DNA from: Betaproteobacteria bacterium
GTDB taxonomy: Bacteria; Pseudomonadota; Gammaproteobacteria; Burkholderiales; Rhodocyclaceae
Length of the DNA stretch: 64,000 nt
Direction: 5' to 3'
Assembly: GCA_016234745.1 (NCBI GenBank)
Contig: JACRAR010000052.1
Location: 1-64,000 of the forward strand
In this document: positions 1 to 64,000 of the stretch, piece by piece
Numbering within the stretch: the first letter of the stretch is position 1
How the letters are laid out: the number at the start of each line of letters is the position of its first letter
Translations under genes and position numbers: made by a program
The notes under the pieces: generated by a model
The model's database searches: none
Seen by the model: the letters and a program-made list of their open reading frames with translations, nothing else
Told to the model about the DNA's origin: nothing

Positions 1-141
1 AGATGTGCTGCGGCAGAACTCCTATGCAAACTTTGGTTGCAGGAAAGGAGGTCTGGAAGGAGAAAGTCCAACAACTGAATTGATCTGACAACCGGCACGC
101 TACAAAACGGGGGACTGTCAGATCAAGTCTGAACTTCTACA
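1..141 (+). mobile_element. right end of an IS481-like insertion sequence (truncated by window edge)
   Basis: The first 83 bases encode a transposase C-terminus and the bases after it form an IS end. A pair of perfect 11-bp inverted repeats (80-90 TTGATCTGACA and 116-126 TGTCAGATCAA) follows the stop codon and could fold into a hairpin that blocks read-through. The outer boundary is inferred at about 141, after GAACTTCTACA, which resembles terminal repeats I recall for IS481-family elements. The left end lies outside the window, so direct target repeats cannot be tested. The element forms the left flank of the glycan island. Confidence 0.7.
3..83 (+). CDS. C-terminal fragment of an IS481-family transposase
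   Basis: The reading frame from base 3 to the TGA at 81-83 encodes the residues CCGRTPMQTLVAGKEVWKEK and a short tail. This CGRTP...GKEVWKEK ending is the typical C-terminus of IS481-type DDE transposases, where it follows the integrase catalytic core. Only the last 26 codons are visible, so whether the gene is intact upstream cannot be judged. The codon at base 3 is an internal methionine, not a start. Confidence 0.7.
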   Translation: MCCGRTPMQTLVAGKEVWKEKVQQLN

Positions 142-190
142 ATTTAAGCGCTCATCGCCGATTGCGACGAATCAAAATTAATCATCTCGA

Positions 191-820
191 TCAGATCTTC
201 TCATGATATCCGTTGGGGCACGATGTGGCTCCAAATTTTCTCTCTCTGCCACTGTCTCGCCTCAGGGTGCCTGGATATCTCTTTGTAAATTCATCTATCG
301 CCTCCCACGGACCAGGGCCAAAATTATGGCGCACTGGGTGACCGTTTACGGAAGAGTCTTCGACAACAAGATAGTCTCCTGAGCGCAGATAGGGAACAAG
401 AGATTCCAGCTCGCGCAATACATGATCTCTGGCATGATCTGAATCCAGGATCAAGAATACTGGCCCGCGTTCCTCGGGAAGAAGCGAAAAGATCTTTGCA
501 GCAGTCTTTGGTGAACTGCTATCGCCGATTAGGAATTTTATTCTCTCATGCTTTCGTATCATGTTTGATGCCGCATCGATATCAACCGTGATCACGAAGC
601 CGCCTTGAGTTCTTGCTGCCAGCGTATCGGCAAAAAAGAGTGCAGATCCGCCGTGCCGGGTGCCAGTCTCCACTACATGTGTAATTCCTCTGTCAAAGAT
701 GATTTCCTGATAGTTCCACATGTCCGAAGGCAGCTTCAAAGTCCTGATGCCGTGATATTGCATATTTTTCCAGACATTCGTATCGTAAAACCACGTGTAG
801 TACTTGTCCCATATTTCCAT
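191..820 (-). CDS. cephalosporin hydroxylase / CmcI-like methyltransferase-fold protein
   Basis: This 209-residue protein matches the CmcI family (cephalosporin hydroxylase, PF04989), which has a class I SAM-methyltransferase fold. Residues about 50-60 (VETGTRHGGSALFFAD) form the glycine-rich nucleotide loop. Residues about 125-155 hold LDSDHARDHVLREL and VVEDSSVNGHPV, the conserved acidic metal/substrate segment. The GPWEAIDEF motif near the C-terminus is also typical. Members in polysaccharide clusters are usually of unknown substrate, and sugar O-methylation or a related step is an inference. The ATG has AAGG about ten bases upstream. It is the last gene of a minus-strand run and lies 50 bases from the IS end. 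Confidence 0.75.
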   Translation of the reverse strand: MEIWDKYYTWFYDTNVWKNMQYHGIRTLKLPSDMWNYQEIIFDRGITHVVETGTRHGGSALFFADTLAARTQGGFVITVDIDAASNMIRKHERIKFLIGDSSSPKTAAKIFSLLPEERGPVFLILDSDHARDHVLRELESLVPYLRSGDYLVVEDSSVNGHPVRHNFGPGPWEAIDEFTKRYPGTLRRDSGRERKFGATSCPNGYHEKI

Positions 821-874
821 TTACTTTGACCTTCATCCTGAACAGTGTATGCAATTGGAGGTGCCGTAATCGCC

Positions 875-1429
875 TTACTGATTGGAATCTCTTAAAGGTT
901 TTCTACCGGTGACACGCATATCCCGGGGCTCTCCTAGCTTGAATTGTGCGGGCTCTCTTCTTAAGTCGGTCAATCCTGCTTGATGCATAATATGTGCAAG
1001 AGACCTAGGGGTATATCCCCATCGATGCACCATTAATGGATCTTTCCATCGCGGATCGCCATAAAACACCCACATAGTGCGCTGACCCTCGGCACCAGGT
1101 TTCGATCCAAGGTCAGGATCCTTCAGAAATTCCCTGCATGCGGCCTCTAGGTTTGGGCACTCTAGAACTATCTTGCCCTGAGGTTTTAGGATGCGAACCC
1201 ATTCTTTGAGCACGTCTAAGACTTCCCAACGCCAAAAATGCTCGACTACGTGAACAGCCAGGATCTCGTCGGCATGGTTATCGGGTATCAAATCAAGTTT
1301 GCGTATGTCGCAGATGACATCCGGTTGCTTACCTGCTCGTTCTTGAGCCATATCAATATTGATGTATCCGGGTAGCAATTTATCGCCGCAACCTAGATTA
1401 AAACGTACGAGCCCGGTTTCTGACACCAT
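875..1429 (-). CDS. class I SAM-dependent methyltransferase (type 11-like)
   Basis: The 184-residue product carries a clear SAM-binding motif I near its N-terminus (FNLGCGDKLLPGYINID), followed by VHVVEHFWRWEVLDVLKEW and LKPQGKIVLECPN. This is the layout of small predicted methyltransferases found in glycan clusters. A TTG start at 1447 would overlap the upstream gene. The ATG at 1429 lies four bases after that gene's TGA and is preferred, with translational coupling likely because no good ribosome binding site is seen. The substrate is unknown. A sugar or lipid-linked glycan is inferred from the neighbours. Confidence 0.75.
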   Translation of the reverse strand: MVSETGLVRFNLGCGDKLLPGYINIDMAQERAGKQPDVICDIRKLDLIPDNHADEILAVHVVEHFWRWEVLDVLKEWVRILKPQGKIVLECPNLEAACREFLKDPDLGSKPGAEGQRTMWVFYGDPRWKDPLMVHRWGYTPRSLAHIMHQAGLTDLRREPAQFKLGEPRDMRVTGRKPLRDSNQ

Positions 1430-1433
1430 GATT

Positions 1434-2477
1434 TCACAGTGATTCAAATAGGTCTGACCATTTTTGCTCTATGACATCTTTGCGAAACAAGGGCACGATA
1501 TCTTTTTGAGCTTGAATTACCATTGACGCATAAGCGATCGGATTGTGTATAAACTCAAGAAACTCATTAGATCTGATGTCCACGAAAAAATCCTTGTATG
1601 GACGATAGGATTCAATCATGTCAGCGCATGTTGGTAAACCCAGAGCGAAAGCCGTAATCAGTCTGTTAGCGCTGGCTCCGCTCTTACGTGGATCATCGGG
1701 ATCAGAAGGAATCAAGCAGAAATTGCTGATATTGGTGGCGGCAACCATTGCCTTAAGTGACCATCCGGCAAATTCAATGTCAATATTGGTCGGTACCCTA
1801 ACATGCCTAGATGCGATTCTCTGTTGAAAGGCGGGTAGCATGTCCTCATTGGTTAGCACCACTATTCTGAGTGGCCGATCAATTTTGAACAAGAAATCAC
1901 GAAAGAGATAGCTAATATTTGTTCCGTGACCAAAAAACAATCCGGTTAGTGGAGTTGAGAGTGCACTTGCGGGTTGCAGAATGGGATAATCATCGATCGC
2001 ATCCTCTATTACAACCACGGGGCCAGGAAAATACTTTTCTAACTTGCATTTCAGATTCTCAGAGGAACAAACCGCTACATCAATCAAGGGAACCAATTTA
2101 GCGTAAAAATCTCTGCGTGCTGCTTCCTGTTTAAGCAACGTGGGTTGATCTTTGATTGTCAATATCGAGTGAGTCGTACGAACCGCGTGGAAAAGATGGT
2201 GGTCCGTATAATCAAGAATCGCCTTGCATCCTTGGCATTTTGCCTGCTTCACATTTTCAAGCCATCGTGAGTGTCTACTCGGATCATCATCAAGATATTT
2301 GCCAATGACAATTATTTTGCTTGGAAGCGAATCAAGAATGTCTCCTGCAGTACAGTCTTCATCCTTGAAATGCCTAAGGGCAACGCCGGCTCGTAGGCGT
2401 ACAGAGGCCAACATGGCAGTCCGCAAGGAGCTTATCGAACCCCATTGCCTTTGTAACAACCAGTGCAGGAACTTCAT
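1434..2477 (-). CDS. putative GT-B-like glycosyltransferase
   Basis: The 347-residue protein has the rough outline of a GT-B glycosyltransferase: an N-terminal half with an ILDYTDHHLFH segment, a middle linker (DIDIEFAGWSLKAMVAA) and a C-terminal half with KSGASANRLITAFALGLPTC. That last segment resembles the acceptor/donor loop of GT4-like enzymes, where a conserved glutamate would be expected in an EAMA(A/C)G context; here it is not obvious. Donor and acceptor cannot be predicted. The ATG is preceded by AGGA at very short spacing. It sits between a TPR-TylF gene and a methyltransferase on the same strand, so co-transcription is likely. Confidence 0.55.
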   Translation of the reverse strand: MKFLHWLLQRQWGSISSLRTAMLASVRLRAGVALRHFKDEDCTAGDILDSLPSKIIVIGKYLDDDPSRHSRWLENVKQAKCQGCKAILDYTDHHLFHAVRTTHSILTIKDQPTLLKQEAARRDFYAKLVPLIDVAVCSSENLKCKLEKYFPGPVVVIEDAIDDYPILQPASALSTPLTGLFFGHGTNISYLFRDFLFKIDRPLRIVVLTNEDMLPAFQQRIASRHVRVPTNIDIEFAGWSLKAMVAATNISNFCLIPSDPDDPRKSGASANRLITAFALGLPTCADMIESYRPYKDFFVDIRSNEFLEFIHNPIAYASMVIQAQKDIVPLFRKDVIEQKWSDLFESL

Positions 2478-2520
2478 TTCCTAGTTGAAGAACGATTAGG
2501 AAGTTGGATCAACTGCCGCT

Positions 2521-4389
2521 TCATTCCAAGCGGAGAAAATACGCTTGGCCATATGGTGTCACCTCGAAGCTGACGCCAACCGATTGACAGAATTCTTCGA
2601 CTGCGCGCTTACCGCCCGGCCAGTTGTAGTCATCGCAGACAATCATACCGCCCAGTGTGAGTCGGGGCCAGAAATAATCGAAGCTATCCTTGGTTGGCTG
2701 ATATAGATCGACATCGACATGGACAAAACGGTATTGATTGTCATGAGTTTGGGGAAAAGCAGTTGGTATCCAACCGGGAAAATATTCGATTCGCGGAAAC
2801 TCTATGAGTGATTGTTTTACTGTCTTTAGAGATGCCGAGAAACGTCCTCTTTGTATGACACCTTGAGGGGGTCGGCGTTCATCCTCAAACGAATTGACTG
2901 AAGTGGTATCTTCGCGGGCGATACAACTCAGACCTTGAAAGGAGTCAAAAATCTGGTACCCGTTACCATCAAATTCCGCAACGTCAAGTCTGATTCGTTG
3001 GCACAGCAAGTACGAAGACAAACCTCGATAGCAACCGCACTCAGCCACCAGCCCAGGCAAGTTCATCGTTCTAGAAAACAACTTTATGAGGTACCGGAAA
3101 CGATCGCGTCTGATTAACGGAATAGGTATGGTGCCGCTCTTCGCCAAACCCTCAACATAATAACGATCAAACTCCGAATCTGTTTCACAACCAATACGCA
3201 TGATCAGATTTCTAAATTCCTTCTGAAACCTTTCAATGTCGCCTTGCGCTTGATAAATTATTAGAGTCCCTTCTCTTGCTGTTTGATATGTGCTTTCAAC
3301 CTTAGTATTGGCAAGTTTAGTCCGAACGTCATCGGACAAGCGGCTTGCAGTCTCAAATGCAGCCAAAGCTTCACTGAACCGCTGCAGTTTTATCAAGCTG
3401 TAGCCACGATTGTTGTGGGCTTCAGGAAAATCCGGTTTGATTGTCAGCGCTCGATTTATGTAGAACAATGCTTCGCCATATTCGCCTTCGTCTTTGAATA
3501 GCCCCCCAAGATTGCTGGCGGCTTCAGCCTGATCTGGGTTAGCTTTCATTGATCTTGTATAGGCTGCTTTGGCCTCAACCATTCGTTTTGACAGGTGCAA
3601 TGCTGCACCTAGATTTGCCCAAACGGTTGCATCAGACGGCGCAAAATTCGCCGCCATTTCAAGCAAAACGATGGCAGCTTCCAACTCGCCTGCTTGCCGC
3701 CTTAATTCACCCAGACTCGCAAGATAACTTGTGTGGTCCGGCTCGCAGTCAAGGGCTGCTTCAAAAGCACGAATTGCGCCGTGCAACTTACCAAATCGCT
3801 GACGAAGCGAACCAGCTAGCTCCCAAGCTTGTCCCAGGTGTGGCTTTAGAGTCACTGCGATTTCTGCATCAGACAGGGCCCCTGAAAAGTCCTTGTCAAG
3901 TAGCCTTAGCTGTGCTCTTAAAACATATGCCTCAGCGTATGCGGGGTAACCTATGAGGGTGTTCTCAACCAGCAAAAAGGCTTCTTCAGTGCGTTGGTTT
4001 GATGCGAGCGCGGCAGCCAATATCAGTTGATTCTCAGGATACGAAGAGTTGGTCTGATAGGCGGCCTGTGCAGCGTGAAGCGCTTCCTTCGAGTTACCTC
4101 GCCTTAACAACAGCCGGGCTAGATTTCGCTTTACTTCAGGCGAAGAGGAGTCTAAGGATATGGCCATTTTTAACTCGTGCCAGGCTTCTTCTTCCTGCTT
4201 GTCGAGTGACAGGACATGAGCTAAAAGTGCGCGGACGTTCGCGTCCTTCGGGTTGTCTTCAAGCCAACTCTCGAAGATTCGCGCGGACTCCTTGTATCTA
4301 CCGGCTTCTCTATGCCTAAAAGCGCTCTCTAAGTCCGCAATTTTTGATTGCAAAAAAACTGCTGGGTGTGGCAATGGAGTTATCATCAT
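2521..4389 (-). CDS. TPR-repeat protein fused to a TylF-type methyltransferase
   Basis: The first two thirds (residues about 20-380) are successive TPR repeats with the A-x-A-x-x-x-x-P spacing (for example NPKDANVRALLAHVLSLDKQ, KPDFPEAHNNRGYSLIKLQR). The last third is a TylF/macrocin O-methyltransferase domain (PF05711) with VAECGCYRGLSSYLL, YQIFDSFQGL, FVHVDVDLYQPTKDSFDYFW and GGMIVCDDYNWPG, including the metal-binding acidic residues of that family. At 622 residues it is much longer than stand-alone TylF proteins. The TPRs may dock a protein or glycan acceptor. A paralogue with the same two-part layout lies at 7667-8902 on the other strand. Confidence 0.85.
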   Translation of the reverse strand: MMITPLPHPAVFLQSKIADLESAFRHREAGRYKESARIFESWLEDNPKDANVRALLAHVLSLDKQEEEAWHELKMAISLDSSSPEVKRNLARLLLRRGNSKEALHAAQAAYQTNSSYPENQLILAAALASNQRTEEAFLLVENTLIGYPAYAEAYVLRAQLRLLDKDFSGALSDAEIAVTLKPHLGQAWELAGSLRQRFGKLHGAIRAFEAALDCEPDHTSYLASLGELRRQAGELEAAIVLLEMAANFAPSDATVWANLGAALHLSKRMVEAKAAYTRSMKANPDQAEAASNLGGLFKDEGEYGEALFYINRALTIKPDFPEAHNNRGYSLIKLQRFSEALAAFETASRLSDDVRTKLANTKVESTYQTAREGTLIIYQAQGDIERFQKEFRNLIMRIGCETDSEFDRYYVEGLAKSGTIPIPLIRRDRFRYLIKLFSRTMNLPGLVAECGCYRGLSSYLLCQRIRLDVAEFDGNGYQIFDSFQGLSCIAREDTTSVNSFEDERRPPQGVIQRGRFSASLKTVKQSLIEFPRIEYFPGWIPTAFPQTHDNQYRFVHVDVDLYQPTKDSFDYFWPRLTLGGMIVCDDYNWPGGKRAVEEFCQSVGVSFEVTPYGQAYFLRLE

Positions 4390-4489
4390 CTATTTACGGG
4401 CAGAAATTCTCCCAGTTCCAGCGAGGAACCCCTGAAACCTTCACATACAAAAGCACCCCTTGTAACAAATAAGAAAATGAAAAACCTCA

Positions 4490-5488
4490 TCAACCAATTT
4501 TCAGCGGCCCACGTAGACCTCGATACTCGTTGGAAACAGCGGACTTCCCTGCGTCATTCAAAGTTCCAAAGTTCTGCGGATTTAGTTTGCAACCTTGACA
4601 AACCTCGACTTTGTTATCCAGAAAACGTTTGACCCATCCTAGTACACTTGGCTGTTTCCAAGCATCGCGAAATGACGTTTCTCCTAAATTGATGTTTCCA
4701 AACTCACTTGAATTAAATGTGTTACAACAAGGGGTCAAATAGCCTTGAACATTAATAGCTGGTCGTGCCCATGGTGCCGAGCAGATACCCTTAGTAGCTT
4801 GAGTAAAATTTGGCAAATGAAGCCGAAAGGTAGGTTTGATAACTACCAGTGCATTAATAAGTTTGAGAAAACGTTTTCGGTGCTCTGGCGACAATACGCC
4901 AAACGAATCACCTTGTTCTTGATATTCTTGCATCCATATTTTTGGATTTCCAAGTTTATGCAATTCCCAAAGAGTGTCCGGAATATCCAAGAGATTTTTT
5001 GCGCTAACCACCATTGAAATCATAATTGGAACGCCAGCATCAATTAAATCCTTAATTCTCTTTTTCAATTTATGTACATTAGTACCTTGGCGCACAGCGT
5101 CTGCGACGTCTTGATCCAAGCTATCCACTGAAATCCATATTTCATCTAAACCAGCCTTGATCAGATTGCAGTAGTATTCAACGTCACGCGCCAGGGCATT
5201 GGTTGTAAATCGAATAAAACCAAACTTTCCGGAAGCCTTAGCCATTTCAACTAGCTTAGTTAGTTCAGGGTGCAGCGTCGGCTCACCAACCCCATGCAGG
5301 ACTAATGTGCCCGTTGGAGGTAAGTGCTCTAATACATTCGAGAATGTCTCAGAAGTCATATGAAGATCAGACCATACTCCTGATTCAATCGCAGCCGTAC
5401 GCCTACAACCAGCGCACTTCAGATTACATTGCGTAGTAACCTCTATACTAAGTTTGGCTAGTCTCTCCGGGGCGTTATAGGGGTTCAT
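4490..5488 (-). CDS. radical SAM/SPASM domain protein
   Basis: The CX3CX2C iron-sulfur motif is explicit (CNLKCAGC, following SIEVTTQ) and binds the radical-generating 4Fe-4S cluster. The C-terminal third contains an SPASM-type set of cysteines (GICSAPW, LTPCCNTF, VEVCQGCKLNP), expected to hold auxiliary clusters. Members act in peptide modification, maturation or unusual sugar chemistry, so the substrate is open. A longer frame reaches 5563 and overlaps the GSCFA gene by 53 bases. The ATG at 5488 has AGGA six bases upstream and is preferred. The gene is clearly AT-rich, like the two genes upstream, which suggests transfer as a block. Confidence 0.85.
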   Translation of the reverse strand: MNPYNAPERLAKLSIEVTTQCNLKCAGCRRTAAIESGVWSDLHMTSETFSNVLEHLPPTGTLVLHGVGEPTLHPELTKLVEMAKASGKFGFIRFTTNALARDVEYYCNLIKAGLDEIWISVDSLDQDVADAVRQGTNVHKLKKRIKDLIDAGVPIMISMVVSAKNLLDIPDTLWELHKLGNPKIWMQEYQEQGDSFGVLSPEHRKRFLKLINALVVIKPTFRLHLPNFTQATKGICSAPWARPAINVQGYLTPCCNTFNSSEFGNINLGETSFRDAWKQPSVLGWVKRFLDNKVEVCQGCKLNPQNFGTLNDAGKSAVSNEYRGLRGPLKIG

Positions 5489-5510
5489 ATTAGTCCTAAT
5501 ATTGAGGCCA

Positions 5511-6620
5511 TCAAACCGCAGACGCGTCGGTGTGCTTAGATAAGCTGTGTTTGAGTGCGGCATTTGTTTCGAAAGCCTGTTTCATTGCTTCTTCATCGCA
5601 AACAATCTTAGAATTATTCCTGATCGCAATCTCTGAAAGCTTGGCTCCATGTTCTCCTGAGGAATGGCCTCCATTTTGGAAAAAGTGCTTTCCAAATATG
5701 CGCATCACATGCTTTATCCCCACATCCGAAACTTGCCTGAAGTCATCTTGGTAGTATCTACCCTCATTAGTTGGAGAAGTAATAATTTCATACGATGGGA
5801 AATAAATCACTTTTTTGATCGAACGTTCAGCCTCATCTGCCACTGCACGTAACACTGATTTACTTAATGTTGTAGAGACTAAGACGTGTCTATGCTCATA
5901 AGTAGCCATCAACGAAACGGGCGACACTGTAAGTAACACTTTGACCTTAGAATTCACTTCTCGTATCTTACCAATTAATTCAAATAAATCGTCGCGCACT
6001 TGTAAATACGAAAAATTGACAAACTCGTATTTGGACGAGTCAAACTCCCCACCTGCGACGCCTGGGGCAACTGGATAGATTGCGTCATCTTCTAATGAGC
6101 GCCACGCTTCAGTGAGTCCTAGCGTAAAGATGATCCAATCAGACGCGAGAAAAACGTCGCGAACAAAACATAGGTGTTTCTCGGCTTCAGCGACAACCTC
6201 GGCAATAGTCTGATAACCGTCAGGTTCGACCAGTGGACGAAACGGGTCAACAAACACATTGCCCCTTGCCCAAGCCCTAATTCTAGGTTGAAAATGACCA
6301 AAGGCCCGGTCAAAAAGTTGTAACGCTTGTTTAACTGTGTAAATGTTGCCGTAACGTGCGGAGAAAACACCGTAGTTCTTTCTTTGTGCTAGATCAGCAC
6401 TCATGCCTGTTGGCGGTTCTTCCGCTACAAAAAAGTTTGGGCCAGATTGGGATATGTAGTAACCCAAATGCTGTGCAAAACAGCTGCCCATTGTTGCAAC
6501 TTTGTGATTAGGTTCGATAGGCAGAGAGTTTGTAACTGGGTCCAGGTGACCCGGCCAAAGTGATGACATCGCACGGGGCCAATAGCAATAGTCCTCAAGA
6601 TTGCGATATGGATTATTCAT
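5511..6620 (-). CDS. GSCFA domain protein
   Basis: The N-terminal region contains VATMGSCFAQHLGYYI, the motif that names the GSCFA family (PF08885), followed by the conserved FTLGLTEAWRS and YPVAPGVAGGEF segments and a histidine-containing C-terminal region. GSCFA proteins have a GDSL/SGNH-hydrolase-like layout in which the first serine may be catalytic, and they occur in polysaccharide clusters. Hydrolysis or transfer of an acyl group on a glycan is an inference. The 369-residue length is normal. It follows the WcbI-like gene by seven bases and precedes the radical SAM gene by 22, so the three probably form one operon. Confidence 0.8.
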   Translation of the reverse strand: MNNPYRNLEDYCYWPRAMSSLWPGHLDPVTNSLPIEPNHKVATMGSCFAQHLGYYISQSGPNFFVAEEPPTGMSADLAQRKNYGVFSARYGNIYTVKQALQLFDRAFGHFQPRIRAWARGNVFVDPFRPLVEPDGYQTIAEVVAEAEKHLCFVRDVFLASDWIIFTLGLTEAWRSLEDDAIYPVAPGVAGGEFDSSKYEFVNFSYLQVRDDLFELIGKIREVNSKVKVLLTVSPVSLMATYEHRHVLVSTTLSKSVLRAVADEAERSIKKVIYFPSYEIITSPTNEGRYYQDDFRQVSDVGIKHVMRIFGKHFFQNGGHSSGEHGAKLSEIAIRNNSKIVCDEEAMKQAFETNAALKHSLSKHTDASAV

Positions 6621-6627
6621 TATTAAA

Positions 6628-7521
6628 TTACGCTCGGCTTTCCATTACATCTTGAAAATATGGTGAATCTATTCTCTCGCATTTCACCTCAGAGCGTTTG
6701 ATACCGAGTTTCTCATAACTCCTAAACGCGTAGCGTACGTACGAGTCCAGGGTTGGGAAAATCTTGTTAGAGATTTTCCACATGTAAGAACCTCTAACCG
6801 AGAGAGCATCTGCAATATCAGGATATACAGGCCAGACCCATCCAGTCAGTTGATCGGAAACTAGATTCTCTAGTGGCAGTTCCATAACATCGGCAGCTTT
6901 ACCGAGCTTCATTGAAACAACCTTTGCAACTGAACACAGGGCGGATATCTTAGGATGGCTATGTGTGTGCATGAATATCCCCCCGCGCCTCCACCGATTA
7001 AATAGCGTATCGAAATTAATATCGCAGGCAAGATAGATTTCCCTCAAGGCGTTTACATTGTCGTGCCAAAGATCAACATACCCCAATGCGTAGAAGTTTC
7101 TAACATTGAATAATTTTATAGTTGAATCTACAGTAAGACCATTTTTCCATCCCCAGAGAGTCAATGCAGAATTGGCACCCCACACTCCAGCGAGCAAACC
7201 TTCATCAATTACGCCAAATACTTGACCGTTTACGGGCTCGGGTGTCACTACATCTGGATGAAAACCGGCGAAATATATTGGGGGCAACTTAATTACCTGA
7301 AACACTTCGGTTGTAGGATATTTCTCGAGAATATCCCAATGACCCTCTGTAACCCAGTGGCTGGCTCCTCTCAAAATTTCGGCAAAACGGCTCAAACTTT
7401 CTTCATTTTCAACTCTTGGAAATTGTGCGGATACAATTTTATCTCTTGGAAAAATGAGCTGAAGGCATGTCGAAATGCCTGCCGTTTGGCAACTGTTTGT
7501 GACCACAATTTTTCTTGCCAT
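6628..7521 (-). CDS. putative WcbI-like polysaccharide biosynthesis protein
   Basis: The protein begins IVVTNSCQTAGISTCLQLIF, resembling the N-x-C-Q-A opening of the WcbI domain (polysaccharide biosynthesis, a CoA-binding putative acetyltransferase known from capsule loci). A second matching element is FMHTHSHPKISALCSVAK near residue 190, similar to the H-x-x-x-HP segment of that family. The C-terminal 60 residues do not resemble anything I recognise. Pairing with a GSCFA gene fits an acylation/deacylation role on a glycan, which is an inference. The start ATG is the first in the frame, and the gene is divergent from the 7667 gene across a 145-base gap. Confidence 0.5.
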   Translation of the reverse strand: MARKIVVTNSCQTAGISTCLQLIFPRDKIVSAQFPRVENEESLSRFAEILRGASHWVTEGHWDILEKYPTTEVFQVIKLPPIYFAGFHPDVVTPEPVNGQVFGVIDEGLLAGVWGANSALTLWGWKNGLTVDSTIKLFNVRNFYALGYVDLWHDNVNALREIYLACDINFDTLFNRWRRGGIFMHTHSHPKISALCSVAKVVSMKLGKAADVMELPLENLVSDQLTGWVWPVYPDIADALSVRGSYMWKISNKIFPTLDSYVRYAFRSYEKLGIKRSEVKCERIDSPYFQDVMESRA

Positions 7522-7666
7522 GTCGTATGTCTCTATGCATTACAGAGGATAGTAGTGAAAATTTATCTTATATTGTCGATAGTACCCGGTATGGAGGCTC
7601 TGGGTGACTGACAAAAAAGTTATTATAGACAAGATTGCTTCTTCGGCACGTAGGAAGGAACCGTTA

Positions 7667-8902
7667 ATGGAGCATACGCTTGATCAAGCAGTTGCCTATG
7701 CAAAAGGCATCCACCAAAAAGGAGAATGCGAAAAGGCAATTCATATTTATCGCCGGGTACTTGAAAGGAATCCTGAGCACGTGGAAGCGCTTACCTATCT
7801 GGGAGTAGCTTACTGGCAGACAAATAAACTCGAAAAAGCCAAGAATTTTCTGGAGAAAGCTGTTCAAGTTGCGCCGAGATCTCAATCTGCCTTGGCAAAC
7901 TTGGCTTCCGTTTCCTCTGCACTGGGAAATCACGAGAAAGCTTTACAGTGCTACGACCGTCTTGTCCACTTGAGACCGAAATTTGTCATTGCTCACTACA
8001 ATCGCGGAATGGTGCTTAAGCGCCTCAACCGTCTAGTTGAGGCGAAGAAATGTTTCTTGTATGCAATTACTCTAACTGAGAACAGTTGCGAGGCTGGTTT
8101 TGGCACCAATGCGGAAACAAGCAAACTGAGAGGGGAATTGTTAGACGAACTCTTTAGGGTCCTGCACGCGCTAGGAGCGCGCGCACGCATCACTGATTTG
8201 TTCCGGCAATACAGTAAAGAAATGTTCCCAATTGTAGACCCCGAGTTCGACAATCGCTACCTGCAAGGACTCGATGCTACATTTACAGCCCCAGCGCCGT
8301 TGCGTAGGCGAAATCGTTTTCACTTTCTAATAAAACAGTTGGAGAATGTACTCGGACTTTCCGGATTGATTGCCGAGTGTGGATGTTTTCGAGGGCTATC
8401 GTCATATTTGCTCTGTCATCGGCTTTTACAACATGACTCATCATTTACTGGCGCGGGGTACCAGATTTTCGATTCATTTGCCGGACTAAGCCAACCAAGC
8501 GAGTCAGATATCTTTTTTTTGGATGAAACAGATACCGTTACGAGGCCCGATAGTAATCAGGTTGCTGTTGGAAAGTATGCTGCAAAACTGGAGGATGTGA
8601 AGCATTCGCTATATCAATTTCCCGAGATTGAATATTTCCCGGGGTGGATTCCAACAGCTTTCCCAAAATCAAAGAAGAAGCGATATCGACTGGTCCATGT
8701 TGATGTGGATCTGTATCAGCCAACCAAGGACTGCTTCGAATATTTCTGGCCCAGGCTGGTGCCGGGAGGTGTGATCGTCTGTGATGACTATAACTGGCCG
8801 GGGGCTGAGCGAGCAGTGAAAGAGTTCTGTCAGTCGGTTGGTACCAGTTATGATGTATCACCTTATGGTCAGGCTTGTTTTCAGACATTACGAGCTGTTT
8901 AG
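7667..8902 (+). CDS. TPR-repeat protein fused to a TylF-type methyltransferase (paralogue of 2521-4389)
   Basis: Residues about 10-140 are three to four TPR repeats (NPEHVEALTYLGVAYWQTNK, APRSQSALANLASV, RPKFVIAHYNRGMVLKRL). Residues about 190-411 are a TylF-type methyltransferase domain with IAECGCFRGLSSYLL, YQIFDSFAGLS, LVHVDVDLYQPTKD and GGVIVCDDYNWPG. The TPR part is shorter than in the 622-residue paralogue. A GTG at 7604 extends the frame, but the ATG at 7667 has a strong AGGAAGGA ribosome binding site. It reads in the opposite direction to the paralogue. The TylF family methylates hydroxyls of sugars such as macrocin, and the actual acceptor here is unknown. Confidence 0.85.
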   Translation: MEHTLDQAVAYAKGIHQKGECEKAIHIYRRVLERNPEHVEALTYLGVAYWQTNKLEKAKNFLEKAVQVAPRSQSALANLASVSSALGNHEKALQCYDRLVHLRPKFVIAHYNRGMVLKRLNRLVEAKKCFLYAITLTENSCEAGFGTNAETSKLRGELLDELFRVLHALGARARITDLFRQYSKEMFPIVDPEFDNRYLQGLDATFTAPAPLRRRNRFHFLIKQLENVLGLSGLIAECGCFRGLSSYLLCHRLLQHDSSFTGAGYQIFDSFAGLSQPSESDIFFLDETDTVTRPDSNQVAVGKYAAKLEDVKHSLYQFPEIEYFPGWIPTAFPKSKKKRYRLVHVDVDLYQPTKDCFEYFWPRLVPGGVIVCDDYNWPGAERAVKEFCQSVGTSYDVSPYGQACFQTLRAV

Positions 8903-9012
8903 GGACTCAATCCAGCGGCGCATGTTCGAGAAAGTGTTGTATAGAGTTATACTGACAATCTCTGTAGCAATGGCCGCAGGCCGATTTCACACAAGTTTGC
9001 CGGAGTGTCACG

Positions 9013-10455
9013 ATGAAGTCCGCGCCAAAGGTTAGCCCAAATCGCACGGTGGCCGCGCCACTACTGCAGGATCTTCTGAAAGATTTGTTGGATCAAGCCA
9101 ATGTGTTGATAGCTCATGGCGAGAGAAAAGAACCAGAAAAATTATTGCGAAGACTTCTGGCTTTGCAACCAGATCATTGGATGGCTATCAATAATCTCGG
9201 GATGCTTTGCGCCATGGTCGGTGATTCGGAGTCGGCTACCTACTTTTTTAGACACGTAGTCCAACTCTACCCAATTTCTGCAGACTGCTGGAATAATCTG
9301 GCCAGAAGCCTCTGGGGACAAGGGCTGTTTGACGCAGCCAGTGAGGCTTTTCAGGAGGCATTGCAGAAAAACCCCAGTCATGAGTCAGCAGCATTAGGAC
9401 TGGCCCAATTGAACGCTGGGAAGAAGAACCCTAAGATTGTTCCCCGGTATGCCAACGTGAGAAATGGTGGCGAAACAGAGCGCGTTACTAGCGTGCCCTC
9501 GGAATGGGGGCAGAAAAAAATTAATTCGATTTTGCCGGTCTATTACGATTTGTCGCAAGCGCCGACTACCTTTGATGCGGCAGTGATCCTTGCAATTGCC
9601 TGCGGATATGCTCAGGTGAAGAACTACGATGCCATGGACGTTACTGTTTTAGCGACCAAATATCGCCTATCGTCCGAGCGCGATCTTAAGATGGACTCTT
9701 CAACGAGAGATTGGCGTACATTGAATATCGTGTTTAGATTGGCAACTCTTATTCCGCGTGTTCGCAACATTACGTTGCATCGCCATGGCAAATTGGTCCT
9801 GCCTAAAATGTTTTATCCAGAAAACCCCGTGCCTGGAGAAGATAGGGTGTTTATTGATCAATATCCCTTGCTCGCCAGGACTTTTCTGGATGGAGCGGAC
9901 GTTCAAGTATATCGACCATCGAAGCGCGCGCTTCAATGGGCACGCTGCCAATTTACCAAGCCGGATCGATCTATTGTCCTGTCGATTCGGAATGTCGATC
10001 TCCATGACAGGCGGAATGCGAATATTCAAGACTGGCTCCTTCTCTACCAGCATCTCATGAACAAGGGGTTTGACGTAGTAGTTATCCCGGACCAGAATGA
10101 CGCGCTCGGGGATGGCGCTGGGATTGATCTTGGATGGAAACTAGCAATACCAGCCGCGGTGGATTTGGATCTCCGTTTGGCGCTATACAACTCATGCCGA
10201 ATGAATTTTTCATGGTCGGGCGGCCAGTCGCTGCTGCTCTGGTTGAGTCCTGCACCATTTCGAATTTTTGGGTTGCTCAATCGACACAGTTTATTGACCA
10301 ACGCTTCCGCGCTTAATCGGGTTGGCCCGGCAGTAGGAAGCCAGCCCCCCTTTTTCCAGCCCAACCAGCAAATCCTCTGGGAGGATGCTAGTGACGTTAC
10401 TGCGGAGTTTCTTATTTCTGAGGCCGATAAGGCATTGTTGGAAGCAGATATATGA
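9013..10455 (+). CDS. TPR protein with putative GT-B-like C-terminal domain (copy 1)
   Basis: Residues about 20-140 form TPR repeats (PDHWMAINNLGMLCAMVGDS, PISADCWNNLARSLWGQG, NPSHESAALGLAQLNAG). The remaining 330 residues form a domain I do not recognise with certainty. Its SIVLSIRN...WLLLYQHLMNKGFDVVVIPDQ and SWSGGQSLLLWLSPAPFRIFG segments resemble the C-terminal Rossmann half of GT-B glycosyltransferases. The ATG has GGAG seven bases upstream. The next gene is a tandem copy with an almost identical C-terminal domain and a diverged TPR part. A role in glycan transfer is inferred only from fold resemblance and context. Confidence 0.6.
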   Translation: MKSAPKVSPNRTVAAPLLQDLLKDLLDQANVLIAHGERKEPEKLLRRLLALQPDHWMAINNLGMLCAMVGDSESATYFFRHVVQLYPISADCWNNLARSLWGQGLFDAASEAFQEALQKNPSHESAALGLAQLNAGKKNPKIVPRYANVRNGGETERVTSVPSEWGQKKINSILPVYYDLSQAPTTFDAAVILAIACGYAQVKNYDAMDVTVLATKYRLSSERDLKMDSSTRDWRTLNIVFRLATLIPRVRNITLHRHGKLVLPKMFYPENPVPGEDRVFIDQYPLLARTFLDGADVQVYRPSKRALQWARCQFTKPDRSIVLSIRNVDLHDRRNANIQDWLLLYQHLMNKGFDVVVIPDQNDALGDGAGIDLGWKLAIPAAVDLDLRLALYNSCRMNFSWSGGQSLLLWLSPAPFRIFGLLNRHSLLTNASALNRVGPAVGSQPPFFQPNQQILWEDASDVTAEFLISEADKALLEADI

Positions 10456-10644
10456 TATCTATCCTGATTTTGCAGCGACCACAGCTACACCAGAAAGTGC
10501 ACAGGAGAAAACAGGAGAAATCCAGGTGGTTGGAGCGCAGATATTATTTGATTTATTTCGATAATCTTATTTTTCAAAAGCTTTAGACCTAGCAACAGTT
10601 GTATCTTCGATATCCTCGTTCCCATATATGTTAATCATGCAATC

Positions 10645-12120
10645 ATGAGCAGACGTTCAAAGAAAGCACTGGACAAGACTGAAGTCAAACCAGAAAAGAG
10701 CTATGGTCCGAATGAGCGACTCACAGATGCACCAGTGCGCAAAGAACTAGAGAATACTTTTAATCGCGCTGTTAGCCTAATTACTCAGGGTGAAAGGGAA
10801 GTTGCAGCAAAGCTTTTTGTGAAGATTCTGGTCGAGCAGCCAGACCATTGGAGGGCAATAAATAATCTTGCCGGGATACGGGCTATGGCTGGCGATCCTA
10901 CAGCAGCAGAATTGTTTAAGCGTGTGGTCGAAATTTTCCCTGGATATGAAAAAGGTTGGGTTAATCTTGGTATATCCCTCCAGGCTCATGGACGATTTGA
11001 TGAATCCGCTGAGGCCTTTCAGCAGGCGTTGCTAAGGAACCCCAATCTTGAGGCAGCAGCAGTCTGTCTAGCCAAACTGCGCGCCGGGCAGAAGAGCCCC
11101 AAAATCGTTCTTCAGTATGCCAACGTGAGAAATGATGGCGAAACAGAACGCGTTACTAGTTTGCCATCGGAATGGGGGCAGAAGAAAATCAATTCGATTT
11201 TGCCGGTCTATTACGATTTGTCACAAGCGCCGACTACCTTTGATGCCGCGATGTTCTTTGCAATAGCCAGCGGATATGCTCAGTTGAAAAACTACGATGC
11301 CATGGATATTACAATCATAGCCAGCAGCTATCGCCTGGCATCAAAGCGCGATCTTACGACTGACTCTGCATCCAGAGATTGGCGCTTATGGAATATCTTG
11401 TTTCGATTAGCGACGCTCATTCCGCGTGTTCGCAATATTACCGTTCAGCGCAATGGGAAATTGGTTCTGCCAACAGTGTTTTATCCTGAGAACCCCGTAC
11501 CGGGGGGGGCTGGAGTATTTGTTGATCAATATCCCATGCTTGCCAGGACTTTTCTGGATGGCGCAGACGTTCAGGTATATCGCCCATCGAGGCGCGCGCT
11601 TCAATGGGCGCAAGGCCAATTCACCAAACCGGATCGATCTATCGTCTTGTCGATTCGTAACGTCGGGCCGAATGACGAGCGGAATGCGAATATTCAAGAC
11701 TGGCTCCATCTCTACCAGCATCTCACGAACAAGGGGTTTGACGTGGTAGTGATTCCAGACCAGAACGATGCGCTCGGAGATGGCGCTGGCATTGATCTTG
11801 GATGGAAACTGGCATTACCGGCCGCGGTGGATTTAGATCTGCGTTTGGCGCTGTACAACTCATGCCGAATGAATTTTTCATGGGCGGGTGGCCAGTCGCT
11901 GCTGCTCTGGTTGAGTCCTGCGCCATTTCGAATTTTTGGGTTGCTCAACGAAAAAAGCATGACAACAGCCGATTATTTTGCTCAGGTTGGCCCGGCAGTA
12001 GGAAGTCAACCCCCCTTTTTCCAGTTCAACCAACGAATCCTCTGGGAGGATGCTGCTGAAATTTCTGCGGAATTTCTTGTCGCCGCGGCGGAGAAGGCAC
12101 TGTTGGAATCAGATATTTGA
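10645..12120 (+). CDS. TPR protein with putative GT-B-like C-terminal domain (copy 2)
   Basis: This is the tandem paralogue of the gene at 9013-10455. From about residue 155 onward most residues are identical, including SEWGQKKINSILPVYYDLSQ, the IRN...IQDW segment and SWAGGQSLLLWLSPAPFRIF. The N-terminal TPR region (PDHWRAINNLAGIRAMAGDP, FPGYEKGWVNLGISLQAHGR) is recognisably related but more diverged. Nucleotide identity is also high across the shared domain, so the duplication is recent or is kept alike by gene conversion. The start ATG lacks a good ribosome binding site. The 189-base gap upstream holds no gene and no clear terminator. Confidence 0.6.
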   Translation: MSRRSKKALDKTEVKPEKSYGPNERLTDAPVRKELENTFNRAVSLITQGEREVAAKLFVKILVEQPDHWRAINNLAGIRAMAGDPTAAELFKRVVEIFPGYEKGWVNLGISLQAHGRFDESAEAFQQALLRNPNLEAAAVCLAKLRAGQKSPKIVLQYANVRNDGETERVTSLPSEWGQKKINSILPVYYDLSQAPTTFDAAMFFAIASGYAQLKNYDAMDITIIASSYRLASKRDLTTDSASRDWRLWNILFRLATLIPRVRNITVQRNGKLVLPTVFYPENPVPGGAGVFVDQYPMLARTFLDGADVQVYRPSRRALQWAQGQFTKPDRSIVLSIRNVGPNDERNANIQDWLHLYQHLTNKGFDVVVIPDQNDALGDGAGIDLGWKLALPAAVDLDLRLALYNSCRMNFSWAGGQSLLLWLSPAPFRIFGLLNEKSMTTADYFAQVGPAVGSQPPFFQFNQRILWEDAAEISAEFLVAAAEKALLESDI

Positions 12121-12212
12121 AATGAAGTTATGAAACTTATGCAATTATGCGGAACAAGCAACAAAGCAACTTATCGTAATCGTTCGTTAACTGTTATCTG
12201 AGCCTGTTCGAA

Positions 12213-13661
12213 TTAGTGCGCGTGTCCGTTGCGATACATATTGACCATTTCCGGCGGGATACCCCAGTCTGTTGCTCCTATTCGATCATGGAGTTTCTCG
12301 ATGTCCTGGCGATATGTTTCTCGCACTTGCGCGTTCATCCGGATATTGGATGGTAAGTAGCCATGCTGATATTGCTCGCTCATCAGGCCTGAAACAATGA
12401 TTTCCACAGCGGCTTCACGGGAAAGACTGCGAATCAGTGGTCGCTCCGGCGCGAAACACTTGAATCGTTCATCAACCGGTTCATTAAGAAGAATTCTTGT
12501 GATGTAATCCGAAATCACCGGCGACAGATGGAATCCATCACGTTTTGTACCACTGGCTATGATGAAGTTGTCTATCGATGTTTTGCCTAGCAGAGGAAAG
12601 GTATCCTGTGTAGTTGGGCGCCACCCGACATTAGTGCGTATCAACTCAGCTTTGTAAAAGTTTCCGTTAATCTCCTCAATCGCGCTTTTCATCAGGTGCT
12701 CAATGCTGCCTAGACGGCCGAAATTCACTGGCGTTGGAGAAATGAAGTTGCTGGCGCCGATCAAGATGTGGTTGTTGTTCGTGCCAGGATCCCAAAAATA
12801 GGGGACCGAGTAGATCCCGCACGCGCCGCCACGGTTTGGCGTACGGACGCAATTGCGATGCGGAAACTCTTCAGACATAATTTCCAGGGAAACACCGGTT
12901 CCGTAGAATACCGGCTGTACGTCAATCTCTAACATACTCTTGACAAGAACTTTACTGACCGAGGCACCGCAGGCCAGCAGAAAGATATCGCCCTCTATCA
13001 TTTCGCCGCTATCGAGTTGCACCGTAGATACTCGGGAGCCAGACTTGAAAAACCGCTCAGCGGTTGCGTCGCGCACCTTGACCCGAGGGTGATTGGTCAG
13101 AATGGCGTCCAGCTTTTCCATCACCAGGCGCGGATTCAGCCAGCCTTCGTTGTGTATGTAAAGTGCCCGTGTTGCCCGGCTCTTCTGGGCAGGGAAGTAA
13201 TTGGGAATATCGCGCGGATTCACAAAGTCAAATTGCTCATTGAAGTTCTTCAGCGCTGTGACGATGGCATCGAAATTATTGTCGTCTGAGTCATCGGCTG
13301 CAGTATTGTTAATAATATAAGTGCCCAGCCCAAAACAGCCGCCCCCACTTTGAATCTCACACTTGGCACAGCCTGAGGGCAAATACTCGCCGGCGGCGTC
13401 AATCAACTCGCGTTCGAATGTCGGCCACATTCTCGTGGCGAGATGACTCAGTTCAAAATGATAAAGATCAGTATCCGACTGTAGTGAATGGGCGTCAATT
13501 TCGGCGAATGAATTCAGCATTGCGCCCGCCGCTAGGGTCGCGGATCCAGGCCTTGCTGTCCGTCCGATGATTGTAAGCGTGTCTTGTGGAGTTATCTTTC
13601 TAGTCAGACGAAAGGCAATTGTATTGGCAACGATGCCGTTACCTACGATAACGTAATCCAT
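12213..13661 (-). CDS. FAD-dependent oxidoreductase (DAO family)
   Basis: The N-terminus YVIVGNGIVANTIAFRLTRK is a dinucleotide-binding Rossmann motif with the GxGxxxxxxA pattern, and the C-terminal RTNVGWRPTTQDTFPLLGKT with IASGTKRDGFHLSPVI closes the FAD site as in D-amino-acid-oxidase/glycine-oxidase-type proteins. The 482-residue length fits the family, with an insert around residues 110-130 containing two cysteines (GCAKCEIQSGGGC). It follows the DegT aminotransferase by seven bases on the same strand, so it is probably the last gene of the sugar operon. Oxidation of an amino-sugar or amine intermediate is plausible but not shown. Confidence 0.75.
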   Translation of the reverse strand: MDYVIVGNGIVANTIAFRLTRKITPQDTLTIIGRTARPGSATLAAGAMLNSFAEIDAHSLQSDTDLYHFELSHLATRMWPTFERELIDAAGEYLPSGCAKCEIQSGGGCFGLGTYIINNTAADDSDDNNFDAIVTALKNFNEQFDFVNPRDIPNYFPAQKSRATRALYIHNEGWLNPRLVMEKLDAILTNHPRVKVRDATAERFFKSGSRVSTVQLDSGEMIEGDIFLLACGASVSKVLVKSMLEIDVQPVFYGTGVSLEIMSEEFPHRNCVRTPNRGGACGIYSVPYFWDPGTNNNHILIGASNFISPTPVNFGRLGSIEHLMKSAIEEINGNFYKAELIRTNVGWRPTTQDTFPLLGKTSIDNFIIASGTKRDGFHLSPVISDYITRILLNEPVDERFKCFAPERPLIRSLSREAAVEIIVSGLMSEQYQHGYLPSNIRMNAQVRETYRQDIEKLHDRIGATDWGIPPEMVNMYRNGHAH

Positions 13662-13668
13662 AGTTCAC

Positions 13669-14802
13669 CTAAGAGTGTGCCATCCGGAAACTTTCTGCTT
13701 TCGGATTTGCCTTATTGCAGTATTCAACAATCTGTTCGATCGTGAAATCAATTTGTTCATTTGATAGATGTATGCCCATAGGCAGGCTCAAAATTGAGGA
13801 CGAATAGCTCTCAGCCTTCTTTAAAGAGTTGGGCCTGCGAATCCCCGCAGCAGCTTTCATGTTGGGGATGAGTAGGGGATAGTGAATTCTGGTCTCGATC
13901 CCATGGTGGTACAAATGACGTTGTAAATCTTCCCTGCGTTCTACCAGAATCATGAACATGTTGAAAGTTGGCTTAGCGGTTGCTGCCACACTGGGAAAGC
14001 CCACCCAGCCAGCCAGGCCCTCTTGATATCTTGCAGCCTGTTTTCGTCTCTCGACAAGAAAGTTGGGCAAATCAGATAACATCTCGATGAGAAATGCTGC
14101 ATGGAGACTATCAAGGCGACTGTTGATAGACCAGAATTCACATTGGTCCCTTGAACTATGGCCATGATTGCGAGCAACTCTCAGCCAGCCTGCCATTCCA
14201 TCATGATTCGTGAGAATTACTCCTGCGTCACCCAAAGTGCCAAGATTCTTCAATGGGTGGAGACTGACAGCACCAAAATCGCCAAATGTCCCGACAGTCT
14301 GTCCCTCGTATGTAGCGCCGACTGCCTGAGCGCAGTCTTCGAGTAGACTTAGTCGATACCGACGGGCTAGGTCAGCTAAGCGATCGACTTGCGCCGGATT
14401 CCCAGCCAAGTGAACAAGCAGAATGGCCTTGGTTCTTGGAGTAATGGCTGCCTCAACGGCATCCGGATCCAGATTGAGATCACCGCCAACATCGGCAAAT
14501 ACCGGCGTTGCCCCAGCCAAGACAATCGATGAGGTAGATGCCAGATAGGACATTGGAGTTGTGATGACTTCATCACCAGCTTCGATTCCTGATGCTTTCA
14601 AACTGAGAACCAGGGCGTCAGTGCCGTTTGCAACGGCTATGGCATGGCGCGATGAGCAGAAATTAGCTATTGCAGTCTCAAATTGCTCGACCTCAGGACC
14701 CAGAATACATTGGCCATGATCCAGAATGCTATCGAGTGCCGCGTGGAACGCTTGTCGATAAGTTGCGAACCTGAGTGAAAGGTCTACGAATGGGACCCTC
14801 AT
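13669..14802 (-). CDS. DegT/DnrJ/EryC1/StrS-family PLP aminotransferase
   Basis: The protein shows the family signatures: AVANGTDALVLSLKASGI for phosphate binding, GDEVITTPMSYLAS, LLEDCAQAVGATYEG, and the Schiff-base lysine in SLHPLKNLGTLGDAG. These enzymes transfer an amino group to a keto sugar bound to a nucleotide. The frame opens at a TTG (14832), but the ATG at 14802 gives the usual opening MRVPFVDLSLRF and is chosen. It lies between the radical SAM gene and the FAD oxidoreductase in one minus-strand operon. A keto-sugar product of the upstream dehydratase (16066-17088) is a reasonable substrate, by inference. Confidence 0.88.
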   Translation of the reverse strand: MRVPFVDLSLRFATYRQAFHAALDSILDHGQCILGPEVEQFETAIANFCSSRHAIAVANGTDALVLSLKASGIEAGDEVITTPMSYLASTSSIVLAGATPVFADVGGDLNLDPDAVEAAITPRTKAILLVHLAGNPAQVDRLADLARRYRLSLLEDCAQAVGATYEGQTVGTFGDFGAVSLHPLKNLGTLGDAGVILTNHDGMAGWLRVARNHGHSSRDQCEFWSINSRLDSLHAAFLIEMLSDLPNFLVERRKQAARYQEGLAGWVGFPSVAATAKPTFNMFMILVERREDLQRHLYHHGIETRIHYPLLIPNMKAAAGIRRPNSLKKAESYSSSILSLPMGIHLSNEQIDFTIEQIVEYCNKANPKAESFRMAHS

Positions 14803-14835
14803 TTGTTTCTGGGCCTCACTACCGACTGCCAAGGG

Positions 14836-15936
14836 CTATATAAAATTAACATGCGGAATCTTATTGCTAACTACGCCATCGAGGTAGCGATTGACTTCAT
14901 CCATGCGACAGTTTATTCGACAGTCACTGATATCGAGATGTTCACGGATAAACTTCAAGTTCTCTCTACGCCTGTCACCTTCCCAGATCGCGCGAAAAGT
15001 CTTTTCATGGAGATTGCCATAAGCGAAGCGCTGATCGAGTAAATAAGCACTGCAGCCATATACTGCACCACTGGACATAACATAAGCCCAAAAAAATGGC
15101 GTCGCATGGCAGCGACTATAACGGTCTGCGTTCCCGGACACATGCTTTCGCATTGTATTGTCGCGAAAGATGACCTGAAAATGATCTGAAGACAAGGCAT
15201 CAAGTTCGTCTTTGAGGCCAAGATAAACCGAATAGTCTATATTCTTGTAAAGTTGGGTATGACTGGACAGGTGCTGTGAATACGGCTTAACGACAAGGTA
15301 GTCAAGACCGATCTCGTCGCGGCACAATCGCGCCAACATCTCTATCTCTCCTGCATTTTCAGGCAGCAGGAGAATCTGTGCCCCCAGTGTGCATGAGAAT
15401 TCAGTGCGACTGCGCTCAACGACCGCTTGTTTTAGGTTGCCTACAACCCGGTGGAAGTCTTTTTCATCAGTCCGATGGATCTTAGCGTACGTACCGGCTG
15501 TGCCTGCGTTGAGGGAAACCTTAAACCACGATGTCAGGGGCAAAGCTTCCGCAATAAACCTGTCGTTCATCGCAACAGCATTGCTCGTAAACGCAACGTC
15601 GATCCCGGCATTCTTGGTAGCATGAACTATGTCGATGATGCGAGTATGGAGCAATGGCTCTCCTTCCCCGGCATACATGATGCTCTTTACGCCCAACTGT
15701 CCCATTTCGGCCAATCTTTCCACCAAAATGTCGGCATCAATACGCTTTGGCTCGTAGCCAAGATAATCCACCGAGCAGAATGTGCATCTGTGGTTACAGG
15801 CACCAACCGGTGATATTTCCATGTACAGCGGATAAACAGACCGTGCCCGTTCCCAATCGCCACCCGCCTCGAGCCACGCCGCTACTCGAGTAGGATGGTA
15901 GATCAGTTTATGACTGTCAATCGCGTAACGATCCAT
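14836..15936 (-). CDS. radical SAM/SPASM domain protein
   Basis: The motif CNHRCTFC (CX3CX2C), preceded by EISPVGA, binds the catalytic 4Fe-4S cluster. SIMYAGEGEPLLH is the GGE-like SAM-binding strand. The C-terminal part has cysteines in YSRCHATPFFW, GAVYGCSAY and DISDCRINC, consistent with an SPASM/Twitch auxiliary cluster. It is 366 residues long, starts with ATG and precedes the DegT gene by 33 bases. Some relatives carry out dehydration or C-C chemistry on sugars and others modify peptides. The sugar-operon setting favours a nucleotide-sugar or aminosugar substrate but does not prove it. Confidence 0.85.
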   Translation of the reverse strand: MDRYAIDSHKLIYHPTRVAAWLEAGGDWERARSVYPLYMEISPVGACNHRCTFCSVDYLGYEPKRIDADILVERLAEMGQLGVKSIMYAGEGEPLLHTRIIDIVHATKNAGIDVAFTSNAVAMNDRFIAEALPLTSWFKVSLNAGTAGTYAKIHRTDEKDFHRVVGNLKQAVVERSRTEFSCTLGAQILLLPENAGEIEMLARLCRDEIGLDYLVVKPYSQHLSSHTQLYKNIDYSVYLGLKDELDALSSDHFQVIFRDNTMRKHVSGNADRYSRCHATPFFWAYVMSSGAVYGCSAYLLDQRFAYGNLHEKTFRAIWEGDRRRENLKFIREHLDISDCRINCRMDEVNRYLDGVVSNKIPHVNFI

Positions 15937-16065
15937 TGGTTAAGCCAATCACATTCTTTCAATAACTGTCGAGGAATCTATCTGACATGCAGGTCATATA
16001 CCGTCAAAAATCGTCGAATCGGGCACACTATCCGACGTAGCCTGTCTTCTCACTTAACCTAAACA

Positions 16066-17088
16066 TCAGGCTTTGTGAGTATAGTTTGTCTCCAATGTAG
16101 AAAAATATTCGAGATTTTGAGTAACCCATTCTTTGCATCGTCCTAATCCATCGAGAAGTGAAATATTGCATTGCCATCCCAAGTCTTGCCGAATGAAATC
16201 CGCGTCTAACAGATAGGCCTGATCCTTTCCAAGTCTATCACCGGCAATTGAGTACATTTGTTCCGGGGCGATGCCCAACAGTGAGGAAATTTCTATAACG
16301 AGATCATGGATCGAAATGCTTTCGCTGGGCGAAATATGGTAGGTCTCTCCTATTTTGCCAGCGGCAAGTATGGCGATTAGTGCTGACGACACATCGTCCA
16401 TGTGGATGAATGAACGAATAGAGCCCCCTCCGCCGTGAAGAGGAATTTTTTTACCGGTCATGCCGAAAAGAAGAGCTTTCGGTATGATTCTGTAGAGTTG
16501 CTGACCTTCCCCGTAGATATTTGCAGCGCGAGTGAATACAGCAGGAAACCCGAAATTGTCCAGCCATAGTTTGACTACCCAATCGCCTGCTGCACGGGAC
16601 AGCGCATACGGTGTGCTCGGTTTGAAATCGAAACCCTCTTTTTTCCACCCGGAGGTAGAGCCATATACCTCCGGCGTTGTAAAATGAATATATTTTTCGA
16701 CAAAGTCAAACTCCGTCAGCCCACGAATCAAAGAGGTTAGCGATACCACATTGGTACGCATCCAATCTTCAGGATTGGACCAACTCTCGCCGACCATGCT
16801 CTGCGCCGCAAAATTGACGATAAAACGCGGACGGATCGCTGCAACATCCCTTAGCAATTTATCAAGCTGGTGATTCAGGTCGACCTGGACGAATTCAAAG
16901 CGTGCAGCGTTATGCCCCCAGGTATAAGGGAGAAAGCGAGCATCCGGTTCCGGCGAACGACTGTAGCCGTACACATCCATGCCAATTTCAAGTAGCGATT
17001 TGACAAAGCTCGAGCCACCAAAACCGTTGCTTCCAAGAACAAAAACCGGCGCACTGCCGAGGCTAGAGCTGTTCGCGTAAGGTCTCAT
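16066..17088 (-). CDS. NAD-dependent epimerase/dehydratase (extended SDR, RmlB-like)
   Basis: The N-terminal VFVLGSNGFGGSSFVKSLLE is the glycine-rich NAD-binding loop, and FVNFAAQSMVGESW and FTTPEVYGS follow the dTDP-glucose 4,6-dehydratase pattern. The catalytic tyrosine is in PYALSRAAGD. The partner lysine of the YxxxK pair is an arginine here (codon CGT on the minus strand), a substitution I also associate with related sequences that share the FTRAANIYGEGQQLYRIIPK segment. The 3' coding end is the last gene before a 129-base gap without recognisable features. Its start overlaps the end of the cytidylyltransferase gene by 26 bases, showing tight coupling. Confidence 0.8.
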   Translation of the reverse strand: MRPYANSSSLGSAPVFVLGSNGFGGSSFVKSLLEIGMDVYGYSRSPEPDARFLPYTWGHNAARFEFVQVDLNHQLDKLLRDVAAIRPRFIVNFAAQSMVGESWSNPEDWMRTNVVSLTSLIRGLTEFDFVEKYIHFTTPEVYGSTSGWKKEGFDFKPSTPYALSRAAGDWVVKLWLDNFGFPAVFTRAANIYGEGQQLYRIIPKALLFGMTGKKIPLHGGGGSIRSFIHMDDVSSALIAILAAGKIGETYHISPSESISIHDLVIEISSLLGIAPEQMYSIAGDRLGKDQAYLLDADFIRQDLGWQCNISLLDGLGRCKEWVTQNLEYFSTLETNYTHKA

Positions 17089-17602
17089 ATAGACGGCTCA
17101 ATGTTTCGGTTGAGGAGAACGTTTCTTCGTGGGTGTGCATGACCTCCGTGCCAATACTGCTTGCAAACTCACGCTCGATCTGAAAGTTCGGGTTGGCCAC
17201 AGGCCCATCGATGTGATATTCCTGTCCCTTGAAAAATATGCTCGGACGCAAATCCCGAAGCACTTCAAGCGCAGTGGGAAAATCGGAAATAACAACACCA
17301 TTCACACACGCAAGTCCGGACAGGAGCTCAGCCCGGTACTTTTCGGCAAAAATTGGCCTCTTGGGGCCTTTGTTGACATACCGATCGGCCGTAATAGACA
17401 CAATCAACAAATCACAACTTCTGGCTGCCGATTCGAGATGCCTTAAGTGACCGAAATGTAGAATATCAAAACAGCCGTGGCACAGACCAACAACCATCCC
17501 ATCCGCTTGAGCAATTCGAATTTGATTTGCTGCTTGAGAAAAGCCCATGATTCCTAGACGGATACTGAGATGTGATGGCAATACGCTTTGATCTTGGGTC
17601 AT
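17063..17602 (-). CDS. cytidylyltransferase-like protein (RfaE2/HldE C-domain type)
   Basis: The product contains GLCHGCFDILHFGHLRHLES, the HxGH nucleotidyltransferase motif, followed by VSITADRYVNKGPKRPIF and a FKGQEY element, as in the nucleotidyltransferase domain of HldE and in glycerol-3-phosphate cytidylyltransferase. At 179 residues it is a single-domain enzyme. It would join CMP or AMP to a sugar or polyol phosphate. The ATG overlaps the stop of the HAD gene by four bases (ATGA), so phosphatase, nucleotidyltransferase and dehydratase are translated together. Together they suggest synthesis of an unusual nucleotide-activated sugar. Confidence 0.82.
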   Translation of the reverse strand: MTQDQSVLPSHLSIRLGIMGFSQAANQIRIAQADGMVVGLCHGCFDILHFGHLRHLESAARSCDLLIVSITADRYVNKGPKRPIFAEKYRAELLSGLACVNGVVISDFPTALEVLRDLRPSIFFKGQEYHIDGPVANPNFQIEREFASSIGTEVMHTHEETFSSTETLSRLYETLREQL

Positions 17603-18363
17603 ATCATGCCATATGAAAATGGTTTCACTGCGTCAGTCAAGTTTGGCACGATGTTAATTCCATATAATTCCTTTGAAACCGCAGGGTTTCCATTGCGAAA
17701 TACCCCTATTGCACAACCGGGGGATAGTGCCAAGATTCGTTCAAGTGTTTCAAAAGAGTCTTCAAACACGGCGCAGTGTTCCAATGCGAACCCCAATTGT
17801 TTTGCGGCGTAAACAAATATATCTGAGGCTGGCTTTGAGTGCAGACCAAGATTCTCAATATCGTTGCCATCCACTACTACATCAAAAGTAGTATGGAGTT
17901 TGGTCATTTCAAGAATGCGCCATGCGTTCCTACTCGATGTAGCAAGTCCAAGCTTGAGGCCTGCCCTTCTAATGGTATCGATGAATGAGACAGCATCAGT
18001 ATGGACAGATACGCCACGGAGAATAAGCAATTCTTGATAAAGACTGTTCTTTATGTAAGCAATCCCATGGATCGTGGAATATGACTTGTCAGTAGTCTCG
18101 CCAATAGGAATTTCAAGCTTCCTGGAAGCAAGAAAACTTCTGAGACCTTCAGTTCTGACACGGCCATCGATGTAACGGTAATAATCAGCGACTGGATCGA
18201 ACGGCCTTGATAGATTGCCTCGATCGGGTAAGGTGGCAAGCAGCGCATCAAGCGTCTGCTTCCACGCATGCGTATGCAATGGAGTAGTATCCGTGATGAC
18301 CCCATCCATATCGAAGATTGCGGCAGAGCAACCCGTCTTCTTCAGGAGTTGGAGCAATTCCAC
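17599..18363 (-). CDS. HAD-superfamily hydrolase (beta-phosphoglucomutase-like)
   Basis: The HAD motifs are visible: AAIFDMDGVITDTTPLH (motif I with the DxD nucleophile and acid), LGLATSSRNAWRILE (motif II) and AVFEDSFETLERI (motif IV acids). The 254-residue length and the cap sequence between motifs I and II fit the beta-phosphoglucomutase/phosphatase subfamily. It probably dephosphorylates or isomerises a sugar phosphate that the next gene's product then activates. The start is a GTG at 18363 with only a weak ribosome binding site. The gene heads the HAD-cytidylyltransferase-dehydratase set. Confidence 0.8.
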   Translation of the reverse strand: MELLQLLKKTGCSAAIFDMDGVITDTTPLHTHAWKQTLDALLATLPDRGNLSRPFDPVADYYRYIDGRVRTEGLRSFLASRKLEIPIGETTDKSYSTIHGIAYIKNSLYQELLILRGVSVHTDAVSFIDTIRRAGLKLGLATSSRNAWRILEMTKLHTTFDVVVDGNDIENLGLHSKPASDIFVYAAKQLGFALEHCAVFEDSFETLERILALSPGCAIGVFRNGNPAVSKELYGINIVPNLTDAVKPFSYGMI

Positions 18364-18397
18364 AAAGATTAGGCTCTAATGAAGGGGCTGATCAAAA

Positions 18398-19081
18398 TTA
18401 TACTGGGAAGAGCTCTTTACAATGAAAGGAGCCTGGATATTTTAGTTCTTCTAACTGCTTGACCCACCAGGACCGAGGTTTGATTGTCATATGAGTCACA
18501 TCCCAGGTTTTCATTAGCTCTGAGCTTCTATTGCTCTCTGCACACTGAATTTCAAAGAAGATTCTATTGCCATCGGATACCCTTACGCATTCCGTAATCA
18601 GTCGTAAAGCATCAGGCTCATTCAAGTGGGGAATTACTTCCTTGGCAAGGACAAAGTCGAAACTGTTGTCTGCAAATGGCAGTTCTGCGGATCTGTTGAG
18701 AATCAGTTTATCGCGGACCTCCTCCTTGGCGTTTGCAATGGCATATTCGCTGGCATCGACACCAACCACCTCAAATCCGAGAACATGGAACTCATACAGG
18801 ATAAAGCCCTTCGCACAACCAACCTCCAGAATCCTTGCCCCTTTCTTTAAACAAAACTCATCGCATAAGCGCTTTACGGTTGCCTTGTAACGCCCGTCGT
18901 AATGGTAGCCACCATAGCCAACGCCAAATTCCGGATTATCAAAGTAGTCATACCCGTAACATGTGAAGTTCTCAAACTGGCGAGATGTTCCCTCTGCCGT
19001 CCGGATCAAATTTAGACGATCCTCAACCGGTCTAATAACCGCCGATCCCAATAAATCAATTTCCCTCATAGCTATTTCCAT
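18398..19081 (-). CDS. class I SAM-dependent methyltransferase
   Basis: The SAM motif I is ARILEVGCAKGFILYEFHVL, followed by VVGVDASEYAIANAKEEV (motif II acidic end), SFDFVLAKEVIPHL and the closing strand NRIFFEIQCAES. The length of about 227 residues is usual for UbiE/type-11-like methyltransferases. The frame begins with a TTG at 19090. The ATG at 19081 is preferred, and another ATG at 19069 has GGAA about six bases upstream and could be the real start. It is the first gene of the minus-strand sugar operon and is divergent from the cupin gene. A methylated sugar product is inferred. Confidence 0.78.
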   Translation of the reverse strand: MEIAMREIDLLGSAVIRPVEDRLNLIRTAEGTSRQFENFTCYGYDYFDNPEFGVGYGGYHYDGRYKATVKRLCDEFCLKKGARILEVGCAKGFILYEFHVLGFEVVGVDASEYAIANAKEEVRDKLILNRSAELPFADNSFDFVLAKEVIPHLNEPDALRLITECVRVSDGNRIFFEIQCAESNRSSELMKTWDVTHMTIKPRSWWVKQLEELKYPGSFHCKELFPV

Positions 19082-19230
19082 TGATGCCAATGGAAATATT
19101 ATAACCTTGGATGCAGGAAGTGTCCGCGATTTAAGGGGCCTCTATTTGCTTGGAAAGGCAATAGCGACGAGAGAGGGATCGAGGTCAAATTTCCTGTTAT
19201 TCTTCGCAAAACGATTAGACCATCTCAACC

Positions 19231-19614
19231 TTGAGCCACTTTATTAAAATCGTCTTGCACACCGATTCCGACGGGCGAGCAAAATTTAGAGAGGAGCAAA
19301 TGGAGCTGCCTGAGGGTACTCCTCAGTCCAAGCTTTCGGCATTGTATCCATCGTCCGGCTACCAACTGCGCCATAGCCCGGTTGGTTTTCGAAGCCAGTT
19401 CCACTGTACTGACAATCCGCAATGGGTGTTTATTCTTTCAGGGCAGATGGAGATTGGCCTGCAGGACGGCAGCTCACGAATTTTCAAGCCTGGAGACCAC
19501 TTCTATTCCGCCGACCTTTTACCTTTCGGGGCTGTCTTTGATCCCGCGATACACGGCCATTGGAGCCGTCAAGTAGGAGATGAGCCGCTGGTCACTCTGT
19601 TTGTCAGGTCGTGA
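19231..19614 (+). CDS. cupin-domain protein
   Basis: A small cupin barrel is visible: the first motif falls in FRSQFHCTDNPQWVFILSGQ and the second in GSSRIFKPGDHFYSADLL. The histidines normally giving the metal site are partly present (FHCTDNPQ, HGHW). The only in-frame start that keeps the N-terminal strand VLHTDSDGRAKFREE is a TTG at 19231. An ATG at 19300 has a strong GAGAGGAG ribosome binding site and would give a shorter protein. Function is unknown. Such cupins next to sugar genes can be isomerases or ligand-binding proteins. Confidence 0.65.
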   Translation: MSHFIKIVLHTDSDGRAKFREEQMELPEGTPQSKLSALYPSSGYQLRHSPVGFRSQFHCTDNPQWVFILSGQMEIGLQDGSSRIFKPGDHFYSADLLPFGAVFDPAIHGHWSRQVGDEPLVTLFVRS

Positions 19615-19662
19615 TTGCTGGGTGTGAAGTTTTGATTTCTCGATTTGTGGGAACCTAATGAA

Positions 19663-20163
19663 ATGAAACTGTGCAACTTTGATGTGGGAAGTACTCGACC
19701 GTTTTTCCTGATCGCCGGCCCCTGCGTGATCGAGTCACGTCAGCTCGCGTTGGATACTGCCGGCACGCTCAAGGAAATCTGTGCCGGATTAGGCATTCCA
19801 TTCATCTACAAGTCGTCTTACGACAAGGCCAATCGCACGTCGTCGAAATCCTTCCGCGGTTTGGGAATGGAGCAGGGATTGGCTATCCTCGCCGAAGTCA
19901 GAAAACAGATCGGTGTCCCCGTGCTTACCGATGTGCATGCCGAGGGTGAGGTGCAAGCTGTCGCAAGCGTCGTCGACGTGCTGCAAACCCCCGCTTTCCT
20001 CTGTCGGCAGACCGATTTCATCCAGGCTTGCGCCGCCTCAGGCAAGCCGGTGAATATCAAGAAGGGGCAGTTTATGGCGCCGGGCGACATGAAGAATGTC
20101 GTGGCCAAGGCCAAGGATGCGAATGGTGGTGCCGACACCATCATGGAAACACACCCTGACTGA
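19663..20163 (+). pseudogene. kdsA: kdsA copy broken by internal deletion and 3' truncation
   Basis: Residues 1-160 follow 3-deoxy-8-phosphooctulonate synthase (KdsA, which joins arabinose-5-phosphate and phosphoenolpyruvate into Kdo-8-phosphate): [40 protein letters not shown] and [18 protein letters not shown] are diagnostic. After GGADTIM the sequence jumps to METHPD and stops. In full-length KdsA the IMVCERG segment comes here, and METHPDP occurs roughly 90-100 residues later, near the C-terminus. The product is 166 residues against a usual 270-285 and lacks the metal-binding His, Glu and Asp of the second half. The junction could have formed at a shared ATGG. The fragment is almost certainly inactive. 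Confidence 0.85.
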
Positions 20164-20209
20164 CGTCAATGGTTGCAACCCCTCTGGTTTTTGGTAGGCA
20201 TTAACTAAT

Positions 20210-20237
20210 AATTGTGCTACCATATGATGGCACAATT
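20210..20237. promoter_or_regulatory. palindromic operator candidate upstream of the first toxin-antitoxin module
   Basis: A 28-bp near-palindrome with outer arms AATTGTGC and GCACAATT pairs at 12 of 14 positions. It ends directly against the GGAGGG ribosome binding site of the antitoxin gene. Type II antitoxins usually repress their own promoter through such a site. No convincing -10/-35 pair was found around it. Confidence 0.6.
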
Positions 20238-20246
20238 GGAGGGTCT

Positions 20247-20576
20247 ATGAACACTTTTTCAATACGGGATTTGCGGGAACGTACGGGGGAACTCGTTAGA
20301 ACGGCTGAGTCTGGTGAGCTTTCTGTTGTGGCGAAGCATGGGCAACCTGTTTTTGTTGCCGTTCCTTTCAGTAATACTTTGCTTAGCAACGGCGTTAATG
20401 TGGCACTCGCGGTGAGGTTGTATCAAGAGCACATGTTAAGCATGGGGCGCGCAGCCAAAATAGCCGGGATGCATCTTGAATCTTTTATGGATTTTCTTGG
20501 TAGCTTAGGCATCCCAGTAATCGACTATGATCCGTCAGAACTTGACGATGATTTGGCCGCTCTCAGAGACCAATGA
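20247..20576 (+). CDS. antitoxin: Phd-like N-terminus fused to UPF0175 domain
   Basis: Residues 1-52 (FSIRDLRERTGELVRTAESG, VVAKHGQPVFVAVPF) resemble the Phd/YefM DNA-binding and dimerisation fold. Residues 55-109 (VALAVRLYQEHMLSMGRAAK, GSLGIPVIDYDPSELDDDL) match UPF0175, a helix-turn-helix-like domain that is normally the antitoxin of DUF3368 toxins. Stand-alone UPF0175 proteins are usually about 80-90 residues, so a two-part antitoxin of 109 residues is uncommon. The ATG at 20247 follows a GGAGG four bases upstream. The toxin gene starts six bases after its stop. The palindrome just upstream is its likely operator. Confidence 0.78.
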   Translation: MNTFSIRDLRERTGELVRTAESGELSVVAKHGQPVFVAVPFSNTLLSNGVNVALAVRLYQEHMLSMGRAAKIAGMHLESFMDFLGSLGIPVIDYDPSELDDDLAALRDQ

Positions 20577-20582
20577 AACTCA

Positions 20583-21125
20583 ATGAAACTGATTGTTGCT
20601 GACGCTGGTCCGCTGATTATCTTTGGCAGAACCTGCGGAATTAAACTGATCAGGTCAGTTGTTAGCCAAATACTCGTTCCTCCTGCAGTTCTGTCGGAAT
20701 GCATAGCTGATGCTGCAAAACCTGGTGCCCGAGCTATCCTCTCCGCCCTAGAGAGCGGGCTCTTAACTCGTTTGAATACAGCGGATTTTACTGACACATC
20801 GAGAGAGATATTGCTATTGGATCCGGGTGAAAAGGAAGCGATTGCAGCCGCAAAGTTCTATGGGTGCACCGTGCTTCTCGACGAGGTCGTGGGTCGCTCC
20901 GTTGCAAAAACAAGCGGTATTCCGGTCACTGGAAGTCTTGGCATCTTGTTGCTAGCCAAAGAGCAAGGAATCGTTCGAACAATTGAACCAATCATTGCAG
21001 AATGGAAGACGGCAAATTATTACCTTAGCGACAAATTAATTGATGATTTCTTGAAGCGAGCAGGCGAAAAAATGCTCGCCACCTTAACCTCCTCGGCCAT
21101 AGAGTTCCAAAAATATCAACAATAA
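20583..21125 (+). CDS. DUF3368 PIN-like toxin
   Basis: The 180-residue product follows the DUF3368 family (PF11848), a PIN-related nuclease fold: N-terminal VADAGPLIIFGRT with the first acidic residue, LLDPGEKEAIAAAKFYGC, VLLDEVVGRSVAKTSGIPVT and GSLGILLLAKEQG with further conserved acids. Such proteins pair with UPF0175 antitoxins and are thought to cleave RNA. The acidic residues D8, E87-region and D-E pairs appear intact, so the toxin looks active. It lies directly behind the antitoxin and before a second toxin-antitoxin pair, 3' of the broken kdsA. Confidence 0.8.
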   Translation: MKLIVADAGPLIIFGRTCGIKLIRSVVSQILVPPAVLSECIADAAKPGARAILSALESGLLTRLNTADFTDTSREILLLDPGEKEAIAAAKFYGCTVLLDEVVGRSVAKTSGIPVTGSLGILLLAKEQGIVRTIEPIIAEWKTANYYLSDKLIDDFLKRAGEKMLATLTSSAIEFQKYQQ

Positions 21126-21156
21126 ATGCCAACGGCTTGAGATGAGGTTGGATGGG

Positions 21157-21189
21157 TTGTCATCAGACTGAATTAGGACTATATTCAGT
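21157..21189 (+). promoter_or_regulatory. promoter with overlapping operator for the second toxin-antitoxin module
   Basis: A -35 box TTGTCA (21157-21162) and a -10 box TATATT (21180-21185) are separated by 17 bases. A perfect inverted repeat, ACTGAAT (21167-21173) and ATTCAGT (21183-21189), covers the spacer and -10. A second, one-mismatch repeat (TTAGGACT at 21173-21180 / AGTTCTAA at 21187-21194) overlaps it. This is the expected arrangement for autorepression by the Phd-like antitoxin. Confidence 0.65.
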
Positions 21190-21214
21190 TCTAACCAATT
21201 TATAGGGGCTACCC

Positions 21215-21490
21215 ATGAAATTTTCTAGCCAGATCAAACCCATCAGCTATTTCAAGGCAAATGCGGCAGAGATTGTTCGGGAGCTTGCGGCGCAACGCGA
21301 GCCGATGGTGATCACCCAAAATGGGGAAGCAACAGCCGTGATCCAGGATATTGCATCCTACGAAGAAACCCAGGAGTCCCTGGCGCTTCTCAAGATCCTG
21401 GCACTTGGCAACCGCCAGGTCGAAACAGGGCGGGTCGTTCCTGCTTTAACCGTGATCAAGCGTTTGCGCGAGAAACAAGCTACATTCTGA
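21215..21490 (+). CDS. Phd/YefM-family antitoxin
   Basis: The 91-residue protein opens IKPISYFKANAAEIVRELAA and continues PMVITQNGEATAVIQDIASY, which is the Phd/YefM antitoxin fold with its DNA-binding N-terminus. The C-terminal 35 residues are basic and helical, as expected for the toxin-binding tail. AGGGG lies six bases before the ATG. Its TGA overlaps the ATG of the toxin gene by one base (TGATG), so the two are translationally coupled, as in parDE-type operons. The promoter and operator described upstream should give autoregulation. Confidence 0.85.
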   Translation: MKFSSQIKPISYFKANAAEIVRELAAQREPMVITQNGEATAVIQDIASYEETQESLALLKILALGNRQVETGRVVPALTVIKRLREKQATF

Positions 21491-21822
21491 TGAAATGTTT
21501 TGAGGTATTCCTGACCTCGGATGCCGAGCGCGATCTCGAAGAAGTTTTCGATTACATCACTGAGAACGACTCGGTAACACGCGCGAACTATGTCCTCGAC
21601 CGCATAGGGAAGTCCATTGCCAGTCTGACCACATATCCTGAACGCGGCTCGATTCCAAAGGAACTTCTTGAGCTTGGCATTCATGAGTATCGGCAGGTCA
21701 TTTTCAAACCGTATCGACTGATTTATCGCACGATCGATAAGCGTGTTTACGTTTATCTGATAGTTGACGGTCGCCGAGACATGCAGTCTCTTCTGTCTCG
21801 TCGTCTTCTCTGCGCGAAGTAA
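21490..21822 (+). CDS. ParE/RelE-family toxin
   Basis: The 110-residue product shows the RelE/ParE fold: FEVFLTSDAERDLEEVFDYI at the N-terminus, YPERGSIPKELLELGIHEYRQ in the middle and PYRLIYRTIDKRVYVYLIVDGRRD near the C-terminus. The RLIYR strand and the following VYVYLIVDGRR match ParE-type proteins, which act on DNA gyrase, better than ribosome-dependent RelE, but sequence reading alone does not settle this. It is coupled to the upstream Phd-like antitoxin by a one-base overlap. All core strands look present, so it is likely functional. Confidence 0.82.
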   Translation: MKCFEVFLTSDAERDLEEVFDYITENDSVTRANYVLDRIGKSIASLTTYPERGSIPKELLELGIHEYRQVIFKPYRLIYRTIDKRVYVYLIVDGRRDMQSLLSRRLLCAK

Positions 21823-21883
21823 TTTTGTCCGGTTATCAGGTATGAGCAACGCAGTATTGAATTCGTGAAGAACCCATAATCAG

Positions 21884-23233
21884 GTGAATCTGGAGAATCT
21901 TGATACTTTCCTTGATGATGAACTGCGCTCAAGGAATGAGGCATTGGGCGCTGTGTTCGGGCGCAATGCTGCCATCGAGGTTGTTAACGAAGGGTACCCC
22001 AAGCAGCTGACCAGTCTGTTTCTTCGTTCCTCCCAAGGTGCTTTTGTAGAAGACTACGGCGGGAACAAGTACATCGATACTTCCCTGGGTGTGGGCACGC
22101 ATATTTTCGGCCACGGGTTCATCGATGAGGTGATCGGTAATCGGCTGAAAAGCGGGACCTTGTTTGCCGCACCCTCAGCTTTGCCCTACGACGTGGCCGG
22201 TGCCATGCATGCGATATTGCCCCACCTCGACCGCTATATTTTCTGCAACAGTGGAGCAGAAGCGACCATGCGCGCGACCAGGATCGCAAGGGCGTTTTCC
22301 CGCAAGCCGAAGATCGCACTTTTTGGCGGTGGCTGGCATGGCGGGAGCGATGTGTTGCTGTTCGAGGAAAACCCGGCGAGCCCGCATGATCAGCCGCAGG
22401 CGATGTTCAAGTCTGCCGGCATTCCCGATGAACTGCTCGATTCAGTCATCTTGCTGCCCTACAATTCGCCTGCGGCATTCGGGATCATCAAGGCGCATGC
22501 GCACGAGTTGGCTCTGGTAATCATCGAGCCTTCGCAAGGCTCCAACCCGCGCGCGGATGTGGCGGGGTTCCTGACCGAGTTGCGCGAGGTCACGGAACGA
22601 AATGGTGTGCTGCTGTGTTTCGACGAGATCATCACAGGGTTCAGAATTGCGGCCGGGGGATGCCAGGAGTTCTATGGCATCGAAGCCGATCTGGCGACTT
22701 ACGGCAAGATCATCGGCGGCGGTTTGCCTGTCGGCGTTGTCGCTAGTCGAGCCGGAATTCTGGACGAGGTGACGGTGCGTGCCCAGGATGCTCAAAAGGT
22801 TTTTTTGGGAGGGACCTTTTCGGCCAATCCCTTGGTGATGCACGTTGCCAAGGCAGTGCTGGATCGCTTGAGCGAATGCCGGGAAACCATTTATCCTGAC
22901 TTGAACCGGCGCGGTCAGGACTTGCGGGACAGAGTAAGTCACTATTGCATTGATCACGCCATTCCGGTCAGGATGATGGGTATCGGTTCGATGAATCGGG
23001 TCCTGTTTACCGACAGAGAAGTCAAGTCACGGCGTGACCGTGACCATTACGAGTTGGGAAAGCAGGTTCAGGATGTCTTCTACAAGTACCTGTTGCTGGA
23101 ACACGGCATATTCGTGAACAAGAACCGGGTTATGTTCTTGTCTACCCTTCATGATGATGCGATTGTCGAGACTCTGGCGAGTGCCATCAACGCTTCACTG
23201 GAATTTTTTCAGACTAATGATCTAATGCAATGA
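21884..23233 (+). CDS. class III PLP aminotransferase, glutamate-1-semialdehyde aminomutase-like
   Basis: The protein has the class III aminotransferase pattern: IDTSLGVGTHIFGHGF, FCNSGAEATMRATRIARAFS (phosphate and substrate binding), LVIIEPSQGSNP, LLCFDEIITGFR and the PLP lysine in ATYGKIIGGGLPVGVV. It resembles HemL but is unlikely to be the tetrapyrrole enzyme because it is embedded in a glycan island and directly coupled to a glycosyltransferase. The start is a GTG without an obvious ribosome binding site. Its stop overlaps the glycosyltransferase start by four bases (ATGA). Amination of a keto-sugar or a small aldehyde is an inference. Confidence 0.8.
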   Translation: MNLENLDTFLDDELRSRNEALGAVFGRNAAIEVVNEGYPKQLTSLFLRSSQGAFVEDYGGNKYIDTSLGVGTHIFGHGFIDEVIGNRLKSGTLFAAPSALPYDVAGAMHAILPHLDRYIFCNSGAEATMRATRIARAFSRKPKIALFGGGWHGGSDVLLFEENPASPHDQPQAMFKSAGIPDELLDSVILLPYNSPAAFGIIKAHAHELALVIIEPSQGSNPRADVAGFLTELREVTERNGVLLCFDEIITGFRIAAGGCQEFYGIEADLATYGKIIGGGLPVGVVASRAGILDEVTVRAQDAQKVFLGGTFSANPLVMHVAKAVLDRLSECRETIYPDLNRRGQDLRDRVSHYCIDHAIPVRMMGIGSMNRVLFTDREVKSRRDRDHYELGKQVQDVFYKYLLLEHGIFVNKNRVMFLSTLHDDAIVETLASAINASLEFFQTNDLMQ

Positions 23234-24876
23234 CCGCTGCCATTTACTACCATCCCGAGGCATACAGTACTGCTGGCCCCAAACTGATGGGGCGCAATGC
23301 CGCTGGTGAGTCTTTTCTGCGCGGCTTTTTCGCGCATAGCAGGACGGATGCCTTTTGGGTGCAAGCTGGAAAAACTGAGCATGCCCAGGCTTTCGCAGCG
23401 CAAGCGCGGGAGTTTGGTCGCAACGAACCGGTCAAACTGGTGAGCAAGAACAATCTTGGGGCTTTGGTGAAGCCGGGAACGCTCTATTTTCCGGGACCTG
23501 ATATTGTCGATTGTGCCTGGCAGCGGTCATTTTTTGGTCATGGTAGCTGGAGTTTGTGCGGTGTTACCCACACGACATCTTCGGTTGCCGCCATGGATGC
23601 CATTGCCGGTTTGCTTGTGGCACCCATACATCCGTGGGACGCCCTGATCTGTACCTCACTTGCAGTGAAGGATAATGTGCAACGCGTGTTGCAGACTCAG
23701 GCGGACTATCTGGCCCGACGCCTGGGCGCATCCCGCCTGATCCAGCCGCAATTGCCGGTGATACCACTTGGGATACACTGCGACGACTTCGTGTTTTCTT
23801 CCGCGCAGCATAGCGCGGCGCGTGAGCAACTGGCCTTGGGCAATGCGCTGGTGGTTTTGTATCTTGGGCGCCTTTCCTTTCATGCCAAGGCCCATCCGCT
23901 GGCTATGTACCAGGCGTTGGAGCGGGCAAAGTCCAAACTGCCGGCTGGCCAGGAAGTGGTCTTGCTGGAATGCGGCTGGCATGCGAACGAGTCCATCCGC
24001 AGAGCTTTTGCAGAGGCAGCTGCGCTCGCCTGCCCCAGTGTGCGGGTCATTACTTTGGACGGTCGCGTTGAGGCGCAGCGTCAGGCGGCCTGGGCGGCGG
24101 CCGATGTGTTTTGCTCGCTTTCCGACAATATCCAGGAAAGTTTTGGCATTGTTCCATTGGAGGCCATGGCTGCCGGTTTGCCCGTGGTGGTGAGCGATTG
24201 GGACGGCTATCGCGACAGCGTGCGTCACGGCATCGACGGCTATTGCGTGCCTACCCTCATGCCTGCTGCCGGGCTGGGGCGCGATCTTGCCATGCGCCAT
24301 GCCCTGGGCGTAGATACCTATGACGTCTATTGCGGCAATGCCAGTTCCCTGGTTACTGTCGATGTCGAGGCGGCCGTCCATGCTTTCGCAGAACTGTTTG
24401 CATCGCCTGAGTTGCGCAGTCGCATGGGTGAGGCAGGGCGGCAGCGGGCACGGGAGATGTATGATTGGAAGGCGATCATTCCTCGCTACGAGACCTTGTG
24501 GCAGCAACTGGGGGAAATACGTTCCAGAGAGGGTAAAGCCTTGCAGGCGCAGACCCACCCTTGGCCGGCGCGCATGGATCCCTTTGCCGCATTCAAAGCT
24601 TATCCCAGCACCAGGCTCAAGCCGTCGACAGTCCTGGCTTTGTCCGGGGCCGACAGCATGGAGAGGCTCGGACGTTTGCGTGGGCTGACCATGGTCACTT
24701 CGGCACGCCATGTTTTGCCCGAACAGACCGAATGCGAGTCTTTCCTCATTGATCTTGAGTCGGGACCGAAGTCTGCCGGTGACCTTGTCAAAGTCCTACC
24801 CAAGGAACGGCAAACATTGGGATTGCGCAGCCTCGCCTGGCTGCTGAAGCTTGGGGTGGTAAAGCTGGCCGCATAG
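23230..24876 (+). CDS. GT4-type glycosyltransferase
   Basis: Residues about 190-400 carry the GT-B C-terminal domain: LVVLYLGRLSFHAKAHPLAM, the donor-binding SDNIQESFGIVPLEAMAAGL with the conserved EAMAAG loop, and VVVSDWDGYRDSVRHGIDGY. The N-terminal domain has AAIYYHPEAYSTAGPKLMGR, a glycine-rich acceptor loop. A further 130 residues after the GT-B fold (from about 420) resemble nothing I know. At 548 residues it is longer than a typical GT4 enzyme. It is translationally coupled to the upstream aminotransferase, so the two probably act on the same pathway. Confidence 0.85.
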   Translation: MTAAIYYHPEAYSTAGPKLMGRNAAGESFLRGFFAHSRTDAFWVQAGKTEHAQAFAAQAREFGRNEPVKLVSKNNLGALVKPGTLYFPGPDIVDCAWQRSFFGHGSWSLCGVTHTTSSVAAMDAIAGLLVAPIHPWDALICTSLAVKDNVQRVLQTQADYLARRLGASRLIQPQLPVIPLGIHCDDFVFSSAQHSAAREQLALGNALVVLYLGRLSFHAKAHPLAMYQALERAKSKLPAGQEVVLLECGWHANESIRRAFAEAAALACPSVRVITLDGRVEAQRQAAWAAADVFCSLSDNIQESFGIVPLEAMAAGLPVVVSDWDGYRDSVRHGIDGYCVPTLMPAAGLGRDLAMRHALGVDTYDVYCGNASSLVTVDVEAAVHAFAELFASPELRSRMGEAGRQRAREMYDWKAIIPRYETLWQQLGEIRSREGKALQAQTHPWPARMDPFAAFKAYPSTRLKPSTVLALSGADSMERLGRLRGLTMVTSARHVLPEQTECESFLIDLESGPKSAGDLVKVLPKERQTLGLRSLAWLLKLGVVKLAA

Positions 24877-24951
24877 CAGACATGGCTATGCTATGCTCCA
24901 GCAGCGGTGCTTGCCGCTATGTTCAACAGTAAACCAGGAGTACGCAAGACT

Positions 24952-25839
24952 ATGGCAACAGTTCAATCGCCGGTGCTGGGCATCATCGGTGGCAGTGGCG
25001 TGTATGACATCGAAGGACTCGCCAACAAGCGCTGGCGGCGCGTCGACTCGCCCTTCGGGGAACCTTCTGACGAACTTCTCTTCGGCGAACTGGATGGAAG
25101 CCAGATGGTGTTTCTGCCAAGGCATGGCCGCGGGCACAAGATTCCTCCGAGTGAAATCAATTTTCGCGCCAATATCGATGCCCTGAAGCGTGTTGGCGTG
25201 ACTGACGTTGTTTCAGTCAGCGCAGTCGGTTCTTTGCGCGAGAACCTGCGTCCGGGAATGTTCGTGATCGTCGATCAGTTCATCGATCGCACCTTTGCCC
25301 GAACCAAGAGTTTCTTCGGCAAAGGTCTGGTTGCGCACGTTTCGATGGCGCATCCGGTATGCAACCGGCTCGGCGCGCATCTGGAAGTGGCGGCGCGCGG
25401 TGCTGGCATCGAGGTTGCTCGCGGCGGCACCTATCTGGTGATGGAAGGACCGCAATTTTCCAGCCTGGCGGAGTCGGAACTCTACCGTAGCTGGAATTGC
25501 GACGTAATTGGCATGACCAACATGCCCGAGGCCAAGCTGGCGCGTGAAGCCGAGCTTTGCTATGCCACTGTGGCCATGGTCACCGATTACGATTGTTGGC
25601 ATCCGCACCATGACGATGTGACCGTCGATACCATCGTCAAAGTGCTGCTCGCTAACGCCGACCGGGCGCGCAGCTTGGTGAAACAAGTGGCGCCCCGAGT
25701 GTTCGGTGACTCTTCTGCAAGTGCTTGCAGTTGTCGCAGTGCGCTCGAGCATGCCCTGATCACTGCACCCGAAGCGCGCGATGCCGCGGCGATAAAACGG
25801 CTCGACGTCGTCGCCGGTCGAGTACTCAACAAATCCTGA
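24952..25839 (+). CDS. mtnP: S-methyl-5'-thioadenosine phosphorylase
   Basis: The enzyme splits 5'-methylthioadenosine with phosphate into adenine and methylthioribose-1-phosphate. Diagnostic elements are [14 protein letters not shown] (phosphate loop), [48 protein letters not shown] and [20 protein letters not shown] (the base and ribose site). The ATG at 24952 has AGGAG eleven bases upstream; earlier in-frame starts (24907, 24919) lack good sites. The 295-residue length is normal. It precedes apt by 14 bases, giving a complete adenine-recovery route in one operon: MTA to adenine to AMP. Confidence 0.92.
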
Positions 25840-25853
25840 TAACGGAGTTCCTC

Positions 25854-26381
25854 ATGCCGATCAAGTCCCGCATCCGCACCGTTCCACATTATCCCAAACA
25901 TGGCGTGATGTTCCGCGACATCACGACGCTCCTGAAGGATCCGGTGGGTCTGCGCGTCACCATCAACGAATTGGTCAATCGCTACACTGATTCCAGGATC
26001 GCCAAGATCGCTGGCATCGAGGCACGCGGCTTCATCATCGGTGCAGCGCTGGCGTTTCAACTGGGGGTCGGTTTCGTGCCGATCCGCAAGAAAGGCAAGC
26101 TGCCGGCTAAGACCGTCGGCCACAACTATGAATTGGAGTACGGCACCGACCGCATTGAAATGCATGTCGATGCGGTCAGTCCGGGCGAGAATATTCTGCT
26201 GGTGGATGATTTGATCGCCACCGGCGGCACGGCCGAGGCGGCGTGCAAGCTGATCGAAAGCATGGGCGGCAAGATCGCCGAATGCTGTTTCGTCATCGAT
26301 CTGCCGGATCTGGGTGGGCGCAAGCGGTTGGAGAAGATCGGCCAGAAGGTCTTCGCGCTCTGCGAGTTTGAAGGCGATTGA
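25854..26381 (+). CDS. apt: adenine phosphoribosyltransferase
   Basis: The enzyme converts adenine and PRPP to AMP. The PRPP-binding motif [20 protein letters not shown] is intact, with [12 protein letters not shown] and [20 protein letters not shown] typical of Apt. The ATG at 25854 is preceded by GGAG at six bases, and the 175-residue product matches the family length. The upstream frame extension to 25725 is not coding. It follows mtnP closely, so the adenine released by that enzyme is recycled at once. Confidence 0.93.
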
Positions 26382-26434
26382 GGGAGATTGATCTCCCTGT
26401 CGCCTATCCGGGTGACGACAGTCACATTTATTTC

Positions 26435-26464
26435 GGCCGCATCAAATAGAATGTCGGCCTTTTT
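26435..26464 (+). terminator. possible rho-independent terminator after apt
   Basis: A GGCCG/CGGCC stem (26435-26439, 26455-26459) with a 15-base loop is followed by TTTTT (26460-26464). The stem is short and the loop long, so activity is uncertain. A separate inverted repeat (AGGGAGAT/ATCTCCCT, 26381-26398) just after the apt stop lacks a T-run. Confidence 0.4.
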
Positions 26465-26489
26465 CGAATTATCAACGTGGGAGTGAAGC

Positions 26490-27161
26490 ATGATCCGTGT
26501 CGTCGTCGGTTTCGATCAGCGTGAGGCAGTCGCTTACCACACCTTCTGCCAGAGCATCATTGAGAAGGCATCTCAACCGGTATCTTTCCTGCCGCTGGCG
26601 CTGAATACTCTTTCGGGTTATACCGAGACACATAGCGATGGAAGCAACGCTTTCATCTATTCGCGTTTTCTGACGCCCTCGCTGTTCGATTTTCAGGGAT
26701 GGGCGATTTTTGCCGATGGCGACATGCTTTGCCGCGACGATATCGCCAAGCTCTGGGCGCTGCGCGACGAGAGCAAAGCGGTGCTGGTGGCCAAGCACGA
26801 TTACAAGACCAAGGCGCCTGACAAGTATCTCGGCAACAAGAATGCCGACTATCCGCGCAAGAACTGGTCGAGCGTGGCGCTGTGGAATTGCGGTCATGCC
26901 GCCAACAAGCTGCTGACGGCCGAGCACGTCATGAAACAGACGGGCGCCTATCTGCATCGGTTTTCCTGGCTTGACGATAGTCTGGTCGGCGAAATCCCGA
27001 AGGAATGGAACTGGCTGACGACCGAGTACCCGGACAACTACAACGCTCATCTCCTTCATTACACTTTGGGCACGCCCTGCTTCAAGGACTACTGGTCCTG
27101 CGAGATGTCGGGCGAGTGGCATGCAGCTGCCCGCCGTGTGCAGGATGGCATCGGCGTTTGA
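26490..27161 (+). CDS. putative GT-A (family 8-like) glycosyltransferase
   Basis: The 223-residue protein has the GT-A outline: N-terminal RVVVGFDQREAVAYHTFCQS, a donor-binding region with IYSRFLTPSLF, the metal-binding DxD in AIFADGDMLCRDD, and downstream NYNAHLLHYTLGTPCFKDYW containing the histidine-rich closing segment seen in GT8-type enzymes. GGGAG lies seven bases before the ATG. No signal peptide or membrane segment is present, so a cytoplasmic role is expected. It is followed after seven bases by the arabinose-5-phosphate isomerase gene, consistent with a lipopolysaccharide or capsule function. Confidence 0.72.
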   Translation: MIRVVVGFDQREAVAYHTFCQSIIEKASQPVSFLPLALNTLSGYTETHSDGSNAFIYSRFLTPSLFDFQGWAIFADGDMLCRDDIAKLWALRDESKAVLVAKHDYKTKAPDKYLGNKNADYPRKNWSSVALWNCGHAANKLLTAEHVMKQTGAYLHRFSWLDDSLVGEIPKEWNWLTTEYPDNYNAHLLHYTLGTPCFKDYWSCEMSGEWHAAARRVQDGIGV

Positions 27162-27168
27162 CCTGAAT

Positions 27169-28164
27169 ATGACCCAGACTCCTCAGCAGGAAAGCCCCCA
27201 TCTCGCCGTTGCCCGGCGGGTATTGTTGGAAGAACTGGAAGCCATCGCGGCGATGGCCGATCGCCTCGATAGCCGCTTTGTTGCCGCGGTCGACGTCATC
27301 CTCGCCTGCGAGGGCCGGGTGGTTGTGACCGGCGTCGGCAAGAGCGGCCATGTTGGCCGCAAAATCGCGGCGACATTGGCTTCGACGGGATGTCCGGCTT
27401 TCTTCGTGCATTCTGCCGAGGCGGGTCATGGCGATCTTGGCATGATCACCGGTCAGGACGTGGTGCTGGCGATCTCCAACAGCGGCGAATCCGATGAGGT
27501 CGTCAACCTGGTGGTCTTTGCCAAGCGGTTCGGAGCCTACATTATTGGCATGACCGGCCGCCCCGCCTCCGCACTGGCGCAAGCGAGTGAAATCGTTCTT
27601 GATTCCTCGGTAGTCAAGGAGGCCTGCCCATTGGGCATTGCCCCGACCTCCAGCACAACGGTTCAGTTGGCTCTGGGTGATGCCCTGGCGATGGCTGCCC
27701 TGAGCGCACGCGGCTTTTCTTCCGACGACTTTGCGCGCACCCACCCCAAGGGTGCGCTCGGTCGTCGCCTGTTCATGCGTGTGCGCGATTGCATGAAAGA
27801 CATCGACAATGTTCCGCACATGAACGATGCGACGCCCTTGTTGACAGCAATTTCGGAGATGGCCACATCGCGTGCCGGCGCGATCATTGTGCTCGGCAGC
27901 GACAAGAAGCTTGCGGGAATTTTTACCGACAGCGACTTGCGCCGTTTGCTGGTTCGCTCCAGTCAGGACTTGGGCACCTTGCAGTCGCTTTGCCTGAGGG
28001 ATGTCGTTACCGCGCATCCATTGAGCATCAACGCCGACCATCTGGCCAGCGAGGCGATGGCGATGATCGAGGCGCGCCATGTCAGCCGCCTCATCTGCAT
28101 GGATGGCGACCGCGTCGCCGGCCTGATTTCCCTGCACGACCTGATCGAACACAAGATCGCCTGA
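27169..28164 (+). CDS. kdsD: D-arabinose-5-phosphate isomerase (KdsD/KpsF/GutQ family)
   Basis: The enzyme interconverts ribulose-5-phosphate and arabinose-5-phosphate, the first step to Kdo. An SIS domain spans residues about 35-170 (VVVTGVGKSGHVGRKIAATL, AISNSGESDEVVNL, LGIAPTSSTTVQLALGDALA) and two CBS domains follow (residues about 205-260 and 270-331). The length of 331 is typical. The longer frame from 27121 overlaps the upstream gene; the ATG at 27169, just after that gene's stop, is chosen although its ribosome binding site is poor. The broken kdsA at 19663 belongs to the next step, so an intact kdsA must lie elsewhere. Confidence 0.9.
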   Translation: MTQTPQQESPHLAVARRVLLEELEAIAAMADRLDSRFVAAVDVILACEGRVVVTGVGKSGHVGRKIAATLASTGCPAFFVHSAEAGHGDLGMITGQDVVLAISNSGESDEVVNLVVFAKRFGAYIIGMTGRPASALAQASEIVLDSSVVKEACPLGIAPTSSTTVQLALGDALAMAALSARGFSSDDFARTHPKGALGRRLFMRVRDCMKDIDNVPHMNDATPLLTAISEMATSRAGAIIVLGSDKKLAGIFTDSDLRRLLVRSSQDLGTLQSLCLRDVVTAHPLSINADHLASEAMAMIEARHVSRLICMDGDRVAGLISLHDLIEHKIA

Positions 28165-28210
28165 AGGACTCATAGAACCAACAGCAGTTGGAGACTTGGA
28201 CATTATTTCT

Positions 28211-28233
28211 TCATATAGGATTCTCATATAGGA
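28211..28233 (+). repeat. short direct repeat upstream of the TnpB-like gene
   Basis: The decamer TCATATAGGA occurs at 28211-28220 and again at 28224-28233, with three bases between copies. It lies in the 114-base gap between kdsD and the TnpB-like gene, about 45-70 bases before that gene's ATG, where a promoter or regulator site would be expected. No standard promoter could be fitted with confidence. Confidence 0.5.
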
Positions 28234-28278
28234 AACTTGTGCTAGACTGCCCGCCTGTTGTGCACGACCGACCCTGGA

Positions 28279-28908
28279 ATGAAGACTGTAGTTCGCATTC
28301 AACTTGCCGCATCGCCCGAGCAAACGGCCAGCCTGGCCGACTTGCAGCGCGTCTTCGCCGATCTTTGCAACGTGCTCTCGCCCATTGTCCGCGAAACGCA
28401 TTGCTGGAACCGCGTCGGTTTGCACCATCTGGCTTATCGTGTGTTGCGTGAGCGTTTCCCGCAAATTGGTTCGCAGATGATCTGCAATGCGATTTATTCG
28501 GTTTCGCGGACCAGCCGGATTGTTTATCAAAAGCTGGACAGCCCCTGGAATGTTGGTCGTCGCTCGAATGAACCGTTGCCGCTGATCAAGTATTTGGCCA
28601 ATTCGCCGGTGTATTTCGACCGGCATACCTTGAGCTTGAAGAATGGCAGGCTTTCCATGTACACGCTGGAGGGCCGCTTGCGCTTCGACATCAATCTGAG
28701 TGCCGAGGACGAGCAGCGGTTCCACCAGGAGAAACTCTACGAAATCGTGCTGACGCGCAAAGCCAAGGGCTTTCAGTTGGCTTTCTTCTTTTCACAGACC
28801 GAGGATGTGGTCGCAGAAAGTGAGCACATCCCCGCATATTTCAAGGTTCTGGGCGGAAGCCGCAGAGCCATGGCGAGTTCGGTGGCATTGCTGCCGGCCA
28901 AAGGGTAA
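28279..28908 (+). CDS. TnpB/OrfB-like protein lacking the RuvC nuclease domain
   Basis: The 209-residue product aligns by eye with the N-terminal half of IS605-type TnpB proteins. VVRIQLAASPEQTASLADLQ, VGLHHLAYRVLRERFPQIGS, ICNAIYSVSRTSRIVYQKLD and the later YFDRHTLSLKNGRLSMYTLE match the recognition part that precedes the catalytic core. The RuvC domain and its D-E-D residues, and the zinc-finger cysteines, are absent, and the frame ends 14 bases before the ABC transporter ATG. The gene is intact and tightly spaced, so it may be a retained, repurposed protein rather than debris. RNA binding or regulation is inference. The ATG at 28279 is preferred to the TTG at 28258. Confidence 0.65.
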   Translation: MKTVVRIQLAASPEQTASLADLQRVFADLCNVLSPIVRETHCWNRVGLHHLAYRVLRERFPQIGSQMICNAIYSVSRTSRIVYQKLDSPWNVGRRSNEPLPLIKYLANSPVYFDRHTLSLKNGRLSMYTLEGRLRFDINLSAEDEQRFHQEKLYEIVLTRKAKGFQLAFFFSQTEDVVAESEHIPAYFKVLGGSRRAMASSVALLPAKG

Positions 28909-28922
28909 CGGGGAATATCACG

Positions 28923-30695
28923 ATGAACATGCCAGTTCAACGCTCCGAACTTGGACCCGTGCTGGGACAACTCAAGTCTTTTTTCAAGCGTGCGGCGGTT
29001 TTCAGTATTTTCACCAACGTGTTTGCCCTGGGACCGACCTTGTACATGTTTCAGGTTTATGGCCGGGTCGTTGATAGCCGTAATTATCTGACCCTGACCA
29101 TGCTGACCTTGGCCGTCGTCGGTCTTTACGTGTTTCTGGAAATGATCGAGTGGGTGCGCACCCGGCTCTTGCACAATGCCGGCTTGCAGTTTGATGCAAT
29201 ACTTTGCGAGCGGGTTTTCAATGCGATCTTCCAGTCCAATCTGGTCAAGCCTTCGGGAGGGAGCGCCCAGCCTCTGAGTGATTTGCGTACCCTGCGTGAG
29301 TTCATGTCTTCGCATGCCCTGCTGGCGATGATGGATGTGCCGTTCTCACTGCTTTATCTGATCGTGATTTTCATGATTCATCCGGTGCTCGGGCTGTTTT
29401 CGCTGGTCGGCGCCATTGTCCAGACCGTGGTTTCTCTGCTCAACGAGAAGAGCATGAGGCCACCGTTGACCGCCGCCAACAACGCGGCGATCGCTGCGGG
29501 CTACTATGCCAAGAATTCCTTGCGCAACGCCCAGGTCATCGAAGCCATGGGCATGGGGGCTAACATCGAACGGCGCTGGATGGAAAAACAAGGCCTGTTC
29601 CTGCGTCTCCAGGCAGTGGCTTCGGACATTGCCGGCGGCAGCGGAGCTGCTTCCAAGTTCATTCAATTGACCCAAAGTTCGATGATTCTCGGGCTGGGCG
29701 CCTATCTCAACGTCAAGGGCCAAGCGGCTGCGGGCGGCGGCATCATGAGCGGCGGTTTGATCATTGTCGCCTCTGTTCTTGGCGGCAAGGTGGTGGCGCC
29801 CCTGATGCAGGCTTTGGCCCAATGGAAAATGGTAATCACGGCGCGCAATTCCTATGAACGCCTGGATCAATTGCTGCAGTCTTTCCCCGAGAATTCCAGC
29901 AGCATGACTCTGCCGACGCCAAAAGGCAATCTGGAAGTAGCGGTCTATCGTGCTACCGCTCCAGGCAGTAACGCGGCAATCCTGCAAAACGTGGGCTTTA
30001 CCCTGGCCGCCGGAGAAATTCTGGCGGTCATCGGCCCTTCGGCTTCGGGCAAGTCGACGCTGTCACGCCTCCTGGTCGGCATCTGGCCTGCGGCAGTCGG
30101 TGGCGTGCGCCTGGACAGTGCCGACATCTACGCCTGGAACAAGGCCGAACTAGGACCGCACATCGGTTATTTGCCGCAGGATGTAGAGTTGCTTGAAGGG
30201 AGCCTGGCAGAAAATATCGCCCGCTTCGGGGAAATCGACATGGTCAAGGTTGAAGCCGCGGCGCGCCTGGTTGGTTTGCACGAGATGATCATGGCATTGC
30301 CCCAGGCTTATGACACTTTCGTGGGGGAGGATGGTTGTTTCCTCTCCGGCGGCCAGCGCCAGCGCGTCGGACTGGCGCGTGCCCTCTACGGCAATCCACG
30401 CTTTGTCGTTCTCGACGAGCCCAACTCCAGCCTGGACGAAGAAGGAGAACTGGCTTTGATCAAAGCCATGTTGGCCTTGAAGAAGCTCGGCACCACGCAA
30501 GTGGTGATCACCCACCGCCCCTTGTTATTGTCTGTTGTCGACCGCATCCTGGTCCTACATAACGGCACCATCAAGGATTTCGGACCCCGTGAAACCGTGC
30601 TTGCCAATATTGCCAAAATGGTTGAGCAGCAGGTTGCCCGGATGCAACCCAAAAAGGAGGCAGGTGTTTTGCCTGCCGCAGCCAGGCTGACGTGA
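28923..30695 (+). CDS. type I secretion ABC permease/ATPase, PrtD-like (first of two)
   Basis: An N-terminal membrane domain of about six helices (FALGPTLYMFQVYGRVVDSR, LYVFLEMIEWVRTRLLHNAG, LLYLIVIFMIHPVLGLFSLV) precedes an ATPase domain with Walker A GPSASGKSTL, signature LSGGQRQRVGLARALYG and Walker B FVVLDEPNSSLDEEGE. No C39 peptidase or C39-like domain is present, as in PrtD/LipB-type exporters of RTX and related proteins with C-terminal signals. At 590 residues the length is normal. Its stop overlaps the next gene, a second non-identical half-transporter, so the pair could form a heterodimer. Confidence 0.92.
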   Translation: MNMPVQRSELGPVLGQLKSFFKRAAVFSIFTNVFALGPTLYMFQVYGRVVDSRNYLTLTMLTLAVVGLYVFLEMIEWVRTRLLHNAGLQFDAILCERVFNAIFQSNLVKPSGGSAQPLSDLRTLREFMSSHALLAMMDVPFSLLYLIVIFMIHPVLGLFSLVGAIVQTVVSLLNEKSMRPPLTAANNAAIAAGYYAKNSLRNAQVIEAMGMGANIERRWMEKQGLFLRLQAVASDIAGGSGAASKFIQLTQSSMILGLGAYLNVKGQAAAGGGIMSGGLIIVASVLGGKVVAPLMQALAQWKMVITARNSYERLDQLLQSFPENSSSMTLPTPKGNLEVAVYRATAPGSNAAILQNVGFTLAAGEILAVIGPSASGKSTLSRLLVGIWPAAVGGVRLDSADIYAWNKAELGPHIGYLPQDVELLEGSLAENIARFGEIDMVKVEAAARLVGLHEMIMALPQAYDTFVGEDGCFLSGGQRQRVGLARALYGNPRFVVLDEPNSSLDEEGELALIKAMLALKKLGTTQVVITHRPLLLSVVDRILVLHNGTIKDFGPRETVLANIAKMVEQQVARMQPKKEAGVLPAAARLT

Positions 30696-32479
30696 TGAAC
30701 CATCGAGTGCAGATTGCGAGTCTCAATCAGCCGGTACAACGCCGGGGCTGGCTGCATCGACTCAATGCCTTTTTCGCAAGGAGTGAACTGACCCGCACGC
30801 TGAAAGGCTTCAAGCGCGAGTTCTATACCGTCGGGTTGTTCAGTTTGGTGGTCAACCTGCTGATGCTCACCCCGACCATGTACATGCTCCAGGTGTATGA
30901 CCGAATCCTGTTGAGCCGCAATGAAGTCACCTTGCTGGCGCTGTCGTTGATCACCCTTTTTCTCTTTGTCATATTGGCGAGCACGGAATGGATGCGTTCA
31001 CGCTTGCTGGTGCGTGCCGGGGTGCGCCTGGATCTGGCGCTGAGTTCGCGCGTATTCAATGCCGCTTTCGAAGCGCACCTCAATCGCTCGGGTGATGATC
31101 CTGCCGAGGTTCTGGCCGATCTGACCAATATCCGTCAATTCCTTACCGGCAATGGCATTTTTGCTTTCTTCGATGCGCCATGGACGCCGATTTACCTGAT
31201 GGTGTTGTGGATCATCCATCCCGGGCTGGGCATGATCGGCATCTTTTTTGCAATCATTTTGCTTGGACTGGCTCTTCTGTCTCATCAACTGAGTCATGCA
31301 CCTTCCGAAACAGCGCAGGAATCAGCCAAGCAGGCAACGGGCTATGCCCAGAGCAAGCTGCGCAATGCAGAAATCATTGCTGCGCTGGGCATGCTGGACG
31401 ATTTGCGCCGACGCTGGCTGATGCGCTACCGCCAAAATATCCGGGATTGGTCCGAGTCTCAGGATGTTGCACATCGGCTTTTCGCCATCAGCAAGTTCGT
31501 GCGCTACAGCCAGCAGTCGCTGGTGCTCGGCGGAGCCGCCATCCTCGTGATCCGCGGTGATTTGACGGCTGGCGCGATGATCGCCGCCAATGTCCTTGTA
31601 ACACGCGCTATTCAACCGCTGGACGCCCTGGTCGGCGCCTGGAAGGGATTCTTTGCCGCCCGTCTGGCTTTCGAGCGTCTGGAGCGTCTGCTCGAGGCGC
31701 ATCCGGAACGCGCCGCAGGCATGGTTCATCCGGCGCCGCGCGGCCAGATTACCCTGGAACAGCTGGTGGCCAAGGCTCCGGGACGCGAGCAGCCGATTCT
31801 TCACGGGCTTGATGTGCAATTTCCTGCCGGCGAGGTGATTGCCATTGTTGGCCCTTCCGGTTCGGGCAAGTCGACCCTGGCGAAGTGTCTTATGGGTGTC
31901 TGGCCTGATTTCGACGGCAGGGTCTTGCTCGACGGCGAACGCCTCGACAGTTGGGAGCGCATCGAACTCGGACCGCATATCGGCTACTTGCCGCAGGAAA
32001 TCGAACTTTTCGAAGGTTCCGTGGCAGAGAATATCGCCCGCTTCGGCGAAATTGATTCGGAGAAGGTGATCGAAGCCGCCAAAAGGGCCAATTTTCACGA
32101 CATGATCCTGCGCTTCCCGAAAGGATACGATACCCCCATGGGGGTAGCGGGCAGCGCCATCTCCGGAGGCCAGCGGCAGCGCATAGCGCTTGCCCGCGCC
32201 ATGTACGGATCCCCTTCCTTACTCGTCCTCGACGAGCCCAATGCCAACCTCGACGAAGCCGGTGAAGTTGCGCTCGCCAGGGCAGTCCGTGATCTCAAGG
32301 CCCAGGGCAAGACCATCTTCCTGGTGACGCATCGCAAGCAGATACTTGTCTTGACCGATCGCATCCTGGTTCTTGCTGATGGATCCATACAACGTTATGG
32401 CACTACTGCCGAAATCATCAACTCGCTTTTGCCGCCGCCAGAACAACTACCTGTGGCCGCAACCCCAGAGGCCGCCTGA
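30695..32479 (+). CDS. type I secretion ABC permease/ATPase, PrtD-like (second of two)
   Basis: The layout equals that of the gene before it: transmembrane helices (LFSLVVNLLMLTPTMYMLQV, LLALSLITLFLFVILASTEW, YLMVLWIIHPGLGMIGIFFA) and an ATPase with GPSGSGKSTL, ISGGQRQRIALARAMYG and LLVLDEPNANLDEAGE. Both sets of catalytic residues appear complete. The two proteins are related but clearly diverged over the membrane domain, so this is not a recent copy. The ATG at 30695 shares its A with the upstream TGA (a GTG at 30692 also fits). It is followed by the adaptor gene after 32 bases. Confidence 0.92.
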   Translation: MNHRVQIASLNQPVQRRGWLHRLNAFFARSELTRTLKGFKREFYTVGLFSLVVNLLMLTPTMYMLQVYDRILLSRNEVTLLALSLITLFLFVILASTEWMRSRLLVRAGVRLDLALSSRVFNAAFEAHLNRSGDDPAEVLADLTNIRQFLTGNGIFAFFDAPWTPIYLMVLWIIHPGLGMIGIFFAIILLGLALLSHQLSHAPSETAQESAKQATGYAQSKLRNAEIIAALGMLDDLRRRWLMRYRQNIRDWSESQDVAHRLFAISKFVRYSQQSLVLGGAAILVIRGDLTAGAMIAANVLVTRAIQPLDALVGAWKGFFAARLAFERLERLLEAHPERAAGMVHPAPRGQITLEQLVAKAPGREQPILHGLDVQFPAGEVIAIVGPSGSGKSTLAKCLMGVWPDFDGRVLLDGERLDSWERIELGPHIGYLPQEIELFEGSVAENIARFGEIDSEKVIEAAKRANFHDMILRFPKGYDTPMGVAGSAISGGQRQRIALARAMYGSPSLLVLDEPNANLDEAGEVALARAVRDLKAQGKTIFLVTHRKQILVLTDRILVLADGSIQRYGTTAEIINSLLPPPEQLPVAATPEAA

Positions 32480-32511
32480 CAACTAATTTGCCGCTGAACC
32501 TGACGACTATG

Positions 32512-33879
32512 ACCATAAGCAATATTCTCCAGAGCCTGCGGGGTGGCAATCGAACCTCGCAAAATAACCAAGGCGAGGGGCAACCTGACCTGCCCGCCGA
32601 TACCAGCCAGCCTACGCGCGTTGGTTTATGGGTGCTTGGCCTGGGTCTGGGCGGCTTCATCCTCTGGGCAGCATTTGCCCCGCTCGATGAAGGTGTGCCG
32701 ACTATGGGTACAGTGACCATAGACACCAAGCGCAAGCCTGTTCAACATCCAAGCGGCGGCATCATTCGCGAGATCCATGTCAAGGAGGGCGATCAGGTTG
32801 CTCAAGGCCAGCTCTTGATCAAGCTCGATGACGCCCAGTCGCGTGCCAATTACGAGACGATACGACAGCACTATCTGACCCTGCGCGCCATTGAGGGCCG
32901 CTTGCTCGCCGAGCAGGCCGGCCATGGCGCCATTATTTTCCATCCGGATCTGATCAAGGCGAAGCAAGACCCGATCGTCGCCCAGTTCATCAGCAACCAG
33001 CAACAGCTTCTGCAATCACGACGTGCCGCGCGCGAAGCCGAAGACCAGGCCATTCATGAGGCAATTCGCGGACAGCAGGCCAGTCTGAAAAGTCTGCAGA
33101 CCATGCTTCCGCACCGCGTCAATCAGCTGGCGCTGTTGCGTGAGGAGTTTGCCGGGATTCGCGATCTGGTGGCAGAGGGTTACGCACCAAGAAGCAAGCG
33201 GAACGAACTGGAGCGCACGATAGACGAAGTCAGTGCCAACATTGCCGATACCGAGGGCAACATCGCGCGTCTGCAAAGGGGCATCGAGGAGCAGACCTTT
33301 CGCAGCACCCAGCGTCGCCAGGAATACCTGAAAGAAGTCAATGGTCTGCTTGTCGATATTCGCCGTGAGGTTCAGGCCGATGCCGACAAGTTCAAGGCGG
33401 CATCTGACGAATTCGGTCGTGTGGATATTCGTGCAACAGTGGCTGGCCAGGTTGTAGGGCTGGCCTTCCAAACCGTGGGGGGGGTTGTCCAGCCCTCCCA
33501 AAAGCTCATGGATATCGTTCCGGCGAATGAAGAGCTGATGCTTGAGACGCATGTTCCTCCCCACCTCATCGACAGGGTCCAGGCCGGCCAATTTGCCAAT
33601 ATCCGGTTTTCCGGTTTCGCCCATTCACCGCAACTCGTGGTGCAGGGCAAGATCCTGTCGATCTCGAGCGATCTGCTTTCCGATCCCTCCGGCCAGCAGC
33701 CACCCTATTATCTGGCGCGGGTTGCGGTCACGGCCGAGGGGCGAAAGGAATTGGGACAACACCAGTTGCAGGCAGGCATGCCTGCTGAAGTGGTCATCAA
33801 AACCGGGGAGCGTACACTGCTCACTTACCTGCTCCACCCCTTGGCCAAGCGATTGTCGAGTGCAATGGTCGAGGAATAG
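32512..33879 (+). CDS. HlyD-family periplasmic adaptor of type I secretion
   Basis: A single N-terminal transmembrane helix (VGLWVLGLGLGGFILWAAFA) anchors the protein. It is followed by the lipoyl-like half (VQHPSGGIIREIHVKEGDQV), a long coiled-coil hairpin of about 200 residues, the second lipoyl half (RVDIRATVAGQVVGLAFQTV) and a C-terminal barrel with the conserved LQAGMPAEVVIKTGERT. This is the AprE/PrtE-type adaptor linking the ABC exporter to a TolC channel. The ATG at 32512 is chosen; the frame opens at a TTG (32488) without a ribosome binding site. The length of 455 residues fits. Confidence 0.92.
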   Translation, partial: TISNILQSLRGGNRTSQNNQGEGQPDLPADTSQPTRVGLWVLGLGLGGFILWAAFAPLDEGVPTMGTVTIDTKRKPVQHPSGGIIREIHVKEGDQVAQGQLLIKLDDAQSRANYETIRQHYLTLRAIEGRLLAEQAGHGAIIFHPDLIKAKQDPIVAQFISNQQQLLQSRRAAREAEDQAIHEAIRGQQASLKSLQTMLPHRVNQLALLREEFAGIRDLVAEGYAPRSKRNELERTIDEVSANIADTEGNIARLQRGIEEQTFRSTQRRQEYLKEVNGLLVDIRREVQADADKFKAASDEFGRVDIRATVAGQVVGLAFQTVGGVVQPSQKLMDIVPANEELMLETHVPPHLIDRVQAGQFANIRFSGFAHSPQLVVQGKILSISSDLLSDPSGQQPPYYLARVAVTAEGRKELGQHQLQAGMPAEVVIKTGERTLLTYLLHPLAKRLSSAMVEE

Positions 33880-33972
33880 AAACAACAAATTATGTATGAT
33901 TGACCCGTATCAATTCCATTTAGACTTTGCTAGGCTATCCTAATCGTTTTACTTTTTCACGGAGTGTCCATC

Positions 33973-34929
33973 ATGGGTAACAAGATCACAGATCGGATCG
34001 ACGAAATCACCAAGATTCCACCGGCTTACATGAAGGCTGAGTTGCCGGCACCGAAAAGCGTAAAGATCGAGATTTCACCACGCTGCAATTTCCGTTGTGG
34101 CTTCTGTGCCTTGCGCACCAGAGAGTCGCAACCCAAGTGGGACATGGATTTTGACCTGTTCAAGCGCGCCACTCGTGAAATGCGCGAAGCGGGGGTCGAG
34201 GAAATCGGGGTGTTCTACCTGGGCGAATCCTTCATGAATCCCAAGTTGCTGGTGGATTGCATCACCTACCTCAAGGCCGAATTGAAAATGCCTTATGTAT
34301 TCCTGACTTCGAATGCCTCGCTGTCATTTCCCGAAGCAGTTGAAGAGTGCATGAAGAATGGCCTCGATTCACTGAAGTGGTCCTGCAACGCGGCTGACGA
34401 GGAGCAATTCGAAAAGGTCATGGGTGTTTCCGGGAAACTGTTTCATGCAGCGCAGGAAAACATCAAGGCAGCATGGGAAATTCGTCAGTCCAAAGGTTAC
34501 AAGACCGGTTTGTATGCTTCGTCGATCCGGTATGACGGCGAACAGTTCGACAAGATGGACAAGCTTCTCAATGAAAAGATACGCCCCTATGTCGACCAGC
34601 ATTACTGGCTGCCGCTTTACTCCATGGGTGCTTTCGCCACACAGCGCGAGGCAGAGCTTGGATATCGTCCGACCGCAGGCAATCAGGGTCGGTGGGATGC
34701 ACTGCGCGAGCCTTTGCCCTGCTGGTCTGCCTTTACCGAAGGCCACCTGACAGCCGAAGGCAAGCTGTCGGCCTGCTGCTTTGATGCCAAATCCAACTGG
34801 ACCATGGGTGATCTTACCAAGCAGAGCTTCATGGAAGCGTGGAATTCGCCGGAGTTCGTCGCCCTGCGTGCGGCACATCTGAAGAAGGATGTGACAGGCA
34901 CGGTCTGCGAATCCTGCATCGCCTATTGA
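33973..34929 (+). CDS. radical SAM/SPASM enzyme in the secretion locus
   Basis: CNFRCGFC in SPRCNFRCGFCALRTR is the CX3CX2C cluster motif, and IGVFYLGESFMNP is the following SAM-binding segment. The C-terminal region has cysteines at EPLPCWSAF, GKLSACCFDAK and TVCESC, consistent with an SPASM auxiliary cluster. The ATG at 33973 follows GGAG eight bases upstream. It lies 93 bases behind the HlyD adaptor and is coupled to the flippase gene behind it, with no sugar gene next to it except the flippase. Modification of the exported protein, or of a glycan that decorates it, is the main inference. No precursor peptide was seen. Confidence 0.85.
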   Translation: MGNKITDRIDEITKIPPAYMKAELPAPKSVKIEISPRCNFRCGFCALRTRESQPKWDMDFDLFKRATREMREAGVEEIGVFYLGESFMNPKLLVDCITYLKAELKMPYVFLTSNASLSFPEAVEECMKNGLDSLKWSCNAADEEQFEKVMGVSGKLFHAAQENIKAAWEIRQSKGYKTGLYASSIRYDGEQFDKMDKLLNEKIRPYVDQHYWLPLYSMGAFATQREAELGYRPTAGNQGRWDALREPLPCWSAFTEGHLTAEGKLSACCFDAKSNWTMGDLTKQSFMEAWNSPEFVALRAAHLKKDVTGTVCESCIAY

Positions 34930-36281
34930 ACGCCAGCCAATTATCTTCCGATAGGGATGGCTGGCACGGCCATCCCGAATCCGGAGTACTCCAAAGCTGC
35001 CGCGAGGAGTTGATCACAGACGGCAAGCGTTATTTACCGGCTTACGGAATTTCCGTACTTGAGCCGTTTCTCGTTATTCCCCTGCTGCTGTTTCTGCTAA
35101 CAAGTGATGAGATCGGTGTGCTTGGGACGCTCGAGGCCTTGCTGGTGGTTATATGCGGCTTCTCTCAACTGGGAGTGAAGTTCGCTTATCTGCAACATGT
35201 TGCAGATTCAGGAGTCAAGGATCGTGGCCAGGGTTTCTGGACGGCGACCCTGCTCACCTGTAGTGTGGGTTTTGCAGTTGGAGCCGCAGCAGGACTGCTT
35301 CTTGACCGATTGGCGGCAGAACATCTGATTGATTCCAGGTTTGGCGTTTCGCCCCTGATTCTGGGTGCCCTGGTCATGCTCTCCAACTTGCACATGATGT
35401 TTGTGACCGACTTGCGCGCCAGGCGGTCTCCCCAGTTATTTGTCTTTTCTTCGGCGCTGCGCCTTGCGTTATTGCTGGTCCTTCTGCCACTTCTAGCTCC
35501 AGATGCGGGCAGCAAGCTCGATGCGGTTCTTGGAACGCAAGCTGTTGGGCTATTGGTGGCGATCGGATTAATTGCATACTTTGGCGCTCTGCCGAGGCTG
35601 GCAGTGCCCGAGAACATGCTGGCGCGCAATTTCGTATCCTACGGATTTCCCTGGGCAATCGGCAGCTTGATCAAGTATGGCACTGATGCCTTGTTGCCCT
35701 GGTTATGCCTGTTGCTTATTTCGCCTCGCGTGGCCGGTGCGATGGCATTGGCGTCGAAGACAGCCGCGATCTTCGATGCCGGCTTCGGGTTGCCCTTCAT
35801 GATGGCTTGGGGAGGTCGCGTCTATGAGTGGCTCAAGCATCGGACCATCAGGCAGGTGATGCCAGCCTTGTCACGTCAAATTGCCTGGGTTTCCTTTGCT
35901 GCAGCGTTAATTGCCATTCTCATCGGCGCTATTATGCTCGGACGCAGCGTCAACGATGAAGACCTGTTATGGCAGGCACTTTGTTTGCTGCCATTTGCCG
36001 TGTTTAACAAAATGCTGTTTGCCTTGCGATCGCCTGCATCGGCTGGCTTGCTGATTAAACGCGATATGCGCTGGAATATTCGTTACGGTGTTGCCGGTTT
36101 GTTGCTCTTTGGCTGCCTGGGACCCTTGGCGATCGTTGCAAGTGGCGCGATTGGAGGTTGGTCAATGTTTGTTCTGATCGAGGCTGCCTTGCTGCTCCAC
36201 ATGGCGCGGCGCGGCATGACCTGTTTGCGTTCTACGCATATGGGCGAATTGATGCCCGCTGCGATGGAGGCTCGACCTTGA
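34926..36281 (+). CDS. Wzx-like polysaccharide flippase (MATE/MOP family)
   Basis: The protein is almost entirely hydrophobic, with about 12 predicted membrane segments (for example LEPFLVIPLLLFLLTSDEIG, LLTCSVGFAVGAAAGLLLDR, VGAMALASKTAAIFDAGFG-like stretches and PFMMAWGGRVYEWLKHR). The pattern of an N-terminal pair of helices with SDEIGVLGTLEALLVV resembles O-antigen and capsule flippases. The exact start is unclear. A TTG at 34926 overlaps the upstream stop (TTGA), and a TTG at 35010 has a GAGGAG that is too close. A lipid-linked glycan made by the island could be its cargo. Confidence 0.7.
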   Translation: MNASQLSSDRDGWHGHPESGVLQSCREELITDGKRYLPAYGISVLEPFLVIPLLLFLLTSDEIGVLGTLEALLVVICGFSQLGVKFAYLQHVADSGVKDRGQGFWTATLLTCSVGFAVGAAAGLLLDRLAAEHLIDSRFGVSPLILGALVMLSNLHMMFVTDLRARRSPQLFVFSSALRLALLLVLLPLLAPDAGSKLDAVLGTQAVGLLVAIGLIAYFGALPRLAVPENMLARNFVSYGFPWAIGSLIKYGTDALLPWLCLLLISPRVAGAMALASKTAAIFDAGFGLPFMMAWGGRVYEWLKHRTIRQVMPALSRQIAWVSFAAALIAILIGAIMLGRSVNDEDLLWQALCLLPFAVFNKMLFALRSPASAGLLIKRDMRWNIRYGVAGLLLFGCLGPLAIVASGAIGGWSMFVLIEAALLLHMARRGMTCLRSTHMGELMPAAMEARP

Positions 36282-36799
36282 GCGAAGAGAAATTTCCGGT
36301 AAGCGGTATTCCCAATCCGCCACAAAGGGTGGTCGAGCTATTTCGCGTCGTTTTCACGGGGAAGAACGATAGCGTCGTGCCGCCTCCAGCAGTCATGGCG
36401 GAAGTGCAGTCCTATCAGAAATATGTCCAGGAATTGGCAGCAAGTCTGGCAGCGAGTGCTCAGCAGTGGGCCAGAGCAACTGGCAGTGAAGCGACACTTG
36501 CCGAGAAGGCGGGCGAATTGCTCCGTGTCGAATCCAGTCGCCGCCAGGAAATGCAACCTTATCTCGACCAGAATAATGTGACCGTTGCGGCACCATGGCG
36601 CAAGTTGCAGATAAGCTTGCGCAACAATATGGCGACGGAACTCGAGACAATCAGAGATGCGCGTTTGTTGCTGGAGTTCCGCAAAGCGGAGCTCATCAAT
36701 CAGCGCGCATCTCCCCAAGTCCGAATCGTCTTGCGCGGTGGAGCGCAGATTCAGGTGTTTTTCCAACAACATGGCAGCAATGCAGCCAAGAAGGGTTGA
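36278..36799 (+). CDS. unrecognised 173-residue protein, partly helical
   Basis: I do not recognise a family. The start is a TTG at 36278, overlapping the flippase stop (TTGA), with a strong TGGAGG seven bases upstream, so translation is well supported. The sequence is rich in alanine, glutamine and charged residues (SYQKYVQELAASLAASAQQW, ATLAEKAGELLRVESSRRQE), suggesting amphipathic helices or a coiled coil, with a C-terminal basic stretch (SPQVRIVLRGGAQIQVF). There is no signal peptide or membrane segment. The following RelE-like gene overlaps its end by about 29 bases, so it may act as that protein's partner. Confidence 0.6.
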   Translation: MSEEKFPVSGIPNPPQRVVELFRVVFTGKNDSVVPPPAVMAEVQSYQKYVQELAASLAASAQQWARATGSEATLAEKAGELLRVESSRRQEMQPYLDQNNVTVAAPWRKLQISLRNNMATELETIRDARLLLEFRKAELINQRASPQVRIVLRGGAQIQVFFQQHGSNAAKKG

Positions 36800-37217
36800 A
36801 ATCCTTCCTTCGTTCGTTGCTGCATACGACGATTTGGATCCGGAAATCCAGCAGCGGACTCAGGAAGCCGTAATCCATTTCTCCGATCGGTCGGCAGACA
36901 ATGCCTTGCGTCCGGAGCTGAAGAACGGCCTGGATAATGTCTGGGGTTTCCGCGTTACAGGCCGTTACCGAGCCTTTTACAAGAAACTGCGTGATAAGGA
37001 TGGCGCCATTTATTGCCTTTTTCATGTCGGACACCATGATGACTATCGGGTTTTGAAGAATCTTTCATCACGGGTTTCAATCTCAATGGTAACCAGCGGG
37101 TCAACCCAGATCAAAATTAATTTCGGCATGGCACCTGGCGCATCGGTGCCACAACCTGCCGAGAAGCCCTTGCAACAGAATGTGAACCGCCATGGCAGAA
37201 AAAAGAAAAAGCATTAG
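36771..37217 (+). CDS. RelE/HigB-like protein with a basic C-terminal tail
   Basis: Residues about 10-100 resemble a RelE-superfamily toxin: VEILPSFVAAYDDLDPEIQQ, LRPELKNGLDNVWGFRVTGR, YRAFYKKLRDKDGAIYCLFH and VGHHDDYRVLKNL. The RVTGRYRAFY core is characteristic. The remaining 50 residues form a lower-complexity tail ending in HGRKKKKH, unlike short RelE proteins of about 90 residues. The start overlaps the upstream gene. No Phd, RelB or HigA antitoxin is next to it; the preceding unrecognised protein is the only candidate partner. Whether it is toxic, or has another role in the secretion locus, is open. Confidence 0.6.
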   Translation: MAAMQPRRVEILPSFVAAYDDLDPEIQQRTQEAVIHFSDRSADNALRPELKNGLDNVWGFRVTGRYRAFYKKLRDKDGAIYCLFHVGHHDDYRVLKNLSSRVSISMVTSGSTQIKINFGMAPGASVPQPAEKPLQQNVNRHGRKKKKH

Positions 37218-37308
37218 AGCGGCTTATTGCCGTTTCACCAGTCAAGTAAGGATATTCATTAATGGAGTTGCGTTGATGCGAATATACGAAACATCTTGGA
37301 GAAAGTTG

Positions 37309-38742
37309 ATGCAGATTCGACCTTCTTTCCTCTTTGCCGTGATCCTCGGTGCGGGATTGGCAAATTTTCATCCAGCGCATGCGGTAGACCTGCTGCAGAG
37401 TTACCGTCAGGCCCTGGATCAGGATGCAACCTACCAGGCAGCGCGGGCTGAAGCCGCAGCCACAAGAGAGGTTCTGCCCCAGGCAAGGGCACAATTAATG
37501 CCCAATCTTTCTGCCAGCCTTGTGCGGGGCAAAAACCAGACTGATAGCACCACACCCGGACTGTTTTCTCCGCAACACAACAGCTACGAGTATTTGAGTA
37601 GCAACTACAACCTGATTCTGCGCCAACCCCTGTACCGCAAGTACAGCTTTGCGCTCTATCAGCAGGCCGAGTACCAGGTCGCTGGGGCCGAGGCTGCGCT
37701 TGACAAAAGCCTGCAGGATTTATTGGTACGACTCTGCAGTACGTATTTTGAGGCCTTGATGGCGAGCGATACTCTGGCTTTGGTACAGTCACAGAAGGAG
37801 GCCTACAGTTCGCAGTTGCAAGCGGCCAAACGCAGCTTCGCCGCAGGGCAAGGCACAAGGACAGATATCGACGATGCGCAGGCACGCTATGACATGATTC
37901 TTGCTCAGGAACTGGTTGCGAGACAGGATTTCTCTTATACGCGCCGGCAAATTGAGGTGATCACCAACTCCCCGACTGGCGAACTTGCCGTGCTTGATCC
38001 TCTGCGGATGGAACTGATCGGCCCCGTACCGGACAAGGCGGAAGAATGGATCAGCCGCGGAGAGGAAGTGAATGCCGAGCTTCGTGCAATGCATGCCAAT
38101 GTGGAAGCAGCGCGCAAGGAGGTGGAGAAGGCGCGGGCGGGACATATGCCGACGGTAGATTTCTACCTGCAGCGAGGCAAGAGCGATAGTGAAAACAATA
38201 CCTCGATTAATGCGCACTACCTCACATCGCAAGCAGGACTGCAGATCAATATCCCATTGTTTGCTGGCGGTCAGGTGGTTTCGCAGGCGCGCCAAGCTTT
38301 GGCCAACCTGGACAAATATAGGCAGCAGCACGAAGCCCGGCGTCGAGAGATAGGCGAGCAAATTCGCAAGGAATTCCAGAATGTCACTGAAGGAGTTTTC
38401 AAGGTGCGGGCGCTGGAGCAGGCGGAGCGCTCTGCCGATCAGGCGGTGTTCTCTAACCAGAAAGGCTTTCAGGCGGGCGTGCGCAGCCAGGTCGACATTC
38501 TGAATGCGCAGCAACAAAGAATGACTGCTCGGCGGGACTTGGCGCAGGCGCGCTACATGTATGTTGTCGCAAGAATCAAGTTGCAAGCCCTGGTCGGCTC
38601 TCTGGGCGAAGACGAGATCCAGCGCGTCAATTCCTGGCTAACTACTAAGGGTACCAGCTCAAACTTTGGATTGGTCAGCGGGCGCGAGTCTCAAGATTAC
38701 CTGGTTTCCGACATGCTTCGATCTTCTCGAACACTGCCTTGA
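37309..38742 (+). CDS. tolC: TolC-family outer-membrane channel of the type I secretion system
   Basis: A signal peptide (IRPSFLFAVILGAGLANFHP, cleaved after AHA) precedes the mature start VDLLQSYRQALDQDATYQAA, which matches the TolC opening. The family repeat is visible as paired segments (DLLVRLCSTYFEALMASDTL, then QAGLQINIPLFAGGQVVSQA and VRALEQAERSADQAVFSNQK). Two starts are possible, each with GGAG at seven to eight bases: 37276 and 37309. The shorter gives a 25-residue signal peptide and is preferred. With the two ABC proteins and the HlyD adaptor it completes a tripartite exporter. Confidence 0.9.
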   Translation: MQIRPSFLFAVILGAGLANFHPAHAVDLLQSYRQALDQDATYQAARAEAAATREVLPQARAQLMPNLSASLVRGKNQTDSTTPGLFSPQHNSYEYLSSNYNLILRQPLYRKYSFALYQQAEYQVAGAEAALDKSLQDLLVRLCSTYFEALMASDTLALVQSQKEAYSSQLQAAKRSFAAGQGTRTDIDDAQARYDMILAQELVARQDFSYTRRQIEVITNSPTGELAVLDPLRMELIGPVPDKAEEWISRGEEVNAELRAMHANVEAARKEVEKARAGHMPTVDFYLQRGKSDSENNTSINAHYLTSQAGLQINIPLFAGGQVVSQARQALANLDKYRQQHEARRREIGEQIRKEFQNVTEGVFKVRALEQAERSADQAVFSNQKGFQAGVRSQVDILNAQQQRMTARRDLAQARYMYVVARIKLQALVGSLGEDEIQRVNSWLTTKGTSSNFGLVSGRESQDYLVSDMLRSSRTLP

Positions 38743-39710
38743 ACCAGCATGGGTTTCCACGTTTTCCCGCGCGCGGCGTTGCACATTCGAGTGATGACTT
38801 CGTCAATATCAACCTGGTGCCGCCAGCCTAATACCTGGAATGCTTTGGTCGGGTCGGCTCGACTGCATTGGATATCGGTGGGTCGGAACAGGCTTGGATC
38901 GATATTGACATGATCTTGCCAGTTCAATGAAAAATTCTCGAACACCTTGGCAATGAAATATTCAAGTGAAACGGTACGACCGGTTGCAATGACCAGATCT
39001 TCGGGTTGTTTCATGCGCAACATGCGCCACATTGCTTCGGCATAATCGGGCGCCCAACCCCAGTCACGCTGTATCAGAATGTTTCCGAGCCGAAGTTTCT
39101 GTTGTTTGCCAAGAGCGATCTGGTGCGCAGTCGTGACTATTTTCTGCGTCACAAAACGCGCTTGCCGCTGTGGTGATTCATGATTGAAAAGAATGCCTGT
39201 GCAAGCGAAGAGGTTGTAGGCTTCGCGGTAATTGCGCACCAGCCAATGTGCTGAGGCCTTGGCAACTGCGTAGGGGCTCCGAGGCCGAAATGGCGTTTCC
39301 TCGTTGGCGGGCTCTGCTGTATCACCATAGCATTCACTCGAGCCTGCACTATATAACCGCATCGGACGGGCGATGCACCGGATGGCTTCGAGCAAATTGA
39401 GTGTTCCTCCGGCAATGCTCTCCATGGTCTCGAGCGGTTGCTCGAAGGAAAGACTGACCGAGGTTTGCCCGGCAAGGTTGTAGATTTCGTCCGGTTGGTG
39501 TTTTTCCAGCGTGCTCAGGACACTGCGGAAATCGTTGATTGCCATCGAAACTGTCGTGACTTGATCGCTGATGCCGAGTCGCTCCAGCGTTGCAAACGAG
39601 GCCACCATTGCATCACGCGAAGTCCCGATGACTTCATACCCTTCTTCGAGCAGCAAACGCGCCAGGTAACCACCATCCTGGCCGCTGACACCGCAGATCA
39701 ATGCTTTCAT
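38697..39710 (-). CDS. gmd: GDP-mannose 4,6-dehydratase-like SDR enzyme
   Basis: The N-terminus KALICGVSGQDGGYLARLLL is the Gmd-type NADP-binding loop. NLAGQTSVSLSFEQPLETME, SAGSSECYGD and the catalytic SPYAVAKASAHW (intact YxxxK) are diagnostic of this group, as is FNHESPQRQARFVTQKIVTT. It converts GDP-mannose to GDP-4-keto-6-deoxymannose, the precursor of GDP-fucose, GDP-rhamnose and related sugars. At 337 residues it is slightly shorter than E. coli Gmd. It converges on the TolC gene, and the two reading frames overlap by 46 bases at their 3' ends. A tandem repeat lies just before its start. Confidence 0.85.
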   Translation of the reverse strand: MKALICGVSGQDGGYLARLLLEEGYEVIGTSRDAMVASFATLERLGISDQVTTVSMAINDFRSVLSTLEKHQPDEIYNLAGQTSVSLSFEQPLETMESIAGGTLNLLEAIRCIARPMRLYSAGSSECYGDTAEPANEETPFRPRSPYAVAKASAHWLVRNYREAYNLFACTGILFNHESPQRQARFVTQKIVTTAHQIALGKQQKLRLGNILIQRDWGWAPDYAEAMWRMLRMKQPEDLVIATGRTVSLEYFIAKVFENFSLNWQDHVNIDPSLFRPTDIQCSRADPTKAFQVLGWRHQVDIDEVITRMCNAARGKTWKPMLVQGSVREDRSMSETR

Positions 39711-39760
39711 GCTATTACCAATTGTCGAAATGAACCAAGCAGCATTTTAACCCGACTAAT

Positions 39761-39840
39761 ACCCCATAACCTAAGGCGGGCACTCGCACCCCAGAATCTA
39801 AGGCGGGCACTAGCACCCCAGAATCTAAGGCGGGCACTAG
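39761..39840. repeat. tandem repeat, 27-bp unit, three copies
   Basis: Three consecutive units start at 39761, 39788 and 39815, each of the form ACCCC(A/T)xAxCTAAGG followed by CGGGCACT(A/C)GC. Units 2 and 3 are identical over the bases they share, and unit 1 differs at a few positions. The array fills the gap between gmd and sixA and ends inside the sixA stop codon region. A related sequence (AGCACCCCAGAA plus CGGGCAC) occurs at 55311-55330. Confidence 0.85.
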
Positions 39841-40310
39841 AAAAGCTCGGGGCTGAGCATCGCCTTGAGCACAGCCTGCGACTCGCGCTCGCGACTGCGA
39901 CTAGAGAACCACCACAACGCCCCCTTCTTGAAGGACCAGTCGGCTTCACGGCCGGAAAGCAGCAATGCTGCGAGGCGTCCAAGGGTCGGTTGGTGGCCGA
40001 TCAGCAATACCCCGCCATCGCGCGAGCCTTTGCCATTGGGCCAGTTGGCGGCATCGAGCAGATCTTCTGCCGTGGCGGAAGTGCCGAGCCGGGCCTCGAT
40101 GTCGAACGGCAGCGCCAGCGTGTGCGCAGTCTGCTGGCAACGCACGGCCGGGCTGACCAGAATCCTCAGTTGCTTCTGATAATGCTGCCGCAGCCAGCCG
40201 GCAATGTGGCGCGCTTGCTTCTCGCCGCGCGCAGTCAGGCGACGTTCTTGGTCGGGGTGGCCCACGGCACCATCTACCGCTTCGGCATGACGCCAGAGTA
40301 ATAATTCCAT
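39837..40310 (-). CDS. sixA: phosphohistidine phosphatase SixA
   Basis: The opening ELLLWRHAEAVDGAVGHPDQ holds the RHG-type catalytic motif (RHAEA in place of RHGE), followed by LTARGEKQARHIAGWL, LVSPAVRCQQTA and LLIGHQPTLGRLAA with the second histidine, which are the SixA family marks. SixA removes phosphate from the histidine of phosphotransfer domains. The ATG at 40310 is chosen; the longer frame to 40358 adds 16 non-conserved residues. The 157-residue product is of normal length. It lies between the 27-bp repeats and a divergent TolC gene. Confidence 0.85.
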   Translation of the reverse strand: MELLLWRHAEAVDGAVGHPDQERRLTARGEKQARHIAGWLRQHYQKQLRILVSPAVRCQQTAHTLALPFDIEARLGTSATAEDLLDAANWPNGKGSRDGGVLLIGHQPTLGRLAALLLSGREADWSFKKGALWWFSSRSRERESQAVLKAMLSPELF

Positions 40311-40458
40311 TGTCGTATCCCGGATCAGGACGGCTGCCCCAGTCGGAATAGCCGCCAAATATAATTTGTTACGATATTAAGATGGATCGACTGAAAGCAG
40401 TTCTGATTATAGGTGATATGCTATTCGCTGAATCTATTAGTCTTTTGCGTTCTGTTCG

Positions 40459-41877
40459 ATGCCCACTGGTTTGACAAGAAATGCCGCCGCGATCCATGCG
40501 CTGTCTGCGTATGTTATCAGCATTACGTGGGCGTGCTGGGCCGCTGATGCAACTGCGGCCGATCCCTTCGATACATTGGGACTTGCTGCCGCTGGTCCGG
40601 CAGACAGCCGCAACAGCCAACTGCGTGTGCCCTGCCAAAAAGTTCCGGCTGCTACCGCGCTAACGTTGACCGATGTGGTTGAGCAGGCGCTCTGCAACAA
40701 TCCACAAACGCGGCTGGCCTGGATCAATGCGCGTGCCCAGGCCGCCCAGGTCGGCATTGCGCAGAGCGCCTTTCTGCCCAGCCTGACAGCCAACGTATCG
40801 CACAGTCGCAACGACACTTCTTCGCCGCAGCCCAGCTATACCCAGACCTCGGGCAGCCTTTCAATCAATTATCTGCTCTACGATTTCGGTGGTCGCGAGG
40901 CTACGCTGGAAAATGCCCGCCAGCTCATGACCGCGCTGGCTGCGACCCAGGACGCGACCTTGCAAAGCGTGTTCTTGTCTGCCGTGCAGGCCTATTACCA
41001 GCGCTACGCGGCCGCAGCGGCAGTGACGGCCGCCCGCGATTCCCTGCGCGCCAGCGAGGAAAGCCTGCAGGCTGCCGAAGTACGCTACCGCATCGGCACC
41101 AACACGCCGGCAGACCGATTGCAGGCGCAGACAGCTGCTTCGCAGGCGAGGCTGACATTGATCCAGGCCGAGGCGAATGCCAAGACCAGCATCGGCGTAC
41201 TTGCCAATGTCTTGGGCATCGATGCCAACACTTCACCTGCCATTGCGGAACCGGGCGATAGCGTGGCGCTGGAGAATTTCGAACGGAACATCGATGAACT
41301 GGTTGCTGCCGCCAAGCGCAGCCGTCCCGATCTGGCTGCGGCCGAGGCACAGGTCAAGGCGGCGCGCGCCAGCATCACCGTCGCCAATTCCACGGGCATG
41401 CCCGCTGTGTCCTTGTTCGCCAACCGCAACTATAGCGATGGCGGGATGGCGGACGCTTTGCGCAGCAACGCGATCGGCGTTGCGGTCACCATCCCGCTGT
41501 TCTCCGGCTTCAACATCACCTACCGGCAGCGTGCTGCCGAGGCGCAACTGGAAGCGAAAACGACCCAGTATGAGCAACTCTCCAAACAGGTGTCGCTCGA
41601 TGTCTGGCGCGCCTATTACGCCTTGCAGAGCGGCACCGCGGCGGTGCGCGCCAGCGCCGACCTGGTCGCCAGCGCCGAAGCCTCCGAGAGGATGACGGCT
41701 GGCCGCTACAAAGCTGGCTATGGCGCCATTCTTGATCTGCTCAATGCCCAGAGCGCCTTGGCCAGCGCCCGTCAGCAACAGATTCAGGCACAGTTCAACT
41801 GGCGCATCGCCAAGGCTGCCCTGGCGCAAGCCTTGGGCGAGCTCGATTTCAGCCAGCTCCAGACTTCCGCCAGGTGA
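40459..41877 (+). CDS. TolC-family outer-membrane efflux protein
   Basis: A signal-peptide-like N-terminus (IHALSAYVISITWACWAADA) leads into the TolC fold, with the paired repeats visible (LTLTDVVEQALCNNPQTRLA and later VSLDVWRAYYALQSGTAAVR) and the conserved YKAGYGAILDLLNAQSALAS segment near the C-terminus. It is the first gene of a drug- or peptide-efflux operon with a MacA-like adaptor and MacB-like ATPase and permease. Its stop is 20 bases before the adaptor ATG. It is not closely similar to the TolC protein at 37309, so the window carries two different channels. Confidence 0.88.
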   Translation: MPTGLTRNAAAIHALSAYVISITWACWAADATAADPFDTLGLAAAGPADSRNSQLRVPCQKVPAATALTLTDVVEQALCNNPQTRLAWINARAQAAQVGIAQSAFLPSLTANVSHSRNDTSSPQPSYTQTSGSLSINYLLYDFGGREATLENARQLMTALAATQDATLQSVFLSAVQAYYQRYAAAAAVTAARDSLRASEESLQAAEVRYRIGTNTPADRLQAQTAASQARLTLIQAEANAKTSIGVLANVLGIDANTSPAIAEPGDSVALENFERNIDELVAAAKRSRPDLAAAEAQVKAARASITVANSTGMPAVSLFANRNYSDGGMADALRSNAIGVAVTIPLFSGFNITYRQRAAEAQLEAKTTQYEQLSKQVSLDVWRAYYALQSGTAAVRASADLVASAEASERMTAGRYKAGYGAILDLLNAQSALASARQQQIQAQFNWRIAKAALAQALGELDFSQLQTSAR

Positions 41878-41897
41878 TCATAGGAAATGTACCCGAC

Positions 41898-43106
41898 ATG
41901 AATTTGCGCAAAGTATTCTTCAACAAATACGTCTTGATTTTCGCCGTGTTGCTCATTGCCGGGAGTGGCTATTACTTCTGGGAGAGTTCGCGTACCCAAA
42001 ACAACGAAGCCCGCTACCGCACCCAGATTGTCGAGCGCGGCGATTTGACTCAATTGGCATCGGCCAACGGCACGCTCAATCCGGTGGTGCTGGTCAATGT
42101 GGGCACGCAGGTTTCCGGCACGGTGAAGAAGTGGTACGCGGATTTCAACGATCACGTCAAGGAAGGCCAGAAGCTGCTGGAACTTGACCCCGCACTGTAT
42201 GCCGCCCAGGTCCAGCAGACCAGCGCCAGCCTGGCAAACGTGCGTTCCCAGCTGAAGCTGGCCGAGGCCAACGCTGCGCGGGCGCGAGAATTGTTCCGCC
42301 AGGAATACATCTCCCGCCAGGAGCTCGATACCAGCGTGCAGGCGCTGGAAGCCGCGCGAGCCCAAGTGGCACTGGTCTCCGCCCAGTTGCAGAAGGACAA
42401 CACCAACCTCGGTTACTCCGTAATTCGCTCGCCGGTGTCCGGCGTTGTGGTCTCGCGCGAAGTGGATATCGGCCAGACGGTAGCGGCCAGCTTCCAGACA
42501 CCCACCCTGTTCAAGATCGCCCAGGATCTGAGCAAGATGCAGATCGACTCGAGCTTTGCCGAGGCGGATGTCGGCAATATCAAGGTCGGCCAGTCGGTCA
42601 ATTTCCGAGTGGATGCTTTTCCCAACCGCAGTTTTCGTGGTTCGGTGAAGCAAGTGCGGCTCAACCCGACCACACAGCAAAATGTCGTGACCTATGACGT
42701 TGTGATTGCGGTCGACAACCCCGATCAGTCGCTGATGCCGGGCATGACCGCCTATGTGAATATCGTCGTGGCCCAGCGCAAGAACGTGCTGCTGGTGCCC
42801 AATGCAGCTTTGCGCTTTCGTCCTGCAGAGGCGTTGCGCCCGTCGGACAAGGGAACGAGCGGCGACAAGCCGCAGGAGAGCCGCAAGGAGGGGCGCGGCA
42901 AGGACAAGGGCGACTCGACGCCGACCGGAACGGTCTATCTGCTCGACAACGGCCAACTCAAGCCGGTCAAGGTCAGCGTCGGCATTACCGACAACCGCAG
43001 AACCGAAGTGACCGGCGGCGACCTTGCCGAAGGCGCCGCGGTGGTGGTGGAAGATCGGCAGCCGCCGGCCAAGACCGGCGGTCCTCCCGGCATGAGGCTG
43101 TTCTGA
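41898..43106 (+). CDS. macA: MacA-like membrane-fusion protein
   Basis: An N-terminal membrane anchor (VLIFAVLLIAGSGYYFW) is followed by the lipoyl half (VNVGTQVSGTVKKWYADFND), the coiled-coil hairpin with ARELFRQEYISRQELDTSVQ, the second lipoyl half (VIRSPVSGVVVSREVDIGQT) and the barrel with VTYDVVIAVDNPDQSLMPGM. These are the markers of the MacA group. A highly charged segment near residue 320 (DKGTSGDKPQESRKEGRGKD) interrupts the C-terminal part and probably forms a flexible loop. The ATG at 41898 is preferred to a GTG at 41874. Its stop is shared with the start of the next gene (TGATG). Confidence 0.88.
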   Translation: MNLRKVFFNKYVLIFAVLLIAGSGYYFWESSRTQNNEARYRTQIVERGDLTQLASANGTLNPVVLVNVGTQVSGTVKKWYADFNDHVKEGQKLLELDPALYAAQVQQTSASLANVRSQLKLAEANAARARELFRQEYISRQELDTSVQALEAARAQVALVSAQLQKDNTNLGYSVIRSPVSGVVVSREVDIGQTVAASFQTPTLFKIAQDLSKMQIDSSFAEADVGNIKVGQSVNFRVDAFPNRSFRGSVKQVRLNPTTQQNVVTYDVVIAVDNPDQSLMPGMTAYVNIVVAQRKNVLLVPNAALRFRPAEALRPSDKGTSGDKPQESRKEGRGKDKGDSTPTGTVYLLDNGQLKPVKVSVGITDNRRTEVTGGDLAEGAAVVVEDRQPPAKTGGPPGMRLF

Positions 43107-43840
43107 TGGCCCAGCATGCCGATGCGGTCATCCAGATCGATCAGCTTTACAAGGAATACCTGACCGATGCCGGGCCGGTGCCGGTGCTCAAGGATGTGAG
43201 GATGAATGTAGCGGCCGGCGAGTTCCTTGCCATCATGGGGCCATCGGGCTCGGGCAAGTCGACCTTCATGAACATTCTCGGTTGTCTCGACGTTGCCACC
43301 AGCGGCAGTTATTTTTTGAACAACCGCGACGTTGGCAACCTCAGCAAAGATGAACTCGCACACCTGCGCAACCAGGTGATCGGCTTCGTGTTCCAGGGAT
43401 TCAACCTGCTGCCGCGTGCCAGCATCGAAGACAATATTGCCCTGCCCCTGATCTACCGCGGTACACCGCGATCAGAGCGGTTGAAATTGGCCAACCAGAT
43501 GTTGACCAAAGTAGGTCTTGCCAGCCACCGCTCCTCACGGCCCAATCAAATCTCCGGCGGCCAGCAGCAGCGCGTCGCGATAGCCCGTGCTCTGGTGAAT
43601 CGTCCTCGATTGATCCTGGCCGATGAGCCTACTGGCAACTTGGATACCGCCACCAGCAAGGAGATCATGGCGTTGTTCACTGAGCTCAATGAACGCGACG
43701 GCATCACCATCGTGCTGGTAACCCACGAGTCCGACATCGCCGCCTATGCCCAGCGCCTGGTGCGCCTGGCCGATGGCCGCATTGTTTACGACGGCCCCCT
43801 TGCCAGTGCAGCCGCGCCCCACCTGGAGTCGACTGTATGA
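43106..43840 (+). CDS. ABC transporter ATPase, MacB/LolD type
   Basis: The 244-residue protein has Walker A MGPSGSGKSTFMNI, a Q-loop region with IGFVFQGFNLLPRASIEDNI, signature SGGQQQRVAIARALVNRPRL, Walker B LILADEPTGNLDTATS and the H-loop VTHESDIAAYA. All catalytic residues are present. Its signature with the QQ and the FVFQGFNLLPR segment is typical of the MacB/LolD group. It lacks the fused permease of E. coli MacB, so here the ATPase and permease are separate genes. It overlaps the permease gene by four bases. Confidence 0.92.
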   Translation: MAQHADAVIQIDQLYKEYLTDAGPVPVLKDVRMNVAAGEFLAIMGPSGSGKSTFMNILGCLDVATSGSYFLNNRDVGNLSKDELAHLRNQVIGFVFQGFNLLPRASIEDNIALPLIYRGTPRSERLKLANQMLTKVGLASHRSSRPNQISGGQQQRVAIARALVNRPRLILADEPTGNLDTATSKEIMALFTELNERDGITIVLVTHESDIAAYAQRLVRLADGRIVYDGPLASAAAPHLESTV

Positions 43841-45057
43841 CTGCAGCCATGCTCGGCGAGGCCTGGGCGGCGATGGGCGCAAACCGCTTGCGCACCTTCC
43901 TCACCATGCTCGGCATGGTCATCGGCGTCGGTGCGGTGATCCTGATGCTGGCGGTGGGACAGGGCGCCCAGCAGCAAGTTCAAGCTTCGATTGCCTCTAT
44001 GGGCAGCAATTTATTCATCATTTTGTCCGGTTCCGTGACTTCCGGCGGCGTGCGCATGGGTGGCGGCGCCACGCCGACGCTGACCCTGCTCGATGCCCAG
44101 GCCATTGAAGAACTGCCTTCGGTCGCTGCCGTGGCGCCGTCATCGCCGGGCACCGCGCAAATGGTGTATGGCCCCAACAACTGGAGCACCCAGGTGATCG
44201 GCACCACGCCGAGCTTTCTCACGGTGCGCGACTGGCGGCTGGAGGAAGGTTTCCCGTTTACCGAATCCGACATTCGCTCAGCAACGCGTGTTGCCCTGCT
44301 GGGAAAGACCGTGGCGCAGAATCTGTTCGGCGACGAGGATCCGGTTGGCAAGACCATCCGCATCAAAAACAGTCCCTATGTCGTCCTCGGCGTCCTGGCC
44401 GGCAAGGGACAAAGCCTCGACGGGCGCGACCAGGACGACACGGTGATCGTTCCCGTCACGACCGCCCAGCGCAAGCTGTTCGGCTCGCAGTTTGTCGGCA
44501 CGGTGCGCTTCATCATGGTCCAGGCTGAATCCGCCGAAGCGATGCCGACGGTGGAGAAATCCATGAACGAACTGCTACGGCAGCGCCATCGCATTCGCGA
44601 GGGTGCCGACAGCGATTTTTCGGTGCGCAACCTCACTGCAGTCGCCAATACCGCTGCCGAAACCGCCCAGGTGATGTCGCTGATGCTCGGCGCGATTGCC
44701 TCGGTGTCATTGCTTGTCGGCGGCATCGGCATCATGAACATCATGCTGGTATCGGTGACCGAGCGTACCCGGGAAATCGGCATTCGCATGGCGATCGGCG
44801 CCTGCGGCCGGGACATCCTGCTGCAGTTCCTGCTCGAGGCCATCATCATCTCGGTGATCGGCTGCCTGATCGGGGTTGGCCTGGGAGTCGGCGGCGCGCT
44901 GATCGTCAACAAAGTCAGCGGCATGACGGTGGTGGTGACGATCGGTTCGATCGTCATGTCTTTCGTGGTTGCCGCCACGGTCGGCATATTCTTCGGCTGG
45001 TATCCGGCGCGCAAGGCCGCCGGCATGAAGCCGATCGATGCCCTCCGCTATCAATAA
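43837..45057 (+). CDS. ABC transporter permease, MacB type
   Basis: The first membrane helix (RTFLTMLGMVIGVGAVILMLAV) is followed by a large periplasmic domain (about residues 50-280) and three C-terminal helices (SLMLGAIASVSLLVGGIGIM, FLLEAIIISVIGCLIGVGLG, VTIGSIVMSFVVAATVGIFF), the standard MacB permease topology. The FGWYPARKAAGMKPIDALRY ending is diagnostic. With the adaptor, ATPase and TolC channel it forms a MacAB-TolC-type exporter for a macrolide, peptide or heme-like compound, the substrate being unknown. Its stop codon TAA is also the left flank of a 151-bp repeat element. Confidence 0.9.
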   Translation: MTAAMLGEAWAAMGANRLRTFLTMLGMVIGVGAVILMLAVGQGAQQQVQASIASMGSNLFIILSGSVTSGGVRMGGGATPTLTLLDAQAIEELPSVAAVAPSSPGTAQMVYGPNNWSTQVIGTTPSFLTVRDWRLEEGFPFTESDIRSATRVALLGKTVAQNLFGDEDPVGKTIRIKNSPYVVLGVLAGKGQSLDGRDQDDTVIVPVTTAQRKLFGSQFVGTVRFIMVQAESAEAMPTVEKSMNELLRQRHRIREGADSDFSVRNLTAVANTAAETAQVMSLMLGAIASVSLLVGGIGIMNIMLVSVTERTREIGIRMAIGACGRDILLQFLLEAIIISVIGCLIGVGLGVGGALIVNKVSGMTVVVTIGSIVMSFVVAATVGIFFGWYPARKAAGMKPIDALRYQ

Positions 45058-45208
45058 TTCCATGCATAAATCAGCCGTGACTTTGTCCCCCAAGGGGACT
45101 TCCTTCGGGGCGTCGCTTCGCCTTGCCGTGCTACTTGCACTGTCCCACAGGGATTTCCTGCGGTCATCTTCGGCTTGTCTTCGCGTCACGACCGATTTAT
45201 GCACGGAA
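45058..45208. mobile_element. MITE-like element with 24-bp imperfect terminal inverted repeats
   Basis: The left end (45058-45081, starting TTCCATGCATAAATCA) and the right end (45185-45208, ending TTATGCACGGAA) are inverted copies with 21 of 24 positions matching. The element is flanked by TAA on both sides (45055-45057, which is the permease stop codon, and 45209-45211), a possible 3-bp target duplication. Inside are the hairpins GTCCCC-CAA-GGGGAC (45085-45099) and a shorter one (TGTCCC/GGGA). It codes for nothing, and fits a small non-autonomous element mobilised by a transposase elsewhere. It could also act as a terminator between the convergent genes. Confidence 0.65.
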
Positions 45209-45218
45209 TAAAATTATG

Positions 45219-45701
45219 TTAGTTGTCTGCCTGCCAATGCCCGGACTTGCCACCAGCCTTCTCAAGCAGCCGAATCTCCTCGATGCGCATGCCGCGGTCG
45301 ACGGCCTTGCACATGTCGTAAATGGTGAGCAGGCCGACGCTGACTGCGGTCAGCGCTTCCATTTCGACGCCGGTGCGGCCAACCGTCTCGGCGGTGACTT
45401 CGCAGGCGATACGGCAATGCGGCGCATCGATGCTGAATTCGACGCCGACGTGGGTGAGTGCGAGCGGATGACACAGCGGAATCAGATCGCCGGTGCGCTT
45501 GGTGGCCTGGATCGCGGCGATGCGCGCGATCCCCAGCACGTCGCCTTTCTTGGCGCTGCCGGACTGGATCAGCGCCAGCGTGGCGGCCTGCATGGCGATG
45601 CTGCCCCTGGCCCGGGCAATTCGGTGGGTCTCGGCTTTTTCCGTGACATCCACCATGTGTGCCTGGCCGGCGGGATCAAAATGAGTCAGTGGCGAGTGCA
45701 T
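45219..45701 (-). CDS. moaC: cyclic pyranopterin monophosphate synthase
   Basis: The protein has the MoaC signatures: [40 protein letters not shown] (the active-site lysines and conserved histidine), [20 protein letters not shown] and [12 protein letters not shown]. It forms cyclic pyranopterin monophosphate in molybdenum-cofactor synthesis. The 160-residue length fits. The ATG at 45701 follows GGAG ten bases upstream; the longer frame beyond it is the antisense of the BepA-like gene. The gene is divergent from that protease. A molybdoenzyme elsewhere in the genome is implied but not visible here. Confidence 0.93.
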
Positions 45702-45785
45702 AACAAGACTTCTCCAATGAATGCAGCCTGGGATCGCTGCGGTCCGACCGCGGAACGATAGTCCAAAACGGCTATCATAAGCAAC

Positions 45786-47255
45786 ATGCGCATTAAAACT
45801 TTCCTGCTTACTTTCCTGCCTATTCTGTGCCTGGCGCCCGCGGTTCTGGCCGAGGGCCTGCCCGATCTGGGCGAGGTTTCCCAGGCGGATTTTTCTCCCA
45901 TTATGGAAAAGCATGTCGGCGAAACCATCATGCGGGAGATTCGGCTGCATGAGCCCAGCTATGTTTTCGATCCGGAAATCAGCGGTTATCTCAACCGGCT
46001 CGGCGCGCGACTGGTGGCCAACAGTGCCGACGCGCGGCAGGACTTCGAATTCTTCATGCTGCGCGATGCCACGCTCAATGCCTTTGCCATGCCCGGCGGC
46101 TACATCGGCGTGCATAGCGGCTTGATCATGGCGGCGCAGTCGGAGTCCGAACTGGCTTCGGTGCTGGCGCACGAAATTTCACACGTGACCCAGCATCATC
46201 TGGCCCGACAGATCGGCGCGCAAAGCCAGGCACAACTGCCCATGCTGCTTTCCCTGGCAGTGGCGATCCTTGCCGCACGCGCCCATACCGGCGGCGACGT
46301 CGCCCAGGGTGCGCTGATGGCGGGACAGGCTGCCAGCATTCAGACCCAGTTGAATTATTCGCGCGACTTCGAGCGCGAAGCCGACCGTCTTGGCATCCAG
46401 CTGCTCGAGCGCAGCGGTTACGACACCCGTGGCATGGGCAGCTTCTTTGAGCGCCTGCAGAAATTTGGTCGGCTCTACGAAAACAATGCGCCGGGGTATT
46501 TGCGCACCCATCCGCTCACTACGGAACGCATCGCCGACATAGGCAACCGCATCCAGTCGCTGCCCTACCGGCAAGTGCCTGATTCGCTCGATTTTCTGCT
46601 GGTGCGCGCCAAGCTCAAGGCAGGCGAAGGCACTCCTCAGGATGCGGTAGCGGAATTCACTTCGCAATTGCACGAACGCAAATCTACCAGCGAGGTCGCC
46701 ATGCGCTATGGCCTGGCGGTAGCCTACTCGCGCGCCGGCAATTACACTGCAGCCGAGCAAGAGCTGGTCCAGATGCCCCGTCTCAAGGCCAGTTCGGCCA
46801 TGTTCGAATTGCTTGCTGCGGATCTGCGAAGGAAACAGCAGGATCTGCCCGGAGCTCTGAAAATCCTGCGCACGGCGCTGGTTCGCTATCCTCAGGAACG
46901 TGCAGTGACGTATGCGCTGATCGACACCCTGCTGGCTGCCAGTCAGGCGCAGGAAGCCTTGCGGATCTGCCAGGATGATTTGCAGATGTATCCCAGCGAT
47001 GCTTATGTGCAAGGCCTGCTGGCCAAGAGCTATGCCGCTCTCGGCATGCATTTGCAGCAGCACCGTGCCCAAGCCGAGGTGTATGTTTTGCAGGGACTGC
47101 TGCTGGAGGCGATCAGCCAGTTGCAGCTCGCGCAGAAAGCCAGCGATGGCGATTTCTACGAACATTCGCAGGTCGACGCCCGTTTGCGTGAGCTCAAGGT
47201 CAAGCAAGCTGCTGAGGCCAAGCCGAAGAAACAGGACAAGCAGGACAAACCCTGA
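45786..47255 (+). CDS. bepA: BepA-like M48 metalloprotease with TPR domain
   Basis: A signal peptide ([19 protein letters not shown]) is followed by an M48 peptidase domain with the zinc motif HEISH in [20 protein letters not shown], a glutamate in [20 protein letters not shown] and the membrane-association helices between. The C-terminal half is TPR-like ([20 protein letters not shown]). This matches BepA/YfgC, a periplasmic chaperone/protease that acts with the BAM complex on outer-membrane proteins such as LptD. The basic tail ([17 protein letters not shown]) is unusual. The length of 489 is normal. Confidence 0.88.
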
Positions 47256-47271
47256 GATCGTCCAGGCCGTC

Positions 47272-48090
47272 ATGAAAGACAGTATCCATACCCTCGCCCC
47301 GCAGTTGCAGCGGATCGACAGCGAACCCTACTATCAATCCATTGCCGACGAGGTGACCTTGTTCGAGGCCGCCGCCGCGCGCTGTCTGCCGGTGTTGTTG
47401 AAAGGTCCGACCGGCTGCGGCAAAACCCGTTTTGTCGAACATATGGCCTGGCGCCTCAAACGGCCGCTGGTCACGGTGGCTTGTCACGATGACCTGACCA
47501 CGGCCGATCTGGTCGGCCGTTACCTGATCGTCGGCAATGAAACCGTCTGGGTGGATGGTCCGCTCACCGCCGCCGTGCGTGCCGGCGCCATATGTTATCT
47601 GGATGAACTCGTCGAAGCGCGCAAGGACACCATCGTGGTGATTCATCCGCTTGCCGATGCGCGCCGGGTGTTGGCCGTGGACAAGCGCGGCGAAATGGTC
47701 GCAGCGCCGGCTTCCTTCATGCTCGTGGTTTCATACAACCCCGGTTATCAGAGCGTACTGAAGGAGATCAAGCCGAGCACCCGGCAACGTTTCGTGGCAC
47801 TTGATTTCGATTACCCCGAGGCCGCCGTCGAGGCGGGCATCGTTGCCCGCGAAGGCGGCGTCGATACCGAGATGGCGAAACGGCTGGTCAAGCTCGGTGA
47901 ACTTACGCGCAACCTCAAGGGAGCCGGCCTCGACGAAGGCGCCAGCACGCGCCTGTTGATCCATGCAGCGCAACTCATCGCCGCCGGCATCGCGCCTGCG
48001 GCAGCCTGCACTGCCGCGGTGGCGCGGGCGCTGTGCGATGACGCGGACATGACCGATACGCTCGATGACCTCGTCCGGGCAGTTTTCTAG
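47272..48090 (+). CDS. MoxR-type AAA+ ATPase, CbbQ/NirQ/NorQ family
   Basis: The protein has Walker [15 protein letters not shown], Walker [15 protein letters not shown] and a sensor region ([20 protein letters not shown]) followed by the family tail with [20 protein letters not shown]. CbbQ and NorQ proteins form hexamers with a VWA partner and remodel RubisCO or nitric oxide reductase. The ATG at 47272 is chosen; the longer frame from 46975 is antisense-like extension into the protease gene. It overlaps the VWA gene by 26 bases. No RubisCO or nor structural gene is in the window. Confidence 0.88.
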
Positions 48091-50176
48091 CTCTTCCGCG
48101 AGACGCTTGTTCGCTGCGGAGCTTGAGTCGCAACTCAACGCCATCCTTTTCGCTTCACCTTCGCATCGTTCGGCGGCGGGTATCGCCGCCGAACTTGAAG
48201 CGCTCCCGAGATCGCAGCAGGAGAAGCTGTTGGCATGGGCCGCAACCGCTGCGCAGACTGACGCGGAAATCGGCCACTTGATGGTGACCCTTGCGCCACT
48301 GGCGTTTGCCCGGTTTGATGCAGCGGGATTCGATGCCTGGGCGTTGGCCGGACTGGATGCTTACGATCACGACGGTGCCGAAGCGGCCAAAGTCCTTCTG
48401 GGCGATCTGGAAAGCTTTGGTACAAGGTTTGACGGTGGGAAGTCATTCGTGCGATTCGCTGACATCGAGCCGCGCCTGTCACGCTTCCTGCAAGGACTCT
48501 CCGGTCGTCCGCTGAGTCTGGGCATCAGCAGCAAAACTGGCGCCTGGACGGACAGCGAAACCATTTTCCTGCCCCCGCAACTTGAAGGGTTTGCTGACAC
48601 CGCTGCTGGAAAGGAAAAGTATCAGGTACTGGCAGTGATGTTGTGGGCACAGACGTTCTTCGGTACTTTCGGTTCGGCCAACATCGATCTTGCCGCCGCG
48701 CTTCAGCCCTGGACGGAAACTCCTGAACAGCAGCGTGCCGTGGATTGGCTGGCAGCGCTCGAAGCGGTTCGTCTCGAGGCGAGAATATCGCTCGATTTGC
48801 CCGGGTTGGGGCGGCGCATCGCCGCTGTGCGTGGCCAGTGGCCGACTTCTTTGGAAAACTGGGTACAGCGGCTTGAACGTCCGGCGGCAACGCTTGCCGA
48901 CAGCCTCGCCGCACTGACCGAATGCATGTCTGGAAATCTCGCGGCACCGCAACTGCCCCACGCCGTTCTGCTCGACCCGGCGGCCGCCTTGAAAATCCGC
49001 GCAGCACGGATGGAACGCGATCAGGTCGTGCTGAAACGCGCAATTAATGCGCTGAAGGGCAGCAGCGGCCGTTCCGGACAACGCGATCCAAACATGGTTC
49101 CTCTTGCCGCTGTCGGTGCTGAAGCTGCGCCGGGTGCTTTGGATGAATCCGCAATCCTGCCCCCCGAAGCGCAAGCCGCAGCACTATCCCTGCAGCAGGA
49201 TCTGGGCGAACTGCCGCCCGAGTTTCAGGTTCCGGCCGGTACAGGGGCATGGCGGCCGACTCGGCAAGATGCCACCGGAGAATGCTCAACCAGCTCGAAC
49301 GAACCCGACCGGCGCTATGACGAATGGGATTACCGGCGCAAGGCCTATCGGCGTGGCTGGTGCCATTTGTTCGAAGCCGATGTGCCGGCAGGTGCCGCGG
49401 GCTATGTCGAGGACGTTCGGCAAAGGTATGCCGCCTTGATTCGCCAGTTGCGGCGACGCTTTGAGTTATTGCGCGGTGAGGATCGCCTGCTCGGGCGTCA
49501 GCCCGAAGGTGATGAGATCGATGTCGACGCCATGGTCGATGCCTTGGCCGACCGGCGCAGCGGCGCCGAGCCATCAACCCGGGTGTTCCGTCGGCGCATT
49601 CGCAACCAGCGCTCGCTGGCGGCAATGTTCATGGTCGACATGAGCGGCTCGACCAAGGGCTGGGTCAATGATGCCGAACGCGAAGCCCTGGTGATGCTCT
49701 GCGAATCGCTTGAATCGCTTGGCGACGCCTATGCCATCTACGGTTTTTCCGGGTGGACCAGAACACGTTGCGACATCTACCGGGTCAAGCGTTTCGATGA
49801 ACGCTACGACCAAGACGTATGCGCGCGGATCGCCGGGATCGAAGCCAAGGATTACACGCGCATGGGCGTGGCGATCCGCCACCTCACGCAACTGCTGCTG
49901 CATCAGCCGGCGCGCCACCGCCTGCTGGTGACCTTGTCGGACGGGCGTCCCGATGATTACGGTGACGAATACCGCGGCCACTACGGCGTCGAAGACACCC
50001 GCCGCGCCTTGCAGGAGGCCAGGGAACAGGGCGTGCGCAGCTATTGCATCACCATCGACCGGCATGGCGCCGATTATTTGGGGCACATGTATGGCGCTGC
50101 GCGCTACACGGTGCTAGACGACGTCAAGAAGCTGCCGCTGAAAATCACCGACATTTATCGCCGCCTGGCGAGCTGA
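48065..50176 (+). CDS. VWA-domain protein of CbbO/NorD type
   Basis: The C-terminal VWA domain (residues about 515-700) holds the MIDAS in [20 protein letters not shown] (DxSxS), a conserved threonine in [15 protein letters not shown] and the aspartate in [16 protein letters not shown]. The N-terminal 500 residues are helical, as in CbbO and NorD proteins. The partner AAA+ ATPase is encoded directly upstream with a 26-base overlap. Together they would form an activator/maturation complex. The exact target (RubisCO or an unrelated metalloenzyme) is unknown. At 703 residues the size is in the family range. Confidence 0.85.
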
Positions 50177-50190
50177 CCTGGATAGAGATC

Positions 50191-50760
50191 TTAAGGTTTT
50201 TCGAGCGCATGTTTGCGCCGGAGTATTTCCTGGCGCATCTCGGTAAACTGTTCGCGCGTTTCGCTTGTGATGAATTTTGGACCGATCAGCGGCGGAATCC
50301 AGACATTCGAAATCGAATCCGAATGGTGATGGATGCGTGTGCGACCATTCTCCAGGATCAATTCCGTGGTTCCCTCGAACCTTTTCAAATTGCCGCTGAG
50401 CTGGCGGGTGCGGATCAGTTCGAAGGGTGACAACCGTATTTCACGCACCGATTCGAATTCGAAACTCAAGGGACCGACGCTGGCTTTACCTTTCTGCGCA
50501 ACCGTGAGCAGATTGCCTTCGCGCGACAGGACCTGGCTTGAGGACAGGTTGGAAATGAATTCCGGCATGTGCGCGAAGTCGGTCAAGACGGCCCACACTT
50601 CAGGCGGTGTGGCGGAAACGGTGAGGCTGACATCGGCATGGACGGCAGCGCCATCGACCTGGATCCGGATTTCAATGTCGTCCGGGGAGACTGCTTCTGC
50701 ACCCGTCGGCAGCAGCCATAGTAGAACCAACAGCAGTCGGGGGCGAATCCAGTACAACAT
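50191..50760 (-). CDS. SRPBCC/START-like domain protein with signal peptide
   Basis: An N-terminal signal peptide (IRPRLLLVLLWLLPTGAEA) precedes a polyketide-cyclase/SRPBCC fold: VHADVSLTVSATPPEVWAVL, the TDFAHMPEFISNLSSSQVLS strand and helix, and NLKRFEGTTELILENGRTRI. Such proteins bind hydrophobic ligands in a deep cavity. A periplasmic lipid or quinone-related role is a guess. The gene converges on the VWA gene with a 14-base gap and no visible terminator. The start ATG is followed by a normal signal sequence, so the gene call is firm although the role is not. Confidence 0.75.
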   Translation of the reverse strand: MLYWIRPRLLLVLLWLLPTGAEAVSPDDIEIRIQVDGAAVHADVSLTVSATPPEVWAVLTDFAHMPEFISNLSSSQVLSREGNLLTVAQKGKASVGPLSFEFESVREIRLSPFELIRTRQLSGNLKRFEGTTELILENGRTRIHHHSDSISNVWIPPLIGPKFITSETREQFTEMRQEILRRKHALEKP

Positions 50761-50848
50761 GCCCGGATCTTATGACATTGTGTCCTCCCGGGCAATCACA
50801 AACCCCTTGGCGAATATAATCGCCACCTTTTCATCCGCGGGATAGGCC

Positions 50849-52168
50849 ATGCCACTTGCCAGCATCGAATCGCTCGACCAGGAAGGTCGTGGCGTCGCCC
50901 ATGTCGACGGCAAGGCGATTTTCATTGAAGGTGCATTGCCCGGCGAACTGGTCGAGTACGCCAGCTATAAACGCAAGCCGAGTTACGAACAGGCCAGGGC
51001 GACGCGTATTTTGAAGTCCAGTTCCCAGCGTAGCAAGCCGCGCTGCCCGCACTTTGGTGTTTGCGGCGGATGCAGCATGCAGCATATCGAGCCGGCGGCG
51101 CAGGCGGCAGCCAAGCAGCGCGTCCTGGAAAATGCCTTCTGGCATCTGGCGCGACTGAACCCGGAGGAACTTTATCCGGTGATTTACGGACCGGCCTGGG
51201 AGTATCGCTATCGGGCGCGGCTGTCAGTGCGCTGCGTGCCCAAAAAGGGCGGAACCTTGGTAGGCTTCCACGAGTGCCACAGCAGCTACGTCGCCGACAT
51301 GGACAGTTGCAACGTGCTGCCGCAGAAGATATCCCTGCTGCTTCTGCCTTTGCGCCGGTTGATCGACGGCCTGTCGCGCCCGGACCGCCTGCCGCAAATC
51401 GAAGTGTCGATCGGGGATGTCCGCGCCAAAGGTCAATGCGTACTGGTGCTGCGCATCCTCGAATCTTTGACGGCGGAGGATCAGGCAGCCTTGCGCGGTT
51501 TTGCCGATCATCATGACATTGTGCTTTTTCTGCAGCCGGGCGGACCCGCCACGGCAGCCCTGTTTCATCCGCAGGACGCGTCGCCGCTGGCCTACGCGCT
51601 GCCGGAATTCGGCGTTGAGTTACGCTTTCGTCCCACCGATTTCACCCAGGTCAATCAGTCCATCAACCGCATGCTGGTGCGCCGGGCGATGGCGTTGCTC
51701 GCGCCGCAGGCAAGGGAACGCATCGCCGACATGTTCTGCGGCCTCGGCAATTTCTCCCTGCCGATCGCTCGCTGTGGCGCGGAAGTCATCGGCATAGAGG
51801 GCAACCAGGCGCTGGTCGAGCAAGCCAGCGCCAATGCGCAGCTGAATCGTCTTGAGACAAGTTGTGAATTTCAGGTGGCCAACCTGTTTGAAGCGACGCC
51901 GGAGAGCCTGGCTGCGCTTGGGCGCATGGACAAGATGCTGATCGACCCGCCGCGCGAGGGTGCCATTGCACTGGTCAAAGCTATTGGTGGAATGGGATCG
52001 GCTGCGCCGGCACGCATTGTTTATGTGTCATGCAATCCCGCCACGCTGGCGCGGGATGCGGGTGTGCTGGTGCATGAATTCGGTTACCGGCTGCGCGGTG
52101 CCGGCATCGCCAACATGTTTCCACAGACTTCGCATGTTGAATCAATTGCGCTATTCGAAAGACAGTAG
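50849..52168 (+). CDS. rlmD: 23S rRNA (uracil-C5)-methyltransferase RlmD
   Basis: The N-terminal TRAM domain (LASIESLDQEGRGVAHVDGK) is followed by the iron-sulfur cysteines in CPHFGVCGGCSMQHI, the SAM-binding MFCGLGNFSLPIA and the catalytic cysteine in VYVSCNPATLARDA. RlmD methylates U1939 of 23S rRNA and requires the 4Fe-4S cluster. The 439-residue length fits. The gene is divergent from the SRPBCC gene and is followed by a bidirectional terminator hairpin. Confidence 0.93.
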   Translation: MPLASIESLDQEGRGVAHVDGKAIFIEGALPGELVEYASYKRKPSYEQARATRILKSSSQRSKPRCPHFGVCGGCSMQHIEPAAQAAAKQRVLENAFWHLARLNPEELYPVIYGPAWEYRYRARLSVRCVPKKGGTLVGFHECHSSYVADMDSCNVLPQKISLLLLPLRRLIDGLSRPDRLPQIEVSIGDVRAKGQCVLVLRILESLTAEDQAALRGFADHHDIVLFLQPGGPATAALFHPQDASPLAYALPEFGVELRFRPTDFTQVNQSINRMLVRRAMALLAPQARERIADMFCGLGNFSLPIARCGAEVIGIEGNQALVEQASANAQLNRLETSCEFQVANLFEATPESLAALGRMDKMLIDPPREGAIALVKAIGGMGSAAPARIVYVSCNPATLARDAGVLVHEFGYRLRGAGIANMFPQTSHVESIALFERQ

Positions 52169-52176
52169 CGCAAAGA

Positions 52177-52200
52177 AAAAGGCGACCGAAGTCGCCTTTT
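52177..52200. terminator. bidirectional rho-independent terminator
   Basis: The hairpin AAAAGGCGAC-CGAA-GTCGCCTTTT has a perfect stem of ten pairs with a four-base loop. The A-run on one side and T-run on the other let it end both the rlmD transcript and the convergent Bax-inhibitor-1 gene transcript, which ends 20 bases away. Confidence 0.88.
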
Positions 52201-52220
52201 GGATGATGGTTTGAACAACT

Positions 52221-52925
52221 TCAGTCGCGCTGGCCGGTGAAAGCCATGAGCAGGCTCAGCAGATTGACGAAAATGTTGTAGATGTCCAGATAAACCTTGA
52301 GGGTGGCGCTGATGTAGTTGGTCTCGCCGCCCTGCACGATGCTGTTGATGTCGAACAGGATGTAGGCCGAAAAAATTGCCACCGCCAGCGCCGAGATGAC
52401 CACCGAAAGCAGCGGGATCTGGAAGAAGGCATTCGCCAGCGCCGCAACCAGGATCAGGATCATGCCGGCAAACAGGAATTTCCCGAGATTGCTGAAATCA
52501 CGCTTGGTGGTCGAGGCGATGCCCGCCAGGGTGACGAAGATGGCGCCAGTGCCGCCAGCGGCAAGGGCGATCAGCGTGCCGCCATTGGACAGACCCAGGG
52601 CAACTCGCAGGATGCCTGACAGCATCAACCCCATGAAGAACGTGAAGCCCAGCAGTAGTGCCACGCCGAGGCCGCTGTTCTTGTTCTTTTCGATGCCCCA
52701 CATGAAGCCCCAGGCAATCGCCAGGAACAGCAGGAAACTGATGACCGGGCTGCCGGCGAAGAAGGAGAAGCCGACCTGCACGCCAATCAGCGCGCCCAGC
52801 ACGGTCGGGATCATCGTCAGCGCCAGCAGGAAATAGGTGTTCCGCAGCACGCGGTGCTGCTGCAGGGATCCCTGGATGATGGTGGTTGGTGCTTGTCCCC
52901 AAGTGTGTTCGTTATTCTGTTGCAT
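52221..52925 (-). CDS. Bax inhibitor-1/YccA family membrane protein
   Basis: The 234-residue protein has seven predicted hydrophobic segments, for example YFLLALTMIPTVLGALIGVQ, FLLFLAIAWGFMWGIEKNKN, LLLGFTFFMGLMLSGILRVA and LSVVISALAVAIFSAYILFD. The last one, ending in the family-typical FSAYILFDINSIVQGG, is diagnostic of the BI-1/YccA (TMBIM) family. In E. coli, YccA restrains FtsH; others conduct calcium or protons. The C-terminal YLDIYNIFVNLLSLLMAFTG is well conserved. The gene is monocistronic between the terminator and the 229-base gap before rpsP. Confidence 0.9.
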   Translation of the reverse strand: MQQNNEHTWGQAPTTIIQGSLQQHRVLRNTYFLLALTMIPTVLGALIGVQVGFSFFAGSPVISFLLFLAIAWGFMWGIEKNKNSGLGVALLLGFTFFMGLMLSGILRVALGLSNGGTLIALAAGGTGAIFVTLAGIASTTKRDFSNLGKFLFAGMILILVAALANAFFQIPLLSVVISALAVAIFSAYILFDINSIVQGGETNYISATLKVYLDIYNIFVNLLSLLMAFTGQRD

Positions 52926-53154
52926 GGTGTTTTTTCCTCCGTTGAATGAGCCAACTGGTACTAAGACTAGCGGATCAGCCCTAAAGTTTCAATGATTGCC
53001 TGGCCATTGCCTTGTTCCTGCACCCCCTTGCGACTGGCCGGATGTCAGCCGAGGTGCCAGCTTAGTCGGGCATATGGTGTCGAATCGATTGATTTCAACA
53101 GAATTTTCGCGTATATTTCGCGGCTTTTCCGCTTCTGGATATGAGGTAAATGCA

Positions 53155-53418
53155 ATGGTTGTCATTCGTCTGGCTCGCAGTGGTGCCAAGAAGCGCCCGT
53201 TTTATAACATGGTGGTGACCGATTCGCGCAGTCGCCGCGACGGCCGCTTTGTTGAACGTATCGGTTTTTATAACCCCGTAGCTGCGGAAAATGAGCCCGG
53301 CTTGCGTGTCGACATGCAGCGGCTCAGCTATTGGCAAGGCCATGGCGCACAACTGTCGCCAACCGCCGCGCGGCTGGTGAAGAAGTTCGGCGCATCAGCG
53401 GTAGCCAAGGCCGCCTGA
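53155..53418 (+). CDS. rpsP: 30S ribosomal protein bS16
   Basis: The start [20 protein letters not shown] and the segment [20 protein letters not shown] are the standard bS16 sequence. The ATG at 53155 follows GAGGT about eight bases upstream; longer frames to 52996 are not part of the protein. The 87-residue length is normal. It heads the rpsP-rimM-trmD-rplS operon, with rimM starting 19 bases after its stop. The operon as a whole couples ribosomal protein synthesis to ribosome and tRNA maturation. The 229-base gap upstream holds no gene. Confidence 0.96.
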
Positions 53419-53437
53419 ACCCGGCGAGGATGCCCCG

Positions 53438-53962
53438 ATGACCCAGGGCATGATCGTCCTGGGGCGCGTCGCCGGCGCCTACGGTCTGCAGGGTTGGGTC
53501 AAGTTGCAGCCTTATGGAGACGACTTCCCGGCTTTGGGCGAAATGCCGCAGTGGTGGCTGGGTGATGACAGCAGTGGAACGGATTGGCAACCTTGTGCTC
53601 TTGAAGACTGCAAGGCACACGGCAAGGGTTGGATAGCCAAGTTTGCCGGGATAGACGAGCGCAATGCGGCGCAAGCCCTCGATGGCAAGTTCATCGCCGC
53701 CCCGCGCGATGAGCTGCCAAAGACGGCCAAGGACGAATATTACTGGGCCGACCTGGTTGGCATGGATGTAGTGAATTTGCAGGGAGAGAGGCTGGGACAG
53801 GTGACCAGCCTGCTTTCCGGCGGTGCTCACGATGTGTTGTGCGTGCAGGAAGGTGCAGCAGGAGCAAAGCAGGAACGTCTGTTGCCCTTCGTCGCGCAGG
53901 TGGTGAAAAGTGTTGATACGGCAAGCCGCGTAATACGCGTTGATTGGGGAGGCGATTGGTGA
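53438..53962 (+). CDS. rimM: ribosome maturation factor RimM
   Basis: The two expected halves are visible: an N-terminal beta-barrel (VLGRVAGAYGLQGWVKLQPY) and a C-terminal PRC-barrel-like domain (EYYWADLVGMDVVNLQGERL, VTSLLSGGAHDVLCVQ, RLLPFVAQVVKSVDTASRVI). RimM binds uS19 and helps assemble the 30S head. At 174 residues it is of normal length. Its TGA is immediately followed by the trmD ATG. Confidence 0.94.
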   Translation: MTQGMIVLGRVAGAYGLQGWVKLQPYGDDFPALGEMPQWWLGDDSSGTDWQPCALEDCKAHGKGWIAKFAGIDERNAAQALDGKFIAAPRDELPKTAKDEYYWADLVGMDVVNLQGERLGQVTSLLSGGAHDVLCVQEGAAGAKQERLLPFVAQVVKSVDTASRVIRVDWGGDW

Positions 53963-54736
53963 ATGGTGAACACGACACCCGGCCTCGAATTCGATGTCAT
54001 CACGCTGTTTCCGGAAATGTTCGTGGCAGTAACGCAGTCTGGGATCAGCCGCCGCGCTCTCGAACAAGGCTTGTGGCAGCTGAATTGCTGGAACCCGCGC
54101 GATTTTGCCGAGGATCATTACCGCAGCGTCGATGACCGGCCCTACGGCGGCGGTCCGGGGATGGTGATGTTGCCGGGACCGCTGGAAAAGGCGATAGCTG
54201 CGGCTAAAGCCAGGCGCAGTGGGTCAGGTGGGGCACAGGCACAAGTGATCTATCTTTCGCCGCAGGGCAAGGCCCTGACGCATGAGCGTGTGATGGAGTT
54301 GGTGCAGAGTGGCGGTGCGATTTTGCTGTGCGGACGCTATGAAGGCGTTGATCAGCGGCTCATCGAACGTTGCGTAGATGAAGAGGTATCGCTGGGAGAT
54401 TTTGTTCTGTCCGGCGGTGAAGTTGCCGCATTGGCGGTGATAGACGCGACGGTCAGACAGTTGCCGGGCGCCATGAATGATGCGGCATCGGTAGCAGAAG
54501 AGTCGTTTGCGCAGGGATTGTTTGACTGTCCGCACTATACGCGGCCAGAGGAATACGCAGGGATGAGCGTTCCGGAAGTGCTGCTTTCGGGCAATCATGA
54601 GAAAATTCGCCGCTGGCGCCTGAAGCAGGCTCTGGGGCGAACTTGGCGGCGACGGCCTGAACTCATCGAGCGCAGGGCGCTGACAAGAGAAGAAGCTGTA
54701 TTGTTGGAAGAGTATCGCGAGGAGGAGCAGGTGTAA
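53963..54736 (+). CDS. trmD: tRNA (guanine-N1)-methyltransferase TrmD
   Basis: The start [20 protein letters not shown] and the trefoil-knot SAM site ([60 protein letters not shown]) identify TrmD, which methylates G37 of tRNAs and is essential for frame maintenance. [10 protein letters not shown]-like [20 protein letters not shown] ends the conserved part. The gene starts directly after rimM and is 133 bases before the rplS start. The 257-residue length fits. Confidence 0.95.
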
Positions 54737-54869
54737 CACACTATAGACGGCGGATCACGCCGCAGCGGATGTCCTGATGAATGGAAACCCGCAAACAATA
54801 AAGGCGCGCATCAGTGGATTCACTGCTCTGCGCGAAGGGCCAACGGCCATGACATTTTGGAGCAAGCAA

Positions 54870-55235
54870 ATGAATCTGATCGCACAACTCGAACAAGAAG
54901 AAATCACCCGCCTGGGCAGGACCGTTCCCGATTTTTCGCCGGGCGACACCGTAGTGGTCCAGGTCAAAGTCAAGGAAGGCGCGCGTGAGCGTACCCAGGC
55001 CTACGAAGGCGTCGTGATCGCCAAGCGCAATCGCGGCCTCAATTCCAGCTTCATCGTCCGTAAGATTTCCGCCGGCGAAGGCGTGGAGCGCACTTTCCAG
55101 ACCTATTCGCCGCTGATTGCCAGCATCGAGGTCAAGCGCCGCGGTGCGGTGCGGCGCGCCAAGCTTTACTATTTGCGCGATCGTTCCGGCAAGTCGGCGC
55201 GCATCAAGGAAAAGCTCACCCGCCGTCAGGCTTAA
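54870..55235 (+). CDS. rplS: 50S ribosomal protein bL19
   Basis: The product starts [20 protein letters not shown] and contains [40 protein letters not shown] and [20 protein letters not shown], the full bL19 sequence. GGAG lies eight bases before the ATG at 54870; upstream in-frame residues from 54777 are not part of the protein. At 121 residues it is normal. It ends the rpsP operon, and a strong hairpin follows. Confidence 0.96.
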
Positions 55236-55238
55236 TCA

Positions 55239-55274
55239 GCGTGGCCATCCCCGCGCTTGCGGGGATGGCCACGC
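55239..55274 (+). terminator. strong hairpin terminator after rplS
   Basis: A perfect 16-bp stem (GCGTGGCCATCCCCGC / GCGGGGATGGCCACGC) closes a GCTT loop right behind the rplS stop. There is no real T-run after it (TTCAATC), so it may need Rho or act as a transcript-stability hairpin. Confidence 0.75.
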
Positions 55275-55310
55275 TTCAATCGCGGTGCAAAGTTTCGCGG
55301 CGACCCGCTC

Positions 55311-55368
55311 AGCACCCCAGAAACGGGCACGAGTGTACGGGCACGAGTGCCCGCAGTTGTTTCTGCGG
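55311..55368. repeat. GC-rich repeat and hairpin cluster between rplS and folE2
   Basis: CGGGCACGAGTG occurs twice (55324-55335 and 55338-55349), the second copy being part of the palindrome CGGGCAC-GA-GTGCCCG (55338-55353). A separate hairpin CCGCAG-TTGTTT-CTGCGG (55351-55368) sits just behind the folE2 stop and could end that gene. The first part (AGCACCCCAGAA, CGGGCAC) is shared with the 27-bp tandem repeat at 39761-39840, which suggests a dispersed repeat family. Confidence 0.65.
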
Positions 55369-55371
55369 ATG

Positions 55372-56175
55372 CTAGCCGCGCTTGTCTTTCTGGATCAGTG
55401 CGTAGGCCGAGTGATTGTGGATCGACTCGAAATTCTCGGCTTCCACCGTGTAGGCATCGATGCGCGGATCGGCGTTGAGCACGCCGGCCACATCGCGCAC
55501 CATGTCCTCGACAAACTTAGGGTTATCGTAGGCACGCTCGGTGACGTACTTCTCGTCGGGGCGCTTGAGCAGGCCGAATAGTTCGCAGGATGCCTGCGTC
55601 TCGACCATCTGCACCAGATCTTCTATCCAGATGAAGCTGTTGGTGGTCGCGGTGACGGTGATATGCGAGCGCTGGTTATGCGCACCGCGCGCGGAAATTT
55701 TCTTCGAGCAGGGACACAAACTGGTGGCGGGAACCAGGACCTTGGTGGTCTGGCGATAGATACCCCCAGCGAGGATTTCGCCAATAAAGCAGACTTCATA
55801 GTCCATCAGGCTCTTGACCTTGGATACCGGCGCCTGCTTGTTGATGAAGTAGGGGAAGCTCATCTCGACATGGCCGGTTTCGGCTTCGAGCCGCACCACC
55901 ATGTCGCGCAGCATGGATTCGAAGTTTTCCACCGACACCTCGGTTTCGTTGGCATTGAGAATCTCAACGAAGCGCGACATGTGGGTGCCCTTGAAATTGT
56001 GCGGCAGGCCCACGTACATGTTGAACACGGCGATGGTGTGCTGCACGCCGTCGCTTTTGTCGAGCACTCTGACCGGGTGGCGAATGCTCTTGATGCCGAC
56101 TTGGTTGATCGGCAACTGACGCGAATCGGTACTGCCTTGTACGTCCGGTATGACCATGGTATCCCTGCTGTTCAT
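55372..56175 (-). CDS. folE2: GTP cyclohydrolase FolE2 (GCYH-IB)
   Basis: The protein contains the FolE2 sequence marks: [54 protein letters not shown]-like [20 protein letters not shown] with the catalytic cysteine and histidine, and [20 protein letters not shown]. It makes 7,8-dihydroneopterin triphosphate for folate, using a wider range of metals than FolE1, so it is favoured under zinc limitation. The ATG at 56175 is chosen over upstream starts. No Zur site was recognised. It lies 80 bases behind dxs on the same strand. Confidence 0.93.
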
Positions 56176-56255
56176 GGGTTGCTCTCTCTGGTTGGGCTGA
56201 GGCAAACGCACCCCAGCTTCAATCGGATTCTAGCAATCCCGACAAAATTGATCAA

Positions 56256-58154
56256 CTAATTTTCTTGAGCATGCTGCTTGAGTTTCTCCTTCACGCGCAG
56301 GGTAATCCCGGCGGCATCGAGTCCGACTTGCGCAAGTAATTTACTGGCGTCGCCGTGGTCGATGAAGCGGTCGGGCAAGCCGAGACGCAGCAGTGGAACG
56401 ACCTCGCCCATCTTCTCCAGGCAATCCGCAATACCTGCACCGGCGCCACCGATCAGGGTGTTCTCCTCAAGGCTGACCAGCAGATCGTGGTTAGCCGCGA
56501 GCGACTTGATCAAATCGCGGTCGAGCGGTTTGACAAAGCGCATGTTGGCCACAGTGGCATCCAGTTCCTCAGCGACGGCCAGTGCCGGCGTCAGCATGCT
56601 GCCGAATGCAAGTAGCGCAACGCGCTGCGAGTGCATCCCAAGACACTGGCGACGGATTTCCGCCCTGCCTATCGGCAGACCGTCGAGCTTCGGATCGAGC
56701 GCCACGCCGGGACCACTGCCGCGCGGATAGCGCACGGCACTCGGCCCGGTGTGGCGAAAAGCCGTTGTGAGCATCCTGCGACATTCGTTCTCGTCGCTCG
56801 GGGTCATGACCAGCATGTTCGGGATGCAGGTCAGATAACTCAAGTCGAAGGCGCCATTGTGCGTCGCGCCGTCAGCGCCGACCAGTCCGCCGCGGTCGAT
56901 TGCCAGCATTACCGGCAGGTTTTGCAAGGCGATGTCGTGGATCAATTGGTCGTAGGCGCGCTGCAGGAAAGTCGAGTAGATCGCGACCACGGGCCGCATG
57001 CCTTCGCAGGCGAGACCCGCGGCGAAAGTCAGTGCATGCTGCTCGGCAATGCCGACGTCGTGGTAGCGTGCCGGATATTCCTGGGCGAAGCGAACCAGGC
57101 CCGAGCCTTCGCGCATCGCCGGGGTGATGCCGATCAAGCGCTCATCCGCCGCGGCCATGTCGCACAGCCAGTCGCCAAAGACCTGGGTGTAGGTCAGTCG
57201 TGTCGATACATCTGTCCGGATGCCGCCCGCGGTATCGAATTTTGAAACGCCGTGGTAGAGCACCGGATCGGCTTCGGCCAGCTTGTATCCTTGCCCCTTG
57301 CGCGTGATGACATGGAGGAATTGCGGGCCGTCCAGCCGCTTGAGATTTTCAAGAGTCGGGATCAGCGACTCCAGATCGTGGCCGTTGATCGGCCCGATGT
57401 AATTGAAGCCGAATTCCTCGAACAGGGTTCCCGGCACGATCATGCCCTTGACATGCTCCTCGGCGCGCTTGGCGAATTCGAGCATCGAAGGCATGACCGA
57501 GAGTACTTTCTCGCCGGCGCGGCGAGCGGCATTGAAGGTTCGTCCTGATAACAGCCGTGCCAGATACTTGTTGAGCCCGCCCACCGGCGGCGAGATGGAC
57601 ATGTCATTGTCGTTAAGAATTACCAGCAGATTGGCATCCACCACGCCGGCATTGTTGAGCGCCTCGAAGGCCTGGCCGGCCGACATGGCGCCATCGCCGA
57701 TGATGGCGACGATGCGGCGTCCTTCGCCCTTGTTGCGCGCCGCAACGGCCATGCCCAGGGCGGCGGAAATCGAGGTCGATGAATGACCGACACCGAACAC
57801 GTCGTATTCACTCTCGCTGCGCCGCGGAAAGCCGGAAACCCCATCCAGCATGCGTAGCCTGGCCATACCGGCGCGGCGGCCGGTGAGTATCTTGTGAGCG
57901 TAGGTTTGGTGGCCGACATCCCAGACCAGCCGGTCGTGCGGCGTATCGAACACGTAATGCAAGGCGATGGTGAGTTCGATGGTGCCTAAATTCGAGGATA
58001 AATGCCCACCGGTTTCCGCCACGGATTTGATCAGGAATGAGCGTAACTCCTTTGCGAGCTGAGCTAAATCCTCGCGCTCCAATTGGCGCAGATCTTCGGG
58101 AAGGCTTATGGTGTCGAGGAGCGGGGTCTCGGACATTGTGCTCTTGGCATCCAT
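56256..58154 (-). CDS. dxs: 1-deoxy-D-xylulose-5-phosphate synthase
   Basis: The thiamine-diphosphate enzyme motifs are present: [56 protein letters not shown] (GDG...NN cofactor motif), [20 protein letters not shown] and the transketolase C-terminal [20 protein letters not shown]. Dxs condenses pyruvate and glyceraldehyde-3-phosphate, the first step of the MEP isoprenoid pathway. The ATG at 58154 shares a base with the ispA stop (TGATG), so dxs follows ispA by coupling. The length of 632 residues is normal. Confidence 0.95.
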
Positions 58155-59041
58155 CAAAACCGTCGATCAACGATGTAATTGGTTAACTCGTCAAGACGCC
58201 GCGCTGATTTGCCGAAAGGCTCCAGGGCGGCGTGGGCAATGGCACGCAGTTCGGCAGCTTTTTCCTTGGCTTGCGTGATGCCGAGCAGATTGACATAAGT
58301 GGGCTTGTTTTGTGCCGCATCCTTGCCCGCAGTTTTACCCAGCGTGGCCGTGTCGGCTTCGCTGTCGAGGATGTCGTCCACAACCTGGAAGAGCAGGCCG
58401 GCCGTTTTGGCGAAATGATCGAGCCGGCTCAAAGCTGCCGGGGAAAGAGGTTCGCCGCAATGTGCGCCGAGCAGAACGGCAGCGCGGATCAGGGCCCCGG
58501 TTTTATGGATATGCATGAATTCCAGCTCGGTTAGCGACAGGGATTGACCGACAGCAGCCAGATCGATCGCTTGCCCACCTGCCATGCCGCGCGAACCGCT
58601 GGCTTGCGCCAGGATGCGCAGCATCTCAAGTTGCCGCTGTGCATCTGCACCCGGCAGAGCCTCGGCAAGTACCTGGAAAGCCAGGGATTGCAATGCATCG
58701 CCAACCAGCAGGGCGGTCGCTTCGTCGAATTCGACATGACAGGTGGGCTTGCCGCGCCGCAGGACATCATCGTCCATGCAGGGCAGGTCGTCATGCACCA
58801 GGGAATAGACATGAATCAGTTCTACCGCGACAGCGGCACTGTCAAGACGCACCGGGTCAGCAGCGGTGAGATCGCCGGCCGCGAAGCAAAGCAGGGGGCG
58901 GATGCGCTTGCCGCCGCCCAGAGTGACATAGCGCATGGCTTGATGCAGACGCTGTGGCGCAATACCGGCAGAGGGCAACCGTCGCTCGAGGTTCTCCTCG
59001 GTGCGATGCTGCATGGTTTCCATCCAGGTGCAGAAATCCAT
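58154..59041 (-). CDS. ispA: farnesyl diphosphate synthase
   Basis: The two aspartate-rich motifs [17 protein letters not shown] (first) and [20 protein letters not shown] (second) are intact, with [15 protein letters not shown] and [11 protein letters not shown] in typical places. The enzyme makes farnesyl diphosphate from DMAPP and IPP. The ATG at 59041 follows AGGA about ten bases upstream; the longer frame to 59146 lies inside xseB. It is the middle gene of xseB-ispA-dxs. At 295 residues the size fits. Confidence 0.93.
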
Positions 59042-59048
59042 CGAAAGG

Positions 59049-59312
59049 TTACGCTTCCTGGATGTCGTTGTCGGATTGACCGGCGGGAGGCTCGAACTCG
59101 CGCAAGCCCGAGCTCTCAAGTATCTGCAGTTTTTGTTCGGCGGCACCTAGAGTGTCCTGGCAGTGCCTCAGCAATTGCGTACCGCGTTCATAGGCAGCCA
59201 GGGATTGTTCCAGTGGAAGTTGTCCTGCTTCGAGATCGCGGACTATCGTTTCCAGTTCGGCAAGCGCGGCCTCGAACGAAGCAGGGGGATGATTGCTGGT
59301 GGGCTTGGCCAT
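59049..59312 (-). CDS. xseB: exodeoxyribonuclease VII small subunit
   Basis: The 87-residue protein contains FEAALAELETIVRDLEAGQL, PLEQSLAAYERGTQLLRHCQ and QKLQILESSG, the full XseB pattern of a small helical subunit that pairs with XseA to degrade single-stranded DNA. The ATG at 59312 has no strong ribosome binding site. It is first in the xseB-ispA-dxs operon, and is divergent from the Rieske oxygenase gene across a 153-base gap that holds the promoter region. Confidence 0.92.
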   Translation of the reverse strand: MAKPTSNHPPASFEAALAELETIVRDLEAGQLPLEQSLAAYERGTQLLRHCQDTLGAAEQKLQILESSGLREFEPPAGQSDNDIQEA

Positions 59313-59376
59313 AAATGAAACTTCTGCGGGTTAAGGAATGTAATTGGACCTGCTGTGCCATCCGGCCAACCTGGCC

Positions 59377-59408
59377 TTGTATTATCGCCACACAGCCTCA
59401 GTTATAAT
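59377..59408 (+). promoter_or_regulatory. possible promoter for the Rieske oxygenase gene
   Basis: A perfect -10 box TATAAT (59403-59408) lies in the divergent gap, with TTGTAT (59377-59382) about 20 bases upstream as a poor -35. The spacer is longer than the usual 17, so the pairing is tentative. The -10 lies about 58 bases before the preferred start of the Rieske gene. Confidence 0.4.
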
Positions 59409-59465
59409 TATACCTTCCAGACTCTGGAATCCGCCGTCTTGTGGGTTGGGAGATATATCATCGAA

Positions 59466-60560
59466 TTGACCAATGCTGCAGAACATCTAGCCCCCGCCGC
59501 CTCACAATTGCCCGTATCCTGGTATTTCGACGAGAAGCTGTTCGAATTGGAGCAGCATCTGTTTTTTGAGGCTGGTCCTGGCTATGCCGGACATGAACTC
59601 ATGGTGCCCGAGTTGCATGACTATCGCAGCCTGGAGTGGCTCGACCATGCCAAGCTCATGGTGCGCCAGCAGCACGGCATCGAGTTGCTTTCGAATGTCT
59701 GCCGCCATCGCCAGGCGATCATGCTGCAGGGTTCGGGAAAGGCGAAGAACATTGTTTGTCCGATCCATCGCTGGACCTACGACATGCAGGGCGCACTGAT
59801 CGGCGCCCCGCACTTCCCGGCCAACCCCTGTCTGCACCTCAACAAGCAGCAGCTTGAGAACTGGAATGGCCTGCTCTTCAAGGGGCCGCGCTCGGCCGGT
59901 GTCGACCTGGCCGGCATGAAAGTGGCGGGGGATTTCGATTTCGGCGGCTACAAGCTCGACCGCGTCGAGATGCACCAGTGCAATTACAACTGGAAAACCT
60001 TCATCGAGGTCTACCTTGAGGACTATCATGTCGTGCCCTACCATCCAGGCTTGGGCAACTTCGTCACCTGCGATGACCTGACCTGGCAATTCGGTGAGTG
60101 GTATTCGGTGCAGCGAGTCGGCATCACCTCGCTGCGGAAATCGGGATCGGCGACCTACCAGCGCTGGCAAAAGGCTATCCTGGATTATTACCGCGAGGAT
60201 AAACCCAAGCAGGGCGCGGTTTGGCTCACCTACTATCCCAATGTGATGGTCGAGTGGTATCCCCATGTGCTGGTCGTCTCCTCGCTGATCCCGCAGGACG
60301 TGAACAAGACGCTGAATGTCGTCGAGTTTTACTATCCCGAGGAGATTGCCCTGTTCGAACGAGAATTCATTGAGGCCGAGCAAGCCGCTTACATGGAGAC
60401 CGCGATCGAGGACGACGATATCGGCGAGCGCATGGATCGGGGCCGCCATGCCCTGCTCAAGCAGGGTCGCAGCGAGGCTGGGCCTTATCAGTCACCTATG
60501 GAAGACGGCATGCAGCACTTCCATGAATTCTATCGGCGCATCGTTGAGCCCCATTTCTGA
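59466..60560 (+). CDS. Rieske [2Fe-2S] oxygenase alpha-subunit-like protein
   Basis: The Rieske centre is visible as SNVCRHRQAIML and NIVCPIHRWTYDMQGALIGA (CxH...CxxH). The mononuclear iron site of ring-hydroxylating and choline-monooxygenase-type enzymes is NYNWKTFIEVYLEDYHVVPY, with the D-x-x-H-x(4)-H set in EDYHVVPYH. The rest of the catalytic domain (WYSVQRVGITSLRKS, MVEWYPHVLVVSSLIPQDVN) follows. The start is inferred at a TTG at 59466 because the frame upstream is not conserved. The substrate is unknown; no reductase or ferredoxin gene is next to it. Confidence 0.85.
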   Translation: MTNAAEHLAPAASQLPVSWYFDEKLFELEQHLFFEAGPGYAGHELMVPELHDYRSLEWLDHAKLMVRQQHGIELLSNVCRHRQAIMLQGSGKAKNIVCPIHRWTYDMQGALIGAPHFPANPCLHLNKQQLENWNGLLFKGPRSAGVDLAGMKVAGDFDFGGYKLDRVEMHQCNYNWKTFIEVYLEDYHVVPYHPGLGNFVTCDDLTWQFGEWYSVQRVGITSLRKSGSATYQRWQKAILDYYREDKPKQGAVWLTYYPNVMVEWYPHVLVVSSLIPQDVNKTLNVVEFYYPEEIALFEREFIEAEQAAYMETAIEDDDIGERMDRGRHALLKQGRSEAGPYQSPMEDGMQHFHEFYRRIVEPHF

Positions 60561-60597
60561 AATGTGGCGCGGGCGGCAGTTCCTCAGCCGGCGATAA

Positions 60598-61467
60598 ATG
60601 CAATCCCTCTGGATGATCGCGGCGAGCCTGCTGTTCGCCTGCATGGGTGTTTGCGTCAAACTTGGCAGCGTGCAATTTTCCGCCGCCGAGCTGGTGTTCT
60701 ACCGCGGCTTGGTCGCCCTGCTACTCCTTTATGCCTATGTCAGTATTGCCGGATTGTCGCTGGCAACCCGACATTGGCGCACACACATCTCACGCGGCCT
60801 GGCCGGATTCTTCTCGATCGTCCTGTACTTCCAGGCAATCGCCATGATCCCGCTAGCCATGGCGGTTACGCTCAACTACACTTCGCCGCTGTTCCTTGCC
60901 GCGATACTCGTGTATTGGCAGCGTGAAAGGATCAGTGTCCGGTTGCTGCTGGCGCTGGCTGCGGGGTTTCTGGGTGTGGTCTTTCTGTTGCAGCCGAGCT
61001 GGCATTCCGAGCAAATGGCCGGTGACTTGCTCGCACTTGCTTCTGCAATCACCGCCAGCATTGCCTACCTCAACGTGCGCAAGCTGGGTGAGCTTGGCGA
61101 GCCTGAGTGGCGCACGGTGTTTTATTTTTCCTTGATCGCGACGCTCGGGGGTCTGCCCTGGATCTTGGTCGGCAACTGGAACGATCAGCCCCTGCATGCC
61201 ATTGACGCGCGGGGCTGGCTGTTGCTATTGGGCGTCGGCGGCTTTGGCTCGCTGGCACAACTTTGCATGACCCGCGCTTACAAACATGGCAAGACCATGG
61301 TCGGCGCCAGCCTGACCTATAGTACGGTGGTGTTTGCGAGCCTGTTCGGCATCTGGCTGTGGGACGAGCGGCTGCCCATGATTGCACAGTTTGGCGTGGC
61401 CCTGATCCTGATCAGCGGCATTCTTGCCACGACCTACTCGCGTGCCGCCCCGGCAGAGCAGGATTGA
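60598..61467 (+). CDS. EamA/DMT-family transporter
   Basis: The 289-residue protein has ten predicted membrane segments in two five-helix EamA halves: SLWMIAASLLFACMGVCVKL, VALLLLYAYVSIAGLSLATR, AMAVTLNYTSPLFLAAILVY in the first and LLALASAITASIAYLNVRKL, SLTYSTVVFASLFGIWLWDE, FGVALILISGILATTYSRAA in the second. The ELVFYRGLVALLL segment is typical of the drug/metabolite transporter group. It probably exports an amino acid or metabolite; the substrate cannot be named. It follows the Rieske gene by 37 bases on the same strand. Confidence 0.85.
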   Translation: MQSLWMIAASLLFACMGVCVKLGSVQFSAAELVFYRGLVALLLLYAYVSIAGLSLATRHWRTHISRGLAGFFSIVLYFQAIAMIPLAMAVTLNYTSPLFLAAILVYWQRERISVRLLLALAAGFLGVVFLLQPSWHSEQMAGDLLALASAITASIAYLNVRKLGELGEPEWRTVFYFSLIATLGGLPWILVGNWNDQPLHAIDARGWLLLLGVGGFGSLAQLCMTRAYKHGKTMVGASLTYSTVVFASLFGIWLWDERLPMIAQFGVALILISGILATTYSRAAPAEQD

Positions 61468-61501
61468 TATACTCCGCTCATTGACCATTGAGGAAACCAT
61501 C

Positions 61502-61864
61502 ATGATTACCACCGATCAGCAGGGCAGCCTGATTTCATTGTCCGTCTTCGGCGAATTTACGCTTGCTGATTTCAAGGAATTCGAGTCCGTGGTGGGCAGC
61601 TATACCCGGACCGCTGGCCAAGTCAGCCTGTTCGTGGATCTGCGCCAGATGGCCGATTTCACGCTTGATGTGGCGTGGGAGGAGATCCAGTTCTCACGTC
61701 AGCATCCGCACGATTTCAGGCGCATTGCGGTGCTTACCGAAAGCCAGTGGATCGCCTGGAGTGCCTGGTTGTCGCAAGCCTTCGTCGATACCGATTTGCG
61801 CGTCTTCGATGATGAGGCCGAAGCGCGCGCCTGGTTGTCCGTGAGCGGTGATGCCAGTGAGTGA
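61502..61864 (+). CDS. STAS/SpoIIAA-like domain protein
   Basis: The 120-residue product follows the SpoIIAA-like STAS fold (PF11964): LISLSVFGEFTLADFKEFES, TAGQVSLFVDLRQMADFTLD, RRIAVLTESQWIAWSAWLSQ and the final DDEAEARAWL. The ATG at 61502 has GAGG upstream; longer frames are not conserved. Some members bind lipids or respond to light or redox. The role is unknown. It overlaps the sulfurtransferase gene by 14 bases (61851-61864) and is probably co-translated with it. Confidence 0.8.
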   Translation: MITTDQQGSLISLSVFGEFTLADFKEFESVVGSYTRTAGQVSLFVDLRQMADFTLDVAWEEIQFSRQHPHDFRRIAVLTESQWIAWSAWLSQAFVDTDLRVFDDEAEARAWLSVSGDASE

Positions 61865-62711
61865 ATTGCTGGTCAGCGTCGCCGAGCTTGCGGCGCACAT
61901 CGCCGAGCCAGCCTGGCGCATCTTCGATTGCCGCCATGATCTCAGGCAGGTCGACTATGGCATGGAGGCCTACGCCAAGGGACATTTGCCCGGTGCGCAG
62001 TTCCTGCATCTTGACCGCGATCTGTCAGGCAAGACCACGGGACGCAATGGGCGCCATCCTCTGCCCGATCCGCAGGCCTTTGCGGCAAAGATGGGCGCAT
62101 GCGGGGTAGATGCAGACACACAGGTGGTGGCTTACGATAATGAAGGAGGCATATTCGCGGCACGCCTGTGGTGGCTGCTGCGCTGGCTCGGACATCGGCG
62201 CGTGGCCGTGTTGGATGGCGGCTTGGCGGCATGGAACAGCGCCCAACTACCCCTCGAACAAAGTATGCCCGTAGTACATGCGAAGCAATTTGTCATGCAA
62301 CCCGGAACGACGGACCAGGTTCCGGTCGACGCCGATTTTGTGCTGGCACATCTCGGCACGCAGGATATGCTGCTGCTCGATGCCCGAAATGCGGCACGCT
62401 TTCGCGGCGAAAACGAAACTCTCGATCCCGTGGGCGGACATATTCCCGGCGCAATCAACCGTTTCTATGCCAAAAATCTTGCGGACGGTAGTGGTCTCTT
62501 CAAGTCTGCGGGCGACTTGCGGCGCGAATTCGATGAATTACTGGCGGTTCGGGAGCCGCGCAACGTGGTGCAGCAATGCGGCTCGGGCGTCACTGCCTGC
62601 CATAACCTGCTGGCCATGGAAGTGGCCGGTCTGTCCGGTTCCCGCTTGTATCCGGGTTCATGGAGCGAATGGTGCAGCGATCCGGCACGGCCGGTTGCCA
62701 AAGGTTCCTAG
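61851..62711 (+). CDS. sseA: two-domain sulfurtransferase (thiosulfate/3-mercaptopyruvate type)
   Basis: Two rhodanese domains are seen: FDCRHDLRQVDYGMEAYAKG with AYDNEGGIFAARLWWLLRWL (non-catalytic half), and LLDARNAARFRGENE with the catalytic loop VVQQCGSGVTACHNLLAMEV (cysteine in CGSGVTA). This matches 3-mercaptopyruvate or thiosulfate sulfurtransferase. The CGSGVTA loop is the SseA type. At 286 residues it is normal. Its stop overlaps the queG stop on the other strand by a few bases. Confidence 0.9.
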   Translation: MPVSELLVSVAELAAHIAEPAWRIFDCRHDLRQVDYGMEAYAKGHLPGAQFLHLDRDLSGKTTGRNGRHPLPDPQAFAAKMGACGVDADTQVVAYDNEGGIFAARLWWLLRWLGHRRVAVLDGGLAAWNSAQLPLEQSMPVVHAKQFVMQPGTTDQVPVDADFVLAHLGTQDMLLLDARNAARFRGENETLDPVGGHIPGAINRFYAKNLADGSGLFKSAGDLRREFDELLAVREPRNVVQQCGSGVTACHNLLAMEVAGLSGSRLYPGSWSEWCSDPARPVAKGS

Positions 62712-63772
62712 CGGTTGTGGCTTTCCAGTGCCCATGCGACGTGCTCGCGCACCAGCGCTGACGCGTCATTGCGGCGGGAATGCAGCGCCGCCAAGACTTC
62801 CGGGCTGGTCGGTGCGTTTCCCAGTCCAACCGCGATGTTGCGCAGCCAGCGTTCATGGCCGATGCGGTAGATGGCTGATCCCGCCATTTTTTGTTTGAAC
62901 TCCGCTTCGTGCCAGGCGAACAATTGGACCAGGCTGGCCTGATCGAGGCCGTGGCGCACGGCGAAATCCTGCTCGCGCGTCAGCAGCGCTTGTCGGTTCC
63001 AGGGACAGCACAACTGGCAATCGTCGCAGCCATAAATCCGGTTGCCGATCAGCGGGCGCAATTCGAGCGGTATCGAACCCCTGAGTTCTATGGTCAGATA
63101 GGAAATGCAGCGCCGGGCATCGAGCCGGTAGGGCGCAACGATGGCGCCGGTGGGACAGGCGTTGATACAGGCGCTACATGTGCCGCAGTGCTCGGATTGC
63201 GGCGGGTCTGGCGGCAGCGGCAGGTCGCAATAGATCTCGCCGAGAAAGAAGTACGATCCCGCCGCACGCTCCAGCAGCAGTGTGTGCTTGCCGCGCCAGC
63301 CCAGGCCGCTGTGCGACGCCAGTTCGACTTCCAGCACCGGTGCGGAATCGGTGAACACGCGTGCGGAAAATAGCCCGATCTCCTTGGCGATGCGATCGAC
63401 AAGCCTTTGCAGGCGGGTCCGCATGAGCTTGTGGTAGTCGCGACCCAGCGCATAGCGTGAAACATAGGCGCGCCGGCAGTCGGCCAGGTTGGCCTGCGCA
63501 TCGGCGGCATCGGGCCAGTAGCCGATGCGTGCCGAGATCACCGAGACGGTGCCGGGCAGCAGTTGCTCGGGATGGGCACGTTTGCCGTCATGGCGTGCCA
63601 TATAATCCATTTGACCCTGGTAACCGGCTGCAAGCCAGGATTGCAATCCGGTTTTCGCGCTGTCAGGCAGGGCGGCGGAAGCAATGCCAATGGCATCGAA
63701 GCCGAGTTCGTGTCCCCACTGCCTGATATTTGCGACAAGCGCCGACCAATCCGGAGTAACTGTTGAATGCAT
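62708..63772 (-). CDS. queG: epoxyqueuosine reductase QueG
   Basis: The protein has the QueG layout: a cobalamin-binding N-terminal part (FDAIGIASAALP, GYQGQMDYMARHDGKRAHPE), the 4Fe-4S motifs CGTCSACINACPTGAIV and CDDCQLCCPWN, and a HEAT-like tail (HERWLRNIAVGLGNAPTSPE). It reduces epoxyqueuosine to queuosine in tRNA. The ATG at 63772 is chosen over the TTG at 63793. Its 5' end overlaps the tsaE start on the other strand. The length of 354 residues fits. Confidence 0.93.
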   Translation of the reverse strand: MHSTVTPDWSALVANIRQWGHELGFDAIGIASAALPDSAKTGLQSWLAAGYQGQMDYMARHDGKRAHPEQLLPGTVSVISARIGYWPDAADAQANLADCRRAYVSRYALGRDYHKLMRTRLQRLVDRIAKEIGLFSARVFTDSAPVLEVELASHSGLGWRGKHTLLLERAAGSYFFLGEIYCDLPLPPDPPQSEHCGTCSACINACPTGAIVAPYRLDARRCISYLTIELRGSIPLELRPLIGNRIYGCDDCQLCCPWNRQALLTREQDFAVRHGLDQASLVQLFAWHEAEFKQKMAGSAIYRIGHERWLRNIAVGLGNAPTSPEVLAALHSRRNDASALVREHVAWALESHNR

Positions 63773-64000
63773 GTGAGCGACGAGCCGAGCCAATTTTCCC
63801 GCGATGATAATGCCTCGACCCTGTTTCTGCCCGATGAGGCAGCAACCTTGGCTTATGGCGCATCGTTGGCCCCTTTTCTGACGCCTGGCATGCAGGTCAG
63901 GCTCGAAGGCGACCTGGGCGCCGGTAAAACAACAGTCGTTCGCGGACTGCTGCGCGCTCTTGGTTACGAGAATAAGGTCAAAAGTCCCACCTATACCTTG
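63767..64000 (+). CDS. tsaE: tRNA threonylcarbamoyladenosine biosynthesis protein TsaE (5' part)
   Basis: The first 78 residues include ATLAYGASLAPFLTPGMQVR and the P-loop LEGDLGAGKTTVVRGLLRAL followed by VKSPTYTL, which is the TsaE sequence. TsaE is the ATPase of the TsaB-TsaD-TsaE complex that makes t6A in tRNA. The ATG at 63767 follows GGAG about ten bases upstream; a GTG at 63773 also fits. The rest of the gene lies beyond the window. The first codons overlap the start of queG on the other strand by six bases. Confidence 0.92.
   Translation, partial: MHVSDEPSQFSRDDNASTLFLPDEAATLAYGASLAPFLTPGMQVRLEGDLGAGKTTVVRGLLRALGYENKVKSPTYTL

What the first reader, a model, noticed from the sequence alone, without database searches (positions are those of the whole stretch)
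28279..28908. Intact TnpB-like gene without a RuvC nuclease domain in front of a type I secretion operon
The protein matches only the N-terminal recognition half of TnpB and ends before the catalytic core, yet the gene is uninterrupted and sits 14 bases from the exporter gene. RuvC-dead TnpB descendants that work as RNA-guided repressors (TldRs) are known, but they normally keep a degraded RuvC fold and this one is shorter. It could be a regulator of the secretion locus or a new TnpB-derived RNA- or DNA-binding protein. A nearby direct repeat (28211-28233) is a possible target or control site.
Basis: partly seen in the sequence, partly recalled or inferred. Interest (0 to 1): 0.75.

Follow-up and report, generated by a model that had tools for sequence, protein, structure and literature searches.

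The report
RuvC-less TnpB guarding a secretion operon
A bacterial "jumping-gene" nuclease (TnpB) has lost its cutting half, and the remaining DNA-recognising half now sits at the head of a protein-export operon; the promoter carries a conserved 11-letter site that begins with the 5-letter word used by the transposon's own enzyme family, so it is probably a home-made gene switch that may need no guide RNA.

Summary
The 209-aa ORF is a complete WED+REC (recognition) lobe of TnpB with no RuvC. All 23 genomes found with the short gene, spanning 32-62% identity, carry it directly before PrtD-type ABC exporter gene(s), with HlyD behind wherever read. The short proteins form one clade (support 100/99), sister to full-length TnpBs, under purifying selection (dN/dS 0.03-0.32). 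It is a conserved domesticated family, not a fragment.

New here: the direct repeat is an operator. TTCATATAGGA stands at the operon promoter in 18 of 23 loci and a TTCATAT variant in the other 5, in changing number, orientation and spacing. In two loci it sits 1.5-2.1 kb away, before tolC, at the operon's real 5' end. The exact 11-mer occurs once in the host genome. Fourteen family genomes with a related exporter but no short gene lack it entirely. Its first five bases, TTCAT, are the target-adjacent motif (TAM) of the nearest full-length TnpB elements (12 of 12 insertions read). In TnpB the TAM is read only by WED and REC.

Best explanation: a TAM-reading, probably guide-free autoregulator (likely repressor) of the exporter operon. 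A TldR-like guide is unlikely but not excluded. Nothing was tested at the bench.

The parts
28279..28908 (+). RuvC-less TnpB-derived protein (WED+REC lobe only), 209 aa
   Evidence: ORF and translation; homologues; AlphaFold2 model pLDDT 88.6, pTM 0.84; Foldseek hits Cas12f/TnpB; one clade sister to full-length TnpB
28210..28220 (+). operator site 1, TTCATATAGGA; TTCAT equals the TAM of the nearest full-length TnpB elements
   Evidence: conserved at the operon promoter in related loci; only exact copy in the host genome; TTCAT at 12 of 12 insertion sites read
28223..28233 (+). operator site 2, CTCATATAGGA (one mismatch), direct repeat of site 1 at spacing 13
28923..30695 (+). ABC1, PrtD-type type I secretion permease/ATPase, 590 aa
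   Evidence: TIGR01842 646.7 bits, cut-off 510
30692..32479 (+). ABC2, second PrtD-type permease/ATPase, 595 aa
   Evidence: TIGR01842 680.1 bits
32488..33879 (+). HlyD-type membrane fusion protein, 463 aa
   Evidence: TIGR01843 338.4 bits, cut-off 208.65

Best explanation
This is a domesticated TnpB reduced to its recognition lobe (WED + REC). It acts as a dedicated, local DNA-binding regulator, most likely an autorepressor, of the type I secretion operon that it heads. It binds the asymmetric 11-bp site TTCATATAGGA (core TTCATAT) as independent units, one to three per promoter. It uses the protein surface with which its transposon ancestors read the TAM TTCAT, now extended into neighbouring bases, and needs no guide RNA. 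Bound at the promoter and start codon it would block RNA polymerase and keep the exporter off until an unknown signal lifts it. Shown by sequence: homology, missing RuvC, single origin, purifying selection, invariant linkage, operator conservation, TAM identity. Inferred: that this protein binds this site, that no RNA is needed, and that the effect is repression.
For: (1) 23 of 23 short homologues lie directly 5' of PrtD exporter gene(s), with HlyD behind in the 22 read that far; the nearest full-length TnpBs do not. (2) Exact TTCATATAGGA at the operon promoter in 18 loci; TTCATAT variants in the other five (L065, L035, L067, L068, G778). Conservation drops sharply outside the 11 bp. (3) In L032 and L034 the operon starts with tolC and the paired sites are at its start, 2.1 and 1.5 kb from the short gene. 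(4) Of 13 family genomes with the gene, 11 have the exact site at its promoter; 14 genomes with a related ABC1 but no such gene have no exact copy anywhere. (5) Nearest TnpB elements (G019, G149, G094, G910) insert directly 3' of TTCAT in all 12 copies read; in one, TTCAT is the reverse complement of a host purN start. (6) In ISDra2 TnpB the TAM is read by WED/REC residues only, while the wRNA scaffold is bound by WED and RuvC (PMC10097598). (7) Residues G64, S65, C69, N70, T117 are shared by short proteins and TTCAT TnpBs but rare or absent in other TnpBs; ISDra2 Y52 and Q80 align with Y53 and C69 in three of three alignment modes. (8) WED/REC part pI 8.8-10.9; dN/dS 0.03-0.32. (9) No second ATAGGA that could be a guide in most loci.
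Against: No binding or expression data. The link between protein and operator is by co-occurrence and TAM identity. Inverted sites that overlap the start codon get ATGAA partly for free from ATG-AAY coding. The window's own promoter lacks the start-codon copy, and no consensus sigma-70 promoter was found there. Repression rather than activation is inferred from site placement only.
Confidence: 0.66

Rival explanations
1. It is still RNA-guided, TldR-like: TTCAT is the TAM and ATAGGA is a 6-nt seed matched by a guide RNA made elsewhere.
For: The operator is exactly TAM (5) + 6 nt, and seed positions 1-6 are essential in a TldR (PMC13418256). WED also contacts the wRNA scaffold in TnpB.
Against: Two sites in one promoter share only the 11 bp, so one guide could not pair further with both. 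Most loci hold no other usable ATAGGA copy. No exact ancestral scaffold end GTTTAC+ATAGGA in 12 genomes that carry the gene. No Rfam match. RuvC, half of the RNA- and heteroduplex-binding surface, is absent. Five loci have TTCATAT-variant sites, four of them TTCATATATG instead of TTCATATAGG.
Confidence: 0.15
2. The operator belongs to another host regulator, and the TnpB-derived protein does something else for the operon, such as binding its mRNA or assisting the exporter.
For: Binding was not tested; the inverted arrangement could also form an RNA hairpin over the start codon in some loci.
Against: The exact site is absent from genomes with a related exporter but no short gene. TTCAT equals the ancestral TAM. 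Direct-repeat and divergent arrangements, and the tolC-first operons, do not fit an mRNA hairpin at this gene.
Confidence: 0.15
3. A decaying fragment of a TnpB transposon that happens to lie before the exporter.
For: Only the N-terminal half of TnpB is present.
Against: One clade across orders, intact in every genome, dN/dS 0.03-0.32, own conserved C-terminal motif LPEY, invariant neighbour.
Confidence: 0.01

Closest known systems
TldR (TnpB-like nuclease-dead repressors)
   Same: TnpB descendants exapted as transcriptional regulators, fixed next to a non-transposon gene, acting at a TAM-containing promoter site
   Different: TldRs keep a mutated RuvC and a guide RNA; this family has no RuvC at all and no detectable guide, and its site is repeated, short and invariant
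IS200/IS605 TnpB of the TTCAT-TAM group (G094, G048, G019, G149, G910, Methylomarinovum tepidoasis)
   Same: homologous WED and REC domains, shared GSQMxCN and FDxxT motifs, and (for G094, G019, G149, G910) the same TTCAT word at the insertion site
   Different: full-length nucleases with RuvC and TNB domains, inside transposons, not next to exporters; the insertion site of G048 and M. tepidoasis was not resolved
Cas12f recognition lobe
   Same: best Foldseek matches of the predicted fold
   Different: about 12% identity, CRISPR effectors with RuvC and guide RNA

Membership tests
TnpB / OrfB (IS200/IS605) | WED + REC recognition lobe | tested here: met
   AlphaFold2 model, pLDDT 88.6; Foldseek top hits Cas12f/TnpB; 44-47% identity to N-termini of the nearest full-length TnpBs
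TnpB / OrfB (IS200/IS605) | RuvC nuclease with catalytic D-E-D and TNB zinc ribbon | tested here: not met
   protein ends before RuvC; no OrfB_IS605 or TNB Pfam match in any of 22 members
TnpB / OrfB (IS200/IS605) | carried in a transposon with LE/RE ends | tested here: not met
   always in an exporter operon; no ancestral LE (TTCATAGAA) or RE (TTGTTTAC) at the gene
TldR | TnpB homologue fixed beside a non-transposon gene it may regulate | tested here: met
   23 of 23 genomes
TldR | RuvC fold retained but catalytically dead | tested here: not met
   RuvC absent
TldR | guide RNA encoded at the locus, with guide matching the target next to the TAM | tested here: inconclusive
   no Rfam hit, no local guide copy in most loci, no ancestral scaffold end + ATAGGA; only RNA sequencing can exclude it
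TldR | TAM present at the regulated promoter | tested here: met
   TTCAT in the operator; TAM of relatives read from 12 insertion sites
TldR | represses transcription of the target | not testable with these tools
   needs bench work

The most novel reading that the evidence does not exclude
A new class of bacterial transcription factor: the TAM-reading recognition lobe of a TnpB/Cas12-type nuclease, stripped of RuvC and of its guide RNA, turned into an ordinary protein-only sequence-specific autoregulator whose operator grew out of the ancestral TAM.
Probability: 0.6. Interest if true: 0.92.

Novelty: new variant of a known kind. Interest (0 to 1): 0.84.

Why it matters
TnpB exaptation is known to give RNA-guided regulators and CRISPR effectors. 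This would show a third outcome: keep only the PAM/TAM-reading lobe and become a conventional repressor. It would make testable whether TAM recognition alone can supply specific, stable DNA binding, and the family offers natural mini-proteins of about 200 aa with a defined 11-bp site.

Tried and rejected
Family libraries (Pfam, NCBIfam, PHROGs) and a profile search of PDB sequences gave no TnpB hit for this protein, so homology was established through intermediates and the fold. Rfam search of 26500-34500: nothing. A scan for the ancestral scaffold end GTTTAC+ATAGGA in 12 genomes with the gene gave no exact match, only background. An mRNA hairpin as the main function was rejected because site orientation is not conserved. 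A wide regulon was rejected: among the 13 family genomes with the gene only one exact site lies elsewhere (G695 C117:3178, before a lipoprotein-like gene). A consensus sigma-70 promoter was sought in the window and not found.

Full report
The observation. ORF 28279-28908 encodes 209 aa, uninterrupted, 14 nt before the exporter ATG. The exporter genes are two PrtD-type ABC proteins and a HlyD protein, all above curated cut-offs. No library names the short protein. Its relatives do: full-length TnpBs in the same order match at E down to 2.3e-29, and these carry OrfB_IS605 and Cas12f1-like_TNB domains. A model from 22 homologues is confident (mean pLDDT 88.6, pTM 0.84): one strand, three long helices, then a barrel, i.e. 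WED-REC-WED, and nothing more. The top 22 Foldseek hits in the PDB are Cas12f, TnpB and one Cas12k, including ISDra2 TnpB. The protein stops where the relatives go on into RuvC.

A conserved family, not a fragment. Short homologues were found in 22 further genomes. In every one the gene lies directly upstream of, and on the same strand as, PrtD exporter gene(s). Most have the ABC1-ABC2-HlyD order; L064, L067 and L068 have one ABC; for G778 only the first ABC was read. Nearest full-length TnpBs (L037-L039) are not next to exporters. The 22 short proteins aligned form one clade (100/99), next to the TnpBs of G048, G094 and Methylomarinovum. They share a C-terminal tail with a conserved LPEY motif, lost in the most divergent members. 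dN/dS is 0.03-0.32 in five pairs. The family is sparse: 13 of 151 genomes in the host's family, 9 short forms among 399 of the order, 2 of 369 in the class sample.

The operator. The same 11-mer, TTCATATAGGA, stands at the operon promoter in 18 loci. The other five have variants: L065 one mismatch; L067, L068 and G778 the palindrome TTCATATATGAA over the start codon; L035 TTCATATATGC near the start of the upstream 507-aa ORF. Often one copy lies about 32 bp before the start and an inverted copy includes the start codon, with a -10-like sequence between. Other loci have direct or divergent pairs, with start-to-start spacings from 12 to 34. Columns inside the 11 bp are nearly invariant and those outside are not; sites were picked with at most one mismatch (or as the TTCATATATG variant), which inflates this, but 31 of 42 are exact. 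In L032 and L034 the operon begins with tolC (OEP domain) and both sites sit there, 2.1 and 1.5 kb upstream of the short gene. The site therefore marks the operon promoter.

Specific to genomes with the gene. The exact 11-mer occurs once in the 4.28-Mb host genome. Among 151 genomes of the family, 11 of the 13 with the gene have it at that promoter. Ten of the 138 without it have one stray copy each, a rate like that of the reversed control pattern. Fourteen genomes with a related ABC1 but no short gene have no exact copy anywhere. In four of these read in detail no homologue of the short gene is present before the exporter, so the exporter does not need it.

Why TTCAT matters. Copies of the nearest full-length TnpB elements were compared at their left ends. 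All 12 distinct insertions read (six in G019, two in G149, three in G094, one in G910) begin right after TTCAT. In G094 the TTCAT is the reverse complement of the host purN start, so it is host DNA, i.e. the TAM. In ISDra2 TnpB the TAM is read only by WED and REC residues, while the guide scaffold is bound by WED and RuvC (PMC10097598). The retained half is thus exactly the TAM reader. Residues G64, S65, C69, N70 and T117 are shared with TTCAT TnpBs and are rare or absent in TnpBs of other lineages; ISDra2 Y52 and Q80 align with Y53 and C69.

Is a guide RNA involved? TAM plus a six-base seed would also give 11 conserved bases, so this was tested as far as possible. Paired sites in one promoter share nothing beyond the 11 bp. 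Most loci have no other usable ATAGGA. No Rfam family matches. No genome with the gene that was searched has the ancestral scaffold end joined to ATAGGA. Four variants have ATATG where the others have ATAGG. Protein-only binding is favoured but not proven.

Most likely working. The protein binds its own operon's promoter and, by the position of the sites around the -10 region and start codon, represses it. The inducing signal and the secreted substrate are unknown. Literature searches found no account of a RuvC-less TnpB regulator, but the library lacks the original TldR paper.

Noticed in passing
L126 3178-3188 (G695 C117): A single exact TTCATATAGGA lies just before the start of a lipoprotein-like gene, the only exact site away from the exporter operon in the 13 family genomes with the gene; it may be chance or a second target.
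   Followed up: partly
window 33964-34929: A radical SAM/SPASM protein follows the exporter genes.
   Followed up: no
window 37192-38742 and 40459-41877: Two TolC-type outer membrane efflux genes lie further downstream; either could serve the exporter.
   Followed up: no
window 27121-28164: A SIS+CBS protein (KdsD-like sugar-phosphate isomerase) lies just upstream; homologues also occur near the operon in L032 and L034.
   Followed up: partly
L067, L068, L151: The most divergent members and G778 have TTCATATATGAA over the start codon, i.e. two face-to-face TTCAT words, which may be the older or minimal operator.
   Followed up: partly

Follow-up and report, generated by a model that had tools for sequence, protein, structure and literature searches.

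Correia elements (CREE, NEMIS) are the closest described relatives of the repeat reported here. In the available part of PMC2649163 they are reported from Neisseria only, with TA as their target site and an undetermined mobilising mechanism, and are described as changing how genes are regulated in gonococci and meningococci. Cleavage by RNase III, binding of IHF and the presence of promoters have also been attributed to them (PMC2649163 and PMC10969869, in excerpt), and their 26-bp repeat ends begin tatagtggattaa according to an excerpt of PMC5039591. A second candidate relative is the Betaproteobacterial repeat element (BRE), a repeat of ~90 bp suspected of past mobility, whose hosts as given in the available part of PMC3110155 are Bordetella, Polaromonas, Delftia, Acidovorax and Azoarcus. 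A MITE has also been noted in Polaromonas sp. JS666 (Mattes 2008, as cited in an excerpt of PMC10969869). A literature search, at the level of its listings, gave no naming of Correia elements outside Neisseria. The element described here, 151 bp in length and located in the 64,000-nucleotide stretch of DNA that was analysed (the window), very probably belongs to a MITE family that includes the Neisseria Correia elements (probability ~0.88).

The element occupies positions 45,058–45,208 of the window on the forward strand, between a MacB_PCD/FtsX permease gene (43,837–45,057, forward strand) whose stop codon took the insertion and a convergent moaC gene (45,219–45,701, reverse strand) on its far side. 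An earlier note on this DNA had described it as MITE-like, with 24-bp inverted ends, TAA on both flanks and no transposase inside, and this description holds. On recomputation, the left arm (45,058–45,081, forward strand) matched the reverse complement of the right arm (45,185–45,208, reverse strand) at 21 of 24 positions, and a repeat search over 1,151 bases returned, as its longest inverted repeat, 45,057–45,081 with 45,185–45,209 (25 nt, 88% complementary). The TAA at 45,055–45,057 is both the permease stop codon and the left copy of a 3-bp target duplication, the right copy of which lies at 45,209–45,211 (both forward strand); the element has no coding capacity and is too short to hold a transposase. 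The conserved core hairpin common to Correia elements lies at 45,119–45,142 (forward strand). The same note had suggested that strong internal hairpins could act as a terminator. A 157-base stretch folded alone outdid 200 of 200 dinucleotide shuffles (DNA fold z −4.4; RNA fold −64.6 kcal/mol, z −5.95). The terminator role is not supported, as the three terminator-like sites in 44,900–45,400 all lie outside the element. A consensus scan of this interval detected no sigma-70-like promoter sites. At the gathering score, Rfam had no match in the window, and over ten loci it returned nothing except 6S RNA and a tRNA.

The empty-site comparison proposed in the earlier note was made with the congener G002, in which the orthologous permease (85% identity) ends in TGA and the moaC junction follows directly, with no element present. 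With the element and one TAA removed, the window aligns to G002 across the site with a score of 211.5, versus 139 for the occupied form. The element is a genuine insertion, and the window consists of the empty site, the element and one extra TAA; the permease kept its stop codon because insertion into TAA duplicated 3 bp. In a second congener, G003, a related MacB-type permease (72% identity) carries an element (L254) at its own TAA stop, with different sequence downstream, and this is most simply an independent insertion. L254 and L025 (in G001) are both copies located directly after the stops of apparent MacB/FtsX-type permease genes, in the same genus. No clean empty site for another copy, L188, was found in relatives of its host, G065, because its two flanking genes are not adjacent there.

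The 151-bp length is accounted for by two 24-bp palindromic units, each nested behind a GTC, which lengthened a ~103-bp element. Micro-repeat A (45,088–45,111, forward strand) has GTC at 45,085–45,087 and 45,112–45,114 and is not present in L254; micro-repeat B (45,145–45,168, forward strand), a variant of A, was delimited by comparing the window with L254. The 24-bp unit occurs solo or in 27-bp tandem steps, with GTC or GCA as the spacer, in 11 of 61 genomes versus none for a reversed control, and the same 3-mer flanks 11 of 36 of its sites (≤3 mismatches). At 22 of these 36 sites one or more frames are open through the surrounding stretch, and a 27-bp step preserves the frame; the unit is dispersed in the genomes of L003, L013, L014, L017, L029 and L331.

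The earlier note had also proposed a search for other copies, and the host's own genome does contain them, including a 150-bp copy (L002) that is 86% identical to the window element. Neither of the outcomes named in that note as refuting its reading was observed. A covariance model, R1, was built from 40 non-Neisseria copies, picked by hand from copies scoring 9 or higher for their arms (116 alignment columns, ~103 positions). R1 has six matches in the own genome, and over the 64-kb window the element is its sole match (E = 3.7e-6), the left arm being unaligned because of the nested inserts. Used directly as a query, the window element found a match in 16 of 61 genomes, many of them to the nested micro-repeats only. 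Within the host's order, 41 of 250 genomes had an R1 match, as did 6 of a 249-genome sample of the phylum, both lower bounds because stricter filters were used. All six are among the 14 genomes of the host's order in that sample (own genome included), and no R1 match was found outside the order in this sample under the strict filters. In a public genome collection the core pattern occurs in at least 118 stretches, some of which (e.g., in Sphingosinicella, Clostridia and Mycolicibacterium) look like chance matches; judged by record titles, the matches listed are largely from Acidovorax, Polaromonas, Hydrogenophaga, Rugamonas, Dechloromonas and Azonexus. Thirteen pattern matches on viral contigs were not counted as members, and those inspected by eye had no paired arms. 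Near-identical copies occur in bursts at unrelated sites in two genomes, G065 and G064. Three G064 loci (L211, L217 and L225) are internally deleted forms of ~50 to 77 bp that have the same ends and no core hairpin, resembling the 69–73-bp Correia forms. A different repeat, which begins CTAGAAAC, lies against an element end or breaks into it at L205 and L216.

The relationship to Correia elements emerged from a weak match that led to a stretch of N. gonorrhoeae reading as a Correia element; integron attC and REP/RAYT readings were set aside when this link was found. Searching one gonococcal chromosome with R1 gave 84 matches at E ≤ 0.001; the single match examined looks like a Correia element, and all of the matches listed span model positions 1–103. 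A Comamonadaceae copy used as a query had 35 hits on each of two gonococcal chromosomes and none in 5,426 E. coli genomes. Two gonococcal records of ~2.17 Mb in the plasmid collection, NZ_CP119140.1 and NZ_CP119142.1, are labelled plasmids yet are chromosome-sized. The characteristic Correia core is present in the window element, as indicated by its R1 match. The 26-bp Correia repeat ends are absent, the window element having ends that begin TTCCATGCATAAATC, and a 3-bp TNA duplication takes the place of the Correia TA target.

In the 40-copy alignment the core is nearly invariant, with 21 columns identical across all copies. The arms are hypervariable: no terminal base is common to the 40 copies and the arms of some differ completely, with total length staying near 103 bp. 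The arms of each copy are self-complementary (88% of cells pair), 13 of 13 arm pairs have changed on both sides in some copies, and double-change cells number 209, versus 73.5 ± 6.3 when shuffled and at most 88 with the partner slid, figures that lean towards covariation because copies were chosen by arm score, which promotes pairing, and because common descent raises the number of double changes. The three to six pair types seen per arm position are independent of both biases. Between the window copy and L002, the outer 16 nt match at 11 of 16 positions on each side and the remainder at 108 of 119, with both copies keeping 14 of 16 outer-arm pairs. The arms change faster than the rest of the element. 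Several different arm types occur within one genome, and the arms are near-uniform in the recent G065 burst. Their covariation could arise from palindrome correction instead of selection or structural recognition. The completely different arms of some copies, together with the internally deleted forms that share ends, would also fit separate histories, in which unrelated palindromes or insertion-sequence ends took up a core unit on repeated occasions; the constant length near 103 bp and the coverage of the whole model, 1 to 103, by the Neisseria matches among those listed argue against this, and it is considered unlikely.

The target sites were characterized in two sets of copies. The 138 distinct pattern sites pooled from own, relative, public and viral loci were reduced to 97 by the arm score and to 55 by the need for placeable ends (41 sites below the arm score and 42 without placeable ends were dropped from this first count); the same 3-mer lies on both sides of 31 of the 55, versus a mean of 11.8 and a maximum of 22 in 10,000 shuffles. 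For the second set, seven genomes that are rich in the Correia-core family or known to have it gave 40 candidates, of which 35 remained after 5 were dropped as their ends were not placeable, and 28 of the 35 have an exact 3-bp TNA duplication (shuffle mean 8.7, maximum 18). The duplicated 3-mers in this set are TGA (11), TCA (8), TAA (7) and TTA (2), with no others. At least seven copies are common to both sets (L041, L060, L075, L078, L096, L129 and L143, which carry other locus numbers in the second). The duplication is absent or imperfect in 24 of the 55 and 7 of the 35 bounded copies, and the 150-bp sister L002 has none (TAA/TTT). Among 56 copies, all chosen for having a TNA duplication, C precedes it in 29 and G follows it in 32. 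Stop codons hold 19 of 32 copies versus 9.1% of background TNA sites, a figure obtained with a crude gene caller and weakened by its having set aside 24 of the 56 copies as "inside ORF". In the set of 55, an open frame of 60 codons or more terminates at 32 of the 39 left-hand stop triplets, but 24 of the 39 have such a frame in the next frame as well, as GC-rich DNA does. The target sites resemble CTNAG, the TNA being exactly duplicated, and often coincide with stop codons. A rule that the core is always co-directional with the upstream gene seemed strong at first in the set of 55 (TRA 27, TYA 4); it failed in the set of 35, where TGA and TAA stand against the TCA and TTA counts given above, and at stops, where the two orientations number 14 and 5 (p = 0.064).

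A frequent position directly after stop codons, a strong RNA fold and covarying arms would also be expected of an immobile 3'-end RNA structure, a terminator or mRNA stabiliser selected after genes, whose arm covariation reflects RNA folding only. The exact 3-bp duplications, the empty site in G002, the near-identical bursts at unrelated sites, the occurrence of both orientations at stops and the lack of a terminator-like site within the element all oppose this explanation, which is regarded as highly improbable. The features of the family point instead to a non-autonomous DNA transposon (MITE) that would be moved by a transposase acting in trans, probably through 3-bp staggered cuts at TNA.

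Duplications of 3-bp TNA are reminiscent of the IS1031 and ISL2 groups of IS5, and these duplications, together with the near-uniform arms of the G065 burst, are consistent with a conventional MITE belonging to a single insertion-sequence family, the arms being subfamily-specific transposase sites whose complementarity follows from recognition by a shared enzyme and not from structure. This explanation is given a somewhat less than even chance. Against it, no insertion sequence with such ends was found in the genomes searched for the PF01609 family, no terminal base is conserved over the 40 copies, several arm types coexist in one genome, and the core, not the ends, is the most conserved part. 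The transposase with matching end repeats that the earlier note had suggested looking for was not found in this non-exhaustive search of one transposase family: none of 14 PF01609 matches in five genomes has ends like the element's beside it, and neither G064 nor G065 contains a facing pair of element ends ~1 kb apart. The transposase may alternatively read the core and/or a cruciform or hairpin form instead of one fixed end sequence, as even a single genome can hold widely differing ends; this step is held to be rather doubtful. At a similarly tentative level, Correia elements may constitute one branch of an order-wide, structure-recognized DNA transposon with a conserved core, a self-complementary fold, 3-bp duplications and preferential insertion at stop codons, in which both arms would drift together freely because mobility would depend on core and fold and not on a fixed terminal sequence.

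At the window locus, permease transcripts and antisense transcripts of moaC would carry the whole hairpin. This hairpin would be expected to offer double-stranded RNA at which RNase III processes the transcript or its 3' end is protected, as has been reported for Correia elements, and RNase III action at the permease/moaC junction is given about an even chance.

Free-living relatives carry this core too, in some cases in recent bursts, which offers a comparative route to the mobilising enzyme, and the covarying arms make recognition by structure versus end sequence testable. BRE may belong to the same family as the element. If BRE or the Polaromonas MITE does so, part of the occurrence of the family beyond Neisseria was already on record, leaving as new features the Correia link, the covariation of the arms and the 3-bp target. 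BRE resembles the element in its ~90-bp length, overlapping host range and suspected mobility, and differs in often being in tandem (available part of PMC3110155); section 14 of that paper mentions no inverted ends, target duplication or Correia kinship for BRE and cites NEMIS merely as another small repeat. The Polaromonas sp. JS666 MITE, likened here by citation alone, comes from a genus that also carries the Correia-core family (a match in G062). Correia elements differ from the window element in their host, which in the present case is not Neisseria, and, in comparison with their short form, in length, the window copy reaching 151 bp by way of two micro-repeats. They share with it a homologous core, a ~103-bp short form and inverted arms, as well as a target duplication, a non-coding nature and, as far as the available part of PMC2649163 reports, no known mobilising enzyme.
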